A stretch of DNA of 64,000 bases from Deferrisoma camini S3R1 (GTDB lineage Bacteria > Desulfobacterota > Deferrisomatia > Deferrisomatales > Deferrisomataceae): contig NZ_JAFN01000001.1 in NCBI RefSeq assembly GCF_000526155.1, positions 1,947,014-2,011,013 on the forward strand, read 5' to 3'. Under the pieces are notes generated by a model. That model worked only from the letters and a program-made list of their open reading frames with translations. It was not told where the DNA came from and searched no databases. Shown here one piece after another: positions 1 to 64,000 of the stretch. Position numbers and translations under genes: made by a program. Each line of letters opens with the position of its first letter. Positions within the stretch are counted from its first letter, which is position 1.

Positions 1-761
1 TCGGCCCCCAGGGACTTGGGCTCGGCCGGCGGCTCCACGGGCCGGTCGTCGATGCCCCGGGCCAGGCGCCACAGCTGCCGGCCCGCCTCGCCGAACCACG
101 CCTCCAGGTCCCCGGGCCGGAGCCGCTGCAGGTCGCCGACGGTGCGCACCCCCCGGCTGCGCAGCTCCGCCGCGGTCTTGGGTCCCACGCCCCAGATCCT
201 CGACACCGGCAGGGGCGCCAGGAAGGCGGCCTCGCCCCCCGGGGGCACCACGGTCAGCCCGTCGGGCTTCTCCAGGTCGGAGGCCACCTTGGCCAGGAAC
301 TTGTTGGGGGCCACCCCCACCGACGCCACCAGCCCCAGCTCCCGGCGGATCTCCTGCTTGATCCGACGGGCCGCCTCGGGCCCCGGCCCCACCAGCCGCT
401 CGCACCCGGTCAGGTCCAGGAACGCCTCGTCGATGCTGATGGGCTCGACCCGGTCGGTGTAGCCCCCGAGCACCTCGAACACCTGCCGGGACACCTCCTC
501 GTACCGGGCGAACCGGGGCCGCAGGTACACCCCGTGGGGGCACAGGCTCCAGGCCCGGGAGATCGGCATGGCGGAGCGCACCCCAAAGGCCCGGGCCTCG
601 TACGAGGCCGCGGCCACCACCCCCCGGCCCCGGCCCTGCCGGGGGTCGGCCCCCACGATCACCGGCCGACCCCGCAGCTCGGGCCGGTCGCGCACCTCCA
701 CGGCCGCGTAGAACGCGTCCATATCCACGTGGAGGATGGTTCGAGGCACGGGTGCGGGCAT
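1..761 (-). CDS. dinB: DNA polymerase IV (Y-family), 3' end beyond window
   Basis: Translesion DNA polymerase of the Y family. Reading from an ATG at 761, the N-terminus carries the catalytic motif HVDMDAFYAAVE with the first metal-binding aspartate, then the steric region SYEARAFGVRSAMP, and further on SIDEAFLDLTG with the paired catalytic Asp-Glu. The helix-hairpin-helix thumb region (VSRIWGVGPKTAAELRSRG) follows. About 253 codons are present and the little-finger domain lies beyond position 1. The family is normally 350-400 residues, so roughly one third is missing because of the window edge, not because of mutation. No strong ribosome binding site precedes the ATG. A GTG at 749 would start at the same domain boundary. 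Confidence 0.95.
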   Translation of the reverse strand, partial: MPAPVPRTILHVDMDAFYAAVEVRDRPELRGRPVIVGADPRQGRGRGVVAAASYEARAFGVRSAMPISRAWSLCPHGVYLRPRFARYEEVSRQVFEVLGGYTDRVEPISIDEAFLDLTGCERLVGPGPEAARRIKQEIRRELGLVASVGVAPNKFLAKVASDLEKPDGLTVVPPGGEAAFLAPLPVSRIWGVGPKTAAELRSRGVRTVGDLQRLRPGDLEAWFGEAGRQLWRLARGIDDRPVEPPAEPKSLGA

Positions 762-775
762 GGGCTCGGGTCGGG

Positions 776-895
776 GGAAGGGGTGGGGGTCTGGTGGAGC
801 GACGGGCAAGCGGCGGCATGAGAAGGCGCGGCGAGCGGATGCCGCACCCGCGCCCGGCCGGAGCCAGGCCCCCACCCCGTACGCTTGAAGGTCTT
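776..895. repeat. degenerate copy of the palindromic intergenic repeat
   Basis: The whole gap between dinB and the next gene is a shortened, degenerate copy of the dispersed palindrome. The left end (782-800) resembles the GGGGTCTGCTGGAG arm. The right end (845-890, CGCGCCCGGCCGGAG followed by GGCCCCCACCCCG and CTTGAAGGTCT) closely matches, in inverse orientation, the copy at 41486-41656, including its AGACCTTCAA flank. The middle of the element is shortened. Confidence 0.6.
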
Positions 896-899
896 CGTA

Positions 900-1661
900 T
901 CAGAAGCGGTACACCCGGCCCTGCTCGGCCAGGCGCATCCGGCCCAGCCGGTGCCGGTGGGCCTCCCAGTCGTCGGAGTAGTGCACCAGGAGCAGCCGCT
1001 CCTGCCAGGCCTCGGGCAGACGCAGCAGCTCGTCGAGGGTGGCGTGGATGTGGGCGCCGTTGGAGGCGAACTGGCAGTCGTGGAACACGACCTCGACGCC
1101 GGCGCCGTGGGCCTCGAGGTTGCCGGGATCGTACCGGGTGTCGCAGGGCAGCAGAACCCGCCCGCCCGTGGCCCGGTCCTCCAGCCGGAACCCCCAGCTC
1201 GGCCGCCCCGGCACGTGGGGGGTGGGGAAGGCCGTGAGCCGCACGCTGCCCAGCTCGAACGTGCCGGGCCCGGCCAATGGATGGACCCGGAAGTAGGTGG
1301 ACAGGTCCGCCTCGAACTCCCCGTGCTCGCCCCGCAGGCGCTGGCCCATGCCGGCCTCCAAGGCGTGGGACCACAGCCACGGGAGCAGGTCCTCGGGCAC
1401 GTACAGGTCCGGCCGGATCCCCCACCCGAAGTACCCTGCGAACCCCAGCTCCTCCAGGCCGCCGATGTGGTCGGCGTGGAGGTGGCTCAGCACCACCCGG
1501 GTCACCGCCCGGGGCTCGATCCCCAGGTCGGTCAGGGCCCGGGACGCGGTGTGGCCGCAGTCGATCAGGAACGGCTCGCCCTCGGCCGGCCGCACGAGGA
1601 AGTTCGTCTGATACAGGGTCTTGGCGAACGCGTCGCCGACCCCGATGGGAATGATCTCCAT
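900..1661 (-). CDS. MBL-fold metallo-hydrolase
   Basis: A 253-residue protein of the metallo-beta-lactamase superfamily, cytoplasmic with no signal peptide. The zinc-binding signature HLHADHIGG lies near residue 60, after a strand that ends in the IDCGH motif. A later HVPGRPSWG segment, CDTRYD and a C-terminal VHYSDD supply further metal-ligand candidates. This arrangement fits Zn- or Fe-dependent hydrolases of small phosphoesters or lactones, but the substrate cannot be told from sequence. The ATG at 1661 is the only reasonable start. The gene lies between dinB and manC on the same strand, 82 bases from manC, in a gap that holds a perfect hairpin. Confidence 0.85.
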   Translation of the reverse strand: MEIIPIGVGDAFAKTLYQTNFLVRPAEGEPFLIDCGHTASRALTDLGIEPRAVTRVVLSHLHADHIGGLEELGFAGYFGWGIRPDLYVPEDLLPWLWSHALEAGMGQRLRGEHGEFEADLSTYFRVHPLAGPGTFELGSVRLTAFPTPHVPGRPSWGFRLEDRATGGRVLLPCDTRYDPGNLEAHGAGVEVVFHDCQFASNGAHIHATLDELLRLPEAWQERLLLVHYSDDWEAHRHRLGRMRLAEQGRVYRF

Positions 1662-1684
1662 GGCACTCCCGGGCCGCCTGGGGA

Positions 1685-1706
1685 GGGTGCCGGCCCGCCG
1701 GCACCC
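1685..1706 (-). terminator. perfect 9-bp GC hairpin, possible terminator
   Basis: GGGTGCCGG (1685-1693) pairs exactly with CCGGCACCC (1698-1706) around a CCCG loop. It lies between the manC stop and the start of the metallo-hydrolase gene. There is no T tract on either side, so intrinsic termination is doubtful. It may be a processing or attenuation hairpin. Confidence 0.35.
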
Positions 1707-1742
1707 GAGTTCCCGGTACCCATCGGCCGGAAGGGAACGAAA

Positions 1743-3146
1743 CTAAAGGGTGCGGCCGTAGTCGTCCTGGAGGCGCACGATGTCGTCCTCGCCCAGGTAG
1801 TCTCCGGTCTGGACCTCGATGATCTCCAGCAGCCCCTCGTCCGGGTTCTCGAGCCGGTGCTTCTCGCCCCTGGGGATGTGCACCGTCTGCCCCACGGTCA
1901 GGTCCAGCACCTCGTCGCCCCGGGTCACCCGGGCCGTGCCCCGCACCACCACCCACTGCTCGGCCCGGTGGTGGTGGAGCTGGAGGCTGAGGCGCTGACC
2001 CGGGTACACCGTGATCCGCTTCACCTTGTGGCCGTCCGCCTCCTCCAAGGTGGTGAAGGTGCCCCAGGGCCGGTGGACCGTGCGGTGGTGCACCGCCTCC
2101 TCCCGCCCCTGCCGCGCCAGGGCCTCGGCCACCCGGCGCACGTCCTGGCTCCGGTCCTTGGGGCAAACCAGCAGCGCATCGGCCGTGTCCACCACCACCG
2201 TGTCCGTCACCCCCACCAGCGCCACCACCTTGTCGCCCGCCCACACCAGGTTGCCCCGGCTGTCCTCGAGCAGGGGCAGCCCGTCCACCCGCACGGCGTT
2301 GCCCGCCTCGTCCCGGGCCAGCACATCCAGCAGGGCGGCGAAGCTCCCCAGGTCGGACCACCCGGGGTCCACCGGCAGCACCACGCCCCGCTCCGACCGC
2401 TCCATCACCGCGTAGTCGATGGAGATCTTGGGGATCCGGGCGTACCCGTCCGCCGGCAGATCCCCGCCCGCCTCCACCGCGTTCCGCAGGGCCTCGACCC
2501 CGGCCCACACGTCAGGGGCGTGGCGGGCCAGCTCCTCCAAAATGGTGCCGGCCCGGAAGGCGAACATGCCGGAGTTCCAGTAGTACCCCCCCTCGTCCAG
2601 GTACCGGCGGGCCGTCGCCAGGTCAGGCTTCTCCACGAACCGGGCCACCCTGCGGAACCCGTCGAAGCCCGGCAGGGGCTCGCCGGCCTGGATGTATCCG
2701 TAGCCGGTCTCGGGCCGCGATGGGGCGATGCCGAAGGTCACCAGGTTTCCGGCGGCCGCGGCCCCGGCCGCCCGCTCCAGGGCCGACCGGAACGCATCCT
2801 CGTCGCGAATGGCGTGGTCCGACGGAAGGACCAGGAGCACCGTGTCGGCCGGCGCCGCCAGGGCCGCCACCCCCACGGCCGGGGCGGTGTTCCGGCCCAC
2901 CGGCTCCAAGATCACCCGGCCGTGGGGATCGATGCCCAGGTCCCGAAGCTGGCGGTCCACGAGGTGGGCGACGTCCCGGGTCGCCACCACGCACACCTCG
3001 TCCCCCACCAGGGGCCGCACCCGCTCCACGGTCTGCTGGAACAGGCTCCGCTGCCCGAGCAGGGGGAGGAACTGCTTGGGAAACGCCTGGCGCGAGAGGG
3101 GCCACAGCCGGGTCCCGCTCCCGCCCGCGAGGATCACTGCGCGCAC
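1743..3146 (-). CDS. manC: mannose-1-phosphate guanylyltransferase / mannose-6-phosphate isomerase
   Basis: Bifunctional type II enzyme that makes GDP-mannose for surface polysaccharide, and probably also isomerises mannose-6-phosphate. The N-terminal nucleotidyltransferase domain begins with AVILAGGSGTRLWPLSR and FPKQFL, then has the LPSDH and FVEKPD motifs. The C-terminal cupin domain has QLHHHRAEQWVVVRGTARV and IPRGEKHRLENP with the metal-binding histidines. I chose the GTG at 3146 because AGGAGG sits 6 bases upstream. A GTG at 3161 would add five residues but overlaps that ribosome binding site. Length (467 residues) is normal for AlgA/ManC. The 5' leader runs straight into the composite repeat at 3165. 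Confidence 0.93.
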   Translation of the reverse strand: MRAVILAGGSGTRLWPLSRQAFPKQFLPLLGQRSLFQQTVERVRPLVGDEVCVVATRDVAHLVDRQLRDLGIDPHGRVILEPVGRNTAPAVGVAALAAPADTVLLVLPSDHAIRDEDAFRSALERAAGAAAAGNLVTFGIAPSRPETGYGYIQAGEPLPGFDGFRRVARFVEKPDLATARRYLDEGGYYWNSGMFAFRAGTILEELARHAPDVWAGVEALRNAVEAGGDLPADGYARIPKISIDYAVMERSERGVVLPVDPGWSDLGSFAALLDVLARDEAGNAVRVDGLPLLEDSRGNLVWAGDKVVALVGVTDTVVVDTADALLVCPKDRSQDVRRVAEALARQGREEAVHHRTVHRPWGTFTTLEEADGHKVKRITVYPGQRLSLQLHHHRAEQWVVVRGTARVTRGDEVLDLTVGQTVHIPRGEKHRLENPDEGLLEIIEVQTGDYLGEDDIVRLQDDYGRTL

Positions 3147-3164
3147 GGCTTTCCTCCTCACTTC

Positions 3165-3600
3165 GGTCGCTGGTCGTCAGTCGTTGGTCGTTGGTCTGGG
3201 CCTTCGGCCCGCTGGGCGGCTGGGCAGCTAGGCGGCCTGGCGGCTCCCGAGCCTCGACTCCAAGACCTCGGGGGGCATGGGGTCTGCTGGAGAGCCGGGC
3301 GCGGCTCCTTAGCTCGCCGCGCAGCGCCTCCGGCGCCCGGACCGCGAAATGGTACCCCTTGCACGCGCCCGTGATGAAACCAACTCCCGTGTCTTGTGCC
3401 TGCGCGGCGAATCTCAACGCTCGGCTTCGCGCCCGGCCGGAGGTAGACCCCATGCCCCTCACGCTACGCTCGGACCGAGACGCACACAAAGCCTGTACCC
3501 CGCAAACAGGCCGCCTCGGGGCCTACGGAGCTGAAATCTGTATCCTGAACCCCCTGCCCCGCCCCACGAGAACTCTCGGCTGGAACGCAACTTGGTATCA
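3165..3600. repeat. composite intergenic repeat: heptamers, UUCG hairpin, octamers, palindromic core
   Basis: This is a nearly complete example of the modular repeat. From left to right it has heptamers of the TGGTCGT type (3168-3198), the hairpin GGGCCTTCGGCCC (about 3198-3211), octamers of the GCTGGGCG/GCTAGGCG type (3211-3247), and the core palindrome (3271-3459). The outer arms of the core, GGCATGGGGTCTGC and GTAGACCCCATGCC, are inverted, and so are the inner CTCGCCGCGCAG and CTGCGCGGCGAAT. The right flank ends at 3598 in AACGCAACTTGGTAT, the inverse of the terminal repeat seen at 15560. It fills the manC-cheB gap and contains no supportable gene. Confidence 0.85.
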
Positions 3601-3649
3601 AACGATCCCGAGAGCACGATCGGGACCGCCCCGCGCCTCGAACGCCTCC

Positions 3650-3678
3650 CGATAAATAAATCGGCCTTCCGGAAAGGC
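3650..3678 (-). terminator. probable terminator of the che operon
   Basis: On the minus strand, about 36 bases after the cheB stop, GCCTT pairs with AAGGC around TCCGG (3664-3678), and the following sequence CGATTTATTTATC is unusually T-rich for this genome. The stem is short. Confidence 0.5.
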
Positions 3679-3713
3679 AAGCGGCGGGCGGAAACCGAAG
3701 AGCCTGGCCCCCC

Positions 3714-4787
3714 TCACGAGCCGTCGCCCCCCCGGGCGGTGCGGGCCTCCAGCTCCTCCATGATGGCCCGGGGCATCTCCTCCAGGGGCACGACCCGGTC
3801 CGCGTGCCCGGCCTCCACCACCGAGCGGGGCATGCCGTAGACCACGCAGGAGGCCTCGGCCTCGGCCAGGAGGCGCCCCCCCGCCTCCTTCAGCCGTTTG
3901 GCCCCTGCCGTGCCGTCGTCGCCCATGCCGGTCAGGACCACACCCACCACCCCGGCGCCGAACGTCTCGGCCGCGGCCTCGAACAGCACGTCCACCGAGG
4001 GCCGGTGCAGCCCCTGGGAAGGCTCCGGGTCCAATGCGGCGACCACCCCGTTGTGCCCCTGCCGAAACTTCAAGTGGATGCCGGCCGGCGCGACCAGGAT
4101 CGTGCCCGGGCTCACGGGGGTGCCGTCGGCCGCCTCCACCACGGTGAGGGCGCACACCGAGTCCAGGTGCTCGGCAAAAAGCCCCGTGAACCCCACGGGC
4201 ATGTGCACCACCACCGCCACGGGAAGGGGGAAGTCGGCGGGCAGCTGGGGCAGCAGGTACCGCAGGGCCTGGGGCCCGCCGGTGCTGGCGCCCACCGCCA
4301 CCAGCCCCGCGGCGGCGGCGGGAACCTCCACCGGAGCGACCGTCTGCGCCGCGGCATCCGGGGGCTCCCGGAGCCGGGCCGGGTCCGCCTGGGCCGCCCC
4401 CCGCACCTGGGCCACGATCTGGGCCTCGATCTCGTAGATCGTGTCCAGGGCCAGGGCGGTGGGCTTCTGCACCAGGGCCACCGCTCCGGCGTCCAGGGCG
4501 GCCATGGCCTTCTCGCCCCCCTCGCTGGCGATGCTGCAGACCACCACCGGGATCCGCCTGCCCTGTTCGTGGAGGGCCCTCAGGAACCCGATACCGTCGA
4601 GGTTGGGCATGATGAGGTCCAGGGTGATCACGTCCGGCTCCAGGGCCTGCACCTTCTCCAGGGCGTCCAGGCCGTCCCGGGCCGTGCCCACCACCTCCAG
4701 GTCGGGGGTCCCCTCGAGCATCCGGCTTACGGCCCTGCGCACGAACGCAGAGTCGTCCACCACCAGCACGCGGATCTTCTTGTCCAT
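3714..4787 (-). CDS. cheB: chemotaxis protein-glutamate methylesterase/deamidase CheB
   Basis: Removes methyl groups from, and deamidates, the adapted glutamates of the chemoreceptor. A receiver domain (residues 1-120) has the acidic pair VVDDS and phospho-acceptor Asp57 in LDLIMPNLDG. The C-terminal methylesterase domain has catalytic Ser in GASTGGPQ, His in VVHMPVGFT and Asp in TGMGDDGTAG. Length is 357 residues, as expected. The ATG at 4787 follows GGAGG by 6 bases. An upstream in-frame ATG at 4847 would add 20 residues without domain support. It is the last gene of the che operon and is separated from cheR by 72 bases that contain an octamer array. Confidence 0.95.
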   Translation of the reverse strand: MDKKIRVLVVDDSAFVRRAVSRMLEGTPDLEVVGTARDGLDALEKVQALEPDVITLDLIMPNLDGIGFLRALHEQGRRIPVVVCSIASEGGEKAMAALDAGAVALVQKPTALALDTIYEIEAQIVAQVRGAAQADPARLREPPDAAAQTVAPVEVPAAAAGLVAVGASTGGPQALRYLLPQLPADFPLPVAVVVHMPVGFTGLFAEHLDSVCALTVVEAADGTPVSPGTILVAPAGIHLKFRQGHNGVVAALDPEPSQGLHRPSVDVLFEAAAETFGAGVVGVVLTGMGDDGTAGAKRLKEAGGRLLAEAEASCVVYGMPRSVVEAGHADRVVPLEEMPRAIMEELEARTARGGDGS

Positions 4788-4838
4788 GGCAGCCTCCGCC
4801 CCTATGCCCATGCGAGGGGGGATCTCCTCCCCGCCTCC

Positions 4839-4877
4839 ACGTCCCAACGTCCCAACGTCCTAACGTCCTAACATCCC
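4839..4877. repeat. octamer array (AACGTCCC/AACGTCCT) in the cheR-cheB gap
   Basis: Five consecutive 8-base units, AACGTCCC, AACGTCCC, AACGTCCT, AACGTCCT and AACATCCC, with transitions only. It is the complement of the GGGACGTT units at 32758-32790. The cheR stop codon and its last few codons lie inside the array. Confidence 0.85.
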
Positions 4878-5711
4878 ACCGTCCTTCACGTAGAAGAACC
4901 AGCCGTTCACCTCCTCCACCCGGAACGGGGTGTCGAACCGCAGCAGGCTCTCCGTGAGCCCCAGCAGCAGCACGCCCCCGGGACGGAGGGCCCGGTGGAA
5001 CCGGTCCACCACCCTGGCGATGGTCTCCTCGGCGAAGTAGATCATCAGGTTCCGGCACAGGATCGCGTGCCACCGCCCCTCCCGACCGGCCTCGCCCGGC
5101 TCCAGGGCGTTGGCCCAGAAGAACCGCACCCGGCTCCGGGGGGGATCCTTCAGGCGCCACCCCCCCTCGGTGCGCTCGAACCAGCGGTCGCGCTTGTCGG
5201 GCGGGGTCATCCGGAGGGCCCCCTCCCCGTACACCGCGGCCCGGGCCTCCTGCAAGGCGTGCCGGTCGATGTCCGAGGCCCAGATCTCCACCCGGTCGGC
5301 GAGCCCCTCCTCCTCGGCCACGATGGCCAGGGTGTAGGGCTCGGCCCCCGTGGAGCAGGCGACCGACCAAACCCGGAACGGCTCCGGGTCCCGGTGCCGC
5401 TCCGGGATCCAGGTCCGCACCAGGGTCTCCAGGGGCCCGGGCTCGCGGAAGAAGTAGGTCTCGTTGATCGCGAGCTCCTCCACCGCCCGCTGGAGCTCCT
5501 CGCGGCCGTCCGGGTCGTACTTGAGATGGTAGTAGTAGTCGAGGAACCCCGGCAGCCCCAGGGCCGCCACGCGCCGGCCGACCCGCTCCGCGAACAGATC
5601 CCGTCGGCTCACATCGAACCGGAGCCCACAATACTCTTCGACGAGTCCGGCCAGCAGCTGAAACATCCGCTCGTCCAGGGCGAACGGCCCCGCCCCCCCA
5701 CGTGGGGTCAC
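4860..5711 (-). CDS. cheR: chemotaxis protein methyltransferase CheR
   Basis: SAM-dependent methyltransferase that methylates receptor glutamates. An N-terminal helical domain (FDVSRRDLFAERV, INETYFFRE) is followed by the SAM-binding fold with WSVACSTGAEPYTLAI, ASDID, CRNLMIYF and LRPGGVLLLGLTES. The GTG at 5711 overlaps the stop of the HEAT-repeat gene as GTGA, giving 283 residues, a normal size. The reading frame stays open far upstream but there it is the antisense of the HEAT gene. The last residues (GMLGR) and the TAG stop are encoded by the octamer array, so the native C-terminus has been set by the repeat. No TPR tail is present. Confidence 0.94.
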   Translation of the reverse strand: MTPRGGAGPFALDERMFQLLAGLVEEYCGLRFDVSRRDLFAERVGRRVAALGLPGFLDYYYHLKYDPDGREELQRAVEELAINETYFFREPGPLETLVRTWIPERHRDPEPFRVWSVACSTGAEPYTLAIVAEEEGLADRVEIWASDIDRHALQEARAAVYGEGALRMTPPDKRDRWFERTEGGWRLKDPPRSRVRFFWANALEPGEAGREGRWHAILCRNLMIYFAEETIARVVDRFHRALRPGGVLLLGLTESLLRFDTPFRVEEVNGWFFYVKDGGMLGR

Positions 5712-8014
5712 GCCCCGCCTCCCAAGGCCTCGGCGCAGGCCGCCCGCACCAGGGGATCCACCGCCCGGGTCCGCAGGGCCGCGATCTTCTGCCGCACCCC
5801 TTGCCGTTCGAGGCCCGAGCGGGCCAGCCCGTTCACCGCGGCGGCCGCCACCGACGGATCCGAGTCCGACAGGGCGTCCACCAGGTACCCGGCCGCCCGG
5901 TCGGTACGGGCCCGGCCCAGGGCCACGACGGCCGCCCGGCGGCGGCGGGACGATGGGTCGGCCAGCAGAGCCGCCACGCAGTCGGGGTTCTCCCTGGCCA
6001 GGCGCCCCAACGCGGCCTCGGCCTCGGCCCGGTGGGACGGCAGCCCCACCTGGTCGGCCAGCACCGCCGCGGCCCAGGTCGAGGGGGTGGCCGAGAGCGC
6101 CGCGAACGCGGCCGAACGCGCCTCCGGATCGGCATCGGGGCGCACCAGGCCCGCCAGGGTCGGAACCGCCTCGCCCCATCCCCCCAGGGCCTCCACCGCG
6201 GCCCGCCGCACCGGCGCCGGGCCGGCCTCGGCCGCGGCAATGAGCGCCTCGATCGCGGCCGGGGCGCGGGCGGCCCCCAGGGCCTCGGCGGCGGCCGCCG
6301 CCACCTCGGGCTCGGCCTCGTCCAGGCCTCGGATCAGGGCCGCCACGGCCTTCGGGGTGGCCACCCCTCCCAGCACGGCCAGGGCCTCGATGCGCACCGG
6401 CGGCATGGGGTCGGTGGCGAGCCGGAGCGCGGCCTCCGCCAGGCCGGCGGCGCGCCGGAACCGGAGGCTCCGCAACGCCTCCAGCCGCACCCAGGGGTCC
6501 GGGTCGTCGAGGGCGGCCTCCAGCGAGGTCTCCACCTCCGCCCCCTCGGCGTCGCGCAGGGCCCGCACCGCCGCGCGCCGTTCCACCGGGTCCCCGGCCC
6601 GGGCCACCCGCCGGAGCCTCTCGGCGGCCTCGGGCCGCTCCAGATAGGGGAGGGCTTCGATGGCGGCCAGCCGCACCCGCGGTGCCGGGTCGTCCAGGCG
6701 GGACAGCACCGCCTCGGCGGTCTCGGGGAACCCGAAGTACCCCAGGACCCGCACGGCGGCCTCCCGGCGTTCCGGCACGTCGCTCTCCAGGAGCGGCGGC
6801 ACCAGGTCCAGGGCCCGGTCCCCGCCCAGGGAGTTCACCGCGGCCACCAGGGCCAGGCGGACCTGGGGGTCCGGCTCCCCCAGGCGTTCCACCAGGGCGG
6901 GCACCACCGAGGGCTCGCCGAGGATGGACAACGCCTCGGCCGCCAGCAGCCGGACCGTCTGGTCGGCGTGGTCCAGGAGCGCCACCAGGTCGCGGGCGTG
7001 CTCCGCGCGGCCCAGCGTCCGGAACGCCCGAAGCGCGGCGGCCACCACCTCGGAGTCGGGGTGGGAGAACAGGGAGACCAAGAACCCAGCGGCGTCGCCT
7101 CCGGCCGTGCCCAGGGCTGCCACGGCATGGGGCCGAAGGTCCGGATCCGGCAGGAAACCGGTCAGGACCTGGGCGCCTTCGGCGGTGGGCAGCCACGCCA
7201 GCAGGCGGCATACCGCGCGGGGCTCCCGTTTCGCCGCGGCCGGCGCCGTGGCGCACAGGCGTTCGGCCGCGTCCGGGTTCGCCGCCAGCTCCTCGGCCGC
7301 GCGCTTCCGGACGCGCGAGCCGCCGCCGTGGCGCTCGTCGGCCCGTTCGGCGATCGCGACCAGGGCCCTCGCCACCCGGGCCGCCAGGCCGGCGTCGGCC
7401 TCCACCAGCAGGCGCACCAGCGGGGCCACGGCGCGCTCCGTGCCCAGGGCGGCCAGGGCGTCCACGGCCGCGGCCCGCACCTCGGGCCGGCCCAGGGACC
7501 CCAGCACGGGAACCTCGGCCAGGGGATCGCCCAGGGCCCCCAGCCCCCCCAGGGCCGGCAGCATCTCGAAGGGGTCCTGGCTGTGCAGCGCCCGGACCAG
7601 GGGCCACAAGGCCTCGGGCCGGCCCTGGATCCCCAGGGCCTCCAGGGCCGAGAACCGCACGTTCGCGTCCGGATCGCGGGCCAGCCGGGTCAACAGACCG
7701 AACGCCTCCTCCCCCGGCAGGTGGGCGAGCAACTGGGCCGCGTACACCCTCACCTCGGGCCGGTCGTCCCCGGTCAGCGCCTCCATGGCGGGGCCGGGGT
7801 CGAACCCGGCCGCGGAGAGCACCTGCATGGCCGCTGCGGGCAGGTGGGGGTCGTCGCCGACGCCGCGCAGGCGCAGCAGGAGCTCCCGCCATGCCTCCGG
7901 CCGGTCCTCCGTCAGAAGGGCTGCGGCAGCGGCCCTGCGCACCCGCCAGTCGTCCGAGCGCAGGTCGGCCAGGAGCTCGTCGGTGTCGGGGTTGGTTCGG
8001 GTCGGGTCGGCCAT
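5708..8014 (-). CDS. HEAT/PBS-lyase-type repeat protein of the chemosensory operon
   Basis: A 768-residue protein made almost wholly of about 30-residue helical HEAT repeats, each with a pattern like PEVRAAAVDALAALG or PQVRLALVAAVNSLG. It has no signal peptide or membrane segment. Such proteins are alpha-solenoid scaffolds that bind other proteins. The gene sits between the soluble receptor and cheR and overlaps cheR by GTGA, so it most likely scaffolds or modulates this pathway. HEAT-repeat proteins occur near chemosensory genes in myxobacteria, but the function of this one is inferred from position only. The ATG at 8014 follows a weak GGCAGGTG; the frame remains open upstream, antisense to other coding sequence. 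Confidence 0.85.
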   Translation of the reverse strand: MADPTRTNPDTDELLADLRSDDWRVRRAAAAALLTEDRPEAWRELLLRLRGVGDDPHLPAAAMQVLSAAGFDPGPAMEALTGDDRPEVRVYAAQLLAHLPGEEAFGLLTRLARDPDANVRFSALEALGIQGRPEALWPLVRALHSQDPFEMLPALGGLGALGDPLAEVPVLGSLGRPEVRAAAVDALAALGTERAVAPLVRLLVEADAGLAARVARALVAIAERADERHGGGSRVRKRAAEELAANPDAAERLCATAPAAAKREPRAVCRLLAWLPTAEGAQVLTGFLPDPDLRPHAVAALGTAGGDAAGFLVSLFSHPDSEVVAAALRAFRTLGRAEHARDLVALLDHADQTVRLLAAEALSILGEPSVVPALVERLGEPDPQVRLALVAAVNSLGGDRALDLVPPLLESDVPERREAAVRVLGYFGFPETAEAVLSRLDDPAPRVRLAAIEALPYLERPEAAERLRRVARAGDPVERRAAVRALRDAEGAEVETSLEAALDDPDPWVRLEALRSLRFRRAAGLAEAALRLATDPMPPVRIEALAVLGGVATPKAVAALIRGLDEAEPEVAAAAAEALGAARAPAAIEALIAAAEAGPAPVRRAAVEALGGWGEAVPTLAGLVRPDADPEARSAAFAALSATPSTWAAAVLADQVGLPSHRAEAEAALGRLARENPDCVAALLADPSSRRRRAAVVALGRARTDRAAGYLVDALSDSDPSVAAAAVNGLARSGLERQGVRQKIAALRTRAVDPLVRAACAEALGGGA

Positions 8015-8042
8015 CGGGAACACCTGCCGTTGGGGTGGGGGG

Positions 8043-10403
8043 CTAGCCCTCCTCGGACGTCGCGGCCTCCTCCAGCCGCTCGACCGTGGCGGTCTGGTCC
8101 CGAAACAGCCGGCCGAGCTCCCGGATCCCCTGGCGCAGGTTGTGGACCGCGGTGGCCAGCTCCGCGGCCGTCCGGCTCTGGTCCTCCACCGTGCGGGCCT
8201 GGGCTTCGGCGCTGTCGGCCAGCCGCTGCGCCTCGGCCGCCACGGCCTCCACGGTTCTCGCCTGCTCCTGGGTGGCCCGGGCCGTCTGCGCCGCCAGGCG
8301 GCGCATCTCGACCACGGCCTTGGCCACCTGCCCGGCGGCCGCGGCCTGGGCCTCGAGCCCCGAGCCCACCCGGGCCGCCAGCTCGGTGAGGGCCTCGGCC
8401 TCGGCGCCGATCCGGTTGCCCGTCTCGGCCACGGCCGCGCCCAGCCGCTCGGCCGTGCGCGCCTGACGCTGCATGTCCCCCACCGCCTGGGCGATCTGGT
8501 TGGCCGCCGCGGTCTGCTCCCGCACCGCCTGAGACACCTTCTCCACCAATGTCGCGGTGGCATCCACGGCCCGGGTGACCTGGTCGGCCCCGGCAGACTG
8601 GTCGGACAGGCTCTTCACGGTGGACACCACGGACTTGCGCATGTTGGCCATGGCCTCGGCCACCTGCTTGGCGGCCTGGGTCTGCTCCGCCACGGCCGCG
8701 CGCACCCGGGCGACGGCCTCGGCCGTGGTGCGGGTGTTCGTGACGATGGTCTGGGCCGATCGGGCCTGGTCCGCCGCCACGGCCCGGATCTCGGCAACCA
8801 TCTTCCGCACCCGTTCCGTCTCGGCGGCCGCCTCGCCCACGGGCCCCACCTGGGACTTCGCCCCCTGCACCAGGGCGTCCCCCCGGGACCGGACCTCGCG
8901 CACCCGCCCGATCAGGTCCCGGGTGGCCCGGAGCTGCTCCTCGGCCCCCTGCCGGGCCATGGACACCCGGCCGGCCAGCGAGTCCACCACCTCCACGATC
9001 CGCGCCAGGCTCTCCCGGGCCTGGGCCGCGCCGGCGGCCCCCTCGCGGGCCGTGCGGGAGGCCTCGTCCATGGTGGTCACCGCCTGGCGCACGCTCTGCT
9101 GCAGGGCCTTGATGATGCCCCGGATCTCGGCCGTGGCCTGGGCCGACCGGTCCGCCAGGTTCCGGATCTCCTCGGCCACCACCGCGAACCCCCGGCCGTG
9201 CTCCCCGGCCCGGGCCGCCTCGATGCTGGCGTTCAGCGACAGCAGGTTCGTGCGCTCGGCCAGCAGGGCGATGGTGCCCACGATCTCGCCCACCTCCTCG
9301 CCCTGGGCCTCCACCTGCCGCACGGCCCCGGCCGACCGGCCCATGGACTCCTCCACCGCCCCGAACGCGCCCAGGGCTCCGGCGATCCGCTCGCTGCCCT
9401 GCCGGGCCGCCGATACGGCCGCGTCGGCCTCCCGCGCCACCGCCTCGAGCACCTCGGCGCTGCGCTGGACCGAGCGGTCCACCTCCTCGCCGGCCGTGGC
9501 GGCCTGGTCCATCAACGTTCCCACCGCCTCGGCCGTGCGGGCGGTCTCGTCCACGAACCGGGCCGCCCCGGCCACCCGATCGGCCGCCGCCTCCACCGAG
9601 CGCACCATGGTCTCCACGGTGCGCGACACCTCCTCCACCGACGCGGCCAGCTCGTTGGCCGCAGACCCCGACGCCTCGGCCTGGCGGGCCATCTCCTCGG
9701 CCATCCGGTCGGTGGTCTCCAGGGACCGGGTCATCTCCTCCATGGCGGCCGCGGTCTCCTCCACCCCGGTCCCCATGTCGGCCGCGTTTCGGTCGAGCTC
9801 CCGCACCCCGTGGGCGAACGCGGCCACGGCATCCCGGGCGCTACCGGCCTCCTGGCGCATGCGGTCGGCGTCGGCCGCCACGGCCTTGGCGCTCTCGGCC
9901 ACCTGCTCGATGGCCGCGCCGGTCTCGTTCACGGCCGAGGCGTTGGCCTCGGCCGCCCGGACCATGTCGTCGGCCACGGCCCTCATCGTCCGCGCCCCTT
10001 CGGAGAACCGCGCTGCCGCCGCCTTGAGCTCCCTTCCATCCGACGCCAGCGACTCGATGCCGCGGGCCATCTCCTCCACCGAGGTGCCGGTCTCCTCCAC
10101 GTTCGAGGCCAGCTCGTTCGTGTCGCTCGCCACATGCTGGAGCGACTGGCGCATCTCCTCCATGGACGACTGGATCTCCGCCGCGGCCGAGGCCAGGGAC
10201 TCGGCGGCCTTGGACAGCCGGTCGGTGGTGCGGGCGAACTCCTCGGCCGCGGCCCCGGTCTGGTCCACACCGGTGGTCACGGCCTCGGCCTGGGCCAGCG
10301 CCTCCTGGAACGCAGCGGCCAGCTCGTTGGCCGCCGAGAGCAGCTGCTCGGCCTGGGTGGACGGGGCGGGCTGCCGTTTGCCCTTGGGGGTCCGTTCAGC
10401 CAT
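8043..10403 (-). CDS. soluble methyl-accepting chemotaxis protein without sensor domain
   Basis: A 786-residue, almost entirely alpha-helical chemoreceptor. The highly conserved hairpin tip ([19 protein letters not shown], then [22 protein letters not shown]) is near the middle, residues 370-415. About 370 residues of heptad-rich helix lie on each side. No transmembrane helix, PAS, GAF or other ligand domain is visible. The flanking arms contain many VEETxxxxEEM and NELA-like segments that look internally repeated. Stimulus must therefore arrive through protein partners, with FrzCD-like cytoplasmic receptors as the nearest known design. The ATG overlaps the cheW stop by 8 bases. Confidence 0.92.
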
Positions 10404-11064
10404 CGGTTCCTCCTTTTGCGGACGTCATCTGCATCACGGCCTCCCGGCCCCCCCGGTCGGCCAGGGCCAGCACCTGGGTCAGGTTCACCACCAGCAGCGT
10501 CTCCTCGGGCCGCCGCACGATCCCCACCAGGTAGTCGCCGGCCAGCCCGTGGATCATCTCGGGCGGCGGGAGCACCTCGTCGCCCCGGATCCGGCGCACC
10601 GACCGGGCCTCGTCCACCACGAACCCCACCCTGCGGCCTGCGACGCGCACCACCAGCAGGCGGGTGGACAGGTCCCAAGGCCGGGGTTCCAGCCCGAACA
10701 GGCGCCGGAAGTCCACGGCGGGCACGGGCTCGCCCCGCACCGTGACCACCCCCAGCACGTAGTCGGGCGTGCGGGGCACCCGGGTCACGTGCTCGGGCAT
10801 CTCCACCCGTTCCACCTCCTCCAGCCGGATGGCGTAGCGGTTCTCCGCCACCCGGAACACCAGGACCTCGAACGCCTCCCCGGCCCCGGTCGGAGGGGGC
10901 CCCGCCCCGGGCCCGTCGGGCTCCTCAGGCGGAGGCGGCGTCTCGGGCGGCTCCGCCGGGGCGGCGTCCTTCTTCTTCTCCGCCTTCTCCGCCGGAGCCG
11001 GTTTGGGGGTGCGCGGTTTTCGGGCGGCCGTCTTCTTCTTTCGGATCTCACCGATCTTGGCCAT
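10396..11064 (-). CDS. cheW: CheW-domain coupling protein with basic proline-rich N-terminus
   Basis: Adaptor that joins receptor and CheA. Residues about 65-215 form a CheW domain ([50 protein letters not shown]). The first 60 residues are an unusual low-complexity tail rich in Lys/Arg then Pro/Ala/Glu, such as [19 protein letters not shown]. Such a tail could bind DNA or membrane or act as a flexible tether. GAGGTGG precedes the ATG. It is followed directly by the receptor gene with an 8-base overlap, consistent with stoichiometric production. Confidence 0.93.
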
Positions 11065-11110
11065 GGAACCACCTCGGCGACTTCGTCTCGAAAGCGGGGG
11101 GACCCCGCCC

Positions 11111-11917
11111 CTACCCGAACAGCAGGCTCTTCGCGCCGGCCTCCACCAAGGGGGCCGTGATCTCCTCGGCCCCCTGGCCGTAGGCCTCGATCAGGGCGGC
11201 CTCGGCCACGGCGTTGATCCGGCGGGGGAGCCCCCCGCTCAGCCGGTGCACCGAGGCCACCGCCTCCTCGGTGAACAGGGGTTCCTCCCGGCCCGCCACC
11301 CGGAGCCGATGGGCCAGGTACCGGCCCGTGTCGTCTTGCGACAGGGGCTCCAGGCGGCAGTGGATGCCGATCCGTTGGGCCACCGCCCGGTAGGCGGGCC
11401 GGCGCAGCCGCCCCTCCAGCTCGGGCTGTCCCACGAGGATGAGGCCCAGCAGGTTCTCGGTGTCCGTCTGGAAGTTGGTGAGGAGGCGGATCTCCTCCAG
11501 AGCCTCCCGGCCGGGGAGGAGCTGTGCCTCGTCCAGGATCACCACCGGCCGGACGCCCCCTTCCCACAGCTCCTCGAGCCGGGCGTAGATGGCCTCCACG
11601 CAGGCCCTGCGGCTCCGGGGCGGGCGGTCCACCCCCAGTTCCGCGGCCACGGCCGCCAGGAGCTGGGCCGGGCTCAGGCGGGGATGCACGATCCATCCCA
11701 GGTGAAACCCCCGCCCGTCGAGCCGGTCGGCCAGGGCCCGAGTCAGCAGGGTCTTGCCGGTGCCCACGTCGCCCGTCAGCAGCCCCAGGTCGGTCTCCTC
11801 GGCGCAGTACACCAGCCGCTCCAGGGCCTCGGCGTGCACCTCGCCCGCGAACAGGTAGGCCGGGTCGGGCGTCCTGCGGAACGGCCGGTCGCTCAGACCG
11901 AAATGGGACTCGTACAT
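11111..11917 (-). CDS. ExeA/GspA-type AAA ATPase
   Basis: A 268-residue ATPase with Walker A GDVGTGKTLLTRAL near residue 50, Walker B VVILDEAQLL, a sensor segment LVGQPELEGRLRR and the C-terminal lid RINAVAEAALIEAY. The opening MYESHFGLSDRPF is typical of the ExeA family, whose members usually serve type II secretion or transposition. It lacks the peptidoglycan-binding tail of full ExeA proteins. It lies 11 bases after cheA and 46 before cheW, inside the chemosensory operon. That position suggests a role in cluster positioning, as ParC-like ATPases have elsewhere, though this is only inference. Confidence 0.88.
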   Translation of the reverse strand: MYESHFGLSDRPFRRTPDPAYLFAGEVHAEALERLVYCAEETDLGLLTGDVGTGKTLLTRALADRLDGRGFHLGWIVHPRLSPAQLLAAVAAELGVDRPPRSRRACVEAIYARLEELWEGGVRPVVILDEAQLLPGREALEEIRLLTNFQTDTENLLGLILVGQPELEGRLRRPAYRAVAQRIGIHCRLEPLSQDDTGRYLAHRLRVAGREEPLFTEEAVASVHRLSGGLPRRINAVAEAALIEAYGQGAEEITAPLVEAGAKSLLFG

Positions 11918-11927
11918 GGCTTGCGGC

Positions 11928-13919
11928 TCAGCCCTCTCCCTGGAGCCTTCCCACCACCCCTCGGGGGTCCAGGACCAGGATGCCCCGGCCGTCTCCCAGG
12001 TCGGTGACCGCCTCGACCCCGGGGGTGCGGACCAGGGGATCGGCCAGGGGCCTCAGCACCACCTCCCTGAGCCCCAGCATCCGGCCGACCCCGATCCCCA
12101 CGGGCCCCCGGGGACCGGGGGTGATCACGGCGCTGGGGAACGCCGGGGCCTCCGCCGCCGGCATCCCCAACGCCTCGGCCAGGTCCACGTGGGGGATCTC
12201 CCGGCCCCGGTAGCGCATCAGGGTCTCCCGCTCCACCCTCACCAGCTCCGGGGCCTCCAACACCTCGATCACGGCGGCCAGGGGGAACGCCAGGGTCTCC
12301 GCCCCCACCCGCACGAGGACCACGTCCCCGATGGTCAGGGTCACGGGAACCCGAAGCGTCCAGGTGGTCCCCCGGCCCGGGCGGGTCTCCAGGGCGAGGC
12401 TGCCCCCCAGGGCCGTGACCCCGTGCCACACCGCCTCCATGCCCACGCCCCGGCCGCCGAGCTCGTCGGCGCCCCGGTGGGTGGTGAACCCCGGCGCGCA
12501 CAGGACCCGGATCAGTTGGTCGGCGGTCAGGGGTTTGCCGGCGGCCGCCAGGCCCATGGCCTCTGCCCGGGGCCGCACCGTCTCGGGGTCGATCCCCCGG
12601 CCGTCGTCGGCCACGGTGAGCACCACCTCCTCGCCCTCGCTCCGGCAGGCCACCCGAACGGTCCCCACCCGGGGCTTGCCCAGGCGCTCCCGCTCCGCCG
12701 GCGGCTCGATGCCGTGGTCCACGGCGTTGCGGATGAGGTGCACCAGGGGCTCGGCCAGCCGCTCCACCACGGCCTTGTCCACCTCGACCTCCCCCCCCTC
12801 CAGCAGGGCCCTCACCTCCTTGCGCTGCACCCGGGCCGCCTCCCGGGCGATGAGGGGGACCCGTTGCAGCAGCTCGGCCGCCGGCACCAGCCGGGCCGTG
12901 GTGACCGCGTCGCGCAGGTCGCGGGCGGTCCGGTCCAGGGCCCGGAGCCGTTCTTCCAGAAGGTTCCGGAGCCGGCGGGGGGGCAGGCCGGCGTCCACCT
13001 GGGCCAGGGCGCCCCACAGCCGGTTCTTGTCCACCACCAGCTCGCCCACCAACCGGAGCATGGCATCGAGCTTTTCGGCCGGCACCCGGATCGTGTCCCG
13101 GGCCGGGCCGGCCGGCGGCGCGGGGCGGCGCTCGGCCTTGGGCGGGGGCGGCTTTGGCTTCGCGGGAGGGCGCAGCACGCGGCCGGTCACATCGCCTTTC
13201 CACGGTGCCAGCACCTCTTCGAGGGGCCGGGCCGACATCACGGCCACCAGGAACCGAAGCCCCTTGCCCGCCTCGGCCAGCGGGACGGCGGCGAGGAGCT
13301 CCTTCGCCTCCTCCAGGGTGCTCCGTACGGCGTTGATCGAGACCCCGCGGGCCACCTTGTCCTTGTCGGGGGCGAGCTCGAGGAGGTAGAGGCCCTCACC
13401 GGCGGCCAGTCGCTTCAGGGCCTGGCGCTGTTCGTACCCCGAGAGCTTGCGGAGCACCGACTCGGGCAGGGGCAACGACTCCCCCGGGCCCGCGGCCGCC
13501 CCCGACGGGGTCCCCTCCTCCGCGGCCCGGACCCGCGCGAGCGCGTCCAGAAACCCCTCGGTCTCGGGCGCCTCCACCTCCCCGGACCGGAACCGGTCGA
13601 CCAGGGACTCCAGGAGGGCCACCCCCTCGAACAGGCGGTCCAACAAGGCCCGGGACGGCGCCTGCTCGCGTGCGTGGAGGTCCTGGAGAACGGTCTCCAG
13701 GCCGTGGGCCACCCGCACGGCCGCGTGGGCCTCCACCATCGCCGAGAGCCCCTTGATCGTGTGCATGGCCCGGTACACCGTGTACAGGCTCGGCACGTCC
13801 AGGTCCCCCTCGGCCACGGAGTTCTCCACCGAAAGCAGGGCGGACTGGGCGGCCTGGAGCAGCTCGGCCACCTCCTCGAAGTACCCTGCCAAGGCCTGGG
13901 AGACGTCGGGCCCCGACAC
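11928..13919 (-). CDS. cheA: chemotaxis histidine kinase CheA
   Basis: A 663-residue kinase. The HPt domain has the phosphorylated histidine at about residue 53 (YRAMHTIKGL). A middle P2-like segment and a Pro/Lys linker follow, then the dimerisation helices (KLDAMLRLVGELVVDKNRL), the ATPase with N box LVHLIRNAVDHGIE, G1 VADDGRGID and G2 GRGVGMEAV, and a C-terminal CheW-like regulatory domain starting at VPVTLTIGDV. All catalytic motifs are intact. The start is a GTG whose GGAGGT ribosome binding site lies in the last codons of cheY. It presumably phosphorylates CheY and CheB of this operon. Confidence 0.96.
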   Translation of the reverse strand: MSGPDVSQALAGYFEEVAELLQAAQSALLSVENSVAEGDLDVPSLYTVYRAMHTIKGLSAMVEAHAAVRVAHGLETVLQDLHAREQAPSRALLDRLFEGVALLESLVDRFRSGEVEAPETEGFLDALARVRAAEEGTPSGAAAGPGESLPLPESVLRKLSGYEQRQALKRLAAGEGLYLLELAPDKDKVARGVSINAVRSTLEEAKELLAAVPLAEAGKGLRFLVAVMSARPLEEVLAPWKGDVTGRVLRPPAKPKPPPPKAERRPAPPAGPARDTIRVPAEKLDAMLRLVGELVVDKNRLWGALAQVDAGLPPRRLRNLLEERLRALDRTARDLRDAVTTARLVPAAELLQRVPLIAREAARVQRKEVRALLEGGEVEVDKAVVERLAEPLVHLIRNAVDHGIEPPAERERLGKPRVGTVRVACRSEGEEVVLTVADDGRGIDPETVRPRAEAMGLAAAGKPLTADQLIRVLCAPGFTTHRGADELGGRGVGMEAVWHGVTALGGSLALETRPGRGTTWTLRVPVTLTIGDVVLVRVGAETLAFPLAAVIEVLEAPELVRVERETLMRYRGREIPHVDLAEALGMPAAEAPAFPSAVITPGPRGPVGIGVGRMLGLREVVLRPLADPLVRTPGVEAVTDLGDGRGILVLDPRGVVGRLQGEG

Positions 13920-13920
13920 C

Positions 13921-14292
13921 TCAACCTCCGGCGGGAAGCAGGTCGCGGGCGGCCTGGAGAACCGCAGAGGGGTCGAACGGCTTCGTGATGTACCGGTCGA
14001 CCCCCTGGGCCAGGAGCCGCTCGCGCAGCCCCGGCTCGGCCCGGGTGGTCACCATGACCACGGGGATCTTGGCCAGGGAAGGGTGGGTCTTCAGGAACGA
14101 CACCACCTCCACCCCGTCCATGTCGGGCATGTTGATATCGAGGAACACCAGGTCGAAGGGCTCGATCGAGAGCCTTTCCACGGCCTCCAGCCCGGTGGAG
14201 GCCTCCGCGCAGTCGGGGGACAGGGGGGCGAGACAGGCGGCGAGGAGCTGGCGCATGGTGGGCGAGTCGTCCACGATCAGGATCCGCGCCAT
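13921..14292 (-). CDS. cheY: single-domain response regulator CheY
   Basis: A 123-residue receiver domain with no output domain. It has the acidic pair VDDS at residues 8-9, phospho-acceptor Asp52 in FLDINMPDMDG, conserved Thr in VMVTTRAE and Lys in ITKPFDP. It is the first gene of the che operon, downstream of a good sigma-70 promoter, and is followed by cheA after one base. It may control a motor or, because no flagellar genes are in the window, a non-flagellar output. Confidence 0.95.
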   Translation of the reverse strand: MARILIVDDSPTMRQLLAACLAPLSPDCAEASTGLEAVERLSIEPFDLVFLDINMPDMDGVEVVSFLKTHPSLAKIPVVMVTTRAEPGLRERLLAQGVDRYITKPFDPSAVLQAARDLLPAGG

Positions 14293-14332
14293 CGGCTCCT
14301 CCCCTGCTTTCGGTTTGGGATGCGACCCGGGT

Positions 14333-14362
14333 ACTCTATGCGGTGGTCGGGGGGGTCGTCAA
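14333..14362 (-). promoter_or_regulatory. sigma-70-type promoter of the che operon
   Basis: On the minus strand TTGACG (14362-14357) and TAGAGT (14338-14333) are separated by 18 bases, about 40 bases upstream of the cheY start. It is the only good match in the divergent cheY-cytochrome gap. Confidence 0.6.
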
Positions 14363-14447
14363 CGCCTCATGCCGCGCCGTCCGGGTGCCGATGAGAGGGG
14401 CCGTGAGGTTCGTCAGTCCGCCCAACCCGTTCCTGGAGGATCTTTGC

Positions 14448-15560
14448 ATGCGAACCGCGCTCCTGGCCGCCCTGGTCTCCCTGCCCCTTGCGGCCGCACC
14501 GGCCGCGGCCCGCGAGCTGCCCCGGCTGCTGGCCCCGGCCGAAACCGGGGTGGTCCGCACCCCCCAGGTGCTGCTGGTGTACACCGTGCCCGCCGGCGAG
14601 CAGACCTTCGTGCGCGCCGATGGCAGGCGCCTCGACCGCAAAGGGGTGTCGGTGCCTGGGGACCGGGAGGATCTGTTCCACCTCCAGCTCCCCCTCAAAG
14701 AGGGGCGCAACCGGTTCGAGATCGTGCGGGCCGTGGACGAGAAGGTCCGCCTCTCGTTCACCGTGACCTACGTGCCCCCCTATTCGCTTCGCACCCCGGT
14801 CGCGCCGGGCGACCGGCCCTACGCGTTCCACACCCGCGAGCGCGAGGCCGGGTGCTCGGGCTGCCACAACCTGCCCGAAACCTACGAGACCGTGCCGGAC
14901 CGCCCCCTGGCCCCGGCGGGCAAGGTGTGCGGAGCGTGCCATCCCGGGATCGAGAAGGCCCCCAACCTCCACGGGCCCACCGCGGTGTACGCCTGCTTCA
15001 TGTGCCACGACCCGCAGTACCGGTCGGCCCGGTTCACGATCGCGGCCTCCCAGCCGGCGGGGTGCGGCCGGTGCCACGAGGACTTCCTGGCCCGGATCCT
15101 GGGGGGCAAGAAGTTCGTGCACGGGCCGGTGGCCGCCGGGGGGTGCCTGGTGTGCCACGATCCCCACGGCGGCAAGACCACCGCGGTGCTGCGCGAGGCG
15201 CCCCCGAAGCTGTGTCTGTTGTGCCATGCGGACACCCTGCCCCTGCCGGTGGACAAGGGCCTGCACGGATCGGTGCCCTGCACCCAGTGCCACAACCCCC
15301 ACGGCGGCGACACCCGGATCCTCACCGCCAAGGCCGGCAACGAGTTCTGCGCCGGGTGCCACCCGGACGTGGCCGAGGGGGGGCGCGGCCATCCCGTGGC
15401 GGGCCACCCGGTGGAGGCCGAGGTGGACCCCTCCCTCCCGGGCCGACCCCTGGGGTGCGTGAGCTGCCACGCCCCCCACGGGGTCTCGGACGTGAGCCGG
15501 GCCCGGATCCTGGAGAACGAACAGGCCCTGACCCGGTTCTGCCGGAAGTGCCACTACTGA
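14448..15560 (+). CDS. decaheme c-type cytochrome, exported
   Basis: A 370-residue exported cytochrome with a signal peptide (MRTALLAALVSLPLAAAPAAA), a region of about 100 residues without haem sites that looks like a small beta domain, then ten CXXCH haem motifs. In order these begin CSGCH, CGACH, CFMCH, CGRCH, CLVCH, CLLCH, CTQCH, CAGCH, CVSCH and CRKCH. Several are followed by HG, as in the doubled-CXXCH family. The last motif is three residues from the stop. The ATG at 14448 has GGAGG upstream; earlier in-frame starts lack one. It is likely a periplasmic or surface electron carrier, as in metal-reducing anaerobes. The stop codon TGA is the first triplet of the repeat element that follows. 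Confidence 0.93.
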   Translation: MRTALLAALVSLPLAAAPAAARELPRLLAPAETGVVRTPQVLLVYTVPAGEQTFVRADGRRLDRKGVSVPGDREDLFHLQLPLKEGRNRFEIVRAVDEKVRLSFTVTYVPPYSLRTPVAPGDRPYAFHTREREAGCSGCHNLPETYETVPDRPLAPAGKVCGACHPGIEKAPNLHGPTAVYACFMCHDPQYRSARFTIAASQPAGCGRCHEDFLARILGGKKFVHGPVAAGGCLVCHDPHGGKTTAVLREAPPKLCLLCHADTLPLPVDKGLHGSVPCTQCHNPHGGDTRILTAKAGNEFCAGCHPDVAEGGRGHPVAGHPVEAEVDPSLPGRPLGCVSCHAPHGVSDVSRARILENEQALTRFCRKCHY

Positions 15561-15825
15561 TACCAAGTTGCGTTCAAAGCCACTGGCCCCCTGAGCAGAG
15601 GGGCAAGGGACCTGCCGGAGAGCCGGGTGCGGCTCCTTAGCCCGCCGCGCAGCGCCTCCGGCGTTGGAGCCACGAAATGGCTTGCATTCTCCGGAGTTGG
15701 AATGAAACCAACTCTCCCGTCCCCTGCCTGCGCGGCGGATCTCAATACCCGGCTTCGCGCCCGGCCGGAGGCAGGTCCCTTGCCCCGCCTCCCCGAGGGC
15801 TCTCGGTTTGAACGCGACTCGGTAT
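15560..15825. repeat. complete MITE-like element with 19-bp terminal inverted repeats
   Basis: The best-defined copy of the repeat. The left end ATACCAAGTTGCGTTCAAA (15560-15578) matches the right end TTTGAACGCGACTCGGTAT (15807-15825) in inverse orientation with two mismatches. Between them lie the two half-palindromes, with outer arms GGGGCAAGGGACCTGC and GCAGGTCCCTTGCCCC and inner arms CCGCCGCGCAG and CTGCGCGGCGGAT. Each end begins with TA, compatible with a TA target duplication, which is not proven. It contains no transposase and fills most of the gap between the cytochrome and psd. Confidence 0.8.
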
Positions 15826-16529
15826 GAGGGCTTCTTTACCCCCGCAGGGCCCTCTGCTATAAGGGGCGGCCCGCACTCCAACCCGGGAGGGATCGATCTC
15901 CATGCTGCCCATCGTGCCCGATGCGTGGCCGTATGTCTGGAAGCTCTTGGCGCTGGCCGCGGTGACCGGCTTTCTCGGTTGGGAGACCCTGGCTTGGGCG
16001 TCCCTGGGGCTCACGGCGTTCGTGGTGTTCTTCTTCCGCGATCCGGAGCGGGAGGTCCCGATGGAGCCCGGCCTCGTGGTGTCACCGGCCGACGGCACGG
16101 TGCTCCGGGTGGACTCGGTGGAGGAGCCGTTCGTGGGCGGTCCGGCCGTGCGGGTCTCGATCTTCCTGAGCGTGTTCAACGTGCACGTGAACCGCTCGCC
16201 GATCACCGGAACCGTGCTGTTCCAGACCTACCGCCAGGGGAAGATGCTCCCGGCGTTCCGGGACCACGCCTCGGAGCTCAACGAGCGCAACACCCTGGGC
16301 ATCGAGGGCCAGGGGATCCGGGTCGTGGTGCACCAGATCACCGGCATGCTCGCCCGGCGGATCGTGTGCCGGGTGGGGCCGGGAGACCGGCTCCGGCGGG
16401 GGCAACGGTTCGGGCTGATCAAGCTGGGGTCGTGCACCGAGCTGATCCTGCCCGAGGGGGTGGAGCTGAGGGTGCAGCCGGGTCAGATGGTGGCGGGCGG
16501 ACGGACCGTGATCGCCCGGATTCCGGACG

Positions 16530-17893
<1,364 letters not shown>

Positions 17894-17897
<4 letters not shown>

Positions 17898-20065
17898 GAC
17901 TGGGCACCGTCCAAAGGCAACTCGATGAGGAAGCGGGTCCCCCGGGGCCGGTTGTCGTGGGCCCGGATGGATCCGCCGTGGTCCGACACGATGCTCTTCA
18001 CGATCGCGAGCCCCAGGCCCGTGCCCCCCTCCTTGGTGGAGAAGTACGGCTCGAACAGGCGCTGCCGCGCCTCGGGGCTGAGCCCCGGCCCGTTGTCCGC
18101 CACCGAGACCCGCACCCGGCGGGCGGAGGGGTCGTAGTCGGTGACCACCTCCACCCAGGCGTCGTCGCTGCCCTGGAGGGCGGCCACGGCGTTGTCCAGC
18201 AGGTTCACGAACACCCGGCGCATCTGCTCCCCGTCGACCAGCACGGTGGGCAGGTCCGGGTCCAGGTGGGCCTCGAACCGGATCTCGGGGTGGGCGGGCC
18301 GGTACAGGCCCACCACCTCGTCCACGAGCCGGTTCAGGTCCTCGGGGCCGGGCCGGCACTCGGGCATGCGGGCGAACCGGCTGAACGCGTTCACCAGGCG
18401 CTTGAGCCCCTCCACCTGGGCGACGATGGTCCGGGTGGCCTCGTCGAGCACGGCGCCGTCCTCCCGTTCGAGCAGGTCGGCGTACTTGCGGCGAAGCCGC
18501 TGGGCCGAGAGCTGGATCGGGGTCAGGGGGTTCTTGATCTCGTGGGCCATGCGCCGGGCCACCTCCTGCCAGGCCCGGGCCCGCTGGGCCAGCACCAGAT
18601 CGGTCAGGTCGTCCACCACGGCCACCGTGCCCAGGTGCCGGCCCTCGTCGTCGCGCAGCCGGGTCATGTGCACCATGAGGGTGCTGCGGCGGCCAGGCCC
18701 CTCCACGGTGACCTGGCGCTGGATCGTGTCGTGGCGCGACCGCTCCAGCTCCCGGCCGATCTCGGTGAGGGGGCGCTCCACCTCGGGGGGGAGCACGTCT
18801 CGGTACCGCCGGCCCACGCAGTCGGGCGGAAGCCCCAACAGGTCGCAGGCCGACGGGTTCACGGTGGTGATCCGCCCCTCCGGGTCCGCGCTCACCACCC
18901 CGGCCGTCACCCGGCTCAGCACGATCTCCATGTAGCGGCGCCGCTCCTCCAGCTCGGCGTTGGCCCGCTCGAGGGTGGCCTGGGTCCGCTCCACCTCGGC
19001 CCGGCTCGCCCTCAGGTCGCGGGTCATCCGGTTGAACGAGGCCACGAGCACCCCCACCTCGTCTCGGCTGGGCACGTCCAGCTCGAAGTTGAGGTCCCCC
19101 CCGGCCACCCGCTGGGTGGCCTCGGCCAGCTTCTGGATGGGGCCGGTGATCCCCCGGGCCAGGTAGAAGCCGAACCAGATGGCCGCGAACACGAGCAGCA
19201 GGGCCACCAGCAGAAGGGGCAGGATGTAGCTCACCTTGATCGGGGTCCGGAGGATCTGGAGCTGCCGGTACTCCTCGAACCCCGCCGTGATCTCCTCGAG
19301 GCGCTCCAGGGTTCGGCCGGGCAGGTGCACGTCGGCCACCACCACCCCCCCGGACGGGACCGGCACCGCGGCCCGGATGAAGTCGCCCCGGTCGGTGTTG
19401 AGGATGGTGGCGGCCTCGCGGCCCTCCAACGCCTCCTTCACCGGGGCCTCGTCCGCCGTGGGGGGCGGGGCCACGGGCCGCCCCCGCCGGGACGCCCCCG
19501 CCACGAGCCGCCCGTCCGGACCCAGCCGGTACACGGCGGCCAGGCCCAACGCCTCGACCCGGCGCTCCAGGTCCGGGGCTCCCAGGGGTTTCGCGATCCG
19601 GGCCACCGTGCGGGCACCGTCCAGGACCCGGTCCTCCTGCTCCCGGTAGTAGGCCCGGGCCACCTCCAGGGCCTGGCGCAGGGCGCCCTCCACCCGGTCG
19701 CTGAACCAGCTGTCGATGCTCCGGGCCAGGAACCCGGCGCTGGCCAGGAACAACAGGGCCGTGGGGATCACGGTGATCGCCAGGAACGCCAGCACGAGCT
19801 TGGTGCGAAGCCGGGACCCGAGCACCCCCCGCCGCCACTCGAACACCAGCTTGGTGAGGTTGCGCAGGCACAGATAGAGCAGGAGGAGCAGCAGGAGGAT
19901 GTGGAGGTTGACCAGGGCGAAGAACCCCAGGCTCTCCCGCACCGAGACGGTCCGGAACCCCATCAGCCGCCACAGCGCGGCCGCACCCAGGACCCAGAGG
20001 ATGAGCAGGATCAGCAGCCCCCCAAGCACCAGGGGGCGTCGGGCAAACCGGGCTCGCCGCGTCAT
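17894..20065 (-). CDS. membrane sensor histidine kinase, NtrY type
   Basis: A 723-residue kinase. Several transmembrane helices lie in the first 120 residues (LVLGGLLILLILWVLG, LHILLLLLLLYLCL, LVLAFLAITVIPTALLFLA), with a periplasmic domain to about residue 280 and another helix (ILPLLLVALLLVFAAIWFG). Next come HAMP (ARGITGPIQKLAEAT), PAS (VTAGVVSADPEGRITTVNP), the HisKA box MAHEIKNPLTPIQ and a complete ATPase (NLLDNAVAAL, VADNGPGL, GGTGLGLAIV). It overlaps its regulator (ATGA) and the DUF4390 gene (ATGA), so the three are translationally coupled. Confidence 0.94.
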
Positions 20066-20643
20066 GGCAGGTTCCGCGGCACCTCGACCACGTACCAGGG
20101 GGTCTCCAGGTCCCACAGGGCCACGAACGGCAGGATCCGGTGGAGCCGGAACGGGAGCCGGAACTCCTGGAGCCGCGCCCGGATCCTCAGGAAGGCAGGC
20201 CCCCCGCCCCGCAGGGCGTCCAGGGGCAGCAGGCTCATCCGCTCCACGCGGCCCAGCGCCGCCACGGCCCGGGCCAGGTCCGGTTCCTCGGGGCCGGCCG
20301 ACCCGTCCTCGAAGGTGACGTGGAACCGGTTCTGGAGGTTGTTCTTCTCGAGGGTGCGGGTCAGGCGCAGGTCCACCAGCACCTCGTCCCGGGCCCAGGC
20401 CTTGGGTCGGTCGATCCGGATCCAGAAGGTGAACCGAACCGGCAGGCCGCTCTCCAGGGTCTCGCGAAGTTGGGGAACCAGAGCCCCCTCCACGTGGAAC
20501 GACACCAGCAGGTCCGAACGGGGGCCCCGCTCCAGGAGCACGCCGTCGATGTACGGCCCCTTGTCGCCGGCGGCCGAGGCCGGGGACGCCAGCAGGAGAC
20601 CCAGCAAGATCAAGATCGAGGGGAAGAGTCGTCGCGTCACCAC
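20062..20643 (-). CDS. DUF4390 exported protein
   Basis: A 193-residue protein of unknown biochemical role. A signal peptide (LFPSILILLGLLLASPASAA) precedes a beta-rich domain with YIDGVLLERGPRSDLLVSFHVEGAL and the C-terminal PWYVVEVPRNLP typical of DUF4390. Two GTG codons (20643, 20640) are possible starts behind GGGAG. It overlaps the NtrY-type kinase by ATGA. DUF4390 genes commonly lie beside NtrY/NtrX in this group, so it may be a periplasmic partner of the sensor. Confidence 0.85.
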   Translation of the reverse strand: MVTRRLFPSILILLGLLLASPASAAGDKGPYIDGVLLERGPRSDLLVSFHVEGALVPQLRETLESGLPVRFTFWIRIDRPKAWARDEVLVDLRLTRTLEKNNLQNRFHVTFEDGSAGPEEPDLARAVAALGRVERMSLLPLDALRGGGPAFLRIRARLQEFRLPFRLHRILPFVALWDLETPWYVVEVPRNLP

Positions 20644-20680
20644 CGGGCTCCCGAAGCCGTGGGATCACCCAAAAAAGGTG

Positions 20681-20709
20681 ATTTTAGGCGACGGGTCCCG
20701 TGGGGACAA
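20681..20709 (-). promoter_or_regulatory. sigma-70-type promoter of the DUF4390-kinase-regulator operon
   Basis: TTGTCC (20709-20704) and TAAAAT (20686-20681) with a 17-base spacer, reading toward the DUF4390 gene, whose start is 38 bases further on. A small hairpin (ATCACC/GGTGAT with a T-rich loop) lies just downstream at about 20665-20683. Confidence 0.6.
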
Positions 20710-20844
20710 GGAGAAGGCGCGCCGGCGGTGATCCGCCGGGTCCATGTTGATCCGGCGACGAGAACAAGCTCGCTCTTTCCGGACGGCGGGGCGACAGGGA
20801 AGCCCCCTTCGGCCGCTGCGCGCCCCTGCGGTGGAGAAGGATAA

Positions 20845-21150
20845 CGTGCGTTGGTCCGGGGCCATTGCCGGCGGCGGGGCATAGGGTCTGCTTCCGGCCG
20901 CGCGCGAAGCCGGGCATGAGATTCGCCGCGCAGGCACGGGGCACCAACGGTGGTTTCATGACCGTCCGGCCGGGGACCGAACGGTTTCACGGTGCGAGCG
21001 TTGGAGGCGCTGCGCGGCGAGCTAAGGAGCCGCACGCGGCTCTCCAGCAGACCCCATGCCCCCCGACTCCGGTGTCGAGACGAGCTTCCGACCAACGACC
21101 AACGACCAACGACCAACGACCGAAGCTACATGGAAGCGCGTCTGTTTACC
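20845..21150. repeat. composite repeat, inverted orientation, with four heptamers
   Basis: The core palindrome runs from about 20875 to 21062 in the opposite orientation to the 3271 copy. Its arms are GGCATAGGGTCTGC and GCAGACCCCATGCC. It is followed at 21090-21126 by heptamers GACCAAC three times, then GACCGAAGCTAC, the usual boundary of the heptamer module. The repeat and its flanks, including the TTTACCCGTCGGGTCAAC end near 21145-21162, fill the gap between the DUF4390 promoter region and lpxC. No supportable gene is present. Confidence 0.85.
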
Positions 21151-21159
21151 CGTCGGGTC

Positions 21160-21193
21160 AACAAGAAAAGCCGGCCCCAGGGGGAGACCGGCT
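21160..21193 (-). terminator. intrinsic terminator of lpxC
   Basis: On the minus strand, AGCCGG and CCGGCT form the stem, with further pairing of CCCC and GGGG inside, and TTTTCTTGTT follows. It is 31 bases beyond the lpxC stop. Confidence 0.65.
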
Positions 21194-21223
21194 GCAGAGG
21201 GGTTCGAAAAGGGGGGCGCCGGC

Positions 21224-22150
21224 TCAGGCGGGGGCCGGGGCCAGCTCCGGCCGGGCATGGCTCCACGCCGGCCTCCAGGGCGGCCGGGGGTCCGAATCGG
21301 CGTAAGACCAGGCGTCGGGGCGGCTCAGGAGGGTCTTGACCAGCTGGTCGTGGAGGGCGTGGCCGCCTTTGTGCACGATCAGGTGCCCCTCGATCCGGTG
21401 GCCCATCAGCGCCAGGTCGCCCACCGCGTCGAGGATCTTATGGCGCACGGGCTCGTCGGGCATCCGCAGCCCCTCGGGGTTGAGGACCCGGTCCCCCTCC
21501 ACCACCACGGCGTTCTCCAGGCTGCCGCCCCGGGCCTTGCCGTTGCGGCGCAGGAACTCCACCTCGTGGAGGAACCCGAAGGTGCGGGCGGGCGCCACGG
21601 CCTCGGCGAACCGCTCCGGCGTCACGTCCAGGAAGAAGTGTTGGCTCCCCGGAAACCGGCCGTCGAAGTCGATGGAGTACGTCACCCGAAACCCCCGGCC
21701 GGGCCGGATCAGGCAGAACTTGTCCCCGTTGCGCACCCGCACCGGCTTCTCGATCCGGATCGTGCGCCGGGGCCGCCCCAAGGGCCGCACCCCTGCGGCG
21801 AGCACGGCCTCCACGTACGGCAGCGCGCTTCCGTCCAGGATCGGGAGTTCGGGGCCGTCCACCTCGATGCGGGCGTTGTCCACCCCCAGCCCGGCCAGGG
21901 CTGCGAGGCAGTGCTCCACCGTGGACACCTCGACCCCGTCCCGGCCTAGCACCGTGGCCAGGGTGGTGTCGGTCACGAACCGGCTCTCGGCCGGAATCTC
22001 CACCGCCGGAGACAGGTCGGTCCGGACGAACCGGATCCCCGCGTCGGCCGGGGCCGGGGCGATCCGCATCCTCACGGTCTCGCCGGTGTGCAGGGCCACC
22101 CCCTTCAGGTGCACCGACCGCTTCACGGTCGTTTGGTAGGTCTCGCTCAT
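21224..22150 (-). CDS. lpxC: UDP-3-O-acyl-N-acetylglucosamine deacetylase
   Basis: Zinc enzyme of the first committed step of lipid A synthesis. A 308-residue protein with the characteristic segments TVKRSVHLKGVALHTGE, VSTVEHCLAALAG (zinc histidine), ELPILDGSALPYVEA, and the C-terminal HKILDAVGDLALMGHRIEG with the remaining zinc ligands. The ATG at 22150 has GGAGG upstream. An upstream in-frame start at 22198 would add 16 residues not found in the family. It lies alone, behind a sigma-54-like promoter and before its own terminator, instead of in the usual cell-division cluster. Confidence 0.96.
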   Translation of the reverse strand: MSETYQTTVKRSVHLKGVALHTGETVRMRIAPAPADAGIRFVRTDLSPAVEIPAESRFVTDTTLATVLGRDGVEVSTVEHCLAALAGLGVDNARIEVDGPELPILDGSALPYVEAVLAAGVRPLGRPRRTIRIEKPVRVRNGDKFCLIRPGRGFRVTYSIDFDGRFPGSQHFFLDVTPERFAEAVAPARTFGFLHEVEFLRRNGKARGGSLENAVVVEGDRVLNPEGLRMPDEPVRHKILDAVGDLALMGHRIEGHLIVHKGGHALHDQLVKTLLSRPDAWSYADSDPRPPWRPAWSHARPELAPAPA

Positions 22151-22213
22151 TGCCTCGCTTCCTCCCGTGCGGACCCGGACAGTCGAGTCCCGAATCACCA
22201 GAGGTTGCTTATT

Positions 22214-22229
22214 AGCAAGGCCCGTGCCA
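22214..22229 (-). promoter_or_regulatory. sigma-54 (-24/-12) promoter upstream of lpxC
   Basis: Read on the minus strand the sequence is TGGCACG, GGCC, TTGCT, an exact match to the family consensus TGGCACGN4TTGCW. Transcription would start near 22203, about 50 bases before lpxC. A sigma-54 activator is encoded 4 kb away. Confidence 0.7.
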
Positions 22230-22451
22230 TGAGCTCAAAGAAACCCGGCAACCGGCAACACGCCGAAATCATTGGCCGCGTACCGGTTCGGCCCGGCACG
22301 CGGCCGGCCGGCAGTGGCGTCTTTTCCACGCGCCGCCCCTGGGGAGTGGCCGAAACGCAACAGCGCTCCCCGTGTAAACCCCTGGCCCTTGCCGTGCGTC
22401 CACATGGGCACAACGCCGCGGCAACCGACCCGAAGATCGTCCGTTCTTCCC

Positions 22452-22766
22452 GGTAACTTCGGTCGTTGGTCATTAGTCGTTGGTCGGGGGCCTTCGGCCC
22501 GCTAGGCGGCCGGGCGGCTCTCGAATCGCGCCAAAGCTCGGGGGCATGGGGCCTGCTGGAGAGCCGGGCGCGGCCCCTTAGCTCGCCGCGCAGTGCCTCT
22601 GACGCTTGGACCACGAAATGGTTCGGATTCCACATAGTTGCCATGAAACCAGCTCTTCAGTCCCGTGCCTGCGCGGCGAATTTCATGCCCGGCTTCGCGC
22701 CCGGCCGGAGGCAGGTCCCTTGCCCCGCCCTCCGAGGTGACACGCCTAATTTGTCGCCGGGTTAAT
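22452..22766. repeat. composite repeat: heptamers, UUCG hairpin, octamers, palindromic core
   Basis: The boundary GTAACTTC is followed by heptamers of the GGTCGTT type (22461-22488), the GGGCCTTCGGCCCGC hairpin, one or two octamers (22501-22520), and the core (22541-22729), with the far end CGCCTAATTTGTCGCCGGGTTAA. It lies upstream of the lipoprotein gene. A GGCCCC-CGAA-GGGGCC hairpin ends at 22802, just before that gene's ribosome binding site. The remaining 22230-22451 stretch shows nothing I can support. Confidence 0.85.
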
Positions 22767-22814
22767 ACCCTTCCCTCGTTGTTCGGCCCCCGAAGGGGCC
22801 AAAGGAGGCTTGCG

Positions 22815-24641
22815 ATGAAGAGACGACGACCGCTGCGCGCAACCCTGACCGTTGCCGCCGCAACCCTCGCGCTGTTCCTGGCCGCCTGCGGCGGCGGGAC
22901 CGGCTCCACAACCTCGTCGACCTCGTCCGACGGGGGCGAGGTGCTCGTCGGCCTGACCGACGCCGAAGGGGACTTTCTCCGGTACGAAGTGGACGTGGAG
23001 GGCCTGGAGCTCACCCGGGCCGACGGGACCGCGGTGGAGACGATCCCCCTGGACACCCGCATCGACTTCGCCCAACTCACCGACCTGACCGAGTTCGTCA
23101 CGGCGGCCACCGTGCCGAACGGCACGTACGTGGCGGCCAGGCTCACCTTGGACTACACGAACGCCCTGATCGAGGTGGAGGGGGCCGACGGCTCGGCCCT
23201 GGAGGCCGTGGCCGTGGGCGAGGACGGCACCCCCCTGGACACCCTCGAGCTCGACGTGACCCTGGACAACGCGAACCACCTGGTGGTGGCCCCCGGGACC
23301 CCGGCGATGCTCACCCTGGACTTCGACCTGTCGGCGAACCACGAGGTGGACCTCTCCACCTCCCCGGCCACGGTCACCGTGCAGCCCACCCTGCACGCCG
23401 CCGTGGAGCCCGACCCCTCCAAGATCCACCGCGTCCGGGGGCTGCTCGGGGCGGTGGACGAGGAGGCCGACACGTTCCGGGTGCTGCGGCCGCCGTTCCG
23501 GAGCCCCCGTCGTCCCGTCCGGTCGATCACCGTGGCCACCTCGGAGAGCACCGAGTTCCAGGTGAACGGGGCGAGCGCCTCGGGAGCCGAAGGCCTGGCC
23601 CTGCTGGCCGAGGCCTCCGCCGACCCGGCCGTGCCGGTGGTGGTGCGGGGCGGTGTGGACGGGGAGACCGGCACGTTCCGGGCCACCGAGGTCCTGGCCG
23701 GGACCAGCGCGCCGGGGGGAGAGCACGACGGCCTGATCGGCGTGGTGGTGGCCCGGGACGACACCTCGCTCACCGTTCGGGGGGCCGCCCTCGACCGGAG
23801 CATGGGGGCCCTGTTCGTGGGCGAGGACGTGACCGTGACCTGGACGGACGACGTGGTCGTGACCCGGGCCCTGGATCCGAACGGCATCTACACGCCGGCC
23901 GACGTGTCCGTGGGGCAGCGGGTGCGGCTCCTGGGAACCTACGCGGAGGGCGGCGGCACGGCCGCGTTCCAGGCCGAGCGTATTCGCATGCTCGTGACCC
24001 GGATCGCGGGCACGGTGAACGATCTCCAGGAGGGGGAGGTCCGGCTCGCCCTGGAGCACATCGAGGGACGCCGGCCCGACGTCTTCGACTTCACGGGCAC
24101 CGGCTCCGCGTCGGCGGACGACGCCGATCCGGACAACTACCAGGTGAGCACCGGCGGCCTCTCCCTGGACGGCGTGGCCGCCGACGCCCCGGTGCGGGTG
24201 TTCGGGTTCGTGACCCCGTTCGGCCAGGCCCCCCCGGACTTCGAGGCCGTGACCGTGGCCGACTACTCCGAGGCGACGGCCCGGCTCCGGGGGCGGTGGG
24301 CAGCCGGCAGCGGGACGGAGCTCTCGGTGGCCGAAGGGGGGCTCATCCTGGACCTGACCGACGCGGGTGCGCTCCGCCACGTGTTCCGGGGCGGCATCGC
24401 CACGGAGCTCGCCGCGGAGCCCGCGCCCACGGTGGCGCCGGAGAACCCGGACCGCGGCCTGTTCGTCATCCACCGGCGGGGGGAGCCCACCGAGGTGTAC
24501 GGCCGGTACGCCGAGTTCGCCGACGCCCTCGGGGCCGAGCTGGCCGGCGGCCGCCATGTGGCGTTCCTGTCGGGGCTGGGCGCGTTCGACCCCGCCACCC
24601 AGACCCTCACGGCCCGGCGGATCTTCGTGCGGCTCCGGTGA
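22815..24641 (+). CDS. DUF4382-type lipoprotein with repeated beta domains
   Basis: A 608-residue lipoprotein. The signal peptide ends in the lipobox LAACGGG, followed by a Ser/Thr-rich linker. Residues about 40-200 (VLVGLTDAEGDFLRYEVDVEGLELTRADG, and the long VTLDNANHLVVAPG region) look like DUF4382. The rest is a series of short beta-rich modules with VRGLLGAVDEEADTFRV and LIGVVVARDDTSLTVRG motifs, reminiscent of DUF5666. It is probably anchored in the outer membrane. Its function is unknown. The start has a near-perfect AAAGGAGG. It is monocistronic between a repeat and a strong hairpin. Confidence 0.85.
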   Translation: MKRRRPLRATLTVAAATLALFLAACGGGTGSTTSSTSSDGGEVLVGLTDAEGDFLRYEVDVEGLELTRADGTAVETIPLDTRIDFAQLTDLTEFVTAATVPNGTYVAARLTLDYTNALIEVEGADGSALEAVAVGEDGTPLDTLELDVTLDNANHLVVAPGTPAMLTLDFDLSANHEVDLSTSPATVTVQPTLHAAVEPDPSKIHRVRGLLGAVDEEADTFRVLRPPFRSPRRPVRSITVATSESTEFQVNGASASGAEGLALLAEASADPAVPVVVRGGVDGETGTFRATEVLAGTSAPGGEHDGLIGVVVARDDTSLTVRGAALDRSMGALFVGEDVTVTWTDDVVVTRALDPNGIYTPADVSVGQRVRLLGTYAEGGGTAAFQAERIRMLVTRIAGTVNDLQEGEVRLALEHIEGRRPDVFDFTGTGSASADDADPDNYQVSTGGLSLDGVAADAPVRVFGFVTPFGQAPPDFEAVTVADYSEATARLRGRWAAGSGTELSVAEGGLILDLTDAGALRHVFRGGIATELAAEPAPTVAPENPDRGLFVIHRRGEPTEVYGRYAEFADALGAELAGGRHVAFLSGLGAFDPATQTLTARRIFVRLR

Positions 24642-24660
24642 GGGGAATCCGAGCATCTCG

Positions 24661-24693
24661 GAGGGAGAGCCCGGGCTTGCCGGGCTCTCCCTC
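24661..24693 (+). terminator. perfect 14-bp hairpin after the lipoprotein gene
   Basis: GAGGGAGAGCCCGG (24661-24674) pairs exactly with CCGGGCTCTCCCTC (24680-24693) around GCTTG. It begins 20 bases after the stop. No T tract follows, so termination strength is uncertain. Confidence 0.6.
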
Positions 24694-24711
24694 TATGAAC
24701 CCAGCGATCAA

Positions 24712-24960
24712 ATACGCGCCCCCGCCCCGGATCGGAGGGCAAGGGACCTGCTGGAGAGCCGGGCCCGGCCCCTTTGCTCGCCGCGCAGCGCCTCCTGCGT
24801 CCGGACCGCGAAATGGCACCCATTCCAAGGAGTTGTAATGGAACCAACTCCCGTGTCTCGTGCCTGCGCGGCGAATCTCAACACCCGGCTTCGCGCCCGG
24901 CCGGAGGCAGGTCCCTTGCCCCGCCTCCGGAAAAACGCGCCTGTCTTGTTGCCGGGTCAA
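24712..24960. repeat. palindromic repeat copy
   Basis: The core arms are GGGCAAGGGACCTGC (about 24737-24751) and GCAGGTCCCTTGCCCC (about 24907-24922), with inner arms CTCGCCGCGCAG and CTGCGCGGCGAAT. The right boundary GTTGCCGGGTCAA, read on the minus strand as TTGACCCGGCAAC, supplies the TGA stop of the 56-residue gene. Confidence 0.82.
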
Positions 24961-25127
24961 TAGCGCGCCGGATCCACCCACTCCAGAAACTTCGCCAGAC
25001 CGGCGGCCATGGCGTAGAACAGCGCCGCCCAGAACGCCATGTGCAGGAACTTCCGGAACGGGGAGCGGTTTCCCAGCACCCCGGGATCCTTTTTCTCCGG
25101 CGCGTCCTTGTTCTCCGAAACGCTCAC
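24957..25127 (-). CDS. 56-residue single-pass membrane peptide coupled to a histidine kinase
   Basis: A small protein not previously recognisable to me. The GTG start at 25127 overlaps the kinase stop as GTGA. It begins with a charged segment (VSVSENKDAPEKKDPG), then RSPFRKFLHM, one hydrophobic helix (AFWAALFYAMAAGLAKF) and the tail LEWVDPARY. Codon use is GC3-rich like its neighbours, and the overlap argues for real, coupled translation. It may tether or inhibit the soluble kinase at the membrane, but this is inference from position. The stop codon is the TGA of a repeat boundary. Confidence 0.7.
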   Translation of the reverse strand: MSVSENKDAPEKKDPGVLGNRSPFRKFLHMAFWAALFYAMAAGLAKFLEWVDPARY

Positions 25128-26182
25128 GGCTCTTCTCTCCCTCGGTCGCGGTCCGTGCCGCTGGAGGCCGGGATCTCCATCCAGAACCGGCTCCCCCCCG
25201 ACGGCAGGTTCTTCGCCCCGACCTGGCCCCCGTGCATGTGCACCAACTCACGGCAGATGTGAAGACCCAGGCCGTGGCCCCGCCCCACGGTTCGGGCCAG
25301 CCCACCCTGACGGTACCGGTCGAACAGGCAGGCCATGGCCTCCGGATCGATCCCCGGCCCCTCGTCGTCCACCTCGAACCGCACCCGCCCCGCCTCCTCC
25401 CGCACCCGCAGCCGCACGGTCTTCCCCGACGGCGTGAACTTGACCGCGTTCTGGAGCAGGTTCCCCAGCGCCTGGGCCAGGCGGTCCGGGTCGGCGGTGA
25501 TCTCGAGATCGGACACCTCGCCCTCCACCTCCACAGACACCCCTTTGCCCTGCGCCACCGAAGCGTGGAGGGCCGCAATCCGATCGACGAACTCCCGAAG
25601 CCGCACCGGCCGGGGCTCGAACGGCAGCTGCCCCTGCTCCAGGCGACGCGCCGTCAGAAGGTCGTCCACCAGCCGGTTCATGGCCGCCACGGCCTGCAGG
25701 ATGCGATCCACGTACTCCTGCTGACGCGGGCTCAGGCCGTCCGTGCCGGCCGAACGCCGCAGGAGCTGGGCGAACCCCTGGATCGCCACCAGGGGGGTGC
25801 GCAGATCGTGGGCAACGATGCTGAGGAGCTCCTCCTTCTGATCCCTCAGCTCCGCCAGCCGGCGGTCCCTCTCCCGGAGGGCGTCGCGGATGGCCAGCAG
25901 CCTCTCTCGGCTCTGCTCCAACGCCTCACCCAGGTCCGCCGGGGCCCCGCTGCCCGCCGCCAGGGCCTGTCGGGCCCGGGCGGCCGAGTGGAGCAGCCCC
26001 TCTTCCCCCCGAGCCTCCCGCAGGACCTCCCCCAACAGGGCCTCGGCCTCCTCCCAGGCGAGCCATGGGCCCCACGAGGCCCCCTGGTCCAGCTGCTCCC
26101 GCAGACGGCACACCTCCTCGGCCAAGGCCTCCCGTTCGTCCTCCAGGGCCTGGATCCGGCGTTTGTCGTCGTGGGTTCCCAT
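25124..26182 (-). CDS. soluble histidine kinase
   Basis: A 352-residue kinase with no transmembrane helix. About 110 residues of predicted coiled coil (RRIQALEDEREALAEEV, then QSRERLLAIRDALRERDRRL) precede the HisKA box VAHDLRTPLVAIQGF, followed by a complete ATPase (NLLQNAVKFT, VDDEGPGIDP, GHGLGLHICRELV). No sensor domain is recognisable, so the coiled coil or the small membrane partner must supply the input. The ATG at 26182 has GGAGGG upstream; the longer reading frame above it is antisense. No cognate regulator is adjacent, so it is an orphan kinase. Confidence 0.92.
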   Translation of the reverse strand: MGTHDDKRRIQALEDEREALAEEVCRLREQLDQGASWGPWLAWEEAEALLGEVLREARGEEGLLHSAARARQALAAGSGAPADLGEALEQSRERLLAIRDALRERDRRLAELRDQKEELLSIVAHDLRTPLVAIQGFAQLLRRSAGTDGLSPRQQEYVDRILQAVAAMNRLVDDLLTARRLEQGQLPFEPRPVRLREFVDRIAALHASVAQGKGVSVEVEGEVSDLEITADPDRLAQALGNLLQNAVKFTPSGKTVRLRVREEAGRVRFEVDDEGPGIDPEAMACLFDRYRQGGLARTVGRGHGLGLHICRELVHMHGGQVGAKNLPSGGSRFWMEIPASSGTDRDRGREEP

Positions 26183-26256
26183 GTGAATCCCTCCGCGTGG
26201 GTCCCGGAGCCCCCCTTGGGGGCAGCCCGTCCCCTCGTCGGCCGCAGTTCGCCCCG

Positions 26257-26286
26257 ATTCTACCCGCACCCTCCGAGATGTTGCCA
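26257..26286 (-). promoter_or_regulatory. possible promoter of the soluble kinase
   Basis: TAGAAT (26262-26257) is preceded, after 18 bases, by TGGCAA (26286-26281) on the minus strand. The -35 is poor. The rest of the divergent gap to cobQ shows no cobalamin riboswitch that I can recognise. Confidence 0.35.
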
Positions 26287-26390
26287 GGGCCGAGGGCCTG
26301 CCTCGGCCTCGACAGAGGGCAGGGCTTGGGCTTGCCCCGCCGGTCGGCCGCGTCCACAATAGGCGGCCCTTCTCCCTTCGGAGGCGTGCC

Positions 26391-27896
26391 ATGGCCAAGG
26401 TTCTCATGCTCCAGGGCACCGGTTCGGACGTGGGCAAGAGCGTGCTCGTGGCCGGGCTGTGCCGGCTGCTCCGGCAGGACGGGGTGCGGGTGGCCCCGTT
26501 CAAGCCCCAGAACATGGCCCTGAACTCGTACATCACGGCCGACGGTGGCGAGATGGGCCGGGCCCAGGTGGTGCAGGCGGAGGCGGCCGGGGTCGAGCCC
26601 CACACCGACATGAACCCCGTGCTGCTCAAGCCCACCACGGACGTGGGGGCCCAGGTGATCCTCCAGGGCCGGGTGTACGGCAACATGAGGGCCCGGGAGT
26701 ATCACGCGTTCAAGCCCAAGGCCCGGCAGGTGGCCCTGGAGAGCTTCCACCGCCTGGCCCGCAGGTTTGAGGTGATCCTGGTGGAGGGTGCCGGAAGCCC
26801 GGCGGAGATCAACCTGAGGGACGGGGACCTGGCCAACATGGGGTTCGCCCTGGAGGTGGGGGCGCCGGTGGTGCTGGTGGGCGACATCGACAAGGGCGGG
26901 GTGTTCGCCTCGCTGGTGGGCACCCTGGAGCTGCTGGAGCCAGCCGAGCGGGACCTGATCCGGGCGTTCCTCATCAACAAGTTCCGGGGAGACCCCTCCC
27001 TGCTCGACCCGGCGTTCCGGACCATCACCGAGCGCACGGGCAAACCGTTCCTCGGCGTGGTTCCGTACTTCCGGGACATCTTCATCCAGGAGGAAGACGG
27101 GATCCACCGCGACGTGGTCCACTCCCGCACCGGGGGCGAGGTCCGGGTGGCGGTGGTGGTGCCGAACCGCATCAGCAACTTCACGGACTTCGACCCGTTC
27201 CTGGCCGAGCCGGGGGTCCGGCTCGACTTCGTGTGGCCCGGGGAGCGGCTGGGCCGGGCAGACGCCATCGTCCTCCCCGGCTCCAAGAACACGGTGGACG
27301 ACCTCCACGCCCTGTGGCGGTGCGGGCTGGCCGACGAGATCCTGGAGAACCGACGCAGAGGCGCCTGGGTGGTGGGCATCTGCGGGGGGTACCAGATGCT
27401 GGGCCGGTGGGTGCGCGACCCCCTGGGGGTCGAGAGCTCCCGGCAGGAGGCCCGGGGGCTCGGGCTTCTGGACGTGGAGACCGTGATGGAGCCCGAGAAG
27501 GTCACGGCCCAGTCCGAGGGGCGGGTTCGGCCGGGGGTCCTGACGTGGTACCCCGGCGACGGCATCCTGAAGGGGTACGAGATCCACATGGGCCGCACCC
27601 GGCTCGGCCCCGGTGCGGCCCCCCTGCTGGAGGTTCGGCGCAAGGGGGACGGGTCGTGGCACCCGGACGGCGCGGTCAGCCCGGACGGGCGGGTGTTCGG
27701 CACGTACCTCCACGGCATCTTCGACAACGACGCCTTCCGGCAGGCGTTCCTCGGCCTGTTCCGCACCGGCGAGGCCCAGACCACCTCGTTCGCTCGCCGG
27801 AAGGAGGAGGGGTACGACCGGCTGGCCGCGCTGCTCCGGAAGCACCTGGACGTGGACGGCCTGCGCCGGATCCTCGACGGCTCGCCGGACGTGTGA
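26391..27896 (+). CDS. cobQ: cobyric acid synthase
   Basis: Glutamine-dependent amidation of adenosylcobyrinate a,c-diamide at four side chains in B12 synthesis. A 501-residue protein. The N-terminal dethiobiotin-synthetase-like domain has LQGTGSDVGKSVLVAGL, VAPFKPQNMALNSYIT and VEGAGSPAEINL. The C-terminal glutamine amidotransferase domain has the nucleophile Cys in GICGGYQMLG, and YEIHMGRT and LHGIF with the catalytic His. It stands alone, not in a cob operon. A second B12 amidase gene (cbiA) lies at 48484. Confidence 0.96.
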   Translation: MAKVLMLQGTGSDVGKSVLVAGLCRLLRQDGVRVAPFKPQNMALNSYITADGGEMGRAQVVQAEAAGVEPHTDMNPVLLKPTTDVGAQVILQGRVYGNMRAREYHAFKPKARQVALESFHRLARRFEVILVEGAGSPAEINLRDGDLANMGFALEVGAPVVLVGDIDKGGVFASLVGTLELLEPAERDLIRAFLINKFRGDPSLLDPAFRTITERTGKPFLGVVPYFRDIFIQEEDGIHRDVVHSRTGGEVRVAVVVPNRISNFTDFDPFLAEPGVRLDFVWPGERLGRADAIVLPGSKNTVDDLHALWRCGLADEILENRRRGAWVVGICGGYQMLGRWVRDPLGVESSRQEARGLGLLDVETVMEPEKVTAQSEGRVRPGVLTWYPGDGILKGYEIHMGRTRLGPGAAPLLEVRRKGDGSWHPDGAVSPDGRVFGTYLHGIFDNDAFRQAFLGLFRTGEAQTTSFARRKEEGYDRLAALLRKHLDVDGLRRILDGSPDV

Positions 27897-27899
27897 GGT

Positions 27900-28290
27900 C
27901 GGGCCTTTGGCCCGCTGGGAGGCTAGGAGGCTGGGAAGCTAGGAGGCTTGAAAACCTCCGTGAACTCCATGTGTTCCAAGCGTGGCCACGCCTCTTCTGC
28001 ATCCCCTCACGGTGTCGGGGGGCATGGGGTCTGCTGGAGAGCCGCGTGCGGCCCCTTAGCTCGCCGCGCAGCGCCTCTGACGCTCGGACCGCGAAATGGC
28101 TCGGATTCCAGCGAGTTGTCATGAGACCAGCTCTTCGGTCCCGTGCCTGCGCGGCGAATCTCATGCCCGGCTTCGCGCGCGGCCGGAAGCAGGCCCCATG
28201 TCCCGCCGCCAAGGCCCCAGGATCTCTGAACGTTACCTTTCCTCGTTGCCGGGCCCCGCAGGGGCCTGACGAGGCTCCCAAACAACGCGA
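27900..28290. repeat. composite repeat: hairpin, octamers, palindromic core, GGCCCC hairpin
   Basis: GGGCCTTTGGCCCGC (about 27900) is followed by octamers of the TGGGAGGC/TAGGAGGC type (27914-27950), an A/T-richer spacer, the core (28017-28206) and a stem-loop CCTCGT...GGCCCCGCAGGGGCC...ACGAGG (28241-28276). The last bases GACTATTTCATCGCCGG are a boundary motif that encodes the final codons and stop of rqcH on the other strand. Confidence 0.85.
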
Positions 28291-29844
28291 CTATTTCATC
28301 GCCGGTTTGGGGCTTCCCCAGCCGGGGCGGACCCGCACAGTCTCCTCGCCGTGGACCACCACCCGCCCCGGGCCGGCCCCCTTGGGCTTGCGGACCCGTC
28401 CGGCCTCGACCACCATCACCTCCACCGCCCCCTCCCCCGACCGCCGGGACCTCAGGGCCGCCAGGCCGGCGGCCTCCCGGAGGGTGCGATCGGGGCACCG
28501 GGCCTCCCGGCCCGGTTTCCGGATCAGCACGTGGGCGCCGGGCGCGTCCCGGGCGTGGAGCCACAGGTCCCACGGCCGGGCCTCGCGCAGCAGCCGGTCG
28601 TTCTCCCGGCCGTTGCGGCCCACCCAGATGGGCCAGCCGTCCGACGACACGTACCGGGCGAAGGGCCGGCCCCCGGGATCCGGGCGTGGCGGCGCCGCAG
28701 GTGGGGGGCCGCCGTCCGCCGCTGCCCCCTCGAGCTCCGCCCGGGCCGCGGCCAGCCTCTCCGTGAGCACCTCGCGGGCCCGCTCGGCCTTGGCCGCCCG
28801 GCGGTACAGCCGCTCCAGGTTGTCGGCGGGGGACCGAGCCGGGTCCAGGGGCACCTCCACCTCCCCGCCGCCCCACGGGTCGGGCAGGACCACCGTGTCG
28901 GTCCCCCGGGCCACCCGGTGGAGCCCCGCGGCCAGGGCGTCGGCCAGCCGCCGCAGCCCGGCGGGGTCCGGAAGCCGGGCCAGGTCCTGCTCGATGTTGC
29001 GGATCCTGCGCTCGACCCTCCGCCTCCAACGGCGGGCGTCGGGGGCGTCGCCCTCGGCCGGGGCGCCCGGTCCCGCCACCCGGACCTCCAGCCACCGGCC
29101 GGCGCCTTCCAGGGCCGACGGCCACACGGCCACGGGCGCAGCCCCTTCCCGTTCCACAGCCGACAGTCCGTCCTCGTACTCCCACAGGGGGCCGGGCCGG
29201 CCGTAGGCCGCCAGGATCTCTTTGAACGCCACGGCCGCGCCCTTGCGGTCCATCCGGGCCCGAAGCTCCCGGGCCTGCCCCGGGGTCACCCCGAACAGGA
29301 TCCGCTCCAGCGGCTCGCCCCGGCCGACCCGGCGCTCCAGCTCCCAGGGGTCCGCCCGGTCCGGGAAGACCCGTCCCTCGGGCACGGGGGGCGGCTCGTA
29401 CGGCCGACCCGGCGAGAGGCCCGGCCGGGGTCGGACCGCCTGGACCGCCCGGACCCGGCCGTCCGGATCCAGCACCGCCAAAAGGGGATGGCGACCGGCG
29501 GCCTCCCACACCAGGGAGCACCCGCCGTCGCCCCGGCGAAAGGCGAGCTCGAGCACCCGGTCGAACCGGCCCCAACGCACGCCTTCGAGCCGTCCGCCCA
29601 CGGCGTGGGCCCGCAGGTACGCGGCCAGGGCCGGGGGGCGGGGCGGGGCGGTGGGCCGGCGCTCCACCAACCCAACCCCCACGGCCCGCGGACCCGCCGC
29701 CAGCATGAGCAACCCGGTCCGCCCCGGGGCCCGCAGCCGCACCACCGCCCCCCAGTCGGGGGAGGCCCAGGCCCCCTGGACCCACGCCCCCCGCCAGTCC
29801 CGCTCCAGCTCGGCGCCGACCCGGGCCACCACCCACGGATCCAT
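28291..29844 (-). CDS. rqcH: NFACT-family protein (RqcH-like)
   Basis: Homologue of bacterial RqcH/eukaryotic NEMF, which binds stalled 50S-peptidyl-tRNA and adds C-terminal alanine tails. A 517-residue protein with an N-terminal NFACT-N region, a central helical and coiled-coil part (RRWRRRVERRIRNIEQDLA, AKAERAREVLTERLAAARAEL) and the diagnostic NFACT-R domain (SDGWPIWVGRNGRENDRLL, WDLWLHARDAPGAHVLIR). The protein is on the short side for the family. The start MDPWVV at 29844 is 11 bases after sppA. The C-terminal KPAMK and the TAG stop come from a repeat boundary. Confidence 0.88.
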   Translation of the reverse strand: MDPWVVARVGAELERDWRGAWVQGAWASPDWGAVVRLRAPGRTGLLMLAAGPRAVGVGLVERRPTAPPRPPALAAYLRAHAVGGRLEGVRWGRFDRVLELAFRRGDGGCSLVWEAAGRHPLLAVLDPDGRVRAVQAVRPRPGLSPGRPYEPPPVPEGRVFPDRADPWELERRVGRGEPLERILFGVTPGQARELRARMDRKGAAVAFKEILAAYGRPGPLWEYEDGLSAVEREGAAPVAVWPSALEGAGRWLEVRVAGPGAPAEGDAPDARRWRRRVERRIRNIEQDLARLPDPAGLRRLADALAAGLHRVARGTDTVVLPDPWGGGEVEVPLDPARSPADNLERLYRRAAKAERAREVLTERLAAARAELEGAAADGGPPPAAPPRPDPGGRPFARYVSSDGWPIWVGRNGRENDRLLREARPWDLWLHARDAPGAHVLIRKPGREARCPDRTLREAAGLAALRSRRSGEGAVEVMVVEAGRVRKPKGAGPGRVVVHGEETVRVRPGWGSPKPAMK

Positions 29845-29854
29845 GCTCCGTTTC

Positions 29855-30730
29855 CTACCACCCGGGCAGGGCGTAGCGCAGGGGCGGGGCCGCGGCCTCC
29901 TCCAGGGGGGCCAGGGCGTCGGCGTCGTCCCCCAGCAGCCACCGGAGCACACCCCTCCGGTCGCGGCGCCGGTACTCCAGCTTGGGCTCCTCGGGCAGGC
30001 CGGCGAGCTGCCGCGCCCACTCCACCGCGTCCCAGAACCCGCCCAACCGGTCCACCAGCCCCAGATCGAGGGCCTGCCGGCCCGAGTACACCCGGCCGTC
30101 GGCCAGGGCCAGCACCGCCTGCCGGTCCATGCCCCGGCCCTCGGCCACCGCGTCCACGAACTGTTGAAACAGGTCGTCGATCAGGCTCTGGAACACGGCC
30201 CGGTCCTCGGCGGTCATCTCCCGAAACGGAGACCCGGCGTCCTTGAGCGGTCCGCTCTTCACCACCTGGGTCCGAAGGCCCAGCTTGTTGAACAGCAGGT
30301 GGACCTCCTGGAACTGGAGGATCACCCCGATCGACCCGGTGGCCGTGCCGGGCAGGGCGACGATGCCGGTGGCCGGGGCCGACAGGTAGTACCCCCCCGA
30401 GGCGGCCAATGCCCCCATCGACACGATGACCGGCTTGACCGCGGCCGTGCGCTTCACCTCATCGTGGATCTCCTGGCTGGGCGCGATGCCCCCCCCGGGG
30501 CTCTCCACCCGCACCACCACGGCCTTCACGTCCTCGTCCTTGCGGAACGCCCGCAGGGCCTCCACGGCCGGACGGGCGTCCGCGATGAACCCCCGCACCT
30601 CCACCACGCCGATCCGGTCGCCCATGGGCAGGGCGCCCCGGCCGGCCCACCAGAGGGCCGCGCCGGCCGCGAGGGCCACTCCCACGGCCACGGCCACCAG
30701 GACCCCCAAGAACTTCAAGCACCCTCGCAT
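29855..30730 (-). CDS. sppA: signal peptide peptidase SppA, short form
   Basis: Membrane-bound serine protease that degrades released signal peptides. 291 residues, the 36K half-size type. An N-terminal membrane anchor (LGVLVAVAVGVALAAGAALWW) is followed by the ClpP-like fold with SPGGGIAPSQEI, nucleophile Ser in MGALAASGGYYLSAP and general base Lys in VVKSGPLKDAG. GAGGAGG precedes the ATG. It follows rpsA after a terminator, an arrangement common in this group. Confidence 0.93.
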   Translation of the reverse strand: MRGCLKFLGVLVAVAVGVALAAGAALWWAGRGALPMGDRIGVVEVRGFIADARPAVEALRAFRKDEDVKAVVVRVESPGGGIAPSQEIHDEVKRTAAVKPVIVSMGALAASGGYYLSAPATGIVALPGTATGSIGVILQFQEVHLLFNKLGLRTQVVKSGPLKDAGSPFREMTAEDRAVFQSLIDDLFQQFVDAVAEGRGMDRQAVLALADGRVYSGRQALDLGLVDRLGGFWDAVEWARQLAGLPEEPKLEYRRRDRRGVLRWLLGDDADALAPLEEAAAPPLRYALPGW

Positions 30731-30760
30731 CGCACGCCTCCTCGGACGCCCCCCGCACGG

Positions 30761-30788
30761 AAAAGGCCGGGCGAGAGCCCGGCCTTTT
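30761..30788 (-). terminator. intrinsic terminator between rpsA and sppA
   Basis: AAAAGGCCGGGC and GCCCGGCCTTTT flank a GAGA loop, a perfect 12-bp stem ending in T tracts on both strands, so it could work in either direction. Confidence 0.8.
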
Positions 30789-30835
30789 GTTTTCGTTTCC
30801 GTTTGTCACGGCCGCCCCCCACGCGGGGCCCCTGC

Positions 30836-32569
30836 CTACTCCTCGCCGTTCTCCTGGGCCTCCTTGGCCTGCTTGGCCAGGAGGATCTTCTCGCCGAGGG
30901 TCGTGGCGGAGTGGGCCGCCATCTGGCGGTTCAGCTCGTCCAGGGCCATCTTCTCGGCCCGGACCTTCTCGTCCTCGATGGCCTTCATCGACAGGCTGAT
31001 CTTGCGCTCCTCCTGGTCGATGTTGAGCACCTCGGCCTGGATCTCCTGGCCCGGCTCCAGCATGGACCTCAGGTCGTCCACCTTCTCGCTGGACACCTCG
31101 CTCACGTGCACCAGGCCCTCCACGCCCGGCTCGAGCTCCACGAACACGCCGAAGTCCGTGATGTTCGAAACCTTGCCGGTGACGATCGAGCCCACCCGGT
31201 ACCGGGCCGTGATGCCGGCCCACGGGTCGGGGGTGAGCTGCTTGATGCCCAGGCTGAACCGCTCGTTGTCCTTGTCGATGTGGAGGACCACCGCCTCCAC
31301 CTCGTCACCCACGTTGTACAGGGTGGCCGGGTGACCGACCCGCTTGGTCCAGGAGATGTCGCTCACGTGGATCAGACCGTCGATGCCCTCGTCCACGCCC
31401 ACGAAGATGCCGAAGTCGGTGATGTTGCGGATCCGGCCCCGCACCACGGCGCCCACCGGGTAGCGCTCCTCCAGTAGATCCCAGGGGTTGGGCTGGCACT
31501 GCTTCATGCCCAGGGAGATCCGGCGGCGGTTCATGTCCACGTTCAGGACCATGACCTCCACCTGCTCGCCCACCTTGACCACCTCGCTGGGGTGGTTGAT
31601 CCGCTTGGTCCAGCTCATCTCCGACACGTGGACCAGGCCCTCGATTCCGGGCTCCAGCTCCACGAAGGCCCCGTAATCGGCCAGGCTCACCACCCGGCCC
31701 TGGATCCTCGAGCCGATCGGGTAGCGCTCGTCCGCGCTCTCCCACGGGTCGGGGCTGAGCTGCTTGATGCCCAGGCTCACCCGCTCCCGCTCCCGGTCGA
31801 ACGACAGGATCTTCACCTCGACCTCGTCGCCGATGTTCACCACCTCGGAGGGGTGGTTCACCCGACCCCAGCTCATGTCGGTGACGTGGAGCAGGCCGTC
31901 GATCCCGCCCAGGTCCACGAAGGCTCCGTAGTCGGTGATGTTCTTGACCACGCCCTTCATCACCACGCCCTCCTCCAGAACCTGGAGGGTCTTCTCCCGG
32001 AGCTTGGCCCGCTCTTCCTCCAGGAGCACCCGGCGGGAGAGCACGATGTTGCCACGGCGGCGGTTGAACTTGATGATCTTGAACTGATAGGTCTCGCCGA
32101 TGAGCTTCTCGAGCTGGCGCACCGGCCGCAGGGCCACCTGGGAGCCCGGCAGGAACGCGCGCACCCCGATGTCCACGCTCAGCCCGCCCTTGATGCGGGC
32201 CACGATCTTCCCCTCCACCACGTCGCCCCGCTCGGCCGCCTTGCTGATCTCGTCCCAGATCCGGATCTTGTCGGCCTTGTCCTTGCTCAGGACGACCATG
32301 CCGTCGGCGTCCTCCAGCCGCTCCACCAGCACCTCGACCTCGTCGCCCGTCTGCACCGAGATCTGGCCGTCCTCGCCCCGGAACTCGGACAGGGGCACCA
32401 GCCCCTCGGACTTGTAGCCGATGTCGATGACCGCGTAGTCGTTGGTGATGTCCACCACCCGGCCCTTGGCCACGCTGCCCTCTTCGGGCCCGCCGAGGCT
32501 CTCCTCCAACAGGCGTCCGAAGTCCTCCATCCGCTCCTCGGGCTGCACCATCTCGCTCGTCTGTTCCAT
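30836..32569 (-). CDS. rpsA: 30S ribosomal protein S1
   Basis: Six S1 (OB-fold) RNA-binding domains in 577 residues. Domains 3-6 carry the clear repeats ([87 protein letters not shown]). Binds mRNA on the 30S subunit and aids initiation. The ATG at 32569 has AGGAGG upstream. Sequence above it is a shadow. The leader holds a bulged hairpin followed by TTTTT, which could serve autogenous control as known for rpsA elsewhere. The cmk-rpsA order is conserved in many bacteria. Confidence 0.97.
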
Positions 32570-32598
32570 GCTGTTCTTGTTCCTCCTACCTTTTGGAT

Positions 32599-32624
32599 TC
32601 AAAAAGGCCCGCCAGGGCCCTTTT
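32599..32624 (-). terminator. hairpin with T tract in the rpsA leader
   Basis: On the minus strand AAAAGGGCCC, a TGGC loop and GGGCCTTTTT form a stem with one bulged base followed by five Ts, ending about 30 bases before rpsA. It could terminate the cmk transcript or attenuate rpsA. Confidence 0.5.
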
Positions 32625-32738
32625 GTTCGGGTGTTGCCGTGCCGTAGGCACGGTCGGGCAGGGTAACACATGCCCCTTCGGCGAAACAACGGGAAAAGGC
32701 GGAAACGGCCGAAGGATCGGGCGTGGCCGCTCTTCGCG

Positions 32739-32885
32739 CCTTCGGCCCGCCGGGGGGGGACGCTGGGACGTTAGGACGCTGGGAGGCTGGGAGGCCAAAA
32801 ACTCTTTTGCCTCCTGGCGGTTCAACCAGGTCTGCGCGTCACGGCATCACGGCCCGGGGGCATGGGGTCTGCCGACGGGCCGGCT
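32739..32885. repeat. partial composite repeat overlapping the cmk 3' end
   Basis: Units in order: the CGCCTTCGGCCCG hairpin, octamers GGGACGCT, GGGACGTT, AGGACGCT, GGGAGGCT (about 32758-32790), a CACGGCATCACGGC octamer pair and the left arm GGGGGCATGGGGTCTGCC (32856-32873). The rest of the core is missing. Confidence 0.75.
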
Positions 32886-33544
32886 CCTCGCACCAGGGCC
32901 ACGATCCGGGCCACGACCTCGCCCGGGCCGAGCCCCGTGGTGTCGAGCACCACCGCGTCGGAAGCCGGCCGGAGCGGGGCGTGGGCCCGGGAGCTGTCGT
33001 TGGCGTCCCGGGCCAGGATGTCCCGGAGCACCTCCTCGTACGGCAGGGGCTGGCCCCGCCTCTCGAGCTCCTCTGTGCGGCGGCGGGCCCGCTCCTCGGG
33101 GGAGGCGGTGAGGAACACCTTGACCCGGGCGTCGGGGAAGATCACGGTGCCGATGTCGCGTCCCTCCAGCACCGAAGGCGCCTCCTCGCCCAGCCGCCGC
33201 TGGTACCGGCCCATGGCCTCGCGCACGGGCCTGCGGGCCGACACCCGCGAGGCCAGATCGCTCACCCGGTGCTCTCGGATCGCCTGGGTCACGTCCTCGC
33301 CGTCGAGGAACACCCGGGGTTCGCCGGCCTCGTCCCGGCGGAACTCGATCCGGGTGTGCCGGCAGAGCTCCTCGAGGGCCGGATCGTCGTCCAGGGGCAC
33401 CCCCAGCCGGTCGGCCTTGAGCCCCACGGCCCGGTACATGGCGCCGGTGTCCACGTAGGTCCACCCCAGAGCCCTCGCCACCGCCCGGGCCACCGTGCTC
33501 TTTCCCGCGCCCGAGGGCCCGTCGATCGCGACCACCTCACGCAT
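32822..33544 (-). CDS. cmk: cytidylate kinase
   Basis: Phosphorylates CMP and dCMP. 240 residues with P-loop DGPSGAGKSTVARAVA, YVDTGAMYRA, the long CMP-binding insert with SDLASRVSARRPVREAM, LEGRDIGTVIFPDA, and the lid SPEERARRRTEEL. Start ATG at 33544 lies within the end of engB (8-base overlap) behind GAGGAGGTGG. The family ends near VALVRGA; the extra tail DPMPPGRDAVTRRPG is read from the repeat that has invaded the 3' end. Confidence 0.95.
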   Translation of the reverse strand: MREVVAIDGPSGAGKSTVARAVARALGWTYVDTGAMYRAVGLKADRLGVPLDDDPALEELCRHTRIEFRRDEAGEPRVFLDGEDVTQAIREHRVSDLASRVSARRPVREAMGRYQRRLGEEAPSVLEGRDIGTVIFPDARVKVFLTASPEERARRRTEELERRGQPLPYEEVLRDILARDANDSSRAHAPLRPASDAVVLDTTGLGPGEVVARIVALVRGAGPSADPMPPGRDAVTRRPG

Positions 33545-34154
33545 CGTCTCCCACCTCCTCGGCCCCCCGCCCCGCCAGCTCCCGGATCGCCCGCCACAGG
33601 TCCGCCCGGCCCTCCCCGGTCCTCGCCGAGGTCAGCACCATCTCCTGCCGGGGAATCCCCAGGCCCTCGGCGATGGTCTGCAGGTGGACGGGCCGCCGGC
33701 CCCGGGGGACCTTGTCGGCCTTGGTGACCGCCACCAGGAGCCGGCGGCCCGCCCCGCGCACGAGATCCGCGAACCGAACGTCGTCGTCCGTGGGTTCGCG
33801 CCGGATGTCCACCAGCAGCACCACCGCCCGCAACGACTCGGAGCGGGCCACGAACTCCCGGGTGGTTCGGGTCCAGGCCCTCACCACCCCCACCGGCGCC
33901 CGGGCGTACCCGTACCCCGGCAGATCCACCAACACGAACCGCTCGTCCACCACGAACAGGTTGAGGGTCTGGGTGCGGCCCGGCGTGGAGGAGGTGCGGG
34001 CCAGCCTCCGCCGGCCGGTCAGCAGGTTCACCAGGGACGACTTGCCCACATTGGACCGGCCGGCCAAGGCCACCTGGGGCCAGGGGGTGCGGGCGACGTC
34101 CTGCCACCGCACGGCGCTCTTCCAGAATCGGACGTTGGGTCTCGGGGTTCCCAT
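33537..34154 (-). CDS. engB: ribosome-assembly GTPase EngB (YihA/YsxC)
   Basis: Small GTPase required for 50S subunit maturation. 205 residues with G1 GRSNVGKSSLVNLL, G2 TSSTPGRTQTLN, G3 DLPGYGYA, G4 TKADKV and G5 TSARTGEG. The start MGTPRPNVRFWKSAVRW at 34154 matches the family. A longer in-frame extension upstream is not conserved-looking and overlaps a repeat. It leads an engB-cmk pair. TACTAT at about 34213-34218 may be its -10. Confidence 0.95.
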   Translation of the reverse strand: MGTPRPNVRFWKSAVRWQDVARTPWPQVALAGRSNVGKSSLVNLLTGRRRLARTSSTPGRTQTLNLFVVDERFVLVDLPGYGYARAPVGVVRAWTRTTREFVARSESLRAVVLLVDIRREPTDDDVRFADLVRGAGRRLLVAVTKADKVPRGRRPVHLQTIAEGLGIPRQEMVLTSARTGEGRADLWRAIRELAGRGAEEVGDDA

Positions 34155-34239
34155 CGGTACGGTACGCTCGCTCGGGTGGGGTGCAGCCGGCGGGTCCTGG
34201 CGGACCGCGGCCCGGAGGATAGTACAGAACCGGCCCCCG

Positions 34240-34520
34240 TGTCTTCCATGGCAACTTCGGTCTACGGTCGTCGGTCGACGGTCTTCGGTCTCCTGGCCCC
34301 AGGGCAAGTGGCTCCCGCCAACCCGGGGGCGGGGGGCCTGTTGGAGCGCCGGGCGTGGCCGTATCAGGGGCCAGAATTCAGAAGACAGTAGACAGGAGAA
34401 CCGCCGAAGAGGTTTTCCACTGTCTTCTGTCTACCGACTCCTGATCCCTGAAATGCAGGCCCCCTGTCCCCGCGGGAAGGCGTCCGGTTACGCCGCACGT
34501 TGTAGGGCCCCACAGGGCCG
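34240..34520. repeat. composite repeat: two heptamer arrays around a partial core
   Basis: GGCAACTTC and heptamers of the GGTCGTC/GGTCTAC type (34252-34290), then a truncated core arm (GGGGGCCTGTTGGAGCGCCGGGCG). A second set of heptamers follows as an inverted pair (CAGAAGACAGTAGACAGGAG at 34378-34397 and CTGTCTTCTGTCTACCGACTCCTG at about 34418-34442). A GGGCCC-ACA-GGGCC hairpin closes it near 34505-34518. No gene is supported between engB and the small CDS at 34639. Confidence 0.75.
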
Positions 34521-34559
34521 ATGGGGGCTTCCCCGGAAGCGAGGCGTTCGGGGTTGCCC

Positions 34560-34590
34560 TTGACACGTCCGCCGGCCGGCCGAAAGAATA
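34560..34590 (+). promoter_or_regulatory. promoter of the small helical protein gene
   Basis: A consensus TTGACA (34560-34565) followed after 18 bases by AAGAAT (34584-34589). Start of translation is about 50 bases downstream. Confidence 0.5.
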
Positions 34591-34638
34591 CGGGTTTCTT
34601 TGGGCATTTGAGCTTCCACGTTCCCGGGGCGACGTCCG

Positions 34639-34848
34639 ATGAGCGAACCGATCCGCGACAAACTCTCCCACCTGCTCCCCCACTGGCTCGAGCACAACGC
34701 CTCGCACGCCGACACCTACCGGCAATGGGCCCGGCGGGCCCGGGAGGCGGGGCTCGGGGACGTGGCGGACCACCTCGAACAGGCCGTGGCCGAGGCCCAA
34801 GCCCTGGGGAGGGCCCTGGAGGCCGCCCTGCGCGCGATGGGCTCCTGA
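34639..34848 (+). CDS. small helical protein, unknown function
   Basis: 69 residues, starting MSEPIRDKLSHLLPHWLEHNA, with two or three amphipathic helices rich in His, Glu and Ala (HADTYRQWARRAREAGLGDVADHLEQAVAEAQALGRALEAAL). The pattern LxxLLPHWxEHNxxHAxxYxxWAxxA resembles small conserved proteins of anaerobes that I cannot name with confidence. No signal peptide or cysteine. The ribosome binding site is weak but a good promoter precedes it, and codon use matches real genes. Confidence 0.7.
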   Translation: MSEPIRDKLSHLLPHWLEHNASHADTYRQWARRAREAGLGDVADHLEQAVAEAQALGRALEAALRAMGS

Positions 34849-34964
34849 CGGCCGCGGGGACCGGGGTGGGCGCCCCGAGGGAGACCTCCGTCCCTGCCGG
34901 CGGGTTCAAGAATCGGGGCCGGGCCGACGAACCGTAGAGTGGACCGTTTCCAAGGGGGCCGTGC

Positions 34965-35603
34965 GTGGAACTTCGAGGGACCCTCAAAGACTTCAGCCTC
35001 GCGGACATCATCCAGCTGGTCGCCTTCGGACAGAAGACGGGGGTCCTGCGGGTGGTGTGGCCGGGAGGCGAGGCTTCCATCCACTTCGTGCGAGGCGAGG
35101 TGGTCCATGCCCGCTCCCCCAACCACGTGGGAGAAGAGGCGGTCTACGAGCTGTTCCGAATCGAGGACGGCCAGTTCGAGTTCCACAACTCGTCCGAGCC
35201 GCCCCCCGAACGCACCATCACCGTGGACGCGACGAACCTGGTGATGGAGGCCGCCAGGGTCCTGGACGAGTCCCGGCGGGCCGAGCCGGCCGAAGGCGAG
35301 GCCCCACCCCTGCTCGAGGATTTCGGGGACCTGCAGTTCGAGGCTCCGCCTGCCACACCGGGCCCGGATCCGGGCCGGTGCAAGAAAGAGATCCGTGAAC
35401 TCCTGCGCCGGCGGTTCGGCCGCCGCGCCAAACGGTTGATCGAGGCGGTAAACCGATGCGGAGATTCGAAGGAGGACCTGCTGGACCTGGCGGACCGGGT
35501 GGAGAAGTACGTCCGGGTGTTCCTGGACGACTCGGCCGCCGGGGACGTGGCAGCCCGGATCCGCACCATCCTCGATGGGGGGGATGGCGCCTCTGGGGGA
35601 TGA
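34965..35603 (+). CDS. DUF4388 (PATAN-like) protein
   Basis: 212 residues. The N-terminal 100 residues (LRGTLKDFSLADIIQLVAFGQKTGVLRV, IHFVRGEVVHARS, EAVYELFRIEDGQFEF) form a DUF4388 domain, common beside receiver and GTPase proteins and thought to mediate signalling contacts. After a Pro/Glu linker, the last 80 residues are helical (CKKEIRELLRRRFGRRAKRLIEAVNRC). Start is GTG behind AAGGGGG. It is first in a four-gene unit and overlaps the next gene as ATGA. Confidence 0.85.
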   Translation: MELRGTLKDFSLADIIQLVAFGQKTGVLRVVWPGGEASIHFVRGEVVHARSPNHVGEEAVYELFRIEDGQFEFHNSSEPPPERTITVDATNLVMEAARVLDESRRAEPAEGEAPPLLEDFGDLQFEAPPATPGPDPGRCKKEIRELLRRRFGRRAKRLIEAVNRCGDSKEDLLDLADRVEKYVRVFLDDSAAGDVAARIRTILDGGDGASGG

Positions 35604-37747
35604 TCGCGGCCGTCCTGTGCACGCTGGCCCCCCTCGCCCGGGCCGCGGACCTGGAGATCCGGCTGACCAAGAACATCATCTACGACATCGCGTCCGACTC
35701 CCAGAACCGCAAGTACCTGGAGCTGCGCAGCCAGGTGAAGCGGCTGAACCCCTCCCTGTCCCACTTCGACGTCGCCCACGACGGAGACTCCATCACCGTG
35801 ACGTTCGGATTCCGGAACGGGCCGGACCGGGCCGAGCTGCGGCTGATCGGATCGAAACACGACTTCTATCGCATGGCCATGGGGGTACGGCTCGCCGAGA
35901 CCCTGCAGGCCCTGACCCGGGCGGACCCCATGGTGGAGAGCCTGGGGGTGGAGACCCAGGGCAACGAGGTGATCCTGAAGCTCCGGTACGCGGGCGAGTT
36001 CCCCGCCCCCACGGCCCAGAAGGCGCCCCCGCCCCCCCCACCCGAAACCCAACCCGAGCCCCAACCTCCCCCGCCGGAGCCGGCCGAGGCCCCCGCCACG
36101 CCGGCCGAGGCCGAGGTCGAGGTGAAGATCCAGGCCGTGGCGCCGCCGGCACCGGCCCGCCCCGTGGCCGAGACCGCCGCGCCCCCCCCGGCGGCCCCCT
36201 CGCCCCCTGCCGAGCCCAGCCCGGCCGACGAGGCGGCCGAGGCGTGGGACGCGGCCCGCCGGGAGGACACCCTGCAGGCCTACGTGCGGTTCCTCGAGCG
36301 GTACCCCGACGCGCCCCAGGCCGACGAGGCCCGGGCCCGGGCCGACGAGCTGCGCGAGAACCTGGCCTACCACCAGGCCCTGCGGCGGGACACCGAGGAG
36401 GTGTACCGGGCCTTCCTGGACCATTTCCCCGAGTCCTCCCACCGGGCCGAGATCGAGGCCCGGATCCAGGCCATCGAGGCCCGGCGCCGGCAGCTGACGG
36501 CCGAGCGCAAGGCCCAGGAGGCCGAGAAACGCCGCCGAGCGAAGGCCTACGCCGAGGCCCGGAAGCTGGACACGGCCGAGGCGTACCGCATCTTCCTGGC
36601 GGCCTATCCCGATGCGCCCGAAGCGGCCGAGGCCAAGAAGCGCCTGCGCCGCATCGAGGAGGACGACCGGGCGTTCGCTCAGGCCCGGGGCGACGAGCGC
36701 CGCCTGGAGGAGTACCTGGGCCGGTTCCCCAAGGGCAGGCACCGGGAGGAGGCCCGGCGGGAGGCCCGGGAGCTCCGGCGCCGCCGGATGGAGGCCGACT
36801 ACCAGCGGGCCGTGGACCAGGGCACCGAGGAGGCGCTGGCCGCCTTCCTGAAGGCATGGCCCCGGAGCCCCCACGAGAGCAAGGTTCGCAAGCTGTTGGC
36901 GCGGCTGCGGGCCCCGCCGGCGCCCCCCGAGCCGGCCGCGTCGGAGCCGGTGGCCCCCAACGAGGCGGGGGTGCTCCGGGCGGCGTGGGTCTCCCGGCTC
37001 CCCGCGGTGGACGGGAACCCGTCGGACCCGGTGTGGGCCCAGGCCTCGGAGCTCGAGGTGGACGTGGCCCCCTCCGGCCGCACGCTGCGGGTGCGGGCTG
37101 TGCACGACGGGGAGCGGATCGCGCTGTTGGTGCGGTGGGAGGACCCAACCCGGGACGCCTTGTACCGTCCTTGGGTGTGGGACCCCGCCCGCAACGCCTA
37201 CCACCAGAACGAGCAGGCCGACGACGGCCTGGCAGTGGCCATCTACGGCGACCCCCAGATCCAGGACCCCTGCATGCTCCAGGGCCGGGACCTGGAGGCC
37301 GACATGTGGGTGTGGAGGGCGTTCTGGTCGGACCTGTCCGGGTACGCCTCGGACGGCCGGCTCCAGATCAGCCGCACCCGCATGCCCCGTTCCAACCCCT
37401 ACCCCTCCCGGGACGGGTCCGGGCAACTGTGGATCCGCGAGGAGCCGGACGTGGGAGCCTACCCGTGGTCCTTTTTCGTGCCGGTGGAGTTTCAGGGCTC
37501 GGTGGTGCCCAGCTACAAGCCCTCGCGGGCCGCGGGCAGCCGGGCCGACGTGACCGCCAAGGCCGTGTGGGCCGAGGGGGTCTGGTCGGTGGAGATGGAG
37601 CGACGGCTTCGCACGGGCAACGCGGACGACGTGGAGCTGGTGCCCGGCAAGGCATACCCCCTGGCGTTCGCCGTGTACGACCGCAGTGAGAAGGACCGCC
37701 ACAGCACGAGCGGGGTGGTTCGGCTCGAGATCGAAACGAGGCGCTGA
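35600..37747 (+). CDS. exported TPR-like protein with ethylbenzene-dehydrogenase-type haem domain
   Basis: 715 residues. A short signal-like N-terminus (MIAAVLCTLAPLARAA) leads an N-terminal beta domain (residues 18-125), a long Pro/Glu/Ala linker, then four or more helical repeats of the kind AYVRFLERYPDAPQADEARA, as in YbgF/TPR proteins. The C-terminal 250 residues begin VDGNPSDPVWAQASELEVDV and contain DMWVWRAFWSDLSG, typical of the haem-b-binding gamma subunit of ethylbenzene dehydrogenase and related enzymes. No molybdenum subunit is nearby. The architecture is unusual. The start overlaps the previous stop (ATGA). Its n-region lacks basic residues, so the exact start is uncertain. Confidence 0.8.
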   Translation: MIAAVLCTLAPLARAADLEIRLTKNIIYDIASDSQNRKYLELRSQVKRLNPSLSHFDVAHDGDSITVTFGFRNGPDRAELRLIGSKHDFYRMAMGVRLAETLQALTRADPMVESLGVETQGNEVILKLRYAGEFPAPTAQKAPPPPPPETQPEPQPPPPEPAEAPATPAEAEVEVKIQAVAPPAPARPVAETAAPPPAAPSPPAEPSPADEAAEAWDAARREDTLQAYVRFLERYPDAPQADEARARADELRENLAYHQALRRDTEEVYRAFLDHFPESSHRAEIEARIQAIEARRRQLTAERKAQEAEKRRRAKAYAEARKLDTAEAYRIFLAAYPDAPEAAEAKKRLRRIEEDDRAFAQARGDERRLEEYLGRFPKGRHREEARREARELRRRRMEADYQRAVDQGTEEALAAFLKAWPRSPHESKVRKLLARLRAPPAPPEPAASEPVAPNEAGVLRAAWVSRLPAVDGNPSDPVWAQASELEVDVAPSGRTLRVRAVHDGERIALLVRWEDPTRDALYRPWVWDPARNAYHQNEQADDGLAVAIYGDPQIQDPCMLQGRDLEADMWVWRAFWSDLSGYASDGRLQISRTRMPRSNPYPSRDGSGQLWIREEPDVGAYPWSFFVPVEFQGSVVPSYKPSRAAGSRADVTAKAVWAEGVWSVEMERRLRTGNADDVELVPGKAYPLAFAVYDRSEKDRHSTSGVVRLEIETRR

Positions 37748-38385
37748 TGGGAAAACCGGCTGGGGTTCAGATCCGGCGGTGGTTCTTCTTCCTGGTGGCC
37801 CTCCTGGTCGCCACCAACGGCGGGGTGCTGGTGGGCAGCTGGATGGTCGAGCGCTCCGTGACCGACGCGGTGGAGCGGGCCCGGCCGGTGGTGGAGGTGA
37901 CGGGGGAGATCCGGGCCGAGATCCTGGCCGCCCAGCGGGAGATGTTCCGTTACCTGGCCGAGTTCGCGGACGACGTGACCCCGGCCCTGCAGCACCTGGA
38001 CCGGCTGAGCGAGCAGGTGGCCCGGGCCCGCACCCTGCCGGGGACCCGGGCCATGGCGGACGACCTGGACGCCATGGACACGGACGTGCGGCGATACCGA
38101 AAGGTGCTCGAACTCCTGCCCAGCACCACGGGGGGCACCCGGGACTGGGCCCGGATCCAGGAGTACGGGGCCACGGCGGTGCGGCTGGGGGCCGAGGTGG
38201 GGCGACGCGCCGAGAAGATCGCGACCGACGCCCTGTCCACCATCCGCCGCCGGGGCAAGGCGGCCGTGCGGGTGGCCCGGTGGGCCCGCTGGGCCGCGGT
38301 GGGCACCCTGGGGGTGAGCCTGATCACCGTGTTCGCGCTGGCACGGTGGTGGCGACGGTTCCAAGACCTGATCCTGGGGCTGTGA
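37747..38385 (+). CDS. two-TM protein resembling a bare receptor sensor module
   Basis: 212 residues. TM1 at about 12-32 (WFFFLVALLVATNGGVLVG) and TM2 at about 185-203 (WAAVGTLGVSLITVFALA) enclose a helical, probably periplasmic, domain of 150 residues. This resembles the four-helix-bundle sensor of chemoreceptors, but there is no HAMP or output domain after TM2; only ten residues follow. It overlaps the stop of the haem-domain gene by one base (TGATG). It may be a membrane partner of that protein or of the DUF4388 protein. The function is not known. Confidence 0.75.
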   Translation: MGKPAGVQIRRWFFFLVALLVATNGGVLVGSWMVERSVTDAVERARPVVEVTGEIRAEILAAQREMFRYLAEFADDVTPALQHLDRLSEQVARARTLPGTRAMADDLDAMDTDVRRYRKVLELLPSTTGGTRDWARIQEYGATAVRLGAEVGRRAEKIATDALSTIRRRGKAAVRVARWARWAAVGTLGVSLITVFALARWWRRFQDLILGL

Positions 38386-38386
38386 G

Positions 38387-39130
38387 ATGGGCCGTTACGA
38401 GCCCGTGACCATCGAGGCCAAGGGCGACCGCTACGAGCTCAGCCGGGGGGGTGAGGTGGTGGTGCGGGTGCCGAGCAGCGTGTTCGAACGCTACGAACCC
38501 GACGCGGTGTTCCCCCCGGCCTGGCCGGCCCGGAGCCCCGAGCACCCGGTGCGGCGCCTGTACTGGAATCCGGACACCCGCGAGCTCCTGATGGCCGGAC
38601 TCGAGGCCCACCCCGCCCGCACCGCCGAGCTCCACGGCGGAACCCCGTTCCGATCGTTCCTCCAGGGGTTCTGGGTCCCCCGACCTCCGGTGCTCCTGCT
38701 GCGGCCCTACTGGAACCCCTCCGACCCCTACAGCCCGTTCGACCGGGCCGCCCGGGTCCGCAGCCTACGGTTGCAGACCGAGTTCGTGGAGTTGCTGGCC
38801 GGGCTCCGGCCGCCGGCCGGCTGGAGCGCCGTTCTCAACGTGACCCAGGAGTACCTGGACGGCCTGGGCATGGGTCCCGACGGGATCCCGGCCGAACCCG
38901 GCGAGATCCGGGAGGTGTCGCTGGCCCCGCCCGCCGCGCTGGACCGCCCCGACGCCCGCAAGGCCCTCGAGGACCTCGCCGTGGCCCACGTGGGCGACCT
39001 GTTCCCCGTGCTGCGGGCGGGGGCCCTGGTGGGCGTCCACGCCCTGGGGCTCCCGGCGGTCCACGCGGCCGAGGCCGTGTTCCGGGACCAGGGGCTCCAC
39101 TACCAGGTGGGCCCGTTCCGGCCCCACTGA
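38387..39130 (+). CDS. unknown cytoplasmic protein, last gene of the DUF4388 unit
   Basis: 247 residues, no signal or membrane segment. It starts MGRYEPVTIEAKGDRYELSRGGEVVVRV two bases after the previous gene. Proline-, tryptophan- and arginine-rich, with PVRRLYWNPDTRELLMAGLEA and RPYWNPSDPYSPFDRAARVRSL. The C-terminal half (KALEDLAVAHVGDLFPVLRAGALVGVHALG) looks alpha/beta. I do not recognise a family. Codon usage is normal. Tight spacing in the unit suggests a joint function. Confidence 0.75.
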   Translation: MGRYEPVTIEAKGDRYELSRGGEVVVRVPSSVFERYEPDAVFPPAWPARSPEHPVRRLYWNPDTRELLMAGLEAHPARTAELHGGTPFRSFLQGFWVPRPPVLLLRPYWNPSDPYSPFDRAARVRSLRLQTEFVELLAGLRPPAGWSAVLNVTQEYLDGLGMGPDGIPAEPGEIREVSLAPPAALDRPDARKALEDLAVAHVGDLFPVLRAGALVGVHALGLPAVHAAEAVFRDQGLHYQVGPFRPH

Positions 39131-39133
39131 GCC

Positions 39134-39236
39134 CTTTTGGGCCTTCGGCCCGCTGGGAGGCTAGGAAGCTGGGAAGCTGGGAAGCCTTGGGGCCTGGTGG
39201 AGTGCCGCGCGCGGCCGGAGGTAGACCCCATGCCCC
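39134..39236. repeat. short composite repeat: hairpin, octamers, fused core ends
   Basis: TTTTGGGCCTTCGGCCCGC, then octamers of the TGGGAGGC/TAGGAAGC type (39150-39187), then the left arm joined directly to the right arm (GGGGCCTGGTGGAG to GGCCGGAGGTAGACCCCATGCCCC). The middle of the palindrome is deleted. It lies between convergent genes and could act as their terminator. Confidence 0.8.
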
Positions 39237-39258
39237 GCAAGCGGTTCGCTAGCGGAGC

Positions 39259-40032
39259 TCATCTCTGGTAGGTCAGACCAGCGATCCAGCCCCACGACAG
39301 CGCGTCCTGGGTCCCCCGGCGGCCCCCCAGGCTCAGGCGCCACCGGCCCAGCACCCAGTCGAGCACCAGACCGTAGGTGGCGAAGTCCCGTTTCCGGCGG
39401 ATGCCGTAGGGCCCCGAGTACCCCGCCGCGTCCACGCCCACCCGGAACCGCCCCCCGAGCAGGGGCAGCCGGGCGCAGGCCCCCCAGGTGAACACGTCGT
39501 CCTGGGACCCCACCTTGGAGCGGTCGCCCAGGATCCCGAGCCCCGCGTTCAAAGACACGAGAACCGGTCCCACCGACACGTCCCACAGGCCGGTGAGGAA
39601 CGCGTCCGTCTCGTCCGTACCCAGCCCCCTGCGGTCCGATGCGTTGGGCAGCTTCACCCCGAACCGGAAGCTGAACCCCTTGAGCGTGTTCGGGAACAGG
39701 GCGAGCTTGGTCCACAGCCGCACGTCCCCCGACTCGTACGCCGCCTCCCCTCCACCGGCCGGATCGAACCACAGGAGCTCGTACTGAGCCGACACCTCCG
39801 CGTGGGGGCCCACCCCCAGACTCGCCTCCACCTCGGGGAAGGTCCACAGCACCCCTTTCCCGCCCCGCAGGAGCCGGCTGTCCTGCCAGGTGTGGCTCAC
39901 CCCCACGGACGCGCTCCATCCGCCTTCCCTCAGGGTGGAGGCCTCCTCGGTCAGGTACGGCCACTCGGCGCGGCTGCGGACCGGAGCAGCGAGCCACGCC
40001 AGAGCCAGGGCCGCCGCCACCAGCCGGTTCAC
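39259..40032 (-). CDS. predicted outer-membrane beta-barrel protein
   Basis: 257 residues. Signal peptide (LVAAALALAWLAAPVRSRA), then alternating hydrophobic strands with aromatic girdles (GWSASVGVSHTWQ, AEVSAQYELLWF, DVRLWTKLALFPN, SFRFGVKLPNASDRRGLGTDETDAFLTGLWDV) to a final strand ending YQR. The layout resembles small transporter-like or MetA-pathway-type barrels. The substrate is unknown. The GTG start overlaps the DUF3786 stop as GTGA, so the two are co-translated. Confidence 0.8.
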   Translation of the reverse strand: MNRLVAAALALAWLAAPVRSRAEWPYLTEEASTLREGGWSASVGVSHTWQDSRLLRGGKGVLWTFPEVEASLGVGPHAEVSAQYELLWFDPAGGGEAAYESGDVRLWTKLALFPNTLKGFSFRFGVKLPNASDRRGLGTDETDAFLTGLWDVSVGPVLVSLNAGLGILGDRSKVGSQDDVFTWGACARLPLLGGRFRVGVDAAGYSGPYGIRRKRDFATYGLVLDWVLGRWRLSLGGRRGTQDALSWGWIAGLTYQR

Positions 40033-40685
40033 GGGGCACCCCCGCGGCCGGCCCTGCGGACGAGATCGGACACGGTCACGTTGGCCAGGGCCCACAGCAC
40101 GTCGAGGGCCAGGTGCAGGTGGGCCCGGGCGTCCGTGAGCAGGGTGGCGGAGGCCGGGAACTCGTCGGTGGCGGCCCACACGAGCACCCGCACCGGCACC
40201 CGGGGAAGGGCGGGGAGCTCCGCGGCCGCGTCCGCTCCCGCCACCGGCCGCCCCCCCGCGCCGCGGGCCGCTTCCCGCAGCCCGGCCGGGTCCGGGCCGA
40301 ACGCCGCTTCCAGCCGGGGCGTGGGCAGGGCGTGGGGCCCCCGGAAGAACGCATCCCCGCCGGGCAGGTCCCGAAACCGCACCCACTCCCCCCTCACGGG
40401 CGCCTCGAGCGCACCGGCCAGGTAGGCCACGGCCACCAGGGCCCTTTGGTATCCCACCGGCCGGCCGGGCTCCCCCGCGAATCGGACGAGCCGCTCCGCC
40501 GGCACCACCTCCAGCTGCCGGCCGAGGATCGACAGCAGGAAGGCTCCGCCGTCCCATTGCGCGCCGGCGGCCCGCGCCGCCTCGACCGGGTCCCGGGCCG
40601 AGAGCCGTTCCCAGTGGGCGGGGTGCAGGTCCTCGGCCCTAGCGTAGCGCCGGTTCTCCTCGGGGTTCAGGGGGGCATCGGCCAT
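40029..40685 (-). CDS. DUF3786 protein
   Basis: 218 residues, cytoplasmic. Segments LSARDPVEAARAAGAQWDGGAFLLSILGR, RFRDLPGGDAFFRGPH and PVRVLVWAATDEFPASATLLTDARAHLHLALDVLWALANV fit DUF3786, found mostly in strict anaerobes with corrinoid or acetyl-CoA metabolism. The biochemical role is unknown. It overlaps the barrel gene (GTGA), an unexpected partner. The first 30 residues are less conserved-looking. Confidence 0.85.
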   Translation of the reverse strand: MADAPLNPEENRRYARAEDLHPAHWERLSARDPVEAARAAGAQWDGGAFLLSILGRQLEVVPAERLVRFAGEPGRPVGYQRALVAVAYLAGALEAPVRGEWVRFRDLPGGDAFFRGPHALPTPRLEAAFGPDPAGLREAARGAGGRPVAGADAAAELPALPRVPVRVLVWAATDEFPASATLLTDARAHLHLALDVLWALANVTVSDLVRRAGRGGAP

Positions 40686-40768
40686 TGTGGGTCCTCCGGG
40701 GCCAGGGTATCCTCTGGGACGATTCTAGGGGAAAAGGCCGCCTTCGAGAAACCCGACGAGGCCCCGTG

Positions 40769-41482
40769 ATGGACCCGGACCGGCTCCGAGCCCAGATTCT
40801 CGCCGTGTACGACCGCACCGCCCGGGAGGGCTCCCGCCCCCCGGAGGGGCTCGGGTTTCCCGTGGGCGCCGACCTGGCCCGGCAGCTCGGGTACCCGCCA
40901 GGGGACCTGGCCGGGGTCCCCGAAGCGGTGCGAGGGGCGTTCGTGGGCGCCGGGCGCTTGGCGCCCGAGGTGGCGGGCCCGGGCCCGGTGGCCGACCTGG
41001 GATGCGGGGCCGGGCTCGACGCCTGGATCCTGGCCCGACGGGGCCACGAGGTGGCGGCGCTGGACGCCTCGGCCGCCATGGTGGCCCGGCTCGCCGGCTC
41101 CCTTCGTGAGGCGCCCGGCCTCCCGCTCCGGCCGGTGCGGGCGGTCTTGCCCCATCTGCCGCTTCGCTCCGGCGCGTTCCGGTGGGCGCTGCTGAACGGC
41201 GCCGCGAACCTGGTCCCGCAGAGGGACGAACTCCTCCGCGAGACGAGACGAATCCTGGCCCCCGAGGGGTGGCTGCTGGTGGCCGACCTGGTGGCCGTGG
41301 GGGAGATCCCACCGGAGGTGCGGGAGCAGCCCGAGGCCTGGGCATGGTGCGTGGCCGGCGCCGACCCGCCGGCTCGATGGCACGAACGGCTCCTGCGGGC
41401 CGGTTTCTCTGAGCCCCGAATCGAGATCCTCGAAGAGTTTCCTCCCCTGGCCCGGGCCTTGATCCGGGCAAGGCGGGCCTGA
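40769..41482 (+). CDS. SAM-dependent methyltransferase, ArsM/UbiE-like
   Basis: 237 residues. The SAM motif VADLGCGAGLDAWILARRGHEV and post-motifs LDASAAMVARL and LAPEGWLLVADLV are intact. The upstream part (GFPVGADLARQLGYPPGDLAGVPEAV) is like the N-terminus of arsenite methyltransferases. The expected arsenic-binding cysteines are not evident: only the motif-I Cys and one in WCVAGADPP are seen. Substrate is therefore open. ATG at 40769, with a GTG immediately before it as an alternative. Confidence 0.8.
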   Translation: MDPDRLRAQILAVYDRTAREGSRPPEGLGFPVGADLARQLGYPPGDLAGVPEAVRGAFVGAGRLAPEVAGPGPVADLGCGAGLDAWILARRGHEVAALDASAAMVARLAGSLREAPGLPLRPVRAVLPHLPLRSGAFRWALLNGAANLVPQRDELLRETRRILAPEGWLLVADLVAVGEIPPEVREQPEAWAWCVAGADPPARWHERLLRAGFSEPRIEILEEFPPLARALIRARRA

Positions 41483-41485
41483 TCG

Positions 41486-41656
41486 TAAGACCTTCAAACG
41501 TATTGCCGGGGTACGGGGTGGGGGCCTGCTTCCGGCCGTGCGCGAGTGCGGCATCCGGCTTACGCTGCATCCGGCACTCAGCCCCATGTTGCCATCCATC
41601 GGACCCGCATCCGGGGGCGGGGCAAGGGGCCGATAGCTTGGAACGCAACTTGGCAT
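41486..41656. repeat. degenerate palindromic repeat copy
   Basis: AGACCTTCAAACGTA, then GGGGTGGGGGCCTGCTTCCGGCCGTGCGCG, a diverged middle (TGCGGCATCCGGCTTACGCTGCATCCGGCA) and the end TTGGAACGCAACTTGGCAT, which matches the terminal repeat at 15560. The left part is shared with the copy at 776-895. The following 41657-41748 shows nothing else. Confidence 0.65.
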
Positions 41657-41748
41657 GAGCCGACGAACGGGGCGCGGAAGGGGCGGACGGGCACCCCGTT
41701 TCCGTCGTTTGATCTGGGCCCGAACCCACCCCGCGAAACCAGGTAGGT

Positions 41749-41778
41749 TTGGGAGAATCGGGCGGATTCTGGTAGAAT
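41749..41778 (+). promoter_or_regulatory. promoter of the CXXC peptide-ferredoxin operon
   Basis: TTGGGA (41749-41754) and TAGAAT (41773-41778) with an 18-base spacer, 36 bases before the first start codon. Confidence 0.5.
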
Positions 41779-41814
41779 GCGCGCTCCCGCAGGGGGATCC
41801 GCAGGGAGCGTGCC

Positions 41815-41946
41815 ATGCGTTGGATGTGGTGGACCGGCTTGGGATTGGCGGGGGCGGCGGTGGCCCTGGGGTGGTACCTGGGAGAGGCCACCCAGGTGCT
41901 CATGAACGCGGCCACCGTGTGCCTGGCCTGCATGGGGATCGGCTAA
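41815..41946 (+). CDS. 43-residue CD1871A-type CXXC membrane peptide
   Basis: Starts MRWMWWTGLGLAGAAVALGWYL and ends CLACMGIG directly before the stop. One transmembrane helix with a C-terminal CXXC motif is typical of the CD1871A family, small proteins encoded next to 4Fe-4S NapH/NosR-like proteins in anaerobes. AGGGAG precedes the ATG. The next gene begins 4 bases later. The cysteines may bind metal or take part in thiol exchange with the neighbour. Confidence 0.8.
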   Translation: MRWMWWTGLGLAGAAVALGWYLGEATQVLMNAATVCLACMGIG

Positions 41947-41950
41947 GGCG

Positions 41951-42835
41951 ATGCGCCGGTGGGTCCAGGCCGCGTCGGCGCTCCTGCAGAACGCCTACTG
42001 GGCGTTTCCCTGGACTCGCACCCTCTACCAGGGCCCCCTCAAGAAGTTCTGCACCCCCGGGCTCAACTGCTACTCCTGCCCGGCTGCGGTCCTGGCCTGC
42101 CCCCTGGGCACGCTCCAGCACTTCCTGGCCGGGTGGCGGCCGGCGCTACGGTGGGGAACCTACCGGCTGGGGTTCTACGTGTTCGGGTTCCTGGCCGCGG
42201 TGGGGCTCCTGGGGGGACGGGCCGCGTGCGGCTGGCTGTGCCCGTTCGGGTTCCTGCAGGAAGGGCTCCACCGGATCCCCTCCCCCAAGTTCCGGGTGCC
42301 CCGGATCCTCGGCGGGCTGCGCTACGCCGTGCTGGCCGTGTTCGCCGTGGGCCTCCCCCTGCTTCTCACCGGCCCCATGGGGTACGGCGAGCCCTGGTTC
42401 TGCCGGGCGGTCTGCCCCGCCGGGACCCTGGAGGCCGGCGGGCTGTTCTTCCTGATGCCGGCACTCCAGGAGCAGATCGGGCTGTGGCTGTGGATCAAGA
42501 TCGGCCTCCTGGCGGGCGTGCTGGGGTGGGCCGTGGTGGCCTACCGGCCCTACTGCCGCACCCTGTGCCCGTTGGGGGCCATCTACGGGATGCTGAACCG
42601 GTGGAGCCTGCTCCGGGTGGACCACGACCCGGATCTCTGCACCGAGTGCGGCCGCTGCGTCGAGGCCTGCCGGGTCGGGCTCGACCCCCGCCGGGAGCCC
42701 GACCGGGCCGCGTGCCTGCGGTGCCTCACCTGTGCGACCCAAGCCTGCCCCACCGGCGCCCTCACCGCGGCCGTGGGCTCCCGGCGGCTGGAGCGAAAGA
42801 CCCCGTGCGCCCCACCTTCCACCCCCGGCTCGTGA
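41951..42835 (+). CDS. NapH/NosR-like membrane polyferredoxin
   Basis: 294 residues. Several membrane helices, cytoplasmic-type cysteine clusters after them (CGWLCPFGFLQE, CRTLCPLGAIYGML) and an N-terminal CYSCPAAVLACPLG. The C-terminal pair of 4Fe-4S motifs is CTECGRCVEACRVGLD and CLRCLTCATQACPTG. Proteins of this type pass electrons from the quinone pool or ferredoxin to a periplasmic or membrane partner. Together with the CXXC peptide it forms a conserved pair. It overlaps the RNase Z-like gene by 31 bases. Confidence 0.88.
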   Translation: MRRWVQAASALLQNAYWAFPWTRTLYQGPLKKFCTPGLNCYSCPAAVLACPLGTLQHFLAGWRPALRWGTYRLGFYVFGFLAAVGLLGGRAACGWLCPFGFLQEGLHRIPSPKFRVPRILGGLRYAVLAVFAVGLPLLLTGPMGYGEPWFCRAVCPAGTLEAGGLFFLMPALQEQIGLWLWIKIGLLAGVLGWAVVAYRPYCRTLCPLGAIYGMLNRWSLLRVDHDPDLCTECGRCVEACRVGLDPRREPDRAACLRCLTCATQACPTGALTAAVGSRRLERKTPCAPPSTPGS

Positions 42836-43824
42836 ACGGCCCGTTCGGCGATCCCGTGGTCCTGGTGCGGCTGCTGGGCCACGGCCGCAACCTGTTCCTG
42901 GACCTGGGGGACCTGCACGACCTCCCCGCCCGGCCCGTGCTCAAGGCCACCCACGCCTTCGTGACCCACGCCCACATGGACCACTTCTGCGGCATGGACA
43001 CGGTGATCCGCTACAGCCTCGGCAGGGAACGGGTGTTCCGGGTGGTGGGCCCCCCGGGCATCGCGGAGCGGGTGGAGGGGAAGCTCCGGGGGTACACCTG
43101 GAACCTGGTGCACACCTACGATCAGGCGTTCCGGCTGGAGGTGCTGGAGTGGGGAAACGGCCAGGGCCGGCTGTGGGCGTTCCCCTGCCGGGAAGGGTTC
43201 CCCCGCCAGGACCAGGGACCCGTGGACCTGGCCGAGGTGGAGCCGGGTCTTCGGATCGTGCACGCCGAGACCGCCTTTCGGGTCGTGGCCGCCGAGCTGG
43301 ACCACCAGGTGCCCTGCCTCGCGTTCCGGCTGGAGGAGCCGGTCCACGTGAACGTGGCCCGGGACGCCCTGGACCGGCTCGGGCTCGAACCGGGCCCCTG
43401 GCTCAGGCCGGCCAAGCGGGCGGTCCAGGCCGGCAGCGGCCCCGACCACGAGGTGCGGCTCCCGGACGGCCGAACCGCCCCCGTGGGCGAGCTCCTGGAG
43501 CGCGGCGTGATCCGGCTCACCCGGGGCCAAAAGCTGGCCTACGTGGCCGACTGCCTATGGACCGAGCCCGGCCTCTCCCGGGCCGTGGCCCTGGCCCGGG
43601 ACGCCCACCTCCTCTACTGCGAGGCCGCGTTCCTCGAGGAGGACGCCCGACGGGCCCGGGAGCGTTACCACCTCACCGCCGCCCAGGCCGGAGAACTCGC
43701 CCGCAGGGCCGGGGTGGGGGAGCTTCGCATTTTCCACTTCTCCCCCAAGTACCGGGGCCGGGAGCCCGAGCTCCTCGCCGAGGCTGCCGAGGCCTTCGGG
43801 GGCCCGGTGGGGCTTGGGCCGTGA
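42805..43824 (+). CDS. RNase Z-like MBL-fold protein
   Basis: 339 residues. Motif THAHMDHFCGMD gives the zinc site, with GRNLFLDLGD before it and further His/Asp (VAADLDH-like AELDHQVPC, YVADCLW, IFHFSPKYRGRE) as expected for the RNase Z/ElaC group. The long insert differs from canonical tRNase Z. The GTG at 42805 lies inside the end of the ferredoxin gene, and the frame remains open upstream only as a shadow. It may process tRNA 3' ends or hydrolyse another phosphodiester. Confidence 0.82.
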   Translation: MRPTFHPRLVNGPFGDPVVLVRLLGHGRNLFLDLGDLHDLPARPVLKATHAFVTHAHMDHFCGMDTVIRYSLGRERVFRVVGPPGIAERVEGKLRGYTWNLVHTYDQAFRLEVLEWGNGQGRLWAFPCREGFPRQDQGPVDLAEVEPGLRIVHAETAFRVVAAELDHQVPCLAFRLEEPVHVNVARDALDRLGLEPGPWLRPAKRAVQAGSGPDHEVRLPDGRTAPVGELLERGVIRLTRGQKLAYVADCLWTEPGLSRAVALARDAHLLYCEAAFLEEDARRARERYHLTAAQAGELARRAGVGELRIFHFSPKYRGREPELLAEAAEAFGGPVGLGP

Positions 43825-43867
43825 CAGGGGGCAGGCCCGGCCCGCGGGCCGCCCCACCTCCGGGGGG

Positions 43868-45643
43868 TCAACCCCCTCCGCCCTCCTCCAGGGCCGAGAT
43901 CATCGCCTCCAGCACCTCGTACCCTCCCGCCCAGAACCCGGGGTCCTCCAGGTCGTAGCCCAGGCCGGCCACCAGCTCAGCCGGAGACCGGCTTCCGCCC
44001 GCGGCCAGCAGCTCCCGGAGCTTCGGCACGAAGGCCGCCCCCTCCTCCTGGTACCGGCGGTACAGGGCCAGCACCAGCAGCTCGCCGAACACGTAGGCGT
44101 AGCAGTAGAACCGGGTGTGCACGAAGTGGGGGATGGCGCTCCACGCCCAGCGCGCGGCCGGCACCTGCTCCACGGCGTCGCCGTACGCCTCGTCCAAGGC
44201 CCCGAGCCACAGCTCGCACAGCCGCTCGTCCGACAGGTACCCCCCCTGCCGGTGGGCACGGTACTCGAACTCCACGTAGAGGTTCTGGCGGAAGGTGGTG
44301 GCGATCACGTCCTCCACCCGCTCGGCCAGGAGGTTGCGCCGCAGCACCGGGTCCAGGTCCTCGGCCTCGAGGCGGCGGGCCAGCAGGAGCTCGCCGAACA
44401 CGCTGGCCGTCTCGGCCATGGGAAGCACGGGGGAGTACTCCAGGAGCGGCTGGGCCCGGGCCAGGGTGAAGTGGATGCCGTGACCCAGCTCGTGGGCCAG
44501 GGTGGCCGCGTCCCGGAGCTTGCCGGTGTAGTTCATGAGCACGTACACCGGCAGATCGGGCGCGACGCCCATGCAGAACGCCCCCCCCGCCTTGCCGGGC
44601 CGGGGCGCGGCGTCGATGCGCCCCTCCTCGAAGAACCCCCGGGCGATCTCCTCGAACTCGCCCGCGAACCCGGCGTAGGCCTCCAGCACCCAGGCCCGGG
44701 CCCGCTCGAACGGCACCGCCTCGGGCTCGGGCCCGGGCAACGGCGCCACCAGGTCGGTGCTCCACAGCCGGTCCACCCCCAGGACCCGGGCCTTCCACCG
44801 ATAGTACCGCCGGGCCAGGCCGTAGTGGGCCCGGGTCACCTCCCTGAGGGTCTCCACCGCCCTCGGGGTGAGTTCGTTGCGGAGGTGCACGGGCTCCATG
44901 GGGTCCTGGTACCGCCGCAGCTCCAGGGTCTGTCGGTGGTCGAGGACCAAGGCGTTCCACACCGAGGTCAGGGTCACCCGCTGGGCCTCGTAGGCCCCCA
45001 GATAGGTCTCGTAGGCCCGCCGCCGAACGCCCCGGTCGGGGTGCTTGAGCAGGGCCAGGAGTTCCGGCCCGGTCAGATCCCGCTCCTCCCCGTCCAGCTC
45101 GAACCGGTAGCGGAACGACGAGGTGAGCTGGTCGTAGAGCTGCACGAACGCCGAGCGACCCACGAGGTCCTTCAGCGTCAGGATCTCCTCCTCCGCCTCG
45201 GAGAGCCGATGGGGCCGGAGGGCCCGGGAGTGGGCCAGGTAGTGGCGGTACCGGCCCAGGTCCGGGTGGGCCAGGGCCCGATCGAACGCGGGGTCGTCGA
45301 TCCGGTCGAGCTCCAGGTCGAAGAACACCGTGTGCCGGTGGGCCCGGGTGGCCGCCTCCTTGACCCGCTGGAGCAGGGCCACGCTGCCGGGGTCGGACGA
45401 GTCGGCCGCGAACCGAAGGTGTGCGAACGCGTACGGCCGCAGGGGGGCCCCCATCGCGGCCTCGTACTCCCGTACCGCCCGGGCCAGGTCGGGGGCGCCG
45501 GCCTCCCCCACCCTGCCCCTCCAGGCCTCCCGGAAACGCAGGGCGGCGGGCTCGATGGCCTCGATGTCCGCCTCCAGGGCGGGGTCGTCCGAGCCGGCGT
45601 ACAGGTGGTTCAGGTCCCATCGGGGAAGGTCGGTTGCACGCAT
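43868..45643 (-). CDS. pepF: oligoendopeptidase F, M3 family
   Basis: Cytoplasmic zinc peptidase of 591 residues. The active site is LAHELGHGIHF with the third ligand Glu in AETASVFGELLL, and the FCMGVAPDLPVYVLMNYTG and RFYCYAYVFGELLVLALY regions are typical. The start MRATDLPRWDLNHLY at 45643 fits the family; a longer frame above is not supported. It degrades peptides of about 7-17 residues. It converges with the RNase Z-like gene 44 bases away. Confidence 0.94.
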   Translation of the reverse strand: MRATDLPRWDLNHLYAGSDDPALEADIEAIEPAALRFREAWRGRVGEAGAPDLARAVREYEAAMGAPLRPYAFAHLRFAADSSDPGSVALLQRVKEAATRAHRHTVFFDLELDRIDDPAFDRALAHPDLGRYRHYLAHSRALRPHRLSEAEEEILTLKDLVGRSAFVQLYDQLTSSFRYRFELDGEERDLTGPELLALLKHPDRGVRRRAYETYLGAYEAQRVTLTSVWNALVLDHRQTLELRRYQDPMEPVHLRNELTPRAVETLREVTRAHYGLARRYYRWKARVLGVDRLWSTDLVAPLPGPEPEAVPFERARAWVLEAYAGFAGEFEEIARGFFEEGRIDAAPRPGKAGGAFCMGVAPDLPVYVLMNYTGKLRDAATLAHELGHGIHFTLARAQPLLEYSPVLPMAETASVFGELLLARRLEAEDLDPVLRRNLLAERVEDVIATTFRQNLYVEFEYRAHRQGGYLSDERLCELWLGALDEAYGDAVEQVPAARWAWSAIPHFVHTRFYCYAYVFGELLVLALYRRYQEEGAAFVPKLRELLAAGGSRSPAELVAGLGYDLEDPGFWAGGYEVLEAMISALEEGGGG

Positions 45644-45655
45644 CGGATCGCTCCC

Positions 45656-45776
45656 AGTAACTGCGGTCGTTGGTCGGGCCTTCGGCGCCACGGCATCACG
45701 GCATCACGGCTCGGGATCACGCGGTCTGTTGGAGAGCCGCGGCCGGTCGGTTCCCGTGGGCGGGCGGATCGGCTAT
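45656..45776. repeat. partial composite repeat between pepF and the DUF4911 gene
   Basis: The boundary AGTAACTGC and a short heptamer tract (GGTCGTTGGTCGG), then GGGCCTTCGGC, octamers CGGCATCA twice (about 45690-45706), then a truncated core arm (CGCGGTCTGTTGGAGAGCCG). It lies in a divergent promoter region. Confidence 0.7.
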
Positions 45777-45801
45777 GCTACCGGCATCGAAAGGAGGTGT
45801 C

Positions 45802-46056
45802 ATGGCCGAGGTTCCCCGGGAGATCTGGGTGGAGTGCCGGGTCCCCCACTCCCACATCTACTTCGTGCGCTACACCCTCGACGCCTACGACGGTCTTTGC
45901 CTCGCGTCCACGGTGGAGGACCCCTCCGGCCGGGTCCGGCTCCTCAGCACCGAGGACCGTGCCGAGGAGCTGGATCGGGTGTTGGAGGCCTTGGCCGAGG
46001 AGGTCCCGCTGCGGGTGGTCGGGCGGGGAACCCTCGGCCCTGGAGGGACGGCGTGA
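45802..46056 (+). CDS. DUF4911 protein
   Basis: 84 residues, starting MAEVPREIWVECRVPHSHIYFVRYTLDAYDGLCLAS, then VRLLSTEDRAEELDRVLEALAEEVPLRVV. This compact alpha/beta protein matches DUF4911, common beside TldD-like proteases in Deltaproteobacteria. No function is known. The ribosome binding site AAAGGAGG is excellent. Its stop overlaps the tldD GTG start (GTGA). Confidence 0.82.
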   Translation: MAEVPREIWVECRVPHSHIYFVRYTLDAYDGLCLASTVEDPSGRVRLLSTEDRAEELDRVLEALAEEVPLRVVGRGTLGPGGTA

Positions 46057-47435
46057 CGGCCCCCTTCGCCCCCGGCCGGGTGATCCGGCTGGCCCTCGCC
46101 CGGGGCGGGGATCTGGCGGAAGTGTACTGGGAGAAGGCCCGCAGCGCCACCGTGGTGCTGGAGGCGGGCCGGGTCGAGGAGGCCCGCGCCGGCATCCGGC
46201 ACGGGGCAGGCATCCGGGTGGTCGAGGGGGAGCACGAGGTCTACGGCCACCAGACCGGGCCCGACCCCTCGTCCCTGGAGGAGCTGGCTCGGGAGGTGGC
46301 GCGGCTCCGGCCCGGCTCGGAGCCGGCCGTGGTGGCCTCCGGCGCCGTCGCGCCCCTGGCGGGGCCGGGCAGGGATCCGTTCGCGGGCCTCGACCTGGCC
46401 GCCCGCGCCGACCTGGCACGCCGGCTCGACCGAGCGGCCCGGGCCGTGGACCGCCGGGTGGCGCAGGTGCGGGTGATCTACCAGGACCACGCCCAGGAGG
46501 TGTGGGTCGCGCCGTCCGACGGCCCGCCGGTGCGGGACCTGCGTACCGGGTTCTATTTGGGCGTCCTGGTGGTGGCCCGAGACGGCGAGGTGGTCCAGAC
46601 CGGGTACGAGGCCGTGGCCGCCACCAGGGGCTGGGAGGTGTTCGACGAGCAGCCGCCCGAGGAGCTGGCGGTGACCGCGACCCGCAGGGCCGTGCGGCTC
46701 CTCTCGGCGCCCCGGGCCCCGGCCGGCCGGATGCCGGTGGTGCTGGCCAGCCAGGCGGGGGGCACCATGGTGCACGAGGCCGTGGGCCACGGTCTGGAGG
46801 CCGACCTGGTGCTGCAGGGGCACTCGGTGTACGCGGGCCGGGTCGGGGAGACCGTGGCATCGGAGCTCGTAACGGTGGTGGACGACCCCACATTGCCCGG
46901 GCGGCGGGGGTCCTACCGGTTTGACGACGAGGGAACCCCGGCCCAGCGGACCGTGCTGGTGGAACGGGGCGTCCTCAAGGGCTTCCTCCACAGCCGCACC
47001 ACGGCCCGCCGCATGGGGGCCCGGCCCACCGGCCACGGCCGGCGGGAGTCGTTCGCCCACCGGCCGATCCCCCGCATGGGGAACACCCTGATCGCCCCCG
47101 GGCCCCACGACCCGGAGGAGATCCTGCGCGAGACCCCCACGGGCCTGTACGTGACCCGCATGGGCGGGGGCCAGGTGGACACGGTGAGCGGGGACTTCGT
47201 GTTCGAGGTGGCGGAGGGGTTCCGGATCGAGAGCGGCCGGGTGGGCGAGCCGGTGCGGGGAGCCACCTTGGTGGGCAACGGCCCCCGGGTGCTCCGGGAG
47301 ATCGACCGGGTCGGTTCGGACCTGGGGTTCTCGGTGGGCACCTGCGGCAAGGACGGCCAGGGGGTGCCCGTGGCCGACGCCCAACCCACCCTGCGGATCC
47401 CCGAGATGGTGGTGGGCGGCGAGGCAGGCTGTTGA
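46053..47435 (+). CDS. tldD: TldD/PmbA-type metalloprotease subunit
   Basis: 460 residues. The zinc motif HEAVGHGLEAD and the SGDFVFEVAEGFRI, GATLVGNGP and VGTCGKDGQGVPVADAQPTLRIPEM segments place it with TldD, which together with TldE/PmbA cleaves peptides such as modified peptide antibiotics and CcdA. No tldE neighbour is present. The GTG start overlaps the DUF4911 stop. The TGA stop falls in the boundary motif GTTGACCCGGC of the following repeat. Confidence 0.93.
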   Translation: MTAPFAPGRVIRLALARGGDLAEVYWEKARSATVVLEAGRVEEARAGIRHGAGIRVVEGEHEVYGHQTGPDPSSLEELAREVARLRPGSEPAVVASGAVAPLAGPGRDPFAGLDLAARADLARRLDRAARAVDRRVAQVRVIYQDHAQEVWVAPSDGPPVRDLRTGFYLGVLVVARDGEVVQTGYEAVAATRGWEVFDEQPPEELAVTATRRAVRLLSAPRAPAGRMPVVLASQAGGTMVHEAVGHGLEADLVLQGHSVYAGRVGETVASELVTVVDDPTLPGRRGSYRFDDEGTPAQRTVLVERGVLKGFLHSRTTARRMGARPTGHGRRESFAHRPIPRMGNTLIAPGPHDPEEILRETPTGLYVTRMGGGQVDTVSGDFVFEVAEGFRIESGRVGEPVRGATLVGNGPRVLREIDRVGSDLGFSVGTCGKDGQGVPVADAQPTLRIPEMVVGGEAGC

Positions 47436-47515
47436 CCCGGCGGAAAAGGAGGCGAGTTCGCCGGAGGCGGGCCATGGGGTCTGCCTCCGGCCATGCGGGA
47501 GTGTCGGGGGCGGAG
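47433..47515. repeat. truncated palindromic repeat after tldD
   Basis: TTGACCCGGCGGAAAAGGAGGCGAG followed by GGGCCATGGGGTCTGCCTCCGGCCATGCGGGAGTG, then a few degenerate heptamers (GAGACCAGAGACTAG). One arm only. Confidence 0.65.
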
Positions 47516-47523
47516 ACCAGAGA

Positions 47524-47760
47524 CTAGTGGATCGTTTCCAAAATCTCGTTGCGTTCCCTGGGGGTGGGGCTGGGGGCCCCTCCTTCGCTGAACGGCCTCG
47601 CAGGGGCCGCCTCGGCGCGGTCCGCTGCGGCGCGTGAGAGCACGCGCCGCGGCCGCTCCCCTGGCGCCGGGCGGCCCGAACTGCTCGGCCGTCGCGCTTC
47701 GTCAGAGCCCCCAGCCCCACCGAGGCAATCCGCAACCGTTTTTGCGAAACGAAACACTAG
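47524..47760. repeat. second inverted-repeat family, complete 237-bp copy
   Basis: The ends are CTAGTGGATCGTTTCC...GTTGCG...GGTGGGGCTGGGGGC on the left and, inverted, CTAGTGTTTCGTTTCG...GTTGCG...GGTGGGGCTGGGGGC on the right (to 47760). The arms match imperfectly over about 60 bases. The middle is very GC-rich with internal palindromes (CGGTCCGCTGCGGCGCG). No transposase is present. It is distinct in sequence from the main palindromic repeat. An AT-rich patch follows immediately. Confidence 0.75.
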
Positions 47761-47819
47761 AAACCATCTAAATTTCGGTAGGTTTTACGATTTAGACTGG
47801 TGTTCCTCGAGCCACCATG

Positions 47820-48020
47820 CCCCCGAGGCATTGGAGTCGAGGATCAGGAGCCGCTAGGCCGCCTAACTGCCCAGCCGCCTAGCCGAATCCAGGCCCCCTG
47901 CCCCCGGGACATGAGGTATAGGCGAAGAGGTGAGATGGCTCCTAGAACGTGGGAGAGTCCGAGAGGTTTTCAAGCCTTCTAGCCCCCTAGCTTTCCAGCC
48001 TTCCAGCGGGCCGAAGACCC
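47820..48020. repeat. octamer arrays and core fragments upstream of acyP
   Basis: CATGCCCCCGAGGCATTGGAGTCGAGG, then octamers of the GCCGCCTA type (47848-47886), then CCCCCTGCCCCCGGGACATG, and a second array (CTTCTAGCCCCCTAGCTTTCCAGCCTTCCAGC, about 47976-48007) that ends in the inverse UUCG hairpin GCGGGCCGAAGACCCG. Together with the elements to its left it fills the 610-base gap between tldD and acyP. No gene is supported there. Confidence 0.75.
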
Positions 48021-48045
48021 GAAGTCACCGACGGGAGGGGTAACC

Positions 48046-48321
48046 ATGGACGACGTCAGGGCCCATGTGGTGGTGAGCGGGCGGGTCCAGGGGGTGTGGT
48101 TCCGGGCCAGCACCCGGGACGTGGCGCGCCGCCTCGGGCTGCGCGGCTGGGTGCGCAACGTGCCCAACGGCGACGTGGAGGCCGTGTTCGAAGGCCCCCG
48201 CCCCCAGGTGGAGGAGGCGATCGCCTGGTGCCGCCGGGGCCCCCCGGCCGCCCGCGTGGACCACTGTGACGTGATCTGGGAGGAGCCCCGGGGGGAGGGG
48301 CCGTTCGAGGTGCGGTTCTAG
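48046..48321 (+). CDS. acyP: acylphosphatase
   Basis: 91 residues, alpha/beta sandwich fold. Motif VVVSGRVQGVWFRASTRDVARRLGLRGWVRNVPNG has the catalytic Arg and Asn expected. Hydrolyses acyl phosphates such as acetyl phosphate and 1,3-bisphosphoglycerate. It stands alone between repeats. The upstream GGAGGGG is a fair ribosome binding site. Confidence 0.95.
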   Translation: MDDVRAHVVVSGRVQGVWFRASTRDVARRLGLRGWVRNVPNGDVEAVFEGPRPQVEEAIAWCRRGPPAARVDHCDVIWEEPRGEGPFEVRF

Positions 48322-48322
48322 A

Positions 48323-48471
48323 TTGACCCGGCGACGAAATAGGCGCGTCACCTCGGTCTGTCCTCCGTCCCCTGAACTCTGTCCACCGATACGGCCGCGC
48401 CCGGCTCTCCGATGGGTCCCTTGCCCCTCGGATCTGGGAACGATAGCGGCTATTTCATCCGCCGGGTTGAC
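48323..48471. repeat. repeat copy with TTGACCCGGC-type ends
   Basis: The left end TTGACCCGGCGACGAAATAG begins two bases after the acyP stop. The right end GCTATTTCATCCGCCGGGTT (about 48451-48470) is its inverse with a few changes. Inside are degenerate heptamers (TCTGTCCTCCGTCCCC) and a core arm (CGCGCCCGGCTCTCCGATGGGTCCCTTGCCCC). This shows the second type of terminal repeat of the family. Confidence 0.75.
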
Positions 48472-48483
48472 AACAGGAGAACG

Positions 48484-49860
48484 ATGCGCAGCGCGTTCGT
48501 GATCGCGGCCCCCTGGTCGGGGTCGGGCAAGACCACGGTGACCCTGGCCGTGCTGGCGGCCCTGCAACGCCGGGGCCTGCGGGTGCAGGCGTTCAAGGTG
48601 GGGCCCGACTACATCGACCCGGCGCACCACGCCAGGATCACCGGCCGCCCCTCCCACAACCTGGACACCTGGATGATCCCCAGGGCCGTGAACCGCCGGC
48701 TGTTCCACGCCTCGGCAGCCGATGCGGACGTGGCCGTGGTGGAGGGGGTGATGGGCCTGTTCGACGGGGTGGACGGGACCCGGCCCGAGGGCTCCACGGC
48801 CCACCTCGCCCGGACGATTCGGCTGCCCGTGGTGCTGGTGGTGGACGCCCGGTCCATGGCCCGCAGCGCGGCGGCCCTCGTGCAGGGGTTCGCCTCGTTC
48901 ACGCCCCGGGTGCCCATCACCGGCGTGGTCTGGAACCGGGTGGGCAGCCCCACCCACCGACGGATCCTGGACGAGGCGCTGGCCGCCGCGGGGCTGCCCC
49001 CCGCGTTGGGGGCGCTGCCCCCGGAACCGGGGCTGGCCCTGCCCGAGCGGCACCTGGGGCTGGTCACCCCGGAGGACGCGGCCCTGCCCCCCGCGTGGGA
49101 GGACCGCCTGGCGGCGTGGATCGAGGACCACCTGGACCTGGACCGGCTCCTCGAGCGCACCCCGCCCCCCCCTCCTCCCCGGCTGCCCGTGCCCCGGCGC
49201 CGGGCGGGGACGCGCACCGTGGCCGTGGCGCGGGACGCGGCGTTCTGCTTCTACTACGACGAGAACCTGAGGCTGCTCGAGCGGGCCGGGGCCCGGATCG
49301 TCCGGTTCTCGCCGCTGGCCGGCGACGGTGTGCCGCCCGACGCGGACGCGGTGTACTTGGGCGGAGGCTACCCCGAGGTGCACGCAGAGCGGCTGGCGGC
49401 CAACCAGGCCTTCCTGGACGGGCTGCGGGGGTTCCACTCCCAGGGCCGCCCCATCTACGCCGAGTGCGGAGGGTTCATGGTGCTGTGCCGGTCTCTGGAG
49501 ACTCCCCGAGGGGGGCGGGTGCCCATGGCCGGGATCTTTCCGGCCGAGGCCCGGATGCGCTCCGGCCGGTTCCATCTGGGCTACCGCGAGGTGGTGGTGC
49601 AGGGGGTGGCCGGCATGGACGGGCTCACGGCCCGGGGTCACGAGTTCCACTACTCGGAACTGGTGGCCCCACCCCAAGGGGTGGAGACGGTGTACCGGGT
49701 GCGCAACGCCCGGGGCGAGGAGCTCGGTCGGGAGGGGTACCGGTCGGGCGCTGCCCTGGCCGGGTACATTCACCTGCACTTCGCCTCGTGCCCCGATCTG
49801 CCGCTTCGGTGGCTCGGGCTGTCGGGGCCCAGGCCCTGCCGGGCAGAGACCAGAAACTAG
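48484..49860 (+). CDS. cbiA: cobyrinate a,c-diamide synthase
   Basis: 458 residues, glutamine-dependent amidation of cobyrinate at a and c side chains. N-terminal P-loop APWSGSGKTTVTLAVL with KVGPDYIDPAHH and VVEGVMGLFDGVDG. C-terminal amidotransferase with YLGGGYPEVHAERLAAN, nucleophile Cys in YAECGGFMVLC and RGHEFHYSEL. ATG at 48484 with GGAGAACG upstream. The last residues (RAETRN) and the TAG stop are read from a heptamer array. Confidence 0.95.
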   Translation: MRSAFVIAAPWSGSGKTTVTLAVLAALQRRGLRVQAFKVGPDYIDPAHHARITGRPSHNLDTWMIPRAVNRRLFHASAADADVAVVEGVMGLFDGVDGTRPEGSTAHLARTIRLPVVLVVDARSMARSAAALVQGFASFTPRVPITGVVWNRVGSPTHRRILDEALAAAGLPPALGALPPEPGLALPERHLGLVTPEDAALPPAWEDRLAAWIEDHLDLDRLLERTPPPPPPRLPVPRRRAGTRTVAVARDAAFCFYYDENLRLLERAGARIVRFSPLAGDGVPPDADAVYLGGGYPEVHAERLAANQAFLDGLRGFHSQGRPIYAECGGFMVLCRSLETPRGGRVPMAGIFPAEARMRSGRFHLGYREVVVQGVAGMDGLTARGHEFHYSELVAPPQGVETVYRVRNARGEELGREGYRSGAALAGYIHLHFASCPDLPLRWLGLSGPRPCRAETRN

Positions 49861-49990
49861 AGACTAGACCATGCCCCCGATATTTGGCGGGTTCGAGAGC
49901 CGCCTGGCTAGTGTCATGGTTCGCAAGTTCGTGCAGTTCCGAGGGGGTGGGGCTGAGGGCCCCTCCGTGCAGGGAGCGGTAACGCCCGTT
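49846..49990. repeat. heptamer array and half copy of the second repeat family
   Basis: AGAGACC, AGAAACT, AGAGACT, AGACC (49846-49870), then from 49908 CTAGTGTCATGGTTCGC followed by GGGGGTGGGGCTGAGGGCCCCTCC, one arm of the element at 47524. A CCGTTTATCCGCCGG boundary follows at about 49986-50000. Confidence 0.7.
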
Positions 49991-50004
49991 TATCCGCCGG
50001 AGTA

Positions 50005-50256
50005 TCAGCCGTCGAGCCGCCGGTACCCCGTGCCGTCCCAGCCGTGGAGCTCTTCGTAGGGGCACCCGGCATCCGCGAGGGCCTGCTCCACCGCCTCCCG
50101 GTCGGCCATGCGAAACGCGATGGAAAGCCCGCAGTCCGAGGACAGCTGGCGGGGAACCGGCATGAGCCGCACGTCGAGGCCGGCCCCCTTGAGAACCTTC
50201 TCGGCCCGCATCACCCGATGGATGCTGTGGAAGATGAGAATTCCGTCCCGATCCAT
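50005..50256 (-). CDS. DUF3343 protein (putative Se/S carrier-like)
   Basis: 83 residues. Fits the small alpha/beta DUF3343 family with LIFHSIHRVMRAEKVLKGAGLDVRLMPVPRQLSSDCGLSIAFR and a conserved Cys before Gly. The family is listed as a putative selenium/sulfur carrier and often occurs near selenium genes. AGGAGA precedes the ATG at 50256. It is of interest because a selenoprotein is encoded 7 kb away. Function is otherwise unproven. Confidence 0.85.
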   Translation of the reverse strand: MDRDGILIFHSIHRVMRAEKVLKGAGLDVRLMPVPRQLSSDCGLSIAFRMADREAVEQALADAGCPYEELHGWDGTGYRRLDG

Positions 50257-50286
50257 GTGCCGTCTCCTCGCCTCGGGGGGCCGGCC

Positions 50287-50835
50287 GTGAGGCGCCCGCG
50301 CTCCCGGCCCGAGCCCCTCGGCCCCGCGGTCCAGGCCCTGGTCCGCTCGGTGCGCTCGGGGCTGTCCGGCCCCACCCACCGGGTGTGGGAGGTGTGGGAG
50401 GAGGCCGTGGGCCCCGACCTGGCCGCCCGGGCCCGGCCCCTGTCGGTGCGGGGCGGCGTGCTCACCGTGGGGGTCACGTCCTCCGCCTGGGCCCAACAGC
50501 TGTCGTTCCTGCGGACCGAGATCCTGTCGCGCCTGAACGCCCACCTGGGCGACGCCCCCCTCAAGACCATCCGGATCCGGGCGGTAGAACCCGAGCCCTC
50601 GCCCACAAGCCGGCCCTCGCCTCCGGAGCGCCCCGCACCCCGGCCGGTGCCCGGGTGGGCCCGGGAGCGTGTGCAGCGGATCACCCAGGGGGTCGCCGAC
50701 CCCGAGGTCCGCCGGGCCCTCGAGCGCCTCTGGCTCCGACACCTAGAGGCCAAGGGGGTCACGGAGGACCCAGCAGACGCTCCGCCTCCGGGGAGTACCG
50801 GCGATCCCTCCCGTGGAGGACCAGGGGAGGCCTGA
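50287..50835 (+). CDS. dciA: DciA-like protein (DUF721)
   Basis: 182 residues. The N-terminal 95 residues (PLGPAVQALVRSVRSGLSGPTHRVWEVWEEAVGPDLAARARPLSVRGGVLTVGVTSSAWAQQLSFL) form the DUF721 fold, the ancestral loader of the replicative helicase DnaB. The rest is Pro/Arg-rich with one further helix (ERVQRITQGVADPEVRRALERLWLRHLEAKG). Start GTG at 50287 is divergent from the DUF3343 gene. Its 3' end overlaps the convergent methyltransferase gene by 77 bases, so the last 25 residues deserve caution. Confidence 0.85.
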   Translation: MRRPRSRPEPLGPAVQALVRSVRSGLSGPTHRVWEVWEEAVGPDLAARARPLSVRGGVLTVGVTSSAWAQQLSFLRTEILSRLNAHLGDAPLKTIRIRAVEPEPSPTSRPSPPERPAPRPVPGWARERVQRITQGVADPEVRRALERLWLRHLEAKGVTEDPADAPPPGSTGDPSRGGPGEA

Positions 50836-51508
50836 TCTCCAGGTCCTCCCGCCCGCCCTTGACGGCCCGGACGAGCACCCGGTGGGCCGGCTCGCCGGCC
50901 CTGGGGTGCACCGGCCACAGCACCGACGGCTCCAGGCCCAGCCTCCGGCACTCGCCGAGCAGGGCCGCTGCCCGCCGGGCCGGGTACACGCAGCAGAACG
51001 CCCCGCCGGCCCTCAGTTTGGCCTCGGCCGCCCGGATCACGTCCGCGAGCCCGCAGGTCACCTCGTGGCACGCCGCGGCCACCTCGGGGTCGGGACTGGT
51101 CCGGCCCTGGCCCACCGGCCGGTACGGAGGGTTCGCCACCACCAGCGGGAACCGGCCGGGGGGAAGGCGCGCCGGGTCCCGCAGGTCGGCCACCGCGAAC
51201 CGGGCCCGGTCCGACAACCCGCTCGCCCGGGCCGACCGCTCCGCCCGGTCCACCATGGCCGGGCTGAGGTCCACCCCCACCACCTCCCGGGCGCCCCCGA
51301 GGGCCAGGAGCGCGAGCCCCACCACCCCGCACCCGCACCCCAGGTCCAGCGCCGTGTCCACCGGGGTCTGCGCGGCGAACCGGGCCAGCAGCACCGCGTC
51401 CACGCTGAACCGGTACCCCTTCCGGGGCTGGACCAGACGGATCGTGTTGCCCAGGGCCCCGTCCAGGGTCTCGTCAGGCCCCATCGGCACCCCGTCCCGG
51501 TGGACCAT
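50759..51508 (-). CDS. N6-adenine methyltransferase, TrmN6-like
   Basis: 249 residues. SAM motif LDLGCGCGVVGLALLALGG and catalytic NPPYRPVG identify an N6-adenine methyltransferase; the N-terminal ETLDGALGNTIRLVQPRKGYRFSVDAVLLARF is typical of the tRNA1(Val) A37 enzyme TrmN6/YfiC. ATG at 51508. It ends convergently inside the dciA 3' end. Confidence 0.88.
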   Translation of the reverse strand: MVHRDGVPMGPDETLDGALGNTIRLVQPRKGYRFSVDAVLLARFAAQTPVDTALDLGCGCGVVGLALLALGGAREVVGVDLSPAMVDRAERSARASGLSDRARFAVADLRDPARLPPGRFPLVVANPPYRPVGQGRTSPDPEVAAACHEVTCGLADVIRAAEAKLRAGGAFCCVYPARRAAALLGECRRLGLEPSVLWPVHPRAGEPAHRVLVRAVKGGREDLEIRPPLVLHGRDRRYSPEAERLLGPP

Positions 51509-51511
51509 GGC

Positions 51512-51770
51512 GTCCTCATATCAAAATTCTCGGCCCCCTGGGCTGGCGGGGCAAGGGACCTGCCTCCGGCCGGGCGCGAAGCCGGGCATGAGATTCGCCG
51601 CGCAGGCGCGGGGCAGAAGAGCAGGTTTCATGACAGCTCGGTGGAATCCGACCATTTCGCGGTCCGAGCATCAGAGGCGCTGCGCGGCGAGCTAAGGGGC
51701 CGCGCCCGGCTCTCCGACAGGCCCTTTGCCCCGCCCTGGTGGAGCTCTATTTGAAGGCAACCTGGGATCA
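51512..51770. repeat. palindromic repeat copy, inverted, ending in the DUF1015 stop codon
   Basis: The core (about 51545-51738) is in inverse orientation to the 15560 copy, with arms GGGGCAAGGGACCTGCC and GGCCCTTTGCCCC. The right end TTTGAAGGCAACCTGGGATCA is the terminal repeat with changes, and its last TCA is the complement of the DUF1015 stop. The left terminal repeat is truncated (ATATCAAAATTCTCGG). Confidence 0.8.
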
Positions 51771-53111
51771 GCCCCCCGGCAGCACCTCGGCCGGGTCGAA
51801 CAGCAGGTGCATCACCAGTCCCGTGACCTGCTTCGGGAAGAAGTAGGTGCTCTTCTGGGGCATTCGCTCGCCGGCCAGGGCCACCTCCTTGACCTCCTCG
51901 ACCCGGGTGGGGTTCATGACGAAGCCCAGCTGGATCTCGGGATCCTCGACCACCTGACGCACCAGCTCGCCGGTGCCCTTGACGTACCGGAGGTTGCGCT
52001 GCTCCTCCTGGGCCTTGCGGTCGATGCCGAGGATCCGCTCGAGGATGAGGGAGTGGAGGATGGTCACGTCCAGGGTCTGCACCACTTTGGGCACCCGGCC
52101 CCGGAGCATCCGGTGCATGACCCCGTCGTCCCTGAGCACCAGGAGCCGGAACCGGGGCTCGCCCTTGGCCACGAGCCCGAAGGCGTGGGCCCGACCCCGC
52201 AGGTCCCGCAGCCGGGCGGACAGGGTCTCGGCGTCCGCCACCGGCTCCACCTCGAAGAACTCCTCCAGCTGTCGTTCGAGGTTCTCGATCCGGTCCGGGG
52301 GCACCCCGAACACGGCCCGGTGGGTGGGGAACACGGCCAGCCCCGGCGAGCTCAGGTTCGAGAAGTACATCATCACGTAGTTCCACGGCTCGTTGCCGGT
52401 GTAGCCGGGGTGGCGCTCCCGCATGAGGTCCCGGTACCGCAGGGCCGTCTCGTAGCGGTGGTGCCCGTCGGCGATCACGAACACCTTGTCAGCCATGCGG
52501 CGGGTCACCTCCCCCACGAGGCGGGGCTCGGTCACCCGCCACAGCCGGATCTCCACCCCCTCGTCGGTGTGGACCCGGATCAGGGGAGGCTTCCCCTTGG
52601 CCATGGCCTCGAGGTCCCGCAGCACCACCATCTGGGGGTCGTCGTACAGGCTGAAGATCGGGCTCAGGTTCGCCCTCACGGCCTCCATGAGCCGGAGCCG
52701 GTCGGCCTTGGGCCCGGCCAGGGTCCGCTCGTGGGGGAAGTACAGGCCGGAGTCGGGATCCTCGAGCCGCACCTTGGCGTAGTACCCCCTCCGGGTCAGG
52801 GGCTCACCGAACTCGCCGCGGTAGTCCTCCTCGGTGTAGTACACGCTCATTTCCCGATCGCGGATCAGCACCTTCTTCCGGAGCCATTCGATCAGCGTGC
52901 GTCGCGCCCGGGTGTAGCGGTTCTCCTCCTCGTCGTCGCCGGGAAGCACCTTCCCGAACTCCAGGCGCACCACGTTGTAGGGGCTCCGCCGGTACAGCTC
53001 CTCCTGGAGCTCCGGCCCGATCACGTCGTAGGGCGGGCAGATCACCCGGTCGAAATCGTCCACCACGGCGGGGTTGAACCGAACCCCTCGAAATCCCAGC
53101 ACCTCGGCCAT
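51768..53111 (-). CDS. DUF1015 family protein
   Basis: 447 residues, cytoplasmic, with FRGVRFNPAVVDDFDRVICPPYDVIGPELQEELY at the start, YNVVRLEFGK, FPHERTLAGPKADRLRLMEA and the histidine-rich VFVIADGHHRYETALRYRDL. This is a full-length DUF1015 protein, widespread in anaerobes and often near serine or SAM metabolism genes, but of unknown activity. The stop codon belongs to a repeat end. Confidence 0.9.
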   Translation of the reverse strand: MAEVLGFRGVRFNPAVVDDFDRVICPPYDVIGPELQEELYRRSPYNVVRLEFGKVLPGDDEEENRYTRARRTLIEWLRKKVLIRDREMSVYYTEEDYRGEFGEPLTRRGYYAKVRLEDPDSGLYFPHERTLAGPKADRLRLMEAVRANLSPIFSLYDDPQMVVLRDLEAMAKGKPPLIRVHTDEGVEIRLWRVTEPRLVGEVTRRMADKVFVIADGHHRYETALRYRDLMRERHPGYTGNEPWNYVMMYFSNLSSPGLAVFPTHRAVFGVPPDRIENLERQLEEFFEVEPVADAETLSARLRDLRGRAHAFGLVAKGEPRFRLLVLRDDGVMHRMLRGRVPKVVQTLDVTILHSLILERILGIDRKAQEEQRNLRYVKGTGELVRQVVEDPEIQLGFVMNPTRVEEVKEVALAGERMPQKSTYFFPKQVTGLVMHLLFDPAEVLPGG

Positions 53112-53293
53112 CGTCTCTCACTCCCTCGGGGAAATCATTCGAAACGCCCCGGCTCCGGGGCGGGCCCCTGCTATCACATCCCCCCCTCCCGGAGCAAGTC
53201 CGCAAAAAGGCCGCGTGTGCCGGTCGGAGAACTTTGATAAACTTTTTTCAGGTCGGGTCCGATCCGTGCGGGGGCCCTTACCCGGATGCGCAC

Positions 53294-54904
53294 ATGGACC
53301 GTCTCGTCTCGTTGATCCTGTTGGTTCTCGTGGCCGCGTGCTCCCCGCCGGCCCCCTCTCCGGTCGACCGGTTCCGGATCGGGGGATCCGCGTCGGCACG
53401 GGACCTGGCGGAGGCCCTGGTGGAGGCGTTCCGGCTGTCCCATCCCCGAACCGAGGTGGAGCACGCGCCCCCCACCCATTCGGGAGCGGCGATCCAGGCC
53501 CTGAAGGCCCGGGAGATCGACGTGGCCTACCTGACCCGGGAGCCCACCGCCGAAGAGCGCTCCGGCCTGTTCCTGTACCCCTTCGCGCTGGATCCCCTGG
53601 TGTTCGCGGCCCACCGGACGGCCGGGGTCACGGACCTGACCACCCAACAGATCCGCCGGCTCTATGACGGAACCATCACCCGGTGGTCCCAGGTGGGGGG
53701 CGCGGACGTGCCGGTGGTGCTGCTGGACCGCCCCTCCTACACCTCACCCCGGCGGCTCCTGAACGACACCCTCCTGGCCGACCTGGATCCGGCGCCCGGG
53801 GCCACGGTGCTCGAGGGACCGGGCGACATGGACCATGCGCTGCGCCTGTACCCGGGGGCCCTCGGGTACACCTCGCTCCGGGCCGCCCTGGCCCTGGAGC
53901 CGGATGTCCGGGTCCTGCGGGTGGACGGCGTGTACCCCGACCCCGACGCCGTGCGCAGCGGGCGGTACCGCCTCAACCGGCCGGTGGTCTTCGCGGTGCG
54001 GGCCGAACCCCTGTCGGCGGCCCGCCGCTTCCTGGAGTTCCTGAACACGCCGGCCGCCCGGCGGGTGGCCACGGCCCGGGCCACGGTCCCGGTTCGGCGC
54101 AGCCTGCGCATCGGGGTCCCCCCCATGCGGAACATCGTGGCCCTCGAGGCCAAGTACGGTGGGCTCGCCCGTTACCTCCAGGCCCGGCTGGGGCTCCCGG
54201 TGGACCTGGTGCACCAATCGAGCTACACGGACCTCACCGAGGCGTTCCGCACCGGCCGGGTGAACGCGGCGTTCGCCGGGAGTTTCGCCTACCTGGTGGC
54301 CCACGCGGAGACCGGGGCCGAGGTGCTGGCCCGGCCCGACTATGGGGGGGTGTCCCACTACCGGGGTGTCGTCTTCGTGCGAAGCGACAGCCCGTTTCGA
54401 TCCCTGGCGGACCTCCGGGGACGGCGGGTGGTGCACGCCGGCCTCACCACCACGGCGGGCCAGATCTTCCCAATGTACGCCCTGAAGATGCGGGGGCTGG
54501 GCCCGCCCCAGGAGTTCTTCGGGGAGTTCACCGACGCCGGATCCCACGAGGCGGCCCTGCGACAGCTGCTCGAGGGCGCTGCCGACGCGGCCGCGGCCAA
54601 GGATCTGGTCTGGGGCGAGATGGTGGCCGAGAACCCGGCGCTCGAGGGGCGGCTGCGGGAACTGGCCGCGTCGGCACCGGTGCCGTCCAACGGATTCGTG
54701 GCCGGGCCCACGGTGTCGCCCGCCCTCCGGCGCCAGATCCGCAACCTCCTGCTCTCCATGCACGAGTCCCCCCAGGGCCGCAAGGCCTTGACCGACCTGG
54801 GCGCGGACCGGTTCCTGCCCACGACCGACGAGGACTACCAGGCCCTGTACGAGATGGTGCAAGCCCTCTCCGACGAACTCTCCGGCTACTTCCAGTACCG
54901 ATGA
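53294..54904 (+). CDS. PstS-like / PhnD-like fusion lipoprotein
   Basis: 536 residues. The lipobox LVAACS follows a 15-residue hydrophobic segment. Residues about 28-270 form a phosphate-binding-protein-like domain (FRIGGSASARDLAEALVEAFRLSHPRTEVE, LTTQQIRRLYDGTITRWSQVGG). Residues about 275-536 form a second periplasmic binding domain of PhnD type (LRIGVPPMRNIVALEAKYGGLARYLQARLG, DYGGVSHYRGVVFVRSDSPFRSLADLRGRRVVH). No ABC permease or ATPase genes are near. The stop overlaps a sensor kinase start (ATGA), so it is probably a sensory binding protein and not a transporter component. ATG at 53294 gives the signal peptide. Confidence 0.85.
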   Translation: MDRLVSLILLVLVAACSPPAPSPVDRFRIGGSASARDLAEALVEAFRLSHPRTEVEHAPPTHSGAAIQALKAREIDVAYLTREPTAEERSGLFLYPFALDPLVFAAHRTAGVTDLTTQQIRRLYDGTITRWSQVGGADVPVVLLDRPSYTSPRRLLNDTLLADLDPAPGATVLEGPGDMDHALRLYPGALGYTSLRAALALEPDVRVLRVDGVYPDPDAVRSGRYRLNRPVVFAVRAEPLSAARRFLEFLNTPAARRVATARATVPVRRSLRIGVPPMRNIVALEAKYGGLARYLQARLGLPVDLVHQSSYTDLTEAFRTGRVNAAFAGSFAYLVAHAETGAEVLARPDYGGVSHYRGVVFVRSDSPFRSLADLRGRRVVHAGLTTTAGQIFPMYALKMRGLGPPQEFFGEFTDAGSHEAALRQLLEGAADAAAAKDLVWGEMVAENPALEGRLRELAASAPVPSNGFVAGPTVSPALRRQIRNLLLSMHESPQGRKALTDLGADRFLPTTDEDYQALYEMVQALSDELSGYFQYR

Positions 54905-56958
54905 AGCGCCCCACCAGCCTCCGCCACCGCTTCCTCGTGTCGTTCGGGGCGCTCCTCGCCGGCCTGGGCGGCCTGAGCCTTGCGGCCACCCTGATCTCGG
55001 CGGCCGTATCCTACCGCAACAACCTGGCCCTGAAGCTCCGCCAGGCGGCCGGGCGGTTCGAGAACCGCCTGCGACACGCCGAGGAGTCGCTGTTCTTCCG
55101 CACCCGGATCCTCTCCGAGGTGGCCCGGGTCGAGGCCTCGGGGGCCGACCCGCAGCCCCTGCGCCAGCTGCAGGTCTACACCCTGCGCTGGCTCACCCAC
55201 GACGGCCTGGAGATCCTGGGAATGGGGAGCCGCCGGTACTGGAAGGAGCGGGGGAAGTGGGGGCCCCTGATGGAGAAGGCCTTCTCCGGGGTGCCGTCGG
55301 TGGCCCTGCAGTCCGACCCCCATCGGGGGGCGGCCCTGGTTGCGGCGAGCCCCCGGGAGAGCGACATCGGGGTCGAGGAGGTGATCGCGGTGGCCCTGCC
55401 CCTGGACACCTCGCTCCTGCAGGAGTGGGCCGCCCTCCTGGGCGCCGAGGTGGCGCTGCTCGCCCGGGACGGCACGCTCCTGGGATCCAGCCTTCCGGCG
55501 GCCGTCTCCCTGCCGGTCCAGGGGGCGAAACAGGGCACGGTGCGAACCGGCGGAATGTCGTACGCGTACTACCGGTTCCCCCTCCGGGTGGGCTCCCGGC
55601 CGGCGGGGTGGGGCATGATCCTCCTTCCCACCGGGGACCTTCGGGCCCTGGCGGTCCGCAACGCCACGATCCAAGGCGGGGTGCTCGTGTTGGGCATGAT
55701 GGGGTTCTTCCTCCTCTACCGGGTCGTGGTCCGGCGGGCGACCAGCGACCTGGAGAGGCTGACCGGCTGGGCCCGCGACTTCGACCCCGCGGCCCCCACC
55801 CCCCCGCCGGCAGTGGCCAGCGGCGACGAGGTCGACGTGCTGGCGACCTCGTTCGGGGACCTGCTGGACCGCCTGGAGGCCGCGCTGGCCCAGGTGGCGG
55901 CGGCCAACCAGGAGCTGTCCCGCACCAATCAAACCCTGGAGGACCGGGTCCGGGAGAAGACCCGGGAGCTCGAGGCCGAGAGGCAGCGCCTCGACACCGT
56001 GCTGAGCGGGATGCCCCATGCGGTGTTCCTGGTGGACGTCCACGGCAGGGTGGTGTACGCCAACCAGGAGGCCCGGCGGCGGTTCGGCCCGGTGGAGGGA
56101 ATGAGGTGCCAACGGGTCCTCGGAACGAGCGGGCCCCTGCCGGAGGAGACCGAGACCGAGACCCGCATCGGGGATCGGATCTACCTGCTGCAACGGAGCC
56201 CCGCCGGTGACGGCCGGGCCGTGCTGGTGGCCCAGGACGTCACCGAGCGCCGGGCCCTGGAGCGCCAGCTCCAGCACGCCCAGCGCATGGAGAGCGTGGG
56301 GCGGCTGGCGGCCGGTGTGGCCCACGACTTCAACAACATCCTGGGCTCCATGATCCCCTCCCTCGAGATGCTCAAGCACCGAACCCACGACCCCAAGGCC
56401 CTGCGGTACCTGAAGACCGTGATGAACGGCGCCGACCGGGCGGCCGACCTGGTGCGCCAACTGCTCATGTTCAGCCGGGCCGGGGAGTTCCAGCCCCAGG
56501 TGATCGACCTGAACCAGGCGGTCGAGCGGGCTCTGCATCTGGTGGAACCCAGCCTGGGGAAGGTGGAGCTTTGCTGGCGTCCCCACCCCGGCCTGGAGCG
56601 GGTGCGCGCCGACCCCACGCAGGTTCAGCAGGTGGTGTTCAACCTGGCCCTGAACGCCCTGGACGCCATGGAGGGCGGGGGCACCCTGACCGTCGAGACG
56701 TTCCCCGATCCGGAAACGGGGCAGATGGGCCTGGCCGTCGAGGACACCGGTCCGGGAATCCCCGAGGATCAGGTGGAACGGGTGTTCGACCCCTTCTTCA
56801 CCACCAAGGCCCCCGGCAAGGGCACCGGACTGGGGCTGGCCATCGTCTACGGCGTGGCCGAGCGCCACGGGGGCACGGTGCGCCTGATCAGCCCCCCGGC
56901 GGGGGGCGCCCGGTTCGAGGTGACCTTCCCACCGGCGTCGGCCGCCCCTCCCGCCTGA
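54901..56958 (+). CDS. membrane sensor histidine kinase
   Basis: 685 residues. TM1 at about 14-36, a periplasmic domain of about 230 residues resembling a double Cache, TM2 at about 260-282 (GGVLVLGMMGFFLLYRVVV), a linker and coiled coil, then PAS (LDTVLSGMPHAVFLVDVHGRVVYANQEARR), HisKA VAHDFNNILGSM and ATPase (NLALNALDAMEGGG, VEDTGPGIPEDQV, GTGLGLAIVYGVAERHGG). No receiver domain. The ATGA overlap couples it to the PstS-PhnD lipoprotein, which probably presents the ligand to its periplasmic domain. No response regulator is adjacent. Confidence 0.92.
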   Translation: MKRPTSLRHRFLVSFGALLAGLGGLSLAATLISAAVSYRNNLALKLRQAAGRFENRLRHAEESLFFRTRILSEVARVEASGADPQPLRQLQVYTLRWLTHDGLEILGMGSRRYWKERGKWGPLMEKAFSGVPSVALQSDPHRGAALVAASPRESDIGVEEVIAVALPLDTSLLQEWAALLGAEVALLARDGTLLGSSLPAAVSLPVQGAKQGTVRTGGMSYAYYRFPLRVGSRPAGWGMILLPTGDLRALAVRNATIQGGVLVLGMMGFFLLYRVVVRRATSDLERLTGWARDFDPAAPTPPPAVASGDEVDVLATSFGDLLDRLEAALAQVAAANQELSRTNQTLEDRVREKTRELEAERQRLDTVLSGMPHAVFLVDVHGRVVYANQEARRRFGPVEGMRCQRVLGTSGPLPEETETETRIGDRIYLLQRSPAGDGRAVLVAQDVTERRALERQLQHAQRMESVGRLAAGVAHDFNNILGSMIPSLEMLKHRTHDPKALRYLKTVMNGADRAADLVRQLLMFSRAGEFQPQVIDLNQAVERALHLVEPSLGKVELCWRPHPGLERVRADPTQVQQVVFNLALNALDAMEGGGTLTVETFPDPETGQMGLAVEDTGPGIPEDQVERVFDPFFTTKAPGKGTGLGLAIVYGVAERHGGTVRLISPPAGGARFEVTFPPASAAPPA

Positions 56959-57051
56959 CCCGAACCGGAAGGCCTGCCGCGCCCCGGCCCGACGACATCC
57001 GCCAAACGGATGTTTGCCTGAAGCGAGCGGTATTTTTCCAGATTCTGACCC

Positions 57052-57079
57052 TTGCACAGTGAACGACGGATGCTATAGT
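57052..57079 (+). promoter_or_regulatory. sigma-70-type promoter of the formate dehydrogenase operon
   Basis: TTGCAC (57052-57057) and TATAGT (57074-57079) with a 16-base spacer. A small inverted repeat ACATCCG-CCAAA-CGGATGT (56995-57013) lies just before, and may end the kinase transcript. Confidence 0.65.
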
Positions 57080-57487
57080 GCGTTCGTTCGTGAGATTCAT
57101 CCATTGTTTTGTTTTGGGGGCTCGCTCGGATGGGGGCTCTGTGCCGGCCGTTTCCGATCCTGACCGCAGTCCGTCCGGCCCTGGGGGGGACGGCGGGCGA
57201 CGGCCCGCGGGGCGTCGTGACCCTCCCTCCGGCCCCTGGCGTTCCATGGGCCAGCCTGGACGCCGAGGGTGGGCCCCACCTCGACCTCACCGGTCCGGCA
57301 GGCACCACCGACGCGATCACCACGAGGATCGGCAGCCCCCCAGGTTCCGGAGAGGTACGCCACCAGCGGCGACACCGTGCCGAGATCCCTCCTGTTCGAC
57401 GTCCCGCGCAACGCCGGCTCGTTTTTTCCAGGACCTGATCGCAACGGGCCTGGTGAGCCCGTGATCCGCCACCAAAGGAGGTGCCCC
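57080..57487 (+). other. long leader of the formate dehydrogenase operon
   Basis: About 400 bases between promoter and first gene. It holds stretches with codon-like GC3 bias in one frame (57124-57360, for example GVVTLPPAPGVPW) and, after apparent frame changes, in others (LLFDVPRNAGSFF, FFQDLIATGLVSP). It also holds GC-rich stems such as CCTGGCG...CGCC near 57234-57266. It may be a decayed gene or a structured leader. I recognise no known riboswitch in it, including the molybdenum cofactor motif. Confidence 0.4.
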
Positions 57488-57667
57488 ATGAGACAGCAAC
57501 CCGTTTCCAGCCGAAGGCGGTTCCTCGCAGGCGTCCTCGCCGGCCTGGGCGCGGCGGGCCTGGCCCGGCGGGTGCGGGCCGAGGAGCGCCGCCCCCCGGA
57601 GAGGGGCGAGACCCTGTTCCGCCGCACCCGTCACGTGGAGGCCTATTACCGGACCCTGGAGGACTGA
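57488..57667 (+). CDS. formate dehydrogenase region TAT-signal peptide protein
   Basis: 59 residues with the twin-arginine motif SRRRFLAG followed by a hydrophobic stretch (VLAGLGAAGLA) and the C-terminal tail RHVEAYYRTLED. This is the layout of the TIGR02811 family of small proteins encoded just upstream of formate dehydrogenase catalytic subunits. AAAGGAGG precedes the ATG. Its role, perhaps in assembly or export of the enzyme, is not established. Confidence 0.85.
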   Translation: MRQQPVSSRRRFLAGVLAGLGAAGLARRVRAEERRPPERGETLFRRTRHVEAYYRTLED

Positions 57668-57680
57668 GGGAGGTGGCGCC

Positions 57681-60452
57681 ATGAAGATCCGATCACGCAG
57701 CAAGGGCACGGGCCCGACGCGGACGGGCCACGGCCGGACCGACCGGAGGGGGTTCCTGAAGGCCGCGGCCACGGCCCTGGGGGCCGGAGCGGTGGCCGGC
57801 ACCCCGGCGGGGTTCGTCCGCCGGGCCCGGGCAGGGGAGAAGAACCCGTTCCCGGATGCCAAGCAGGTCAAGACCGTGTGCACCCACTGCTCCGTGGGCT
57901 GCGGGGTGATCGCCGAGGTGCAAAATGGGGTGTGGGTCCGCCAGGAGATGGACCTCAATCACCCGATCAGCCGGGGAGGACTGTGCTGCAAGGGAGCGAG
58001 CCTCCGGGAGCTCGCCATGAGCGATAAGCGCCTCCGGTTTCCCCTGAAACGCGTAGACGGCAAGTGGCAGAAGATCTCGTGGGAGAAGGCCCTGGACGAG
58101 ATCGCGGACAGGCTCCTCCAGATTCGCAAGGAGAGCGGCCCGGACAGCGTGTTCTGGATGGGCTCGGCCAAGATGTCCAACGAGCAGTGCTACCTGTTCC
58201 GAAAGATGGCCGCCATGTGGGGGACGAACAACGTGGATCACCAGGCCCGGGTCTGACACAGCACCACGGTCGCCGGTCTGGCGAACACGTGGGGCTACGG
58301 GGCCATGACGAACCACCTGAACGACATCCGAAACGCCCGCTCCATTATCATGTTCGGATCGAACGCGGCCGAGGCCCACCCCGTGGCCATGCAGCACATC
58401 CTCGCGGCCAAGGAGAAGAATGCAGCTCCCCTGATCGTGGTGGACCCCCGGTTCACCCGGACCGCGGCCAAGGCGGACGTGTACGTGCGGCTGCGTTCCG
58501 GCACCGACGTGGCACTGGTGATGGGCCTGGTGCGCGAGATCGTGAAGAACGGCTGGCACGACCGGGACTTCATCGACAAGCGCACCTTCGGGTTCGAAGA
58601 GGTCATGAAGGTGGCCGAGCACTACACCCCGGAGGAGGTCCAGCGCATCACCGGGGTGGAGCCCAAGCTTCTGAAGCGGGTGGCCCGGCTCTTGGCCGAC
58701 AACCGCCCCGGCACCCTGATCTGGTGCATGGGCGGCACCCAGCACTCCCACGGCAACAACATCACCCGCAGCTACTGCATCCTCCAGCTCGTGCTCGGGA
58801 ACATGGGCAAGGCCGGGGGCGGGGCCAACGTCATCCGGGGCCATGACAACGTGCAGGGCGCCACGGACATGTGCATCCTGTCCAACAGCCTGCCCGGGTA
58901 CTACGGCCTGTCGGACGGCGCGTTCAAGCACTGGGCCCAGGTGTGGAAGGTGGACTTCGAGTGGCTCAAGGGCCGTTTCGACCTGGCCTACGACAAGAAG
59001 CAGCACAACAAGAAGGGCTTCACCATGGCCCGCTGGTACGAGGGCGTGCTCCAGCCCAAAGAAAAGATCGACCAACGCGACAACATCCGGGCCCTGTTCT
59101 ACTGGGGCATCGCCATGGAGAGCCAGAGCCAGATGCACCGGGTCAAGAAGGCCCTTGAGAAACTCGATCTCCTGGTCCTGGTGGACCCGTTCGTGCCCAG
59201 CGCCGCGGTGGTGCCCGACCGGAAGAACGGCACGTACCTGCTGCCGGCCTCCACCCAGTTCGAGAACGAGGGGTCGGTCACGGCCACGGCCCGCCAGCTC
59301 CAGTGGCGTTTCCAGGTGCTGGAGCCCCTGTACGACTCCCGGCCCGACCACTGGATCATGTTCGAGCTCACGAAGCGCCTGGGGTTCGGCCAGGAGTTCG
59401 CCAAGAACATCGAGAAGTGGCCGGACGACTGCCTGGAGGAGTGGCGCAGCGGGCTCCAGACCATCGGGTACACCGGCCAGACCGTGGAGCGCCTGAAGCG
59501 CCAGCGCGAGTACGCCCACACCTTCGACCTGGTGACCCTGCGGGCCAACGGCGGCCCCTGCGACGGCGAGTACTACGGGCTTCCCTGGCCCTGCTGGACC
59601 ACCGATCATCCCGGCACCCCGATCCTTTACGACATGTCCAAGCCGGTGATGGAGGGAGGCCTGCCGTTCCGGGCCCGGTTCGGCACGGAGTACAAGGGCC
59701 GGCCCCTGCTGGCGGCCAAAGGCGTCACCATGCCCGGCAGCCAGGCCGACGGCGGCTACCCCGAGTTCAAAGGTGTGGTCAAGGGCACCAACTGGAAGAC
59801 GGACCTCTCGGACAAGACCTTCCGGGCCGCCCTGTCCAAGGGCATGGCCCCGTTCGGCAACGCCCGGGCCCGGATGTACGTGTGGACCTTCCCGGACCCG
59901 GTGCCGATCCACCGGGAGCCGATCCAGACACCCCGGCCGGATCTGCTCTCAGACTACCCGACGTACCCGGACAAGAAGCTCCAGTACCGGGTGGACACCG
60001 CCTTTGCGAGCGCCCAGAAGGCCGACACGAGTAAGACCTACCCACTCATCCTCACCACCGGCCGGATCGTGCAGCACATGGGCGGCGGGGCCGAGACCCG
60101 GGCGAACCGCTGGCTGTCGGAGCTGGCGCCCGAGATGTACGCCGAGGTGAACCCCCGCACGGCAAACGACTACGGCCTCATGGACGGCGACTGGATCTGG
60201 ATCGAGAGCCCGCAGAAGGGCCGCGTCAAGGTCAAGGTCAAGGTGACCCTCCGGGTCGATCCCTACACGATCTTCCTGCCCTACCACTTCGGCGGGGTGT
60301 TCGAGGGGGTGAGCCGGATCGAGCGGTTTCCCGAGGGCAACGCCCCCTACGTGGTGGGCGAGTCGGCCAACGTGGTCACCAACTACGGTTACGACGTGGT
60401 GACCCAGATGCAGGAGACCAAGACGGGTCTGTGCCAGATCCGCAAGGCCTAG
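57681..60452 (+). CDS. fdhA: formate dehydrogenase catalytic subunit, selenoprotein
   Basis: Periplasmic molybdenum/tungsten bis-MGD enzyme oxidising formate to CO2. 923 residues with an in-frame UGA at 58254-58256 read as selenocysteine (Sec192), in the context [17 protein letters not shown]. This is the same site as Sec196 of E. coli FdnG. A TAT signal ([10 protein letters not shown], Arg22-Arg23) is followed by the 4Fe-4S site Cys67, Cys70, Cys74, Cys102. Downstream are [44 protein letters not shown] and the C-terminal MGD domain ([15 protein letters not shown]). A conventional reading would split it into a 191-residue fragment and a downstream piece starting at 58305. GGAGG precedes the ATG. 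Confidence 0.96.
58254..58292 (+). promoter_or_regulatory. SECIS element of fdhA
   Basis: Begins at the UGA codon. The apical part is a stem CGCC/GGCG enclosing GGUCU, the loop sequence recognised by SelB in E. coli fdhF and fdnG, at about 58273-58285. The spacing from UGA to loop (about 21 bases) is as expected. Confidence 0.85.
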
Positions 60453-60462
60453 GAGGTGCCCC

Positions 60463-61053
60463 ATGGCCCGGCTGAAATTCCTGTGTGACGCGAACCGGTG
60501 CATCGCCTGCGACGGTTGCACCGTGATGTGCAAGAACACCAACGACGTGCCCCGGGGCACCTTCCGCCGCCGGGTGGTCACGATCAACGAGGGTCGGGAC
60601 GGCGAAGCCAGCATCTCGGTGGCCTGCATGCACTGCTCCAACCCGCCGTGCGCGGCCGTGTGCCCGGTGGAGGCGTTCTACCAGCGGGACGACGGGCTGG
60701 TGCTCCACTCCAAGGACAAGTGCATCGGGTGCGGGTACTGTCTGTTCGCCTGCCCCTTCGGGGCGCCCGGATTTCCCACCGGGACCCCGTTCGGCGTCAA
60801 GGGTGCGATGGACAAGTGCACGTACTGCGCCGGCGGGCCGGAGGAGGACTTCTCCGAGGCGGAACGGCGCAAGTACGGGGCCAACCGGATCGCCGAGGGC
60901 AAGCTGCCGGCCTGCGCCACGGCCTGCGCCACCAAGGCCCTGCTGGCCGGCGAGGCGGACGAGATCGCCCGGATCTACCGCAGGCGCGCCATGGAGCGGG
61001 GGAGCGAGGCCAACGCCTGGGGCTGGAAGCGGGCCTACGGCAAGGGCCTGTAG
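60463..61053 (+). CDS. fdhB: formate dehydrogenase iron-sulfur subunit
   Basis: 196 residues with four 4Fe-4S motifs: CIACDGCTVMCK, CMHCSNPPCAAVCP, CIGCGYCLFACP and CTYCAG with a distant CATACATKA. It passes electrons from the catalytic subunit to the cytochromes. It lacks the C-terminal membrane helix of FdnH, so it is likely attached through its partners. GGAGG precedes the ATG, 10 bases after fdhA. Confidence 0.94.
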   Translation: MARLKFLCDANRCIACDGCTVMCKNTNDVPRGTFRRRVVTINEGRDGEASISVACMHCSNPPCAAVCPVEAFYQRDDGLVLHSKDKCIGCGYCLFACPFGAPGFPTGTPFGVKGAMDKCTYCAGGPEEDFSEAERRKYGANRIAEGKLPACATACATKALLAGEADEIARIYRRRAMERGSEANAWGWKRAYGKGL

Positions 61054-61061
61054 GGACGCCG

Positions 61062-61904
61062 ATGCGGGCCATGCGGACCGGCCTCGTGTTGGGCCTGATC
61101 CTGGCCGGGGCCAACGCGGCCGGGGCTGCGCCGCCGGACCTGGCGGAGGGGCGTTACCCCTATCTCGCGCCGAGCGGGGGGGCCACCCCCCTGGTGGCCC
61201 GGTGGGCGGGGCTGGCCCGGGCCATGCCCGACTGGAAGGACAAGGCCAAGGCGGCCCACTACCGGTTCCCGGCGGACAAGCCGGGTCGCCGGTGTGATCA
61301 GCCAAAGTGCCACCCGGGGTTTCGGGACGCCTACGTCCAGCGGCTCCTGGCCCTCCCCGAGGGGTCTTCCCGCCAGAACGCCCGGCAGGGCCGGCTGGGG
61401 CTCGCCCGATGCGGCGACTGCCACACCTGGGATCGGATCCGGGAGCGGACCGCCGCGTGCCGGCTCCACTTCGACCAGCCCGACCGGGTCGAGTGCACCG
61501 CCTGTCACCTGGAGGGGCCGAAGGTCCTGGAGCCCCGTGGCGACAAGAAGACCGTCTCGGTCCGAGGCGCAGCCCCGCTGGGGGCCTGGCCCACCCACCG
61601 GCTCACCCGGGACGAGAAGGCGATCCCCTGCGACCAGACGTGTCACGTGCCCCAAAACCCCTTTGGGGTGGAGCAGGTGTGCAACGACTGCCACGGAGAG
61701 GGCAAGCTCCGGGTGGCCCGCTTGGCCGCACCAGGGGTGCTGGTGCACGCCACCGACCCGAAGAGCCCGTGGCCCCGCCTCACCCACCGGTTCTTCCTGT
61801 GGCTCACCACCGGCGTGAGCGGGGCCCTTCTGGCCTACATCCTCCTCGACCTGGTGCGTTCCCGGAAGCATCCTCAGGCCCCTGCGGGGCCGTCTAGAGG
61901 CTAG
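61062..61904 (+). CDS. five-haem c-type cytochrome with C-terminal membrane anchor
   Basis: 280 residues. Signal peptide (MRTGLVLGLILAGANAAGA), then five haem-binding motifs: CX4CH at residues 78-84 (CDQPKCH), CX2CH at 117-121 (CGDCH) and 145-149 (CTACH), CX3CH at 190-195 (CDQTCH) and CX2CH at 207-211 (CNDCH). A transmembrane helix (FFLWLTTGVSGALLAYILLDLV, about 244-265) anchors the C-terminus. It lies between fdhB and the cytochrome b, so it probably carries electrons within this complex. Spaced motifs of this type need a suitable lyase. The final PSRG and stop come from the repeat. Confidence 0.88.
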   Translation: MRAMRTGLVLGLILAGANAAGAAPPDLAEGRYPYLAPSGGATPLVARWAGLARAMPDWKDKAKAAHYRFPADKPGRRCDQPKCHPGFRDAYVQRLLALPEGSSRQNARQGRLGLARCGDCHTWDRIRERTAACRLHFDQPDRVECTACHLEGPKVLEPRGDKKTVSVRGAAPLGAWPTHRLTRDEKAIPCDQTCHVPQNPFGVEQVCNDCHGEGKLRVARLAAPGVLVHATDPKSPWPRLTHRFFLWLTTGVSGALLAYILLDLVRSRKHPQAPAGPSRG

Positions 61905-62106
61905 AAACTAGAGACTAGAAACTAGAGAAATCTTGACGGCCTCGGACCGTGTGGTGGAGGCGAAGAGGCATGAAGGTTCCTAGAACGTACGGGAATCCGC
62001 GAGGTTTTCAAGCCTTCTAGCCTCTTAGCTTTCCAGCCTTCAAGCGGGCCGAAGGCCCCAGACCGACGACCGTTGACCGTAGACCGACGACCGAAGTTAC
62101 TGGGAA
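61868..62106. repeat. composite repeat inside the fdh operon
   Basis: GGCCCCTGCGGGGCC hairpin (61878-61892), heptamers CTAGAGG, CTAGAAA, CTAGAGA repeated (61894-61926), a spacer, octamers (CTTCTAGCCTCTTAGCTTTCCAGC, about 62015-62043), the inverse UUCG hairpin GCGGGCCGAAGGCCCC, then heptamers GACCGACGACCGTTGACCGTAGACCG ending at the boundary GAAGTTACTGGGAAGG. No core. It separates the cytochrome c from the cytochrome b gene of one operon. Confidence 0.85.
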
Positions 62107-62118
62107 GGAGATGAGGGG

Positions 62119-62787
62119 ATGAACAGCCGGGAAGTCCAGCGGTTCCCCCCAGGGTTCGTGTGGCAGCACGGGCTGCTCATCGTCACCTTCACTCTGCTCG
62201 CGGTGACCGGCATGCCCCTCAAGTGGCACTGGTGGGGGGTGATCCGGGTCATGGGAGGGTACGAGGTGGTCCGGTGGATCCACCGGTTCCTCGGAGCCGT
62301 GATGCTGGCCCAGGGTGTGGTCCACGTGGTCCATGCGGCGGTCCGCCAGGTGCGGGTGGGCCACCCCGGCGGCCTGTGGCCGAGCCTTCGGGACGTGCAC
62401 GATCTCCTCCACGACGTCCGGTTCCTGCTGGGCCGGGAGCCCGAGCGGGCCCGCTACCCCCGGTACTCGTACATCAACAAGTTCGACTACTGGGGTGCGT
62501 TCTGGGGGGTGGCGATCATGGCCGGGTCGGGCCTGGTGCTGTGGTTCCCCCGATCCTTCTCGGACACCGTCATCCACATGAGCCACATCGCCCACACCGA
62601 CGAGGCCCTGCTGGCGGTGATCGCCATCTTCATCTGGCACCTGTACCACGTGCACACCTCCCACGGGCGGCCCCGCCTCAACCGGGTGTGGCTCACCGGC
62701 CGCATCCCGCTGGAGGATCTCAAGAGCGAGCACCCCGAGGAGTACGAGCAGCTCGTCCGAAACAGCCGCCTCGGGGAGCCCGGCTGA
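62119..62787 (+). CDS. fdhC: formate dehydrogenase cytochrome b subunit
   Basis: 222 residues, FdnI-like with four membrane helices: residues about 17-37 (HGLLIVTFTLLAVTGMPLKW), 55-75 (IHRFLGAVMLAQGVVHVVHA), 125-145 (YWGAFWGVAIMAGSGLVLWF) and 160-185 (ALLAVIAIFIWHLYHVH). Haem-ligand histidines lie in the first, second and fourth. It connects the complex to the quinone pool. GGAGATGAGG precedes the ATG, following a repeat. Confidence 0.9.
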   Translation: MNSREVQRFPPGFVWQHGLLIVTFTLLAVTGMPLKWHWWGVIRVMGGYEVVRWIHRFLGAVMLAQGVVHVVHAAVRQVRVGHPGGLWPSLRDVHDLLHDVRFLLGREPERARYPRYSYINKFDYWGAFWGVAIMAGSGLVLWFPRSFSDTVIHMSHIAHTDEALLAVIAIFIWHLYHVHTSHGRPRLNRVWLTGRIPLEDLKSEHPEEYEQLVRNSRLGEPG

Positions 62788-62796
62788 CCCATGCCA

Positions 62797-62880
62797 GCTT
62801 TCCTCGTCCCATGCGGGCCGAAGCCCCCCACCAGACCGGCGACCGTAGACCGATGACCGGAGACCGAAGCTACGCGGAAG
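62797..62880. repeat. heptamer array before the last gene
   Basis: CATGCGGGCCGAAGCCCCCCACC (degenerate hairpin) followed by heptamers GACCGGC, GACCGTA, GACCGAT, GACCGGA, GACCGAA and the boundary GAAGCTAC at about 62834-62872. An in-frame ATG for the next gene falls inside the array. Confidence 0.8.
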
Positions 62881-62885
62881 CCTGG

Positions 62886-64000
62886 GTGTGCTCCTGCAAC
62901 GGGCGGATCCCCCTGCCCCGATCCCAGGATCTGGGTAGCGGGGTGCGCCTACGAACCTTCCGAGCCCTGTGCCTCCAGGACCCCGCGCCGGCGCCCGAAG
63001 GGCCGGTGTTCCTCGGATGCTTCCGGGGCACGGCGGACCTCGTGGCCCGGTGGGAGGACGAGGGCAGGCCCCCGGGGTCGGTGGTGGCGTGGGACCTGGA
63101 CGGGCTGCTCGACGCCGCCGCACCCGCCCGAGCCGTGGCTGCGGCGGCCGAGGCCGGTGCGGCCCTGGCTGCCGCGGGCCGGCCCCCGACCCGGGTGGAC
63201 CTGCCCCCCGGCCCCCGGGTGGCGGTCATGGGCCCGGGCAGCGGGGCCCTGGCCCGGGCCCTGGAGCCCCACGCGGCGGTGGTCTGGATCGATCCGGAGG
63301 CCCCCCCGGGCCCTCCCCTGCGCGGGTATCCGGCACGGCCCGGGGGGGTGGAAGGCCGGCTCGGAGCCTTCCGGGTGGTCCCCCATCGGGGGCCACCCGT
63401 GGACCCTTGGACCTGCGTGGGATGCGGGGAATGCGCCCGCGCATGCCCCACAGGGGCCCTGGAGCCGGGGCTTCGATTCCAAGCGGACCGGTGCGATGGC
63501 TGCGGCCGGTGCGAGGAGGCGTGCGCCTCGGTCGGGGCCCTGGACCTGCGGTCTGCGCCCGGGGTTCCCGCCGATCAGGTGGTGTGGGTGGGCGGCGCCG
63601 GCCCTTCCCGGCCCGGGCTGCACCTGCCCCCGGATCCTTCCCGGGCGGGGGAAGCCGTGGCGGAGGTGCTTGGGCTCGTCCGTGGGGCGGAGGCGTGGGA
63701 CCCGCTGATCCTCACGGAGCGGCCGTGCGCCCACGCGGCCTCCGGGCTCCGGGGCTGTGACCTGTGCCTGAGGGCCTGTCCGACCGGCGCCTTGCAGGAG
63801 GGGGGCGCCCGGATCCGGCGGGACCCTCTCGCTTGCTCCGGCTGCGGAGCCTGCTTGGCCGCCTGCCCCACGGGCTCGCTGGACTCGCGGCCCCACGACC
63901 GGGATGCCCTCGCCCGGGCGCTGGAACGCCTGGGCCGGGCCGGTGTTCCGACCACCCTTCGCTGTCCCGGGGCTCACAGGCCGGGCCGGCGGGGGGGCGT
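62886..64000 (+). CDS. polyferredoxin of the formate dehydrogenase operon, 3' end beyond window
   Basis: About 371 codons are present. The N-terminus VCSCNGRIPLPRS is typical of iron-sulfur proteins encoded with formate dehydrogenases. Four 4Fe-4S motifs follow: CVGCGECARACPTG, CDGCGRCEEACASVG, then CDLCLRACPTG with an upstream Cys (ERPCAHAASGLRGC), and CSGCGACLAACPTG. A Cys near residue 355 (LRCPGAHR) is the last seen. I prefer the GTG at 62886 with GGAAG upstream. An ATG at 62853 is in frame but lies in the heptamer array, and would add 11 residues of repeat-derived sequence. Confidence 0.82.
   Translation, partial: MCSCNGRIPLPRSQDLGSGVRLRTFRALCLQDPAPAPEGPVFLGCFRGTADLVARWEDEGRPPGSVVAWDLDGLLDAAAPARAVAAAAEAGAALAAAGRPPTRVDLPPGPRVAVMGPGSGALARALEPHAAVVWIDPEAPPGPPLRGYPARPGGVEGRLGAFRVVPHRGPPVDPWTCVGCGECARACPTGALEPGLRFQADRCDGCGRCEEACASVGALDLRSAPGVPADQVVWVGGAGPSRPGLHLPPDPSRAGEAVAEVLGLVRGAEAWDPLILTERPCAHAASGLRGCDLCLRACPTGALQEGGARIRRDPLACSGCGACLAACPTGSLDSRPHDRDALARALERLGRAGVPTTLRCPGAHRPGRRGG

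Follow-up and report, generated by a model that had tools for sequence, protein, structure and literature searches.

RUP of Streptococcus pneumoniae is a 107-bp MITE with ends like those of IS630-Spn1 (PMC3049150), and the repeat family described here resembles it as an intergenic, high-copy MITE with IS630-like ends, while differing in its longer palindromic core, several end types per core, TNA duplication and stop-codon placement. Short inverted ends are a feature shared with ISY100 of Synechocystis and the IS630-Tc1-mariner group; in the IS630 members studied the insertion target is TA, which is duplicated (PMC2170065). Type B does the same here, whereas type A ends are associated with duplication of a 3-bp TNA. 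A 3-bp duplication, of TAA, is made by the fungal Fot/pogo transposons, which are ITm members, although these are eukaryotic, their target is fixed, and a link to stop codons is not reported there (PMC7386202). REP/BIME and other extragenic palindromes are likewise intergenic, palindromic, present in many copies and often placed after genes, but the present repeats are set apart by target duplications, empty sites and defined ends of transposon type. The family is a MITE of a known kind with variant features, namely a probable TNA-duplicating IS630 subgroup, ends that may be exchangeable and stop-codon occupancy. Our main reading, to which we give a probability of roughly 0.85, is that these are non-autonomous MITEs moved by IS630-family transposases, in which one core carries two end sets, A duplicating TNA and B duplicating TA.

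Repeat family and its copies

The window, the 64-kb stretch of DNA analysed here, comprises bases 1,947,014-2,011,013 of a single-contig genome of 4,236,551 bp (G000) and has a G+C content of 72%. The genomes compared with it were a MAG of the same genus whose contigs match record JALUTY01 (G001), a second draft from the same genus (G002) and a genome of the same family (G003). The elements in the window are as follows.

15561..15824, plus strand: full A-A MITE, TACC...GGTA, 264 bp; site unoccupied in G001
15558..15560: TGA, left copy of the duplicated target, which is also the in-frame stop codon that ends the multihaem cytochrome ORF 14343-15560
15825..15827: TGA, right copy of the duplicated target of the same MITE
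15561..15578, plus strand: type A end, TACCAAGTTGCGTTCAAA
15807..15824, minus strand: type A end in inverted orientation, with 2 mismatches
15586..15800: core; its inverted arms are 15586-15616 and 15770-15800
51518..51767, minus strand: A-type MITE with one end degenerate; target duplication TCA/TCA
24696..24960, plus strand: B-B MITE with the common core; C-TA and TA-G (TA duplication) flank TGAACCC...GGGTCAA
22536..22765, plus strand: core and right B end (22743-22765, then TA); left end unrecognised
20866..21161, minus strand: core and B end at 21139-21161
28006..28310, plus strand: core and B-like right end at 28288-28310
3269..3460, plus strand: core without recognised ends; lone A end at 3580-3597
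41582..41655: mini A-type element, 74 bp
41485..41507, plus strand: type E end, matching a second resident IS630 (L088 group)
48323..48470: short element, B ends at left and right
47432..47454, plus strand: lone B end

An earlier note, made from the sequence of the window, had described 15560-15825 as a MITE-like element, and its many copies, inverted ends, lack of coding capacity and presence/absence polymorphism bear this out, although the mobile unit is in fact 15561-15824 (TACC...GGTA) between TGA flanks. The two 19-nt ends of 15560-15825 match at 17 of 19 positions, the inner arms are 81% complementary, and the whole element folds back at -150.9 kcal/mol (z = -7.5; none of 200 shuffles was as good); no Rfam family matches it at the gathering score. 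Searching the window with this copy by BLAST and nhmmer recovered six further full cores, at 3271, 20875, 22541, 24737, 28017 and 51545 (76-85% identity, E 1e-62 to 1e-32, both orientations), exactly those listed in the earlier note, and its statement that copies lie only between genes and in both orientations holds for all seven full copies, each of which lies outside the genes called independently with a codon model. The partial copies that it listed are more mixed: genuine ends or arms are present at 41486-41656, 47433-47515 and 48323-48471, matches at 776-895 and 39187-39236 are weak, and 45706-45776 and 32856-32873 gave no BLAST match at E<=1, the latter lying inside a predicted gene.

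The genome-wide search that the note had proposed finds copies well beyond the window, with at least 48 matches when 40 of 343 first-look candidates were scored. Twenty evenly spaced 20-kb samples (400 kb) hold about 16 full copies, which corresponds to some 170 per genome; with 7 in 64 kb, the window is denser than the even sample by a factor of about 2.7. Alignment of 30 copies gives one conserved core of about 190 bp with several kinds of outer 20-25 bp. The statistics are based on 654 kb of sequence stretches. Two of the outer sequences define end types: type A, TACCAAGTTGCGTTCAAA, has 137 sites within 3 mismatches and none for the reversed pattern, and type B, TTAACCCGGCGGATAAACAGGCG, has 39 sites and none for its control. 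A ends also flank elements with a second core (about 282 bp) and minis of 66-96 bp. The family is thus short, non-coding and multicopy with inverted ends, shows target duplications and empty sites in relatives, and shares its ends with autonomous transposons, those of type B in G000 and those of type A only in other genera.

Target duplication of type A

At 38 of the 60 A-ended pairs the 3 bp on either side are the same, in almost every case TGA or TCA. In four presence/absence comparisons the empty site keeps a single TNA and no TA, from which it follows that the type A duplication is TNA and that the terminal TA is part of the element. The window element, in which CACTACTGA is followed by TACC..GGTA and then TGAGGGC, has its empty site in G001 as CACTACTGAGGGC, and an insertion in G002 between GTTCGTCA and TCAGTCC is empty in G000 as GTTCGTCAGTCC. 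Conversely, at two places where G001 has insertions, L285 986-1267 and L294 1030-1312, G000 is empty and has one TCA in the first case and one TGA in the second. The empty sites for which the earlier note had suggested a search in relatives therefore exist, but they show duplication of TNA and not of TA. A few A-type copies (G000:C1:704893-705155 and 2020353-2020616) have inverted triplet flanks (CTAG, CTCG/CGAG), against the TNA rule.

Placement on stop codons

The triplets TGA and TCA fit TNA, and where the duplication falls on a stop codon the stop is restored and the gene is left intact. In the window this applies to 15561-15824 at the cytochrome stop and to 51518-51767, whose right duplication (51768-51770) is the stop codon of the minus-strand gene 51768-53111. 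With genes called by our own caller and stretches picked partly around A ends, the duplicated triplet is the exact in-frame stop of the adjacent gene in 26 of the 38 copies with perfect duplications, and the duplication lies on a stop codon in 31 of all 60. Against non-coding TSA triplets (S = G or C), of which 17% are stops, the 26/38 gives an odds ratio of 10 (p 9e-12); against CTSAG pentamers, with 27% stops, it is 6 (p 4e-6); and against non-coding TSA 1-150 bp downstream, with stops that overlap another gene dropped, it is 5.2 (p 1.3e-5). Without the filter for perfect duplications, the 31/60 still gives 2.6 under the cautious null (p 1e-3). In G001, some of whose insertions are common by descent with G000, 11 of 19 are on stop codons (odds ratio 6.4, p 1.7e-4), and in other phyla 2 of 15, where the enrichment is not significant (p 0.07). 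A-type insertions are thus concentrated exactly on the stop codons of genes, 2.6-10 fold above the nulls, a placement that the earlier note had not seen.

This excess would arise from target choice or from selection, and we regard it as an even question whether selection, or a benefit as terminators, accounts for it in place of target choice. Insertions in coding sequence get lost, perfect duplications decay more slowly at stops, and a convergent gene is faced in 12 of 29 cases as compared with a background of 26%, all of which would favour selection or a terminator benefit; set against this, the copies with perfect duplications make 4-8 times less use, per site, of non-coding TSA just downstream of stops, where an insertion should do about as little harm. 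We found no paper on stop-codon-targeted bacterial MITEs, although absence from the literature searched is not proof that none exists. For a parasite, settling exactly on stop codons offers a simple means of inserting beside genes without breaking them. A broader proposal, which we hold tentatively and consider possible rather than probable, is that a widespread IS630 subgroup duplicates TNA, that its transposase complex prefers stop codons as safe target sites, a duplicated TGA or TAA restoring the stop, and that the MITE core can switch between two mobilising enzymes through exchanged ends.

Probable mobilising transposases

IS630-family cut-and-paste transposases would move the MITEs in trans, with recognition confined to the outermost 20 bp or so. 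Type B ends (TTAACCCGG...) probably belong to a resident IS630 that duplicates TA: G000 contains three intact, nearly identical B-ended elements of 1105 bp and one that is interrupted, encoding a transposase of 345 aa (Pfam DDE_3 7e-38, NCBIfam IS630 3.5e-73). One of these elements (L081, G000:C1:4028590-4029694) is inserted in a MITE core with a clean TA duplication, GAGC-TA-[TTAACCC...GGGTTAA]-TA-AGG. An insertion of about 2.1 kb divides the B-type IS630 copy at L082 (G000:C1:716554-719765), whose halves overlap by 4 bp. A second resident IS630 is present as three copies of at least 99% identity and carries type E ends, one of which is also present in the window at 41485. For each of the types A, B and E the transposase scores above the NCBIfam IS630 cut-off.

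Type A ends (TACCAAGTTGC...) would belong to a subgroup of IS630 in which the duplicated target is a 3-bp TNA. The 18-mer A end occurs in at least 119 stretches of GTDB genomes across phyla, many of them with short pairs of 50-380 bp, and a single complete element, in an Ottowia MAG, has an IS630-family transposase gene, in two frames, within an A-ended pair of 1129 bp flanked by TCA/TCA; single ends accompany such genes in further genomes. In several other genomes homologues of the transposase (40-62% identity) lie directly beside A-like ends with TNA outside, and TACC-like ends with TCA/TCA are present in two other relatives. The two frames of the Ottowia gene meet at a run of seven T/A (L182 2390-2430), as is expected of programmed frameshifting. 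We found no close relative of the Ottowia transposase in G000-G003, so that the A-type partner is inferred from other genera, and G001, G002 and G003 showed no long A-ended pair with a transposase. A full IS with the same terminal repeats, as sought in the earlier note, is therefore available from Ottowia and was not found in this genus. The IS630/Tc1-type mobiliser named in that note is supported at the family level, by the IS630-encoding element with A ends in another genus and by the B ends of the resident IS630, although its TA detail is not.

Duplication of TNA has been described for some members of the IS5 family. It is nevertheless improbable that the A ends belong to another family of this sort (for example the IS1031-type IS5 group), with the Ottowia IS630 gene as coincidence or passenger. 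Such an origin would suit the 3-bp TNA better than IS630, known for TA, but the IS630-family gene lies inside the 1129-bp unit with its TCA/TCA flanks and its homologues adjoin A-like ends in several other genomes. The IS630 subgroup, if so assigned, with ends from Deltaproteobacteria to cyanobacteria, would be a comparison for target stagger in IS630-Tc1-mariner.

Several other candidates were examined and rejected. A putative A-ended transposon at 1031879-1033056 consists instead of separate MITEs, and a multicopy Scytonema IS630 is without A-type ends. L061 (G000:C1:2264849-2266611) is an A-ended core-2 MITE interrupted by an IS4-like unit with ends like ACACAGTACACTT, whose 399-aa protein, judged by eye, reads like an IS4-type transposase, and it is therefore not the A-type partner. 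Two IMG/VR viral contigs, L258 and L259, bear A-type ends, L258 with two short A-ended pairs, one of them between TCA/TCA. A text search of the literature for the type A end sequence returned only unrelated titles among those listed.

Possible exchange of ends and loss of the interior

Types A and B have unrelated ends on the same core, a feature that had also escaped the earlier note. The 61 full cores include 21 with A-A ends, 11 B-B, 4 B-A and no A-B, and 11 have no recognised outer ends; the distances from end to core are constant, 51/49 and 54/51 bp for the two end types. The four hybrids (G000:C1:341402, 1683358, 3619251 and 4059382) have the B end to the left of the core and the A end to the right, the reverse being unseen. 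One palindromic core would thus circulate with two alternative matched end sets. Recombination within the sub-terminal arms that they share may have swapped the end types, and one core with two such sets suggests that a MITE family is able to switch from one mobilising enzyme to another.

Insertions at orthologous sites are not alike inside. The core centre is missing from the 15560 copy in G002 and from the 24696 copy at the same site in G001; at one orthologous site G000 has 75 bp where G001 has 344 bp, and at another 76 bp where G001 has 282 bp. Loss of the interior from the palindrome fits these differences and would explain the origin of the 66-96 bp minis. The versions without a core at the same site in sister species, together with the 11 cores without recognised outer ends, could also be taken to mean that the core is itself mobile, by way of its inverted arms (GGGGCAAGGGACCTGCC), and was inserted into short A- or B-ended elements; this is improbable, as the core keeps its fixed distance to both end types, the sub-terminal arms are common to these, no duplication is seen around the core, and copies without a core are equally well explained by interior loss.

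The terminal TA

Type B has both an IS630 transposase and TA duplication, the MITE at 24696-24960 being flanked by TA/TA, and type A has no 2-bp TA target duplication. Outside the genus, perfect duplications of TAA, TTA or TGA are present at 19 of 37 A-ended pairs. The suggestion in the earlier note that the target duplicated is the TA at the tip of each end, as in a plain TA-duplicating IS630/Tc1 MITE, is true of type B and accords both with the TA that starts every A end and with the IS630 members studied (PMC2170065), but for type A we reject it as very improbable, given the single TNA without TA at the four empty sites, the TNA repeats outside the TA in 38/60 copies and the 19 further perfect cases in other phyla.

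Relative to G001, the window has an extra 346-bp stretch at 27924-28271, in the region of the element 28006-28310. A second, unrelated intergenic repeat of about 50 bp (GGCTAGAAGGCTGGAAAGC-like) is present at about 27924-27970 and elsewhere in the genome, at G000:C1:2578447, 631008, 2459071 and other positions.

Follow-up and report, generated by a model that had tools for sequence, protein, structure and literature searches.

A probable TNA-targeting MITE is enriched at gene stop codons in Deferrisoma camini S3R1

Introduction

Insertion sequences of the IS1031 group of IS5 use TNA as target and duplicate 3 bp, and ISLrh was inserted into a TGA (PMC12016507). NuwaII, a eukaryotic transposon of the PIF/Harbinger-IS5 group, has the target C-TNA-G (PMC4482050). 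Bacterial MITEs are short, carry inverted ends, duplicate their target and produce ORF fusions or new stops (Delihas, PMC2229807; MITEAba12, PMC6382973). The ends of the Coxiella elements QMITE1 and QMITE2 overlap the 3′ ends of genes by a few bases, with a C-terminal tail on EnhC (PMC5896051). REP sequences of the GTAG and CGTC superfamilies are 20-40 bp palindromes tagged with GTAG or CGTC (PMC3733652).

Here, we describe a repeat (type A) of D. camini S3R1 that resembles the IS1031 group in its TNA target and 3-bp duplication. ISLrh ends start with GAACCTGTC and ISLrh carries its transposase (PMC12016507), whereas type-A ends start with TACCAAG. Type A falls outside the IS1031 group by its ends (those of ISLrh being the only ones compared) and because no IS5-type transposase with these ends was present in the searched genomes; by analogy, it would work like an IS1031-type MITE. 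The NuwaII target is near the WC-TGA preference of type A, a likeness of target only, NuwaII being a eukaryotic transposon (PMC4482050). The MITEs of Delihas (PMC2229807) and MITEAba12 (PMC6382973) mostly have TA ends or 9-bp duplications, unlike type A, and MITEAba12 truncates a gene whereas type A spares the stop. The available text on QMITE1 and QMITE2 (PMC5896051) does not mention duplication of a targeted stop codon. With ends TACC/GGTA and 3-bp duplications, type A is not a REP of the GTAG/CGTC type (PMC3733652). Neither a MITE that targets stop codons nor a paper on type-A ends turned up in a literature search covering few subscription journals.

Materials and Methods

The source genome (G000) is one contig of 4.24 Mb. 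The window is the stretch of 64,000 nucleotides at G000:C1:1947014-2011013 (72% GC), and coordinates below are window positions unless a contig is named. The G000 sample consisted of 60 systematic 20-kb stretches plus syntenic stretches (∼38% of the genome), in which genes were called with a custom gene finder; type-A counts leave out ends <15 bases from a segment edge. The genomes compared were G001 and G002, of the same genus, and G003, of the same family. RqcH of the window is 91% identical to a protein of the MAG contig JALUTY010000060 and 52% identical to that of a Deferrisomatales MAG.

Results and Discussion

A palindromic core of ∼200 nt was found with several end types in the G000 sample (83 matches in 1.26 Mb, 55 of them full-length). 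The end types were taken from the 55 full-length matches, partial core matches being excluded:

Type A: ends TACCAAGTTGCGTTCAAA
Type B: ends CCCGGCGACAAAATAGGCGCG or CCCGGCGGATAAACAGGCGC
Type C: heptamer and octamer arrays
Type D: ends CTAAGACCTTCAAACG, with a TA duplication

In type B, TTNA precedes CCCGGC; its left and right flanks are mismatched, and no target duplication could be fixed from them. Type D is a second mobile family and is polymorphic (G001:C78 34305-34576 vs. G000 2893980).

Type-A ends number 95 in G000 (≤2 mismatches), and the reversed-pattern control gave 0. The 74 ends in 1.55 Mb of G000 make up 50 insertions, 24 paired and 26 single; the paired copies are 72-522 bp long with inverted ends of ∼18 bp. 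Identical 3-base flanks were present in 15 of the 24 pairs (14 TNA and 1 TAG), while four pairs matched at two of three flank bases, two at one and three at none. When three extra stretches were included (1.61 Mb), the count rose to 56 insertions, with perfect flanks in 18/29 pairs. The target is TNA, usually TGA, and 3 bp are duplicated. Type A is thus short and multicopy, has inverted ends, a target duplication and both filled and empty sites, and bears no transposase, as MITEs do. The identical flanks, together with three empty sites at intact stops, argue that it is a MITE with a TNA target; counting against this are the five pairs of 24 that match at only 0-1 of the three bases and the lack of a transposase with type-A ends. 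We consider it quite probable that type A is a MITE with a TNA target like that of the IS1031 group of IS5, for which stops are harmless, motif-matching targets.

Two of the nine gene ends listed in an initial annotation of the window adjoin type-A elements:

15558..15560, + strand: stop TGA of the decaheme cytochrome gene, the left target-duplication copy (right copy at 15825-15827)
15561..15824, + strand: type-A element, 264 bp, ends TACCAAGTTGCGTTCAAA / TTTGAACGCGACTCGGTA, RNA fold z −7.8
51768-51770, − strand: stop TGA of the DUF1015 gene (second TGA copy at 51516-51518)
51519..51767, − strand: type-A element, 249 bp, with diverged ends, 3′ of the DUF1015 stop

Of the 50 insertions, 11 could be compared because G001 and/or G002 contained the two flanks; the resulting 13 flank comparisons comprised 3 empty sites and 10 filled or otherwise altered sites. 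Each of the three empty sites is a gene stop, with a single TGA where the filled site reads TGA-element-TGA. G001 has one TGA at the decaheme site and G000 has two; the C-terminus HCHY followed by the stop is the same with or without the element, and is also that of G003. For DUF1015, G002 has the empty site with an identical stop and G001 has the element. The third empty site belongs to a pyruvate-ferredoxin-oxidoreductase family protein (436016), whose ends, translated from DNA, read GYEFLAGTGG and GYEFLTGADD before the stop. The TGA of the decaheme and DUF1015 genes is therefore a duplicated target lying outside the element, and the insertion left the stop unaltered. A type-A copy present only in G002 lies at TCA (window 14413-14415, empty in G000), upstream of the decaheme signal peptide and off any stop, which indicates that the target is TNA, beyond stops alone.

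At the decaheme site, the G000 and G002 copies have identical ends and different interiors, the G000 core being 138 bp longer. This suggests that cores come and go independently of type-A ends.

Figures for the 1.55 Mb show that 22 of 50 type-A insertions touch a predicted stop, one of them shifted by one base; in 1.61 Mb the numbers were 24/56, the other 32 lying off predicted stops. In G001, 6/15 insertions were at stops, and 3/8 among those not common to the sampled G000 insertions. The genes hit include those for FtsY, citrate synthase, a NupC-type transporter, a uracil/xanthine permease, OppC and a deoxynucleoside kinase. Seventeen of the 22 stop-hit genes were searched against Pfam, and every one had a match, 16 above the curated cut-off and a PIN-domain match below it. 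Several of the domains reach the last residues, which shows the proteins concerned to be untruncated. Only partial matches were obtained for the PIN and aldolase domains.

Type-A ends were flush with a gene stop in 21/74 cases, compared to 3/47 for type B, 0/25 for type D, 0/88 for type-C heads, 0/74 for type-C tails and 0/66 for octamers; no spike like that of type A appeared in these five classes, for which the same DNA was scanned. Insertions occupied 21 of 653 TGA stops vs. 9 of 4401 other noncoding TGA (Fisher p 7e-13), the latter made up of 5/1137 within 120 nt downstream and 4/3264 elsewhere. Coincidence between dense repeats (the core density given above) and a TGA that is common beside genes is thus an extremely improbable explanation, given this difference and the five classes that lack a comparable spike.

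The base before TGA was C in 17/19 hit stops vs. 287/856 of all TGA stops. With the WC-TGA motif matched, 14 of 97 stops (about one in seven in the sampled genome) carried type A vs. 4 of 301 other noncoding sites (p 1.5e-6); these controls split into 2/101 within 120 nt downstream and 2/200 elsewhere, and against the nearby 3′ sites alone the difference had a p of 0.001. Paired type-A interiors were masked in the controls, and other repeats and single-ended copies were left unmasked, so the enrichment may be inflated. A several-fold excess at stops remains over motif-matched sites; it may stem from younger repeats left unmasked in the controls. In our reading, most of the excess at stops comes from the motif together with selection against insertions that fall in genes and promoters.

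The comparison with nearby 3′ sites of equal motif is also what would be expected if the element or its machinery recognised stop codons as such, e.g., via termination or gene-end DNA. We regard such recognition as unlikely, since insertions also occur at non-stop TNA, including TTA, and the nearby controls may lie in younger repeats. To our knowledge, no known DDE transposase reads codons. It is similarly doubtful that a phylum-wide MITE family is guided in its transposition by the stop codon as such, and not just by WC-TGA; if it were, the element would sort itself to the only position in a gene at which the duplication it creates mends the damage.

In the favored model, the type-A MITE (a non-autonomous transposon) would insert at TNA, prefer (A/T)C-TGA and duplicate three bases. 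A stop TGA becomes TGA-element-TGA, the step seen at the empty sites, and the upstream gene retains its stop and C-terminus. Selection would then remove intragenic insertions, and copies would accumulate at stop codons, where they would be harmless and the motif fits. A stop codon that serves as target and is duplicated would give a mobile element a simple way to live in dense coding DNA. Of the two options raised in the initial annotation, that insertion targets 3′ ends or that elements with built-in stops are tolerated there, the first holds for the TACCAAG-ended type A, with its TNA target and stops hit far above background.

The other gene ends would have a separate origin, in which the DNA of older or unrelated repeats became the new tail and stop in five genes and may have done so in the last two listed:

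28283..28306, − strand: type-B terminus with the last codons of rqcH and its TAG (28291-28293), the stop being at +13 of the terminus
61869..62102, strand not assigned: 234-bp composite repeat in the 3′ end of the fdh cytochrome c gene, with GGAAG at 61864-61868 and 62103-62107
61902-61904, + strand: stop TAG of the fdh cytochrome gene
4835..4875, − strand: 3′-terminal 8-bp tandem units of cheR, with its TAG at 4860-4862
49842..49866, + strand: last residues of cbiA and TAG (49858-49860) in repeat-like DNA, tail different from G001
32822..32875, − strand: core-like remnant GGCAGACCCCATGCCCC giving a 17-residue tail of cmk, stop TGA at 32822-32824
24935..24959, − strand: type-B terminus TTGACCCGGC at the stop of a 56-residue peptide (TGA 24957-24959)
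47432..47457, + strand: type-B-like terminus TTGACCCGGCGG at the tldD stop (TGA 47433-47435)

Repeat DNA is the source of the stop and of the last ∼2-17 residues in rqcH, the fdh cytochrome c gene, cheR, cbiA and cmk. The rqcH end is identical in G001, and a 75%-identical homologue without the terminus stops five residues past the common RPA/KPA. In the fdh cytochrome gene, the repeat entered four codons ahead of the stop and GGAAG was duplicated, changing the tail from EMRG to HPQAPAGPSRG; G001 has a single GGAAG and ends in EMRG and the stop. This 5-bp duplication at 61864-62107 suggests that whole heptamer/octamer composites may be mobile too. The cheR gene has two 8-bp units more than that of G001, which puts it in a different frame and hence at a different stop; the G001 frame continues into the next gene. 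The tails of cbiA (5 residues) and cmk differ in G001 and G002, and G002 stops cmk 15 residues earlier, the Pfam domain ending at 218 of 240. The termini at the 56-residue peptide (common to G001 and G002) and at tldD (common to G001) are lacking in G003. Both stops are a TGA within TTGA-CCCGGC, and the G003 ends differ by one to three residues, the peptide ending three residues later there; the change may have gone in either direction.

The nine stops lie where the initial annotation placed them, each in or adjoining repeat DNA. Pfam bore out seven of the gene names; the fdh cytochrome had only a sub-cut-off cytochrome match and the 56-residue peptide had no match. The ending of cheR, cbiA, the fdh cytochrome gene and cmk in repeat sequence was confirmed. 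The claim that repeat ends supply the stops does not apply to the decaheme and DUF1015 genes, whose duplicated TGA is present in element-free relatives: homologues without the repeat share their C-terminus and stop, which is the refuting condition set in the initial annotation. For rqcH, fdh, cbiA and cmk, such homologues differ and the claim holds. The nine stops were treated as one phenomenon and mix two different processes. That repeat ends with built-in stops supply them to genes in general is very unlikely, even though rqcH is a true case, the other four tails lie in repeat DNA and three type-B ends yield TAG at +13; type-A empty sites already have the stop, and the TAG at +13 occurred in only 3/69 type-B-like matches. 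Tolerance of built-in stops thus applies to a minority, namely the rqcH type-B terminus and the tails of fdh, cheR, cbiA and cmk. A stop flanked by a repeat is alone no evidence of a repeat-made C-terminus; rqcH and the fdh cytochrome gene are real cases.

The RNA of the decaheme element, the one element folded, forms one long stem directly after the stop (−153.2 kcal/mol, with 0/200 shuffles as good). The transcript of a hit gene would accordingly bear a long hairpin directly after its stop. Such a strong hairpin behind ftsY, citrate synthase and NupC-type transporter genes may affect mRNA ends, a role that we infer.

The repeats are also present in G001 and G002, and G003 has relatives of the core and no type-A ends. 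Among 198 genomes drawn from the phylum, 20 have type-A ends (one mismatch allowed), one of which (G139) was not above its reversed-pattern control. Flanks at the eight phylum loci inspected were mostly TNA, and other families of the phylum also have type-A ends with TNA duplications. One genome (G098) has >200 type-A ends, and a hand count of its outer pairs >43 bp gave perfect TNA duplications in 15/18. In small regions of G098 chosen around the ends, with weak gene calls, 10/76 TNA-flanked ends were at a predicted stop; of 1688 noncoding TNA sites, 82 were stops. Many G098 ends form 43-bp near-perfect palindromes, TACCAAGTTGCGATCAAA-N7-TTTGATCGCAACTTGGTA.

No transposase with type-A ends (TACCAAGTTGC) was found in the few families and genomes searched. 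PF13340 and PF13359 transposases were absent from G000, G001, G002 and G098; G126 was the only genome with matches (three), and the two checked had no matching ends nearby. A PF01609 search gave no type-A partner, and a 1.18-kb type-A pair had no recognisable transposase in frames read by eye. A 1.76-kb type-A copy was considered as the autonomous partner and rejected, since it is a MITE with a nested IS4-family IS. This IS of ∼1.49 kb lies inside the type-A element with a 10-bp duplication (G000:C1:2264849-2266611), encodes a 400-aa transposase, of which the genome has 7 identical copies.

Follow-up and report, generated by a model that had tools for sequence, protein, structure and literature searches.

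Cyanobacteria, Beggiatoaceae and Geobacter are known to carry heptamer arrays, for which no function has been settled. Cyanobacterial STRR are tandem degenerate heptamers, dispersed and intergenic, and we know of no shared boundary or oriented cassette in them. BOX elements are modular and repeat longer modules, not 7- or 8-mers, and in retroelement tails a dispersed element is terminated by short-period arrays. We take Geobacter metallireducens to belong to the same phylum as the genome studied here. The main text of the published account of that species describes 49 GGGACCG elements (Gmet_H4) of four tandem heptamers, partly within genes, and paired 'global regulator binding sites' of classes 1–3, with Gmet_H4 and the classes comprising 49, 48, 47 and 16 sequences (PMC2700814). 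The class 3 sites hold five MTYCTGA heptamers, paired on opposite strands, and were read there as regulator-binding (PMC2700814). In Beggiatoaceae, TAACTGA heptamers lie immediately before start codons in the forward direction, with no common gene function; related heptamers were stated to be rare there, and a translational role was proposed (PMC4679880). Pneumococcal BOX repeats are non-coding and interspersed with extensive secondary structure, and BOX and RUP were judged parasitic (PMC3049150).

The window, the whole 64,000-nucleotide stretch that we analysed (G000:C1:1947014-2011013, in a genome of 4.24 Mb on a single contig; 72% G+C across the window), carries arrays of a kind already known from G. 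metallireducens and Beggiatoaceae. Its array sites, with heptamer positions in brackets, are as follows.

61878..62118, plus strand: complete intergenic cassette, filling the space between two neighbouring genes
61894..61928, plus strand: ACTAGAR array that overlaps the upstream gene at its 3′ end, with the inverted repeat GGCCCCTGCGGGGCC ahead of it
62006..62045, minus strand: octamer array of the GCTRGRAR family, reading TTCYAGCY on the plus strand
62046..62058, plus strand: hairpin GGGCCGAAGGCCC in heptamer register, at the octamer–heptamer joint
62049..62101 (62049-62096), plus strand: GACC heptamers GGCCGAA, GGCCCCA, GACCGAC, GACCGTT, GACCGTA, GACCGAC and GACCGAA with boundary GAAGTTAC, flush with the Shine-Dalgarno region of a gene whose start is at 62119
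62833..62874 (62833-62869), plus strand: GACC array with boundary GAAGCTAC
3155..3197 (3161-3197), minus strand: GACC array with gene-proximal end GACCGAAGTGAGGAGG, directly upstream of the minus-strand gene 1743-3146 (NTP-transferase and mannose-6-phosphate isomerase domains)
3211..3245, plus strand: octamer array GCTRGGCR, joined via GGGCCTTCGGCCC to the array at 3155-3197
21089..21130 (21089-21125), plus strand: GACC array (four GACCAAC, then GACCGAA) with boundary GAAGCTAC and a CTCCGATGTCGAGACGAGCTTTC-type module ahead of it
22453..22497 (22457-22497), minus strand: GACC array with hairpin; plus-strand boundary GTAACTTC
34250..34291 (34255-34291), minus strand: GACC array with plus-strand boundary GCAACTTC, ending a long imperfect inverted-repeat module
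34364..34399, minus strand: YTTCTGW array, first arm of an inverted pair
34416..34454, plus strand: YTTCTGW array, second arm of the same pair
45658..45680, minus strand: minimal GACC array of about two units (GGTCGTTGGTCGGGCC) beside GTAACTGC, under the scan threshold
48357..48389, plus strand: degenerate array of the YTTCTGW family
49845..49868, plus strand: ACTAGAR array at the 3′ end of a gene
47513: weak ACTAGAR array
4840..4885, minus strand: octamer array, reading ACGTCCYA on the plus strand
27914..27953, plus strand: octamer array GCTRGGAG
32757..32801, plus strand: octamer array GGGACGCT
39152..39185, plus strand: octamer array GCTGGGAA
47968..48007, minus strand: octamer array beside GGGCCGAAGACCC and GAAGTCAC, upstream of a gene

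Eleven of the twelve coordinates named in a first-pass annotation of the window bear an array of the kind described there; at the twelfth, 45660, about two units fall below our threshold. The arrays are real and belong to three heptamer families (GACCGNN, ACTAGAR and YTTCTGW), and octamers, which are as frequent as heptamers, had been missed, for example at 4840, 27914, 32757, 39152, 47968 and 62006. The YTTCTGW pair lies centrally in a long imperfect inverted-repeat module (34293-34520) joined to the GACC array at 34255, and a short CACGGCAT octamer array at 45689-45710 is the sole clear case of that unit in our sample. No Rfam family matched above its gathering score in the window, and identity with a known RNA family was therefore dropped.

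To gauge abundance we used a sample of 2.06 Mb (49% of the genome), made up of 100 stretches of 20 kb along the chromosome together with the window. A period scan gave 104 hits at period 7 and 111 at period 8, compared to 2 and 1, respectively, in a single Markov shuffle. The tandem excess was confined to periods 7, 8 and their multiples, with the remaining periods at 14 hits or fewer; an N-masked stretch scores once in every period class. Scans with iterated position matrices found 657 non-overlapping arrays, where the first-pass annotation had counted about ten sites, and shuffled sequence yielded 0–3 arrays per family. They comprise five heptamer families, GACCGNN (185 arrays), YTTCTGW (104, median 38 bp or about five units), ACTAGAR (59), GTGACGG (36) and CGTRAAT (32), and one octamer group (241), in which GCTRGRAR, GYTRGGAC and GCTRGGCR collapse into one matrix. 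In the GACC unit G is rare at the two variable positions, and the YTTCTGW matrix reads C/A, T/C, T/C, C, T, G, T/A. Just 8 of the 657 arrays lie within genes. Genome-wide, the GACCGNN triple pattern GACCGNNGACCGNNGACC had 354 exact matches and its reversed control none; GACCGNNGACCGAAGYTAC, with one mismatch permitted, had 166 compared to 0. By extrapolation, the whole genome probably holds well over a thousand arrays. Thus, the intergenic arrays are real and far commoner than was first seen, and the two scans bear out their description as degenerate, STRR-like repeats of period 7 present genome-wide in excess.

The arrays are parts of an ordered cassette. Octamers are followed by the hairpin GGGCCGAAGGCCC, the GACC heptamers and GAAGTTAC, with the GACC segment at the gene-proximal end; the directional adjacencies number 86 for octamer to hairpin, 95 for hairpin to GACC array and 115 for GACC array to gene start. 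Upstream of GACC arrays stand either the octamers and the hairpin, which keeps the heptamer register, or one of two other fixed modules. The terminal sequence GACCGAAGTTAC is exact in 49 of the 185 GACC arrays, and one-letter variants are frequent. A shared boundary, GAAGYTAC, had been noticed at the outset; it holds for the GACC family and only there, not as one boundary for all families. Among the 104 YTTCTGW arrays there are 43 inverted adjacent pairs, with gaps of 12–60 bp among those listed. The order of units was identical between different sites in 23 pairs, compared to a mean of 1.6 and a maximum of 9 after shuffling. As this exceeds expectation, entire arrays have been copied from site to site.

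GACC arrays also have a consistent relation to genes, which, like the cassette, had no place in the first-pass annotation. The gene calls came from a home-made, simple hexamer-based caller and not from an annotation. By these calls the downstream gene is co-directional with the array in 148 of 174 cases (85%), and the boundary (GTTAC) most often stands 12–18 nt from the start codon, with a gene-specific Shine-Dalgarno sequence directly after it. Seventy-four of the 185 arrays are flush with a gene, that is, within 24 nt of its start codon, whereas 300 random placements gave 12.3 on average and never more than 22; roughly 60% of the GACC arrays are not flush. ACTAGAR arrays tend to come after stop codons, and in 39 of 56 cases the gene upstream runs in the same direction. 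The genes behind flush arrays are real, since known domains were found in 19 of the 20 checked. Pfam domains downstream include phosphoglycerate kinase, DnaJ, LpxD, GidA, RtcB, NTP transferase with mannose-6-phosphate isomerase, multihaem cytochrome and histidine kinase, and the domain check found no function shared among the 20 genes. Because GACC arrays point at gene starts and often end at the ribosome-binding site, a possible role in protein synthesis is directly testable.

Three other accounts of this placement were considered. A role in transcription termination was set aside, as 41 GACC arrays stand in divergent regions, into which no upstream gene reads. A promoter reading of the array at 62063, TTGACC and GTTACT spaced by 17 nt as judged by eye, was dropped because the start would fall at or within the Shine-Dalgarno region. 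Replichore-directed placement was rejected as well: array strand loosely follows GC skew, as genes usually do, but co-direction with genes (85%) is stronger.

How the arrays change was followed in a sister species (G001; sample of about 0.88 Mb, alignment identity 87%). In 162 orthologous intergenic regions, 29 of the 49 clean indels shorter than 60 bp measured 7, 8, 14, 16, 21 or 24 bp. These sizes correspond to whole units, so arrays gain and lose entire units, and the suggestion that unit number varies between related genomes holds. Bigger differences include modules of about 180–390 bp, and in several cases the insertion or deletion falls at an array boundary. In orthologous regions, GACC arrays were present in both species in 27 cases and in one species only in 14 of 41; as 30 of the 70 G001 loci had been picked for carrying the boundary, these counts are biased. 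For 5 of 19 flush arrays, G001 had no array near the same start. As arrays can be missing from one species in this way, the GACC array is non-essential.

Within the arrays, letters change at different rates. The GACC core diverged at 20 of 636 positions (3.1%), compared to 40 of 489 (8.2%) for the variable letters, a gap inflated by misaligned units, and to 7.6% for other intergenic DNA (P = 4e-6 for the core). Octamer and YTTCTGW cores show the same slow-core pattern. Part of this conservation could stem from homogenisation of units and not from selection.

Folding was assessed by prediction. The cassette at 61878-62118 is predicted to fold better as RNA than shuffled sequence (z = -3.95). 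The sense strand of GACC arrays, in contrast, is predicted to be less structured than its shuffles (-0.115 compared to -0.175 kcal/mol per nt). The predicted unpaired value of the Shine-Dalgarno and start region was 0.498 for genes with a flush array and 0.440 for other genes (P = 1e-4), and that of the region from -50 to -20 was 0.520 compared to 0.422 (P = 6e-9); shuffled upstream sequence gave 0.464. These differences are modest and depend on predicted folds and home-made gene calls, and they would fit an open 5′ leader.

How does this system relate to those already described? The first-pass annotation knew of no description in this lineage; the G. metallireducens elements, both GGGACCG and MTYCTGA, had in fact been published (PMC2700814). 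That genome, as far as its main text describes it, resembles ours in having degenerate tandem heptamers and octamers (PMC2700814). GGGACCG is the GACCGNN core with NN = GG, but G is rare at those positions in our arrays. For class 3, our YTTCTGW matrix agrees with the MTYCTGA consensus, and the opposite-strand pairing is matched by the 43 inverted pairs. A boundary, orientation to the start codon, a cassette grammar and variation in unit number, all present here, are not described in the main text of that account (PMC2700814). The Beggiatoaceae repeats share their forward position upstream of start codons with our GACC arrays (74/185 flush, 148/174 co-directional). Their TAACTGA unit differs from the matrices of all our families, however, and it overlaps the expected ribosome-binding site, whereas GACC arrays end before it; octamers, a hairpin and a cassette, all found here, do not figure in the portion of the report considered (PMC4679880). 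As in STRR, tandem heptamers occur here above expectation, dispersed and intergenic, with a unit number that varies between related genomes, but the unit sequences differ. BOX elements and our arrays are both non-coding, interspersed and modular, with no evident sequence relation. As far as we have found, what is new is the number of families and arrays, the boundary-fixed oriented cassette that joins octamers to heptamers, the whole-unit change between sister species and the divergence of core versus variable letters.

Beyond the sister species, unit spectra were assessed by pattern counts and 20 short loci. The GACCGNN triple pattern occurred 317 and 144 times in two congeners and at most 12 times in other relatives, and its reversed control hardly at all; a scan of species genomes for the boundary pattern returned loci from two MAGs only. 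Among 198 genomes of the phylum, exact three-unit patterns turned up in 10 genomes (CGTRAAT), 6 (octamer), 5 (ACTAGAR) and 27 (YTTCTGW), with controls near zero save for a few genomes in the YTTCTGW search. The non-GACC patterns thus occur in a few distant genera and are absent from most. As all patterns were derived from our own genome, the counts speak to the recurrence of the same units and leave the number of other units there unaddressed. By eye, the flanks of the distant loci seem unrelated, except in a genome of the same family (G003), where octamers adjoin a GACC array with an AACTTC boundary (L198). Loci from other genera of the phylum (L181-L200) show the same heptamer and octamer units in unrelated genomes of 40–70% G+C. 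In one array (L182) the unit switches from ATTCACG to ACTCACG at a constant period of 7, and another locus (L192) has CAGAAGT, then CAAGAAG and TCTTGCC.

We favour, with a probability of about 0.5, a reading in which these are dispersed modular repeats that vary by slippage, whose GACC segment has been turned into an open 5′ leader with its core under selection. The intergenic spaces would be filled by a repeat family found across the genus, modular, dispersed and non-coding, with the arrays as its tandem, length-variable segments. Cassettes would presumably move and spread by copying, hairpin and inverted-repeat modules would be gained and lost between arrays, and the arrays would lengthen or shorten in steps of whole units, one or several at a time, with slipped-strand mispairing as the simplest mechanism. 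The GACC segment would be the gene-proximal end of the cassette along the direction of transcription, ending at the Shine-Dalgarno region in about 40% of cases, and a flush array would make a poorly structured stretch of 5′ untranslated leader, if it is carried in the transcript as we suppose. Selection may keep the GACC core, the likeliest reason being that an unpaired track with GACC every 7 nt is useful to, or is read by, ribosomes or an RNA-binding protein. A bolder version seems to us unlikely: that the GACC arrays form a genome-wide adjustable 5′ leader, in which the 7-nt spacing of GACC is read by the ribosome or by a single-strand RNA-binding protein, unit number tunes the translation of well over 100 unrelated genes and the modular repeat brings the leader precisely to Shine-Dalgarno sites. 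Because the arrays follow a clear grammar, point at gene starts, are constrained in their cores and change by whole units, their role and that of their 7- or 8-nt period can be tested.

The chief rival to the leader reading is that the cassettes are purely parasitic or neutral, spreading and slipping with no gain for the host, the flush position being merely the last tolerated point of insertion. This is plausible, if somewhat doubtful. The modules are dispersed and multi-copy, differ in presence between sister species and precede genes of no one functional class, and the pneumococcal BOX and RUP repeats were judged parasitic (PMC3049150). However, many upstream positions should be equally tolerated, so the sharp peak at 12–18 nt is unexpected on this account; orientation and flush position go beyond random placement, and the GACC core has diverged less than the rest of the intergenic DNA. 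Quite unlikely, in our view, is a reading in which a global regulator or an IHF/HU-like nucleoid protein binds the arrays as DNA, as the main text of the G. metallireducens account proposes for its pairs. In its favour, the 43 inverted YTTCTGW pairs resemble class 3 sites (PMC2700814) and the cores are conserved. Against this, a 7-bp period runs out of phase with the helix, and GACC arrays are strictly strand-oriented and placed where transcription is expected.

Two further explanations concern how the arrays arose. A telomerase-like or retroelement reverse transcriptase might have synthesised them, either as DRT10 does or as tails of SINE-like elements, and short-period arrays ending a dispersed element do recall retroelement tails. 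The reverse transcriptase domain PF00078, however, is absent from the 98%-complete genome and was detected in three control genomes, and unit order is inherited between sites, not newly made. DRT10 does synthesise tandem-repeat DNA, but its repeats are 9 nt long (PMC12632851). With no such domain, this origin is largely refuted for the present genome and we consider it very improbable. That the arrays are a compositional artefact or coincidental low-complexity sequence might be suspected at 72% G+C with many short tandem matches; it has practically no likelihood and is refuted by the controls (354 vs 0, 166 vs 0, 104 and 111 vs 1–2) and by the nearly exclusive intergenic location.

Several other mobile or repeated sequences were noted. 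The genome has four copies of an IS200-type Y1 transposase, all scoring 151.9 bits (G000:C1:718733, 738564, 789121 and 1513274), and several longer, more distant Y1 proteins. A REP/RAYT origin was rejected, as Y1 transposases are present but arrays do not generally flank them; a single array, of GACC type, stood within 1.5 kb of the four loci inspected, some 200 bp beyond the end of one gene. Octamer or GACC arrays often have immediately upstream of them a dispersed module of about 185 bp, whose inverted ends are GGGCATGGGGCCTGC and GCAGACCCCATGCCC (for example at G000:C1:295465, 611515, 694610 and 4057959). By the criteria used for MITEs, no target duplication was seen for the arrays themselves and none was established for the 185-bp module. 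A 170-bp repeat with ends CCCGCATTATTCATGA (G000:C1 2121137, 2172320, 2898194 and 3004748) has both terminal inverted repeats and a target duplication, CTAG being duplicated at both ends; the CTAG surroundings are octamer-like in at least two of the four copies, and one copy is missing from G001. CTAG itself is avoided about five-fold in the 2.06-Mb sample (1095 compared to 5533 expected), yet the arrays, at 1.2% of the sequence, hold half of all CTAG (551).
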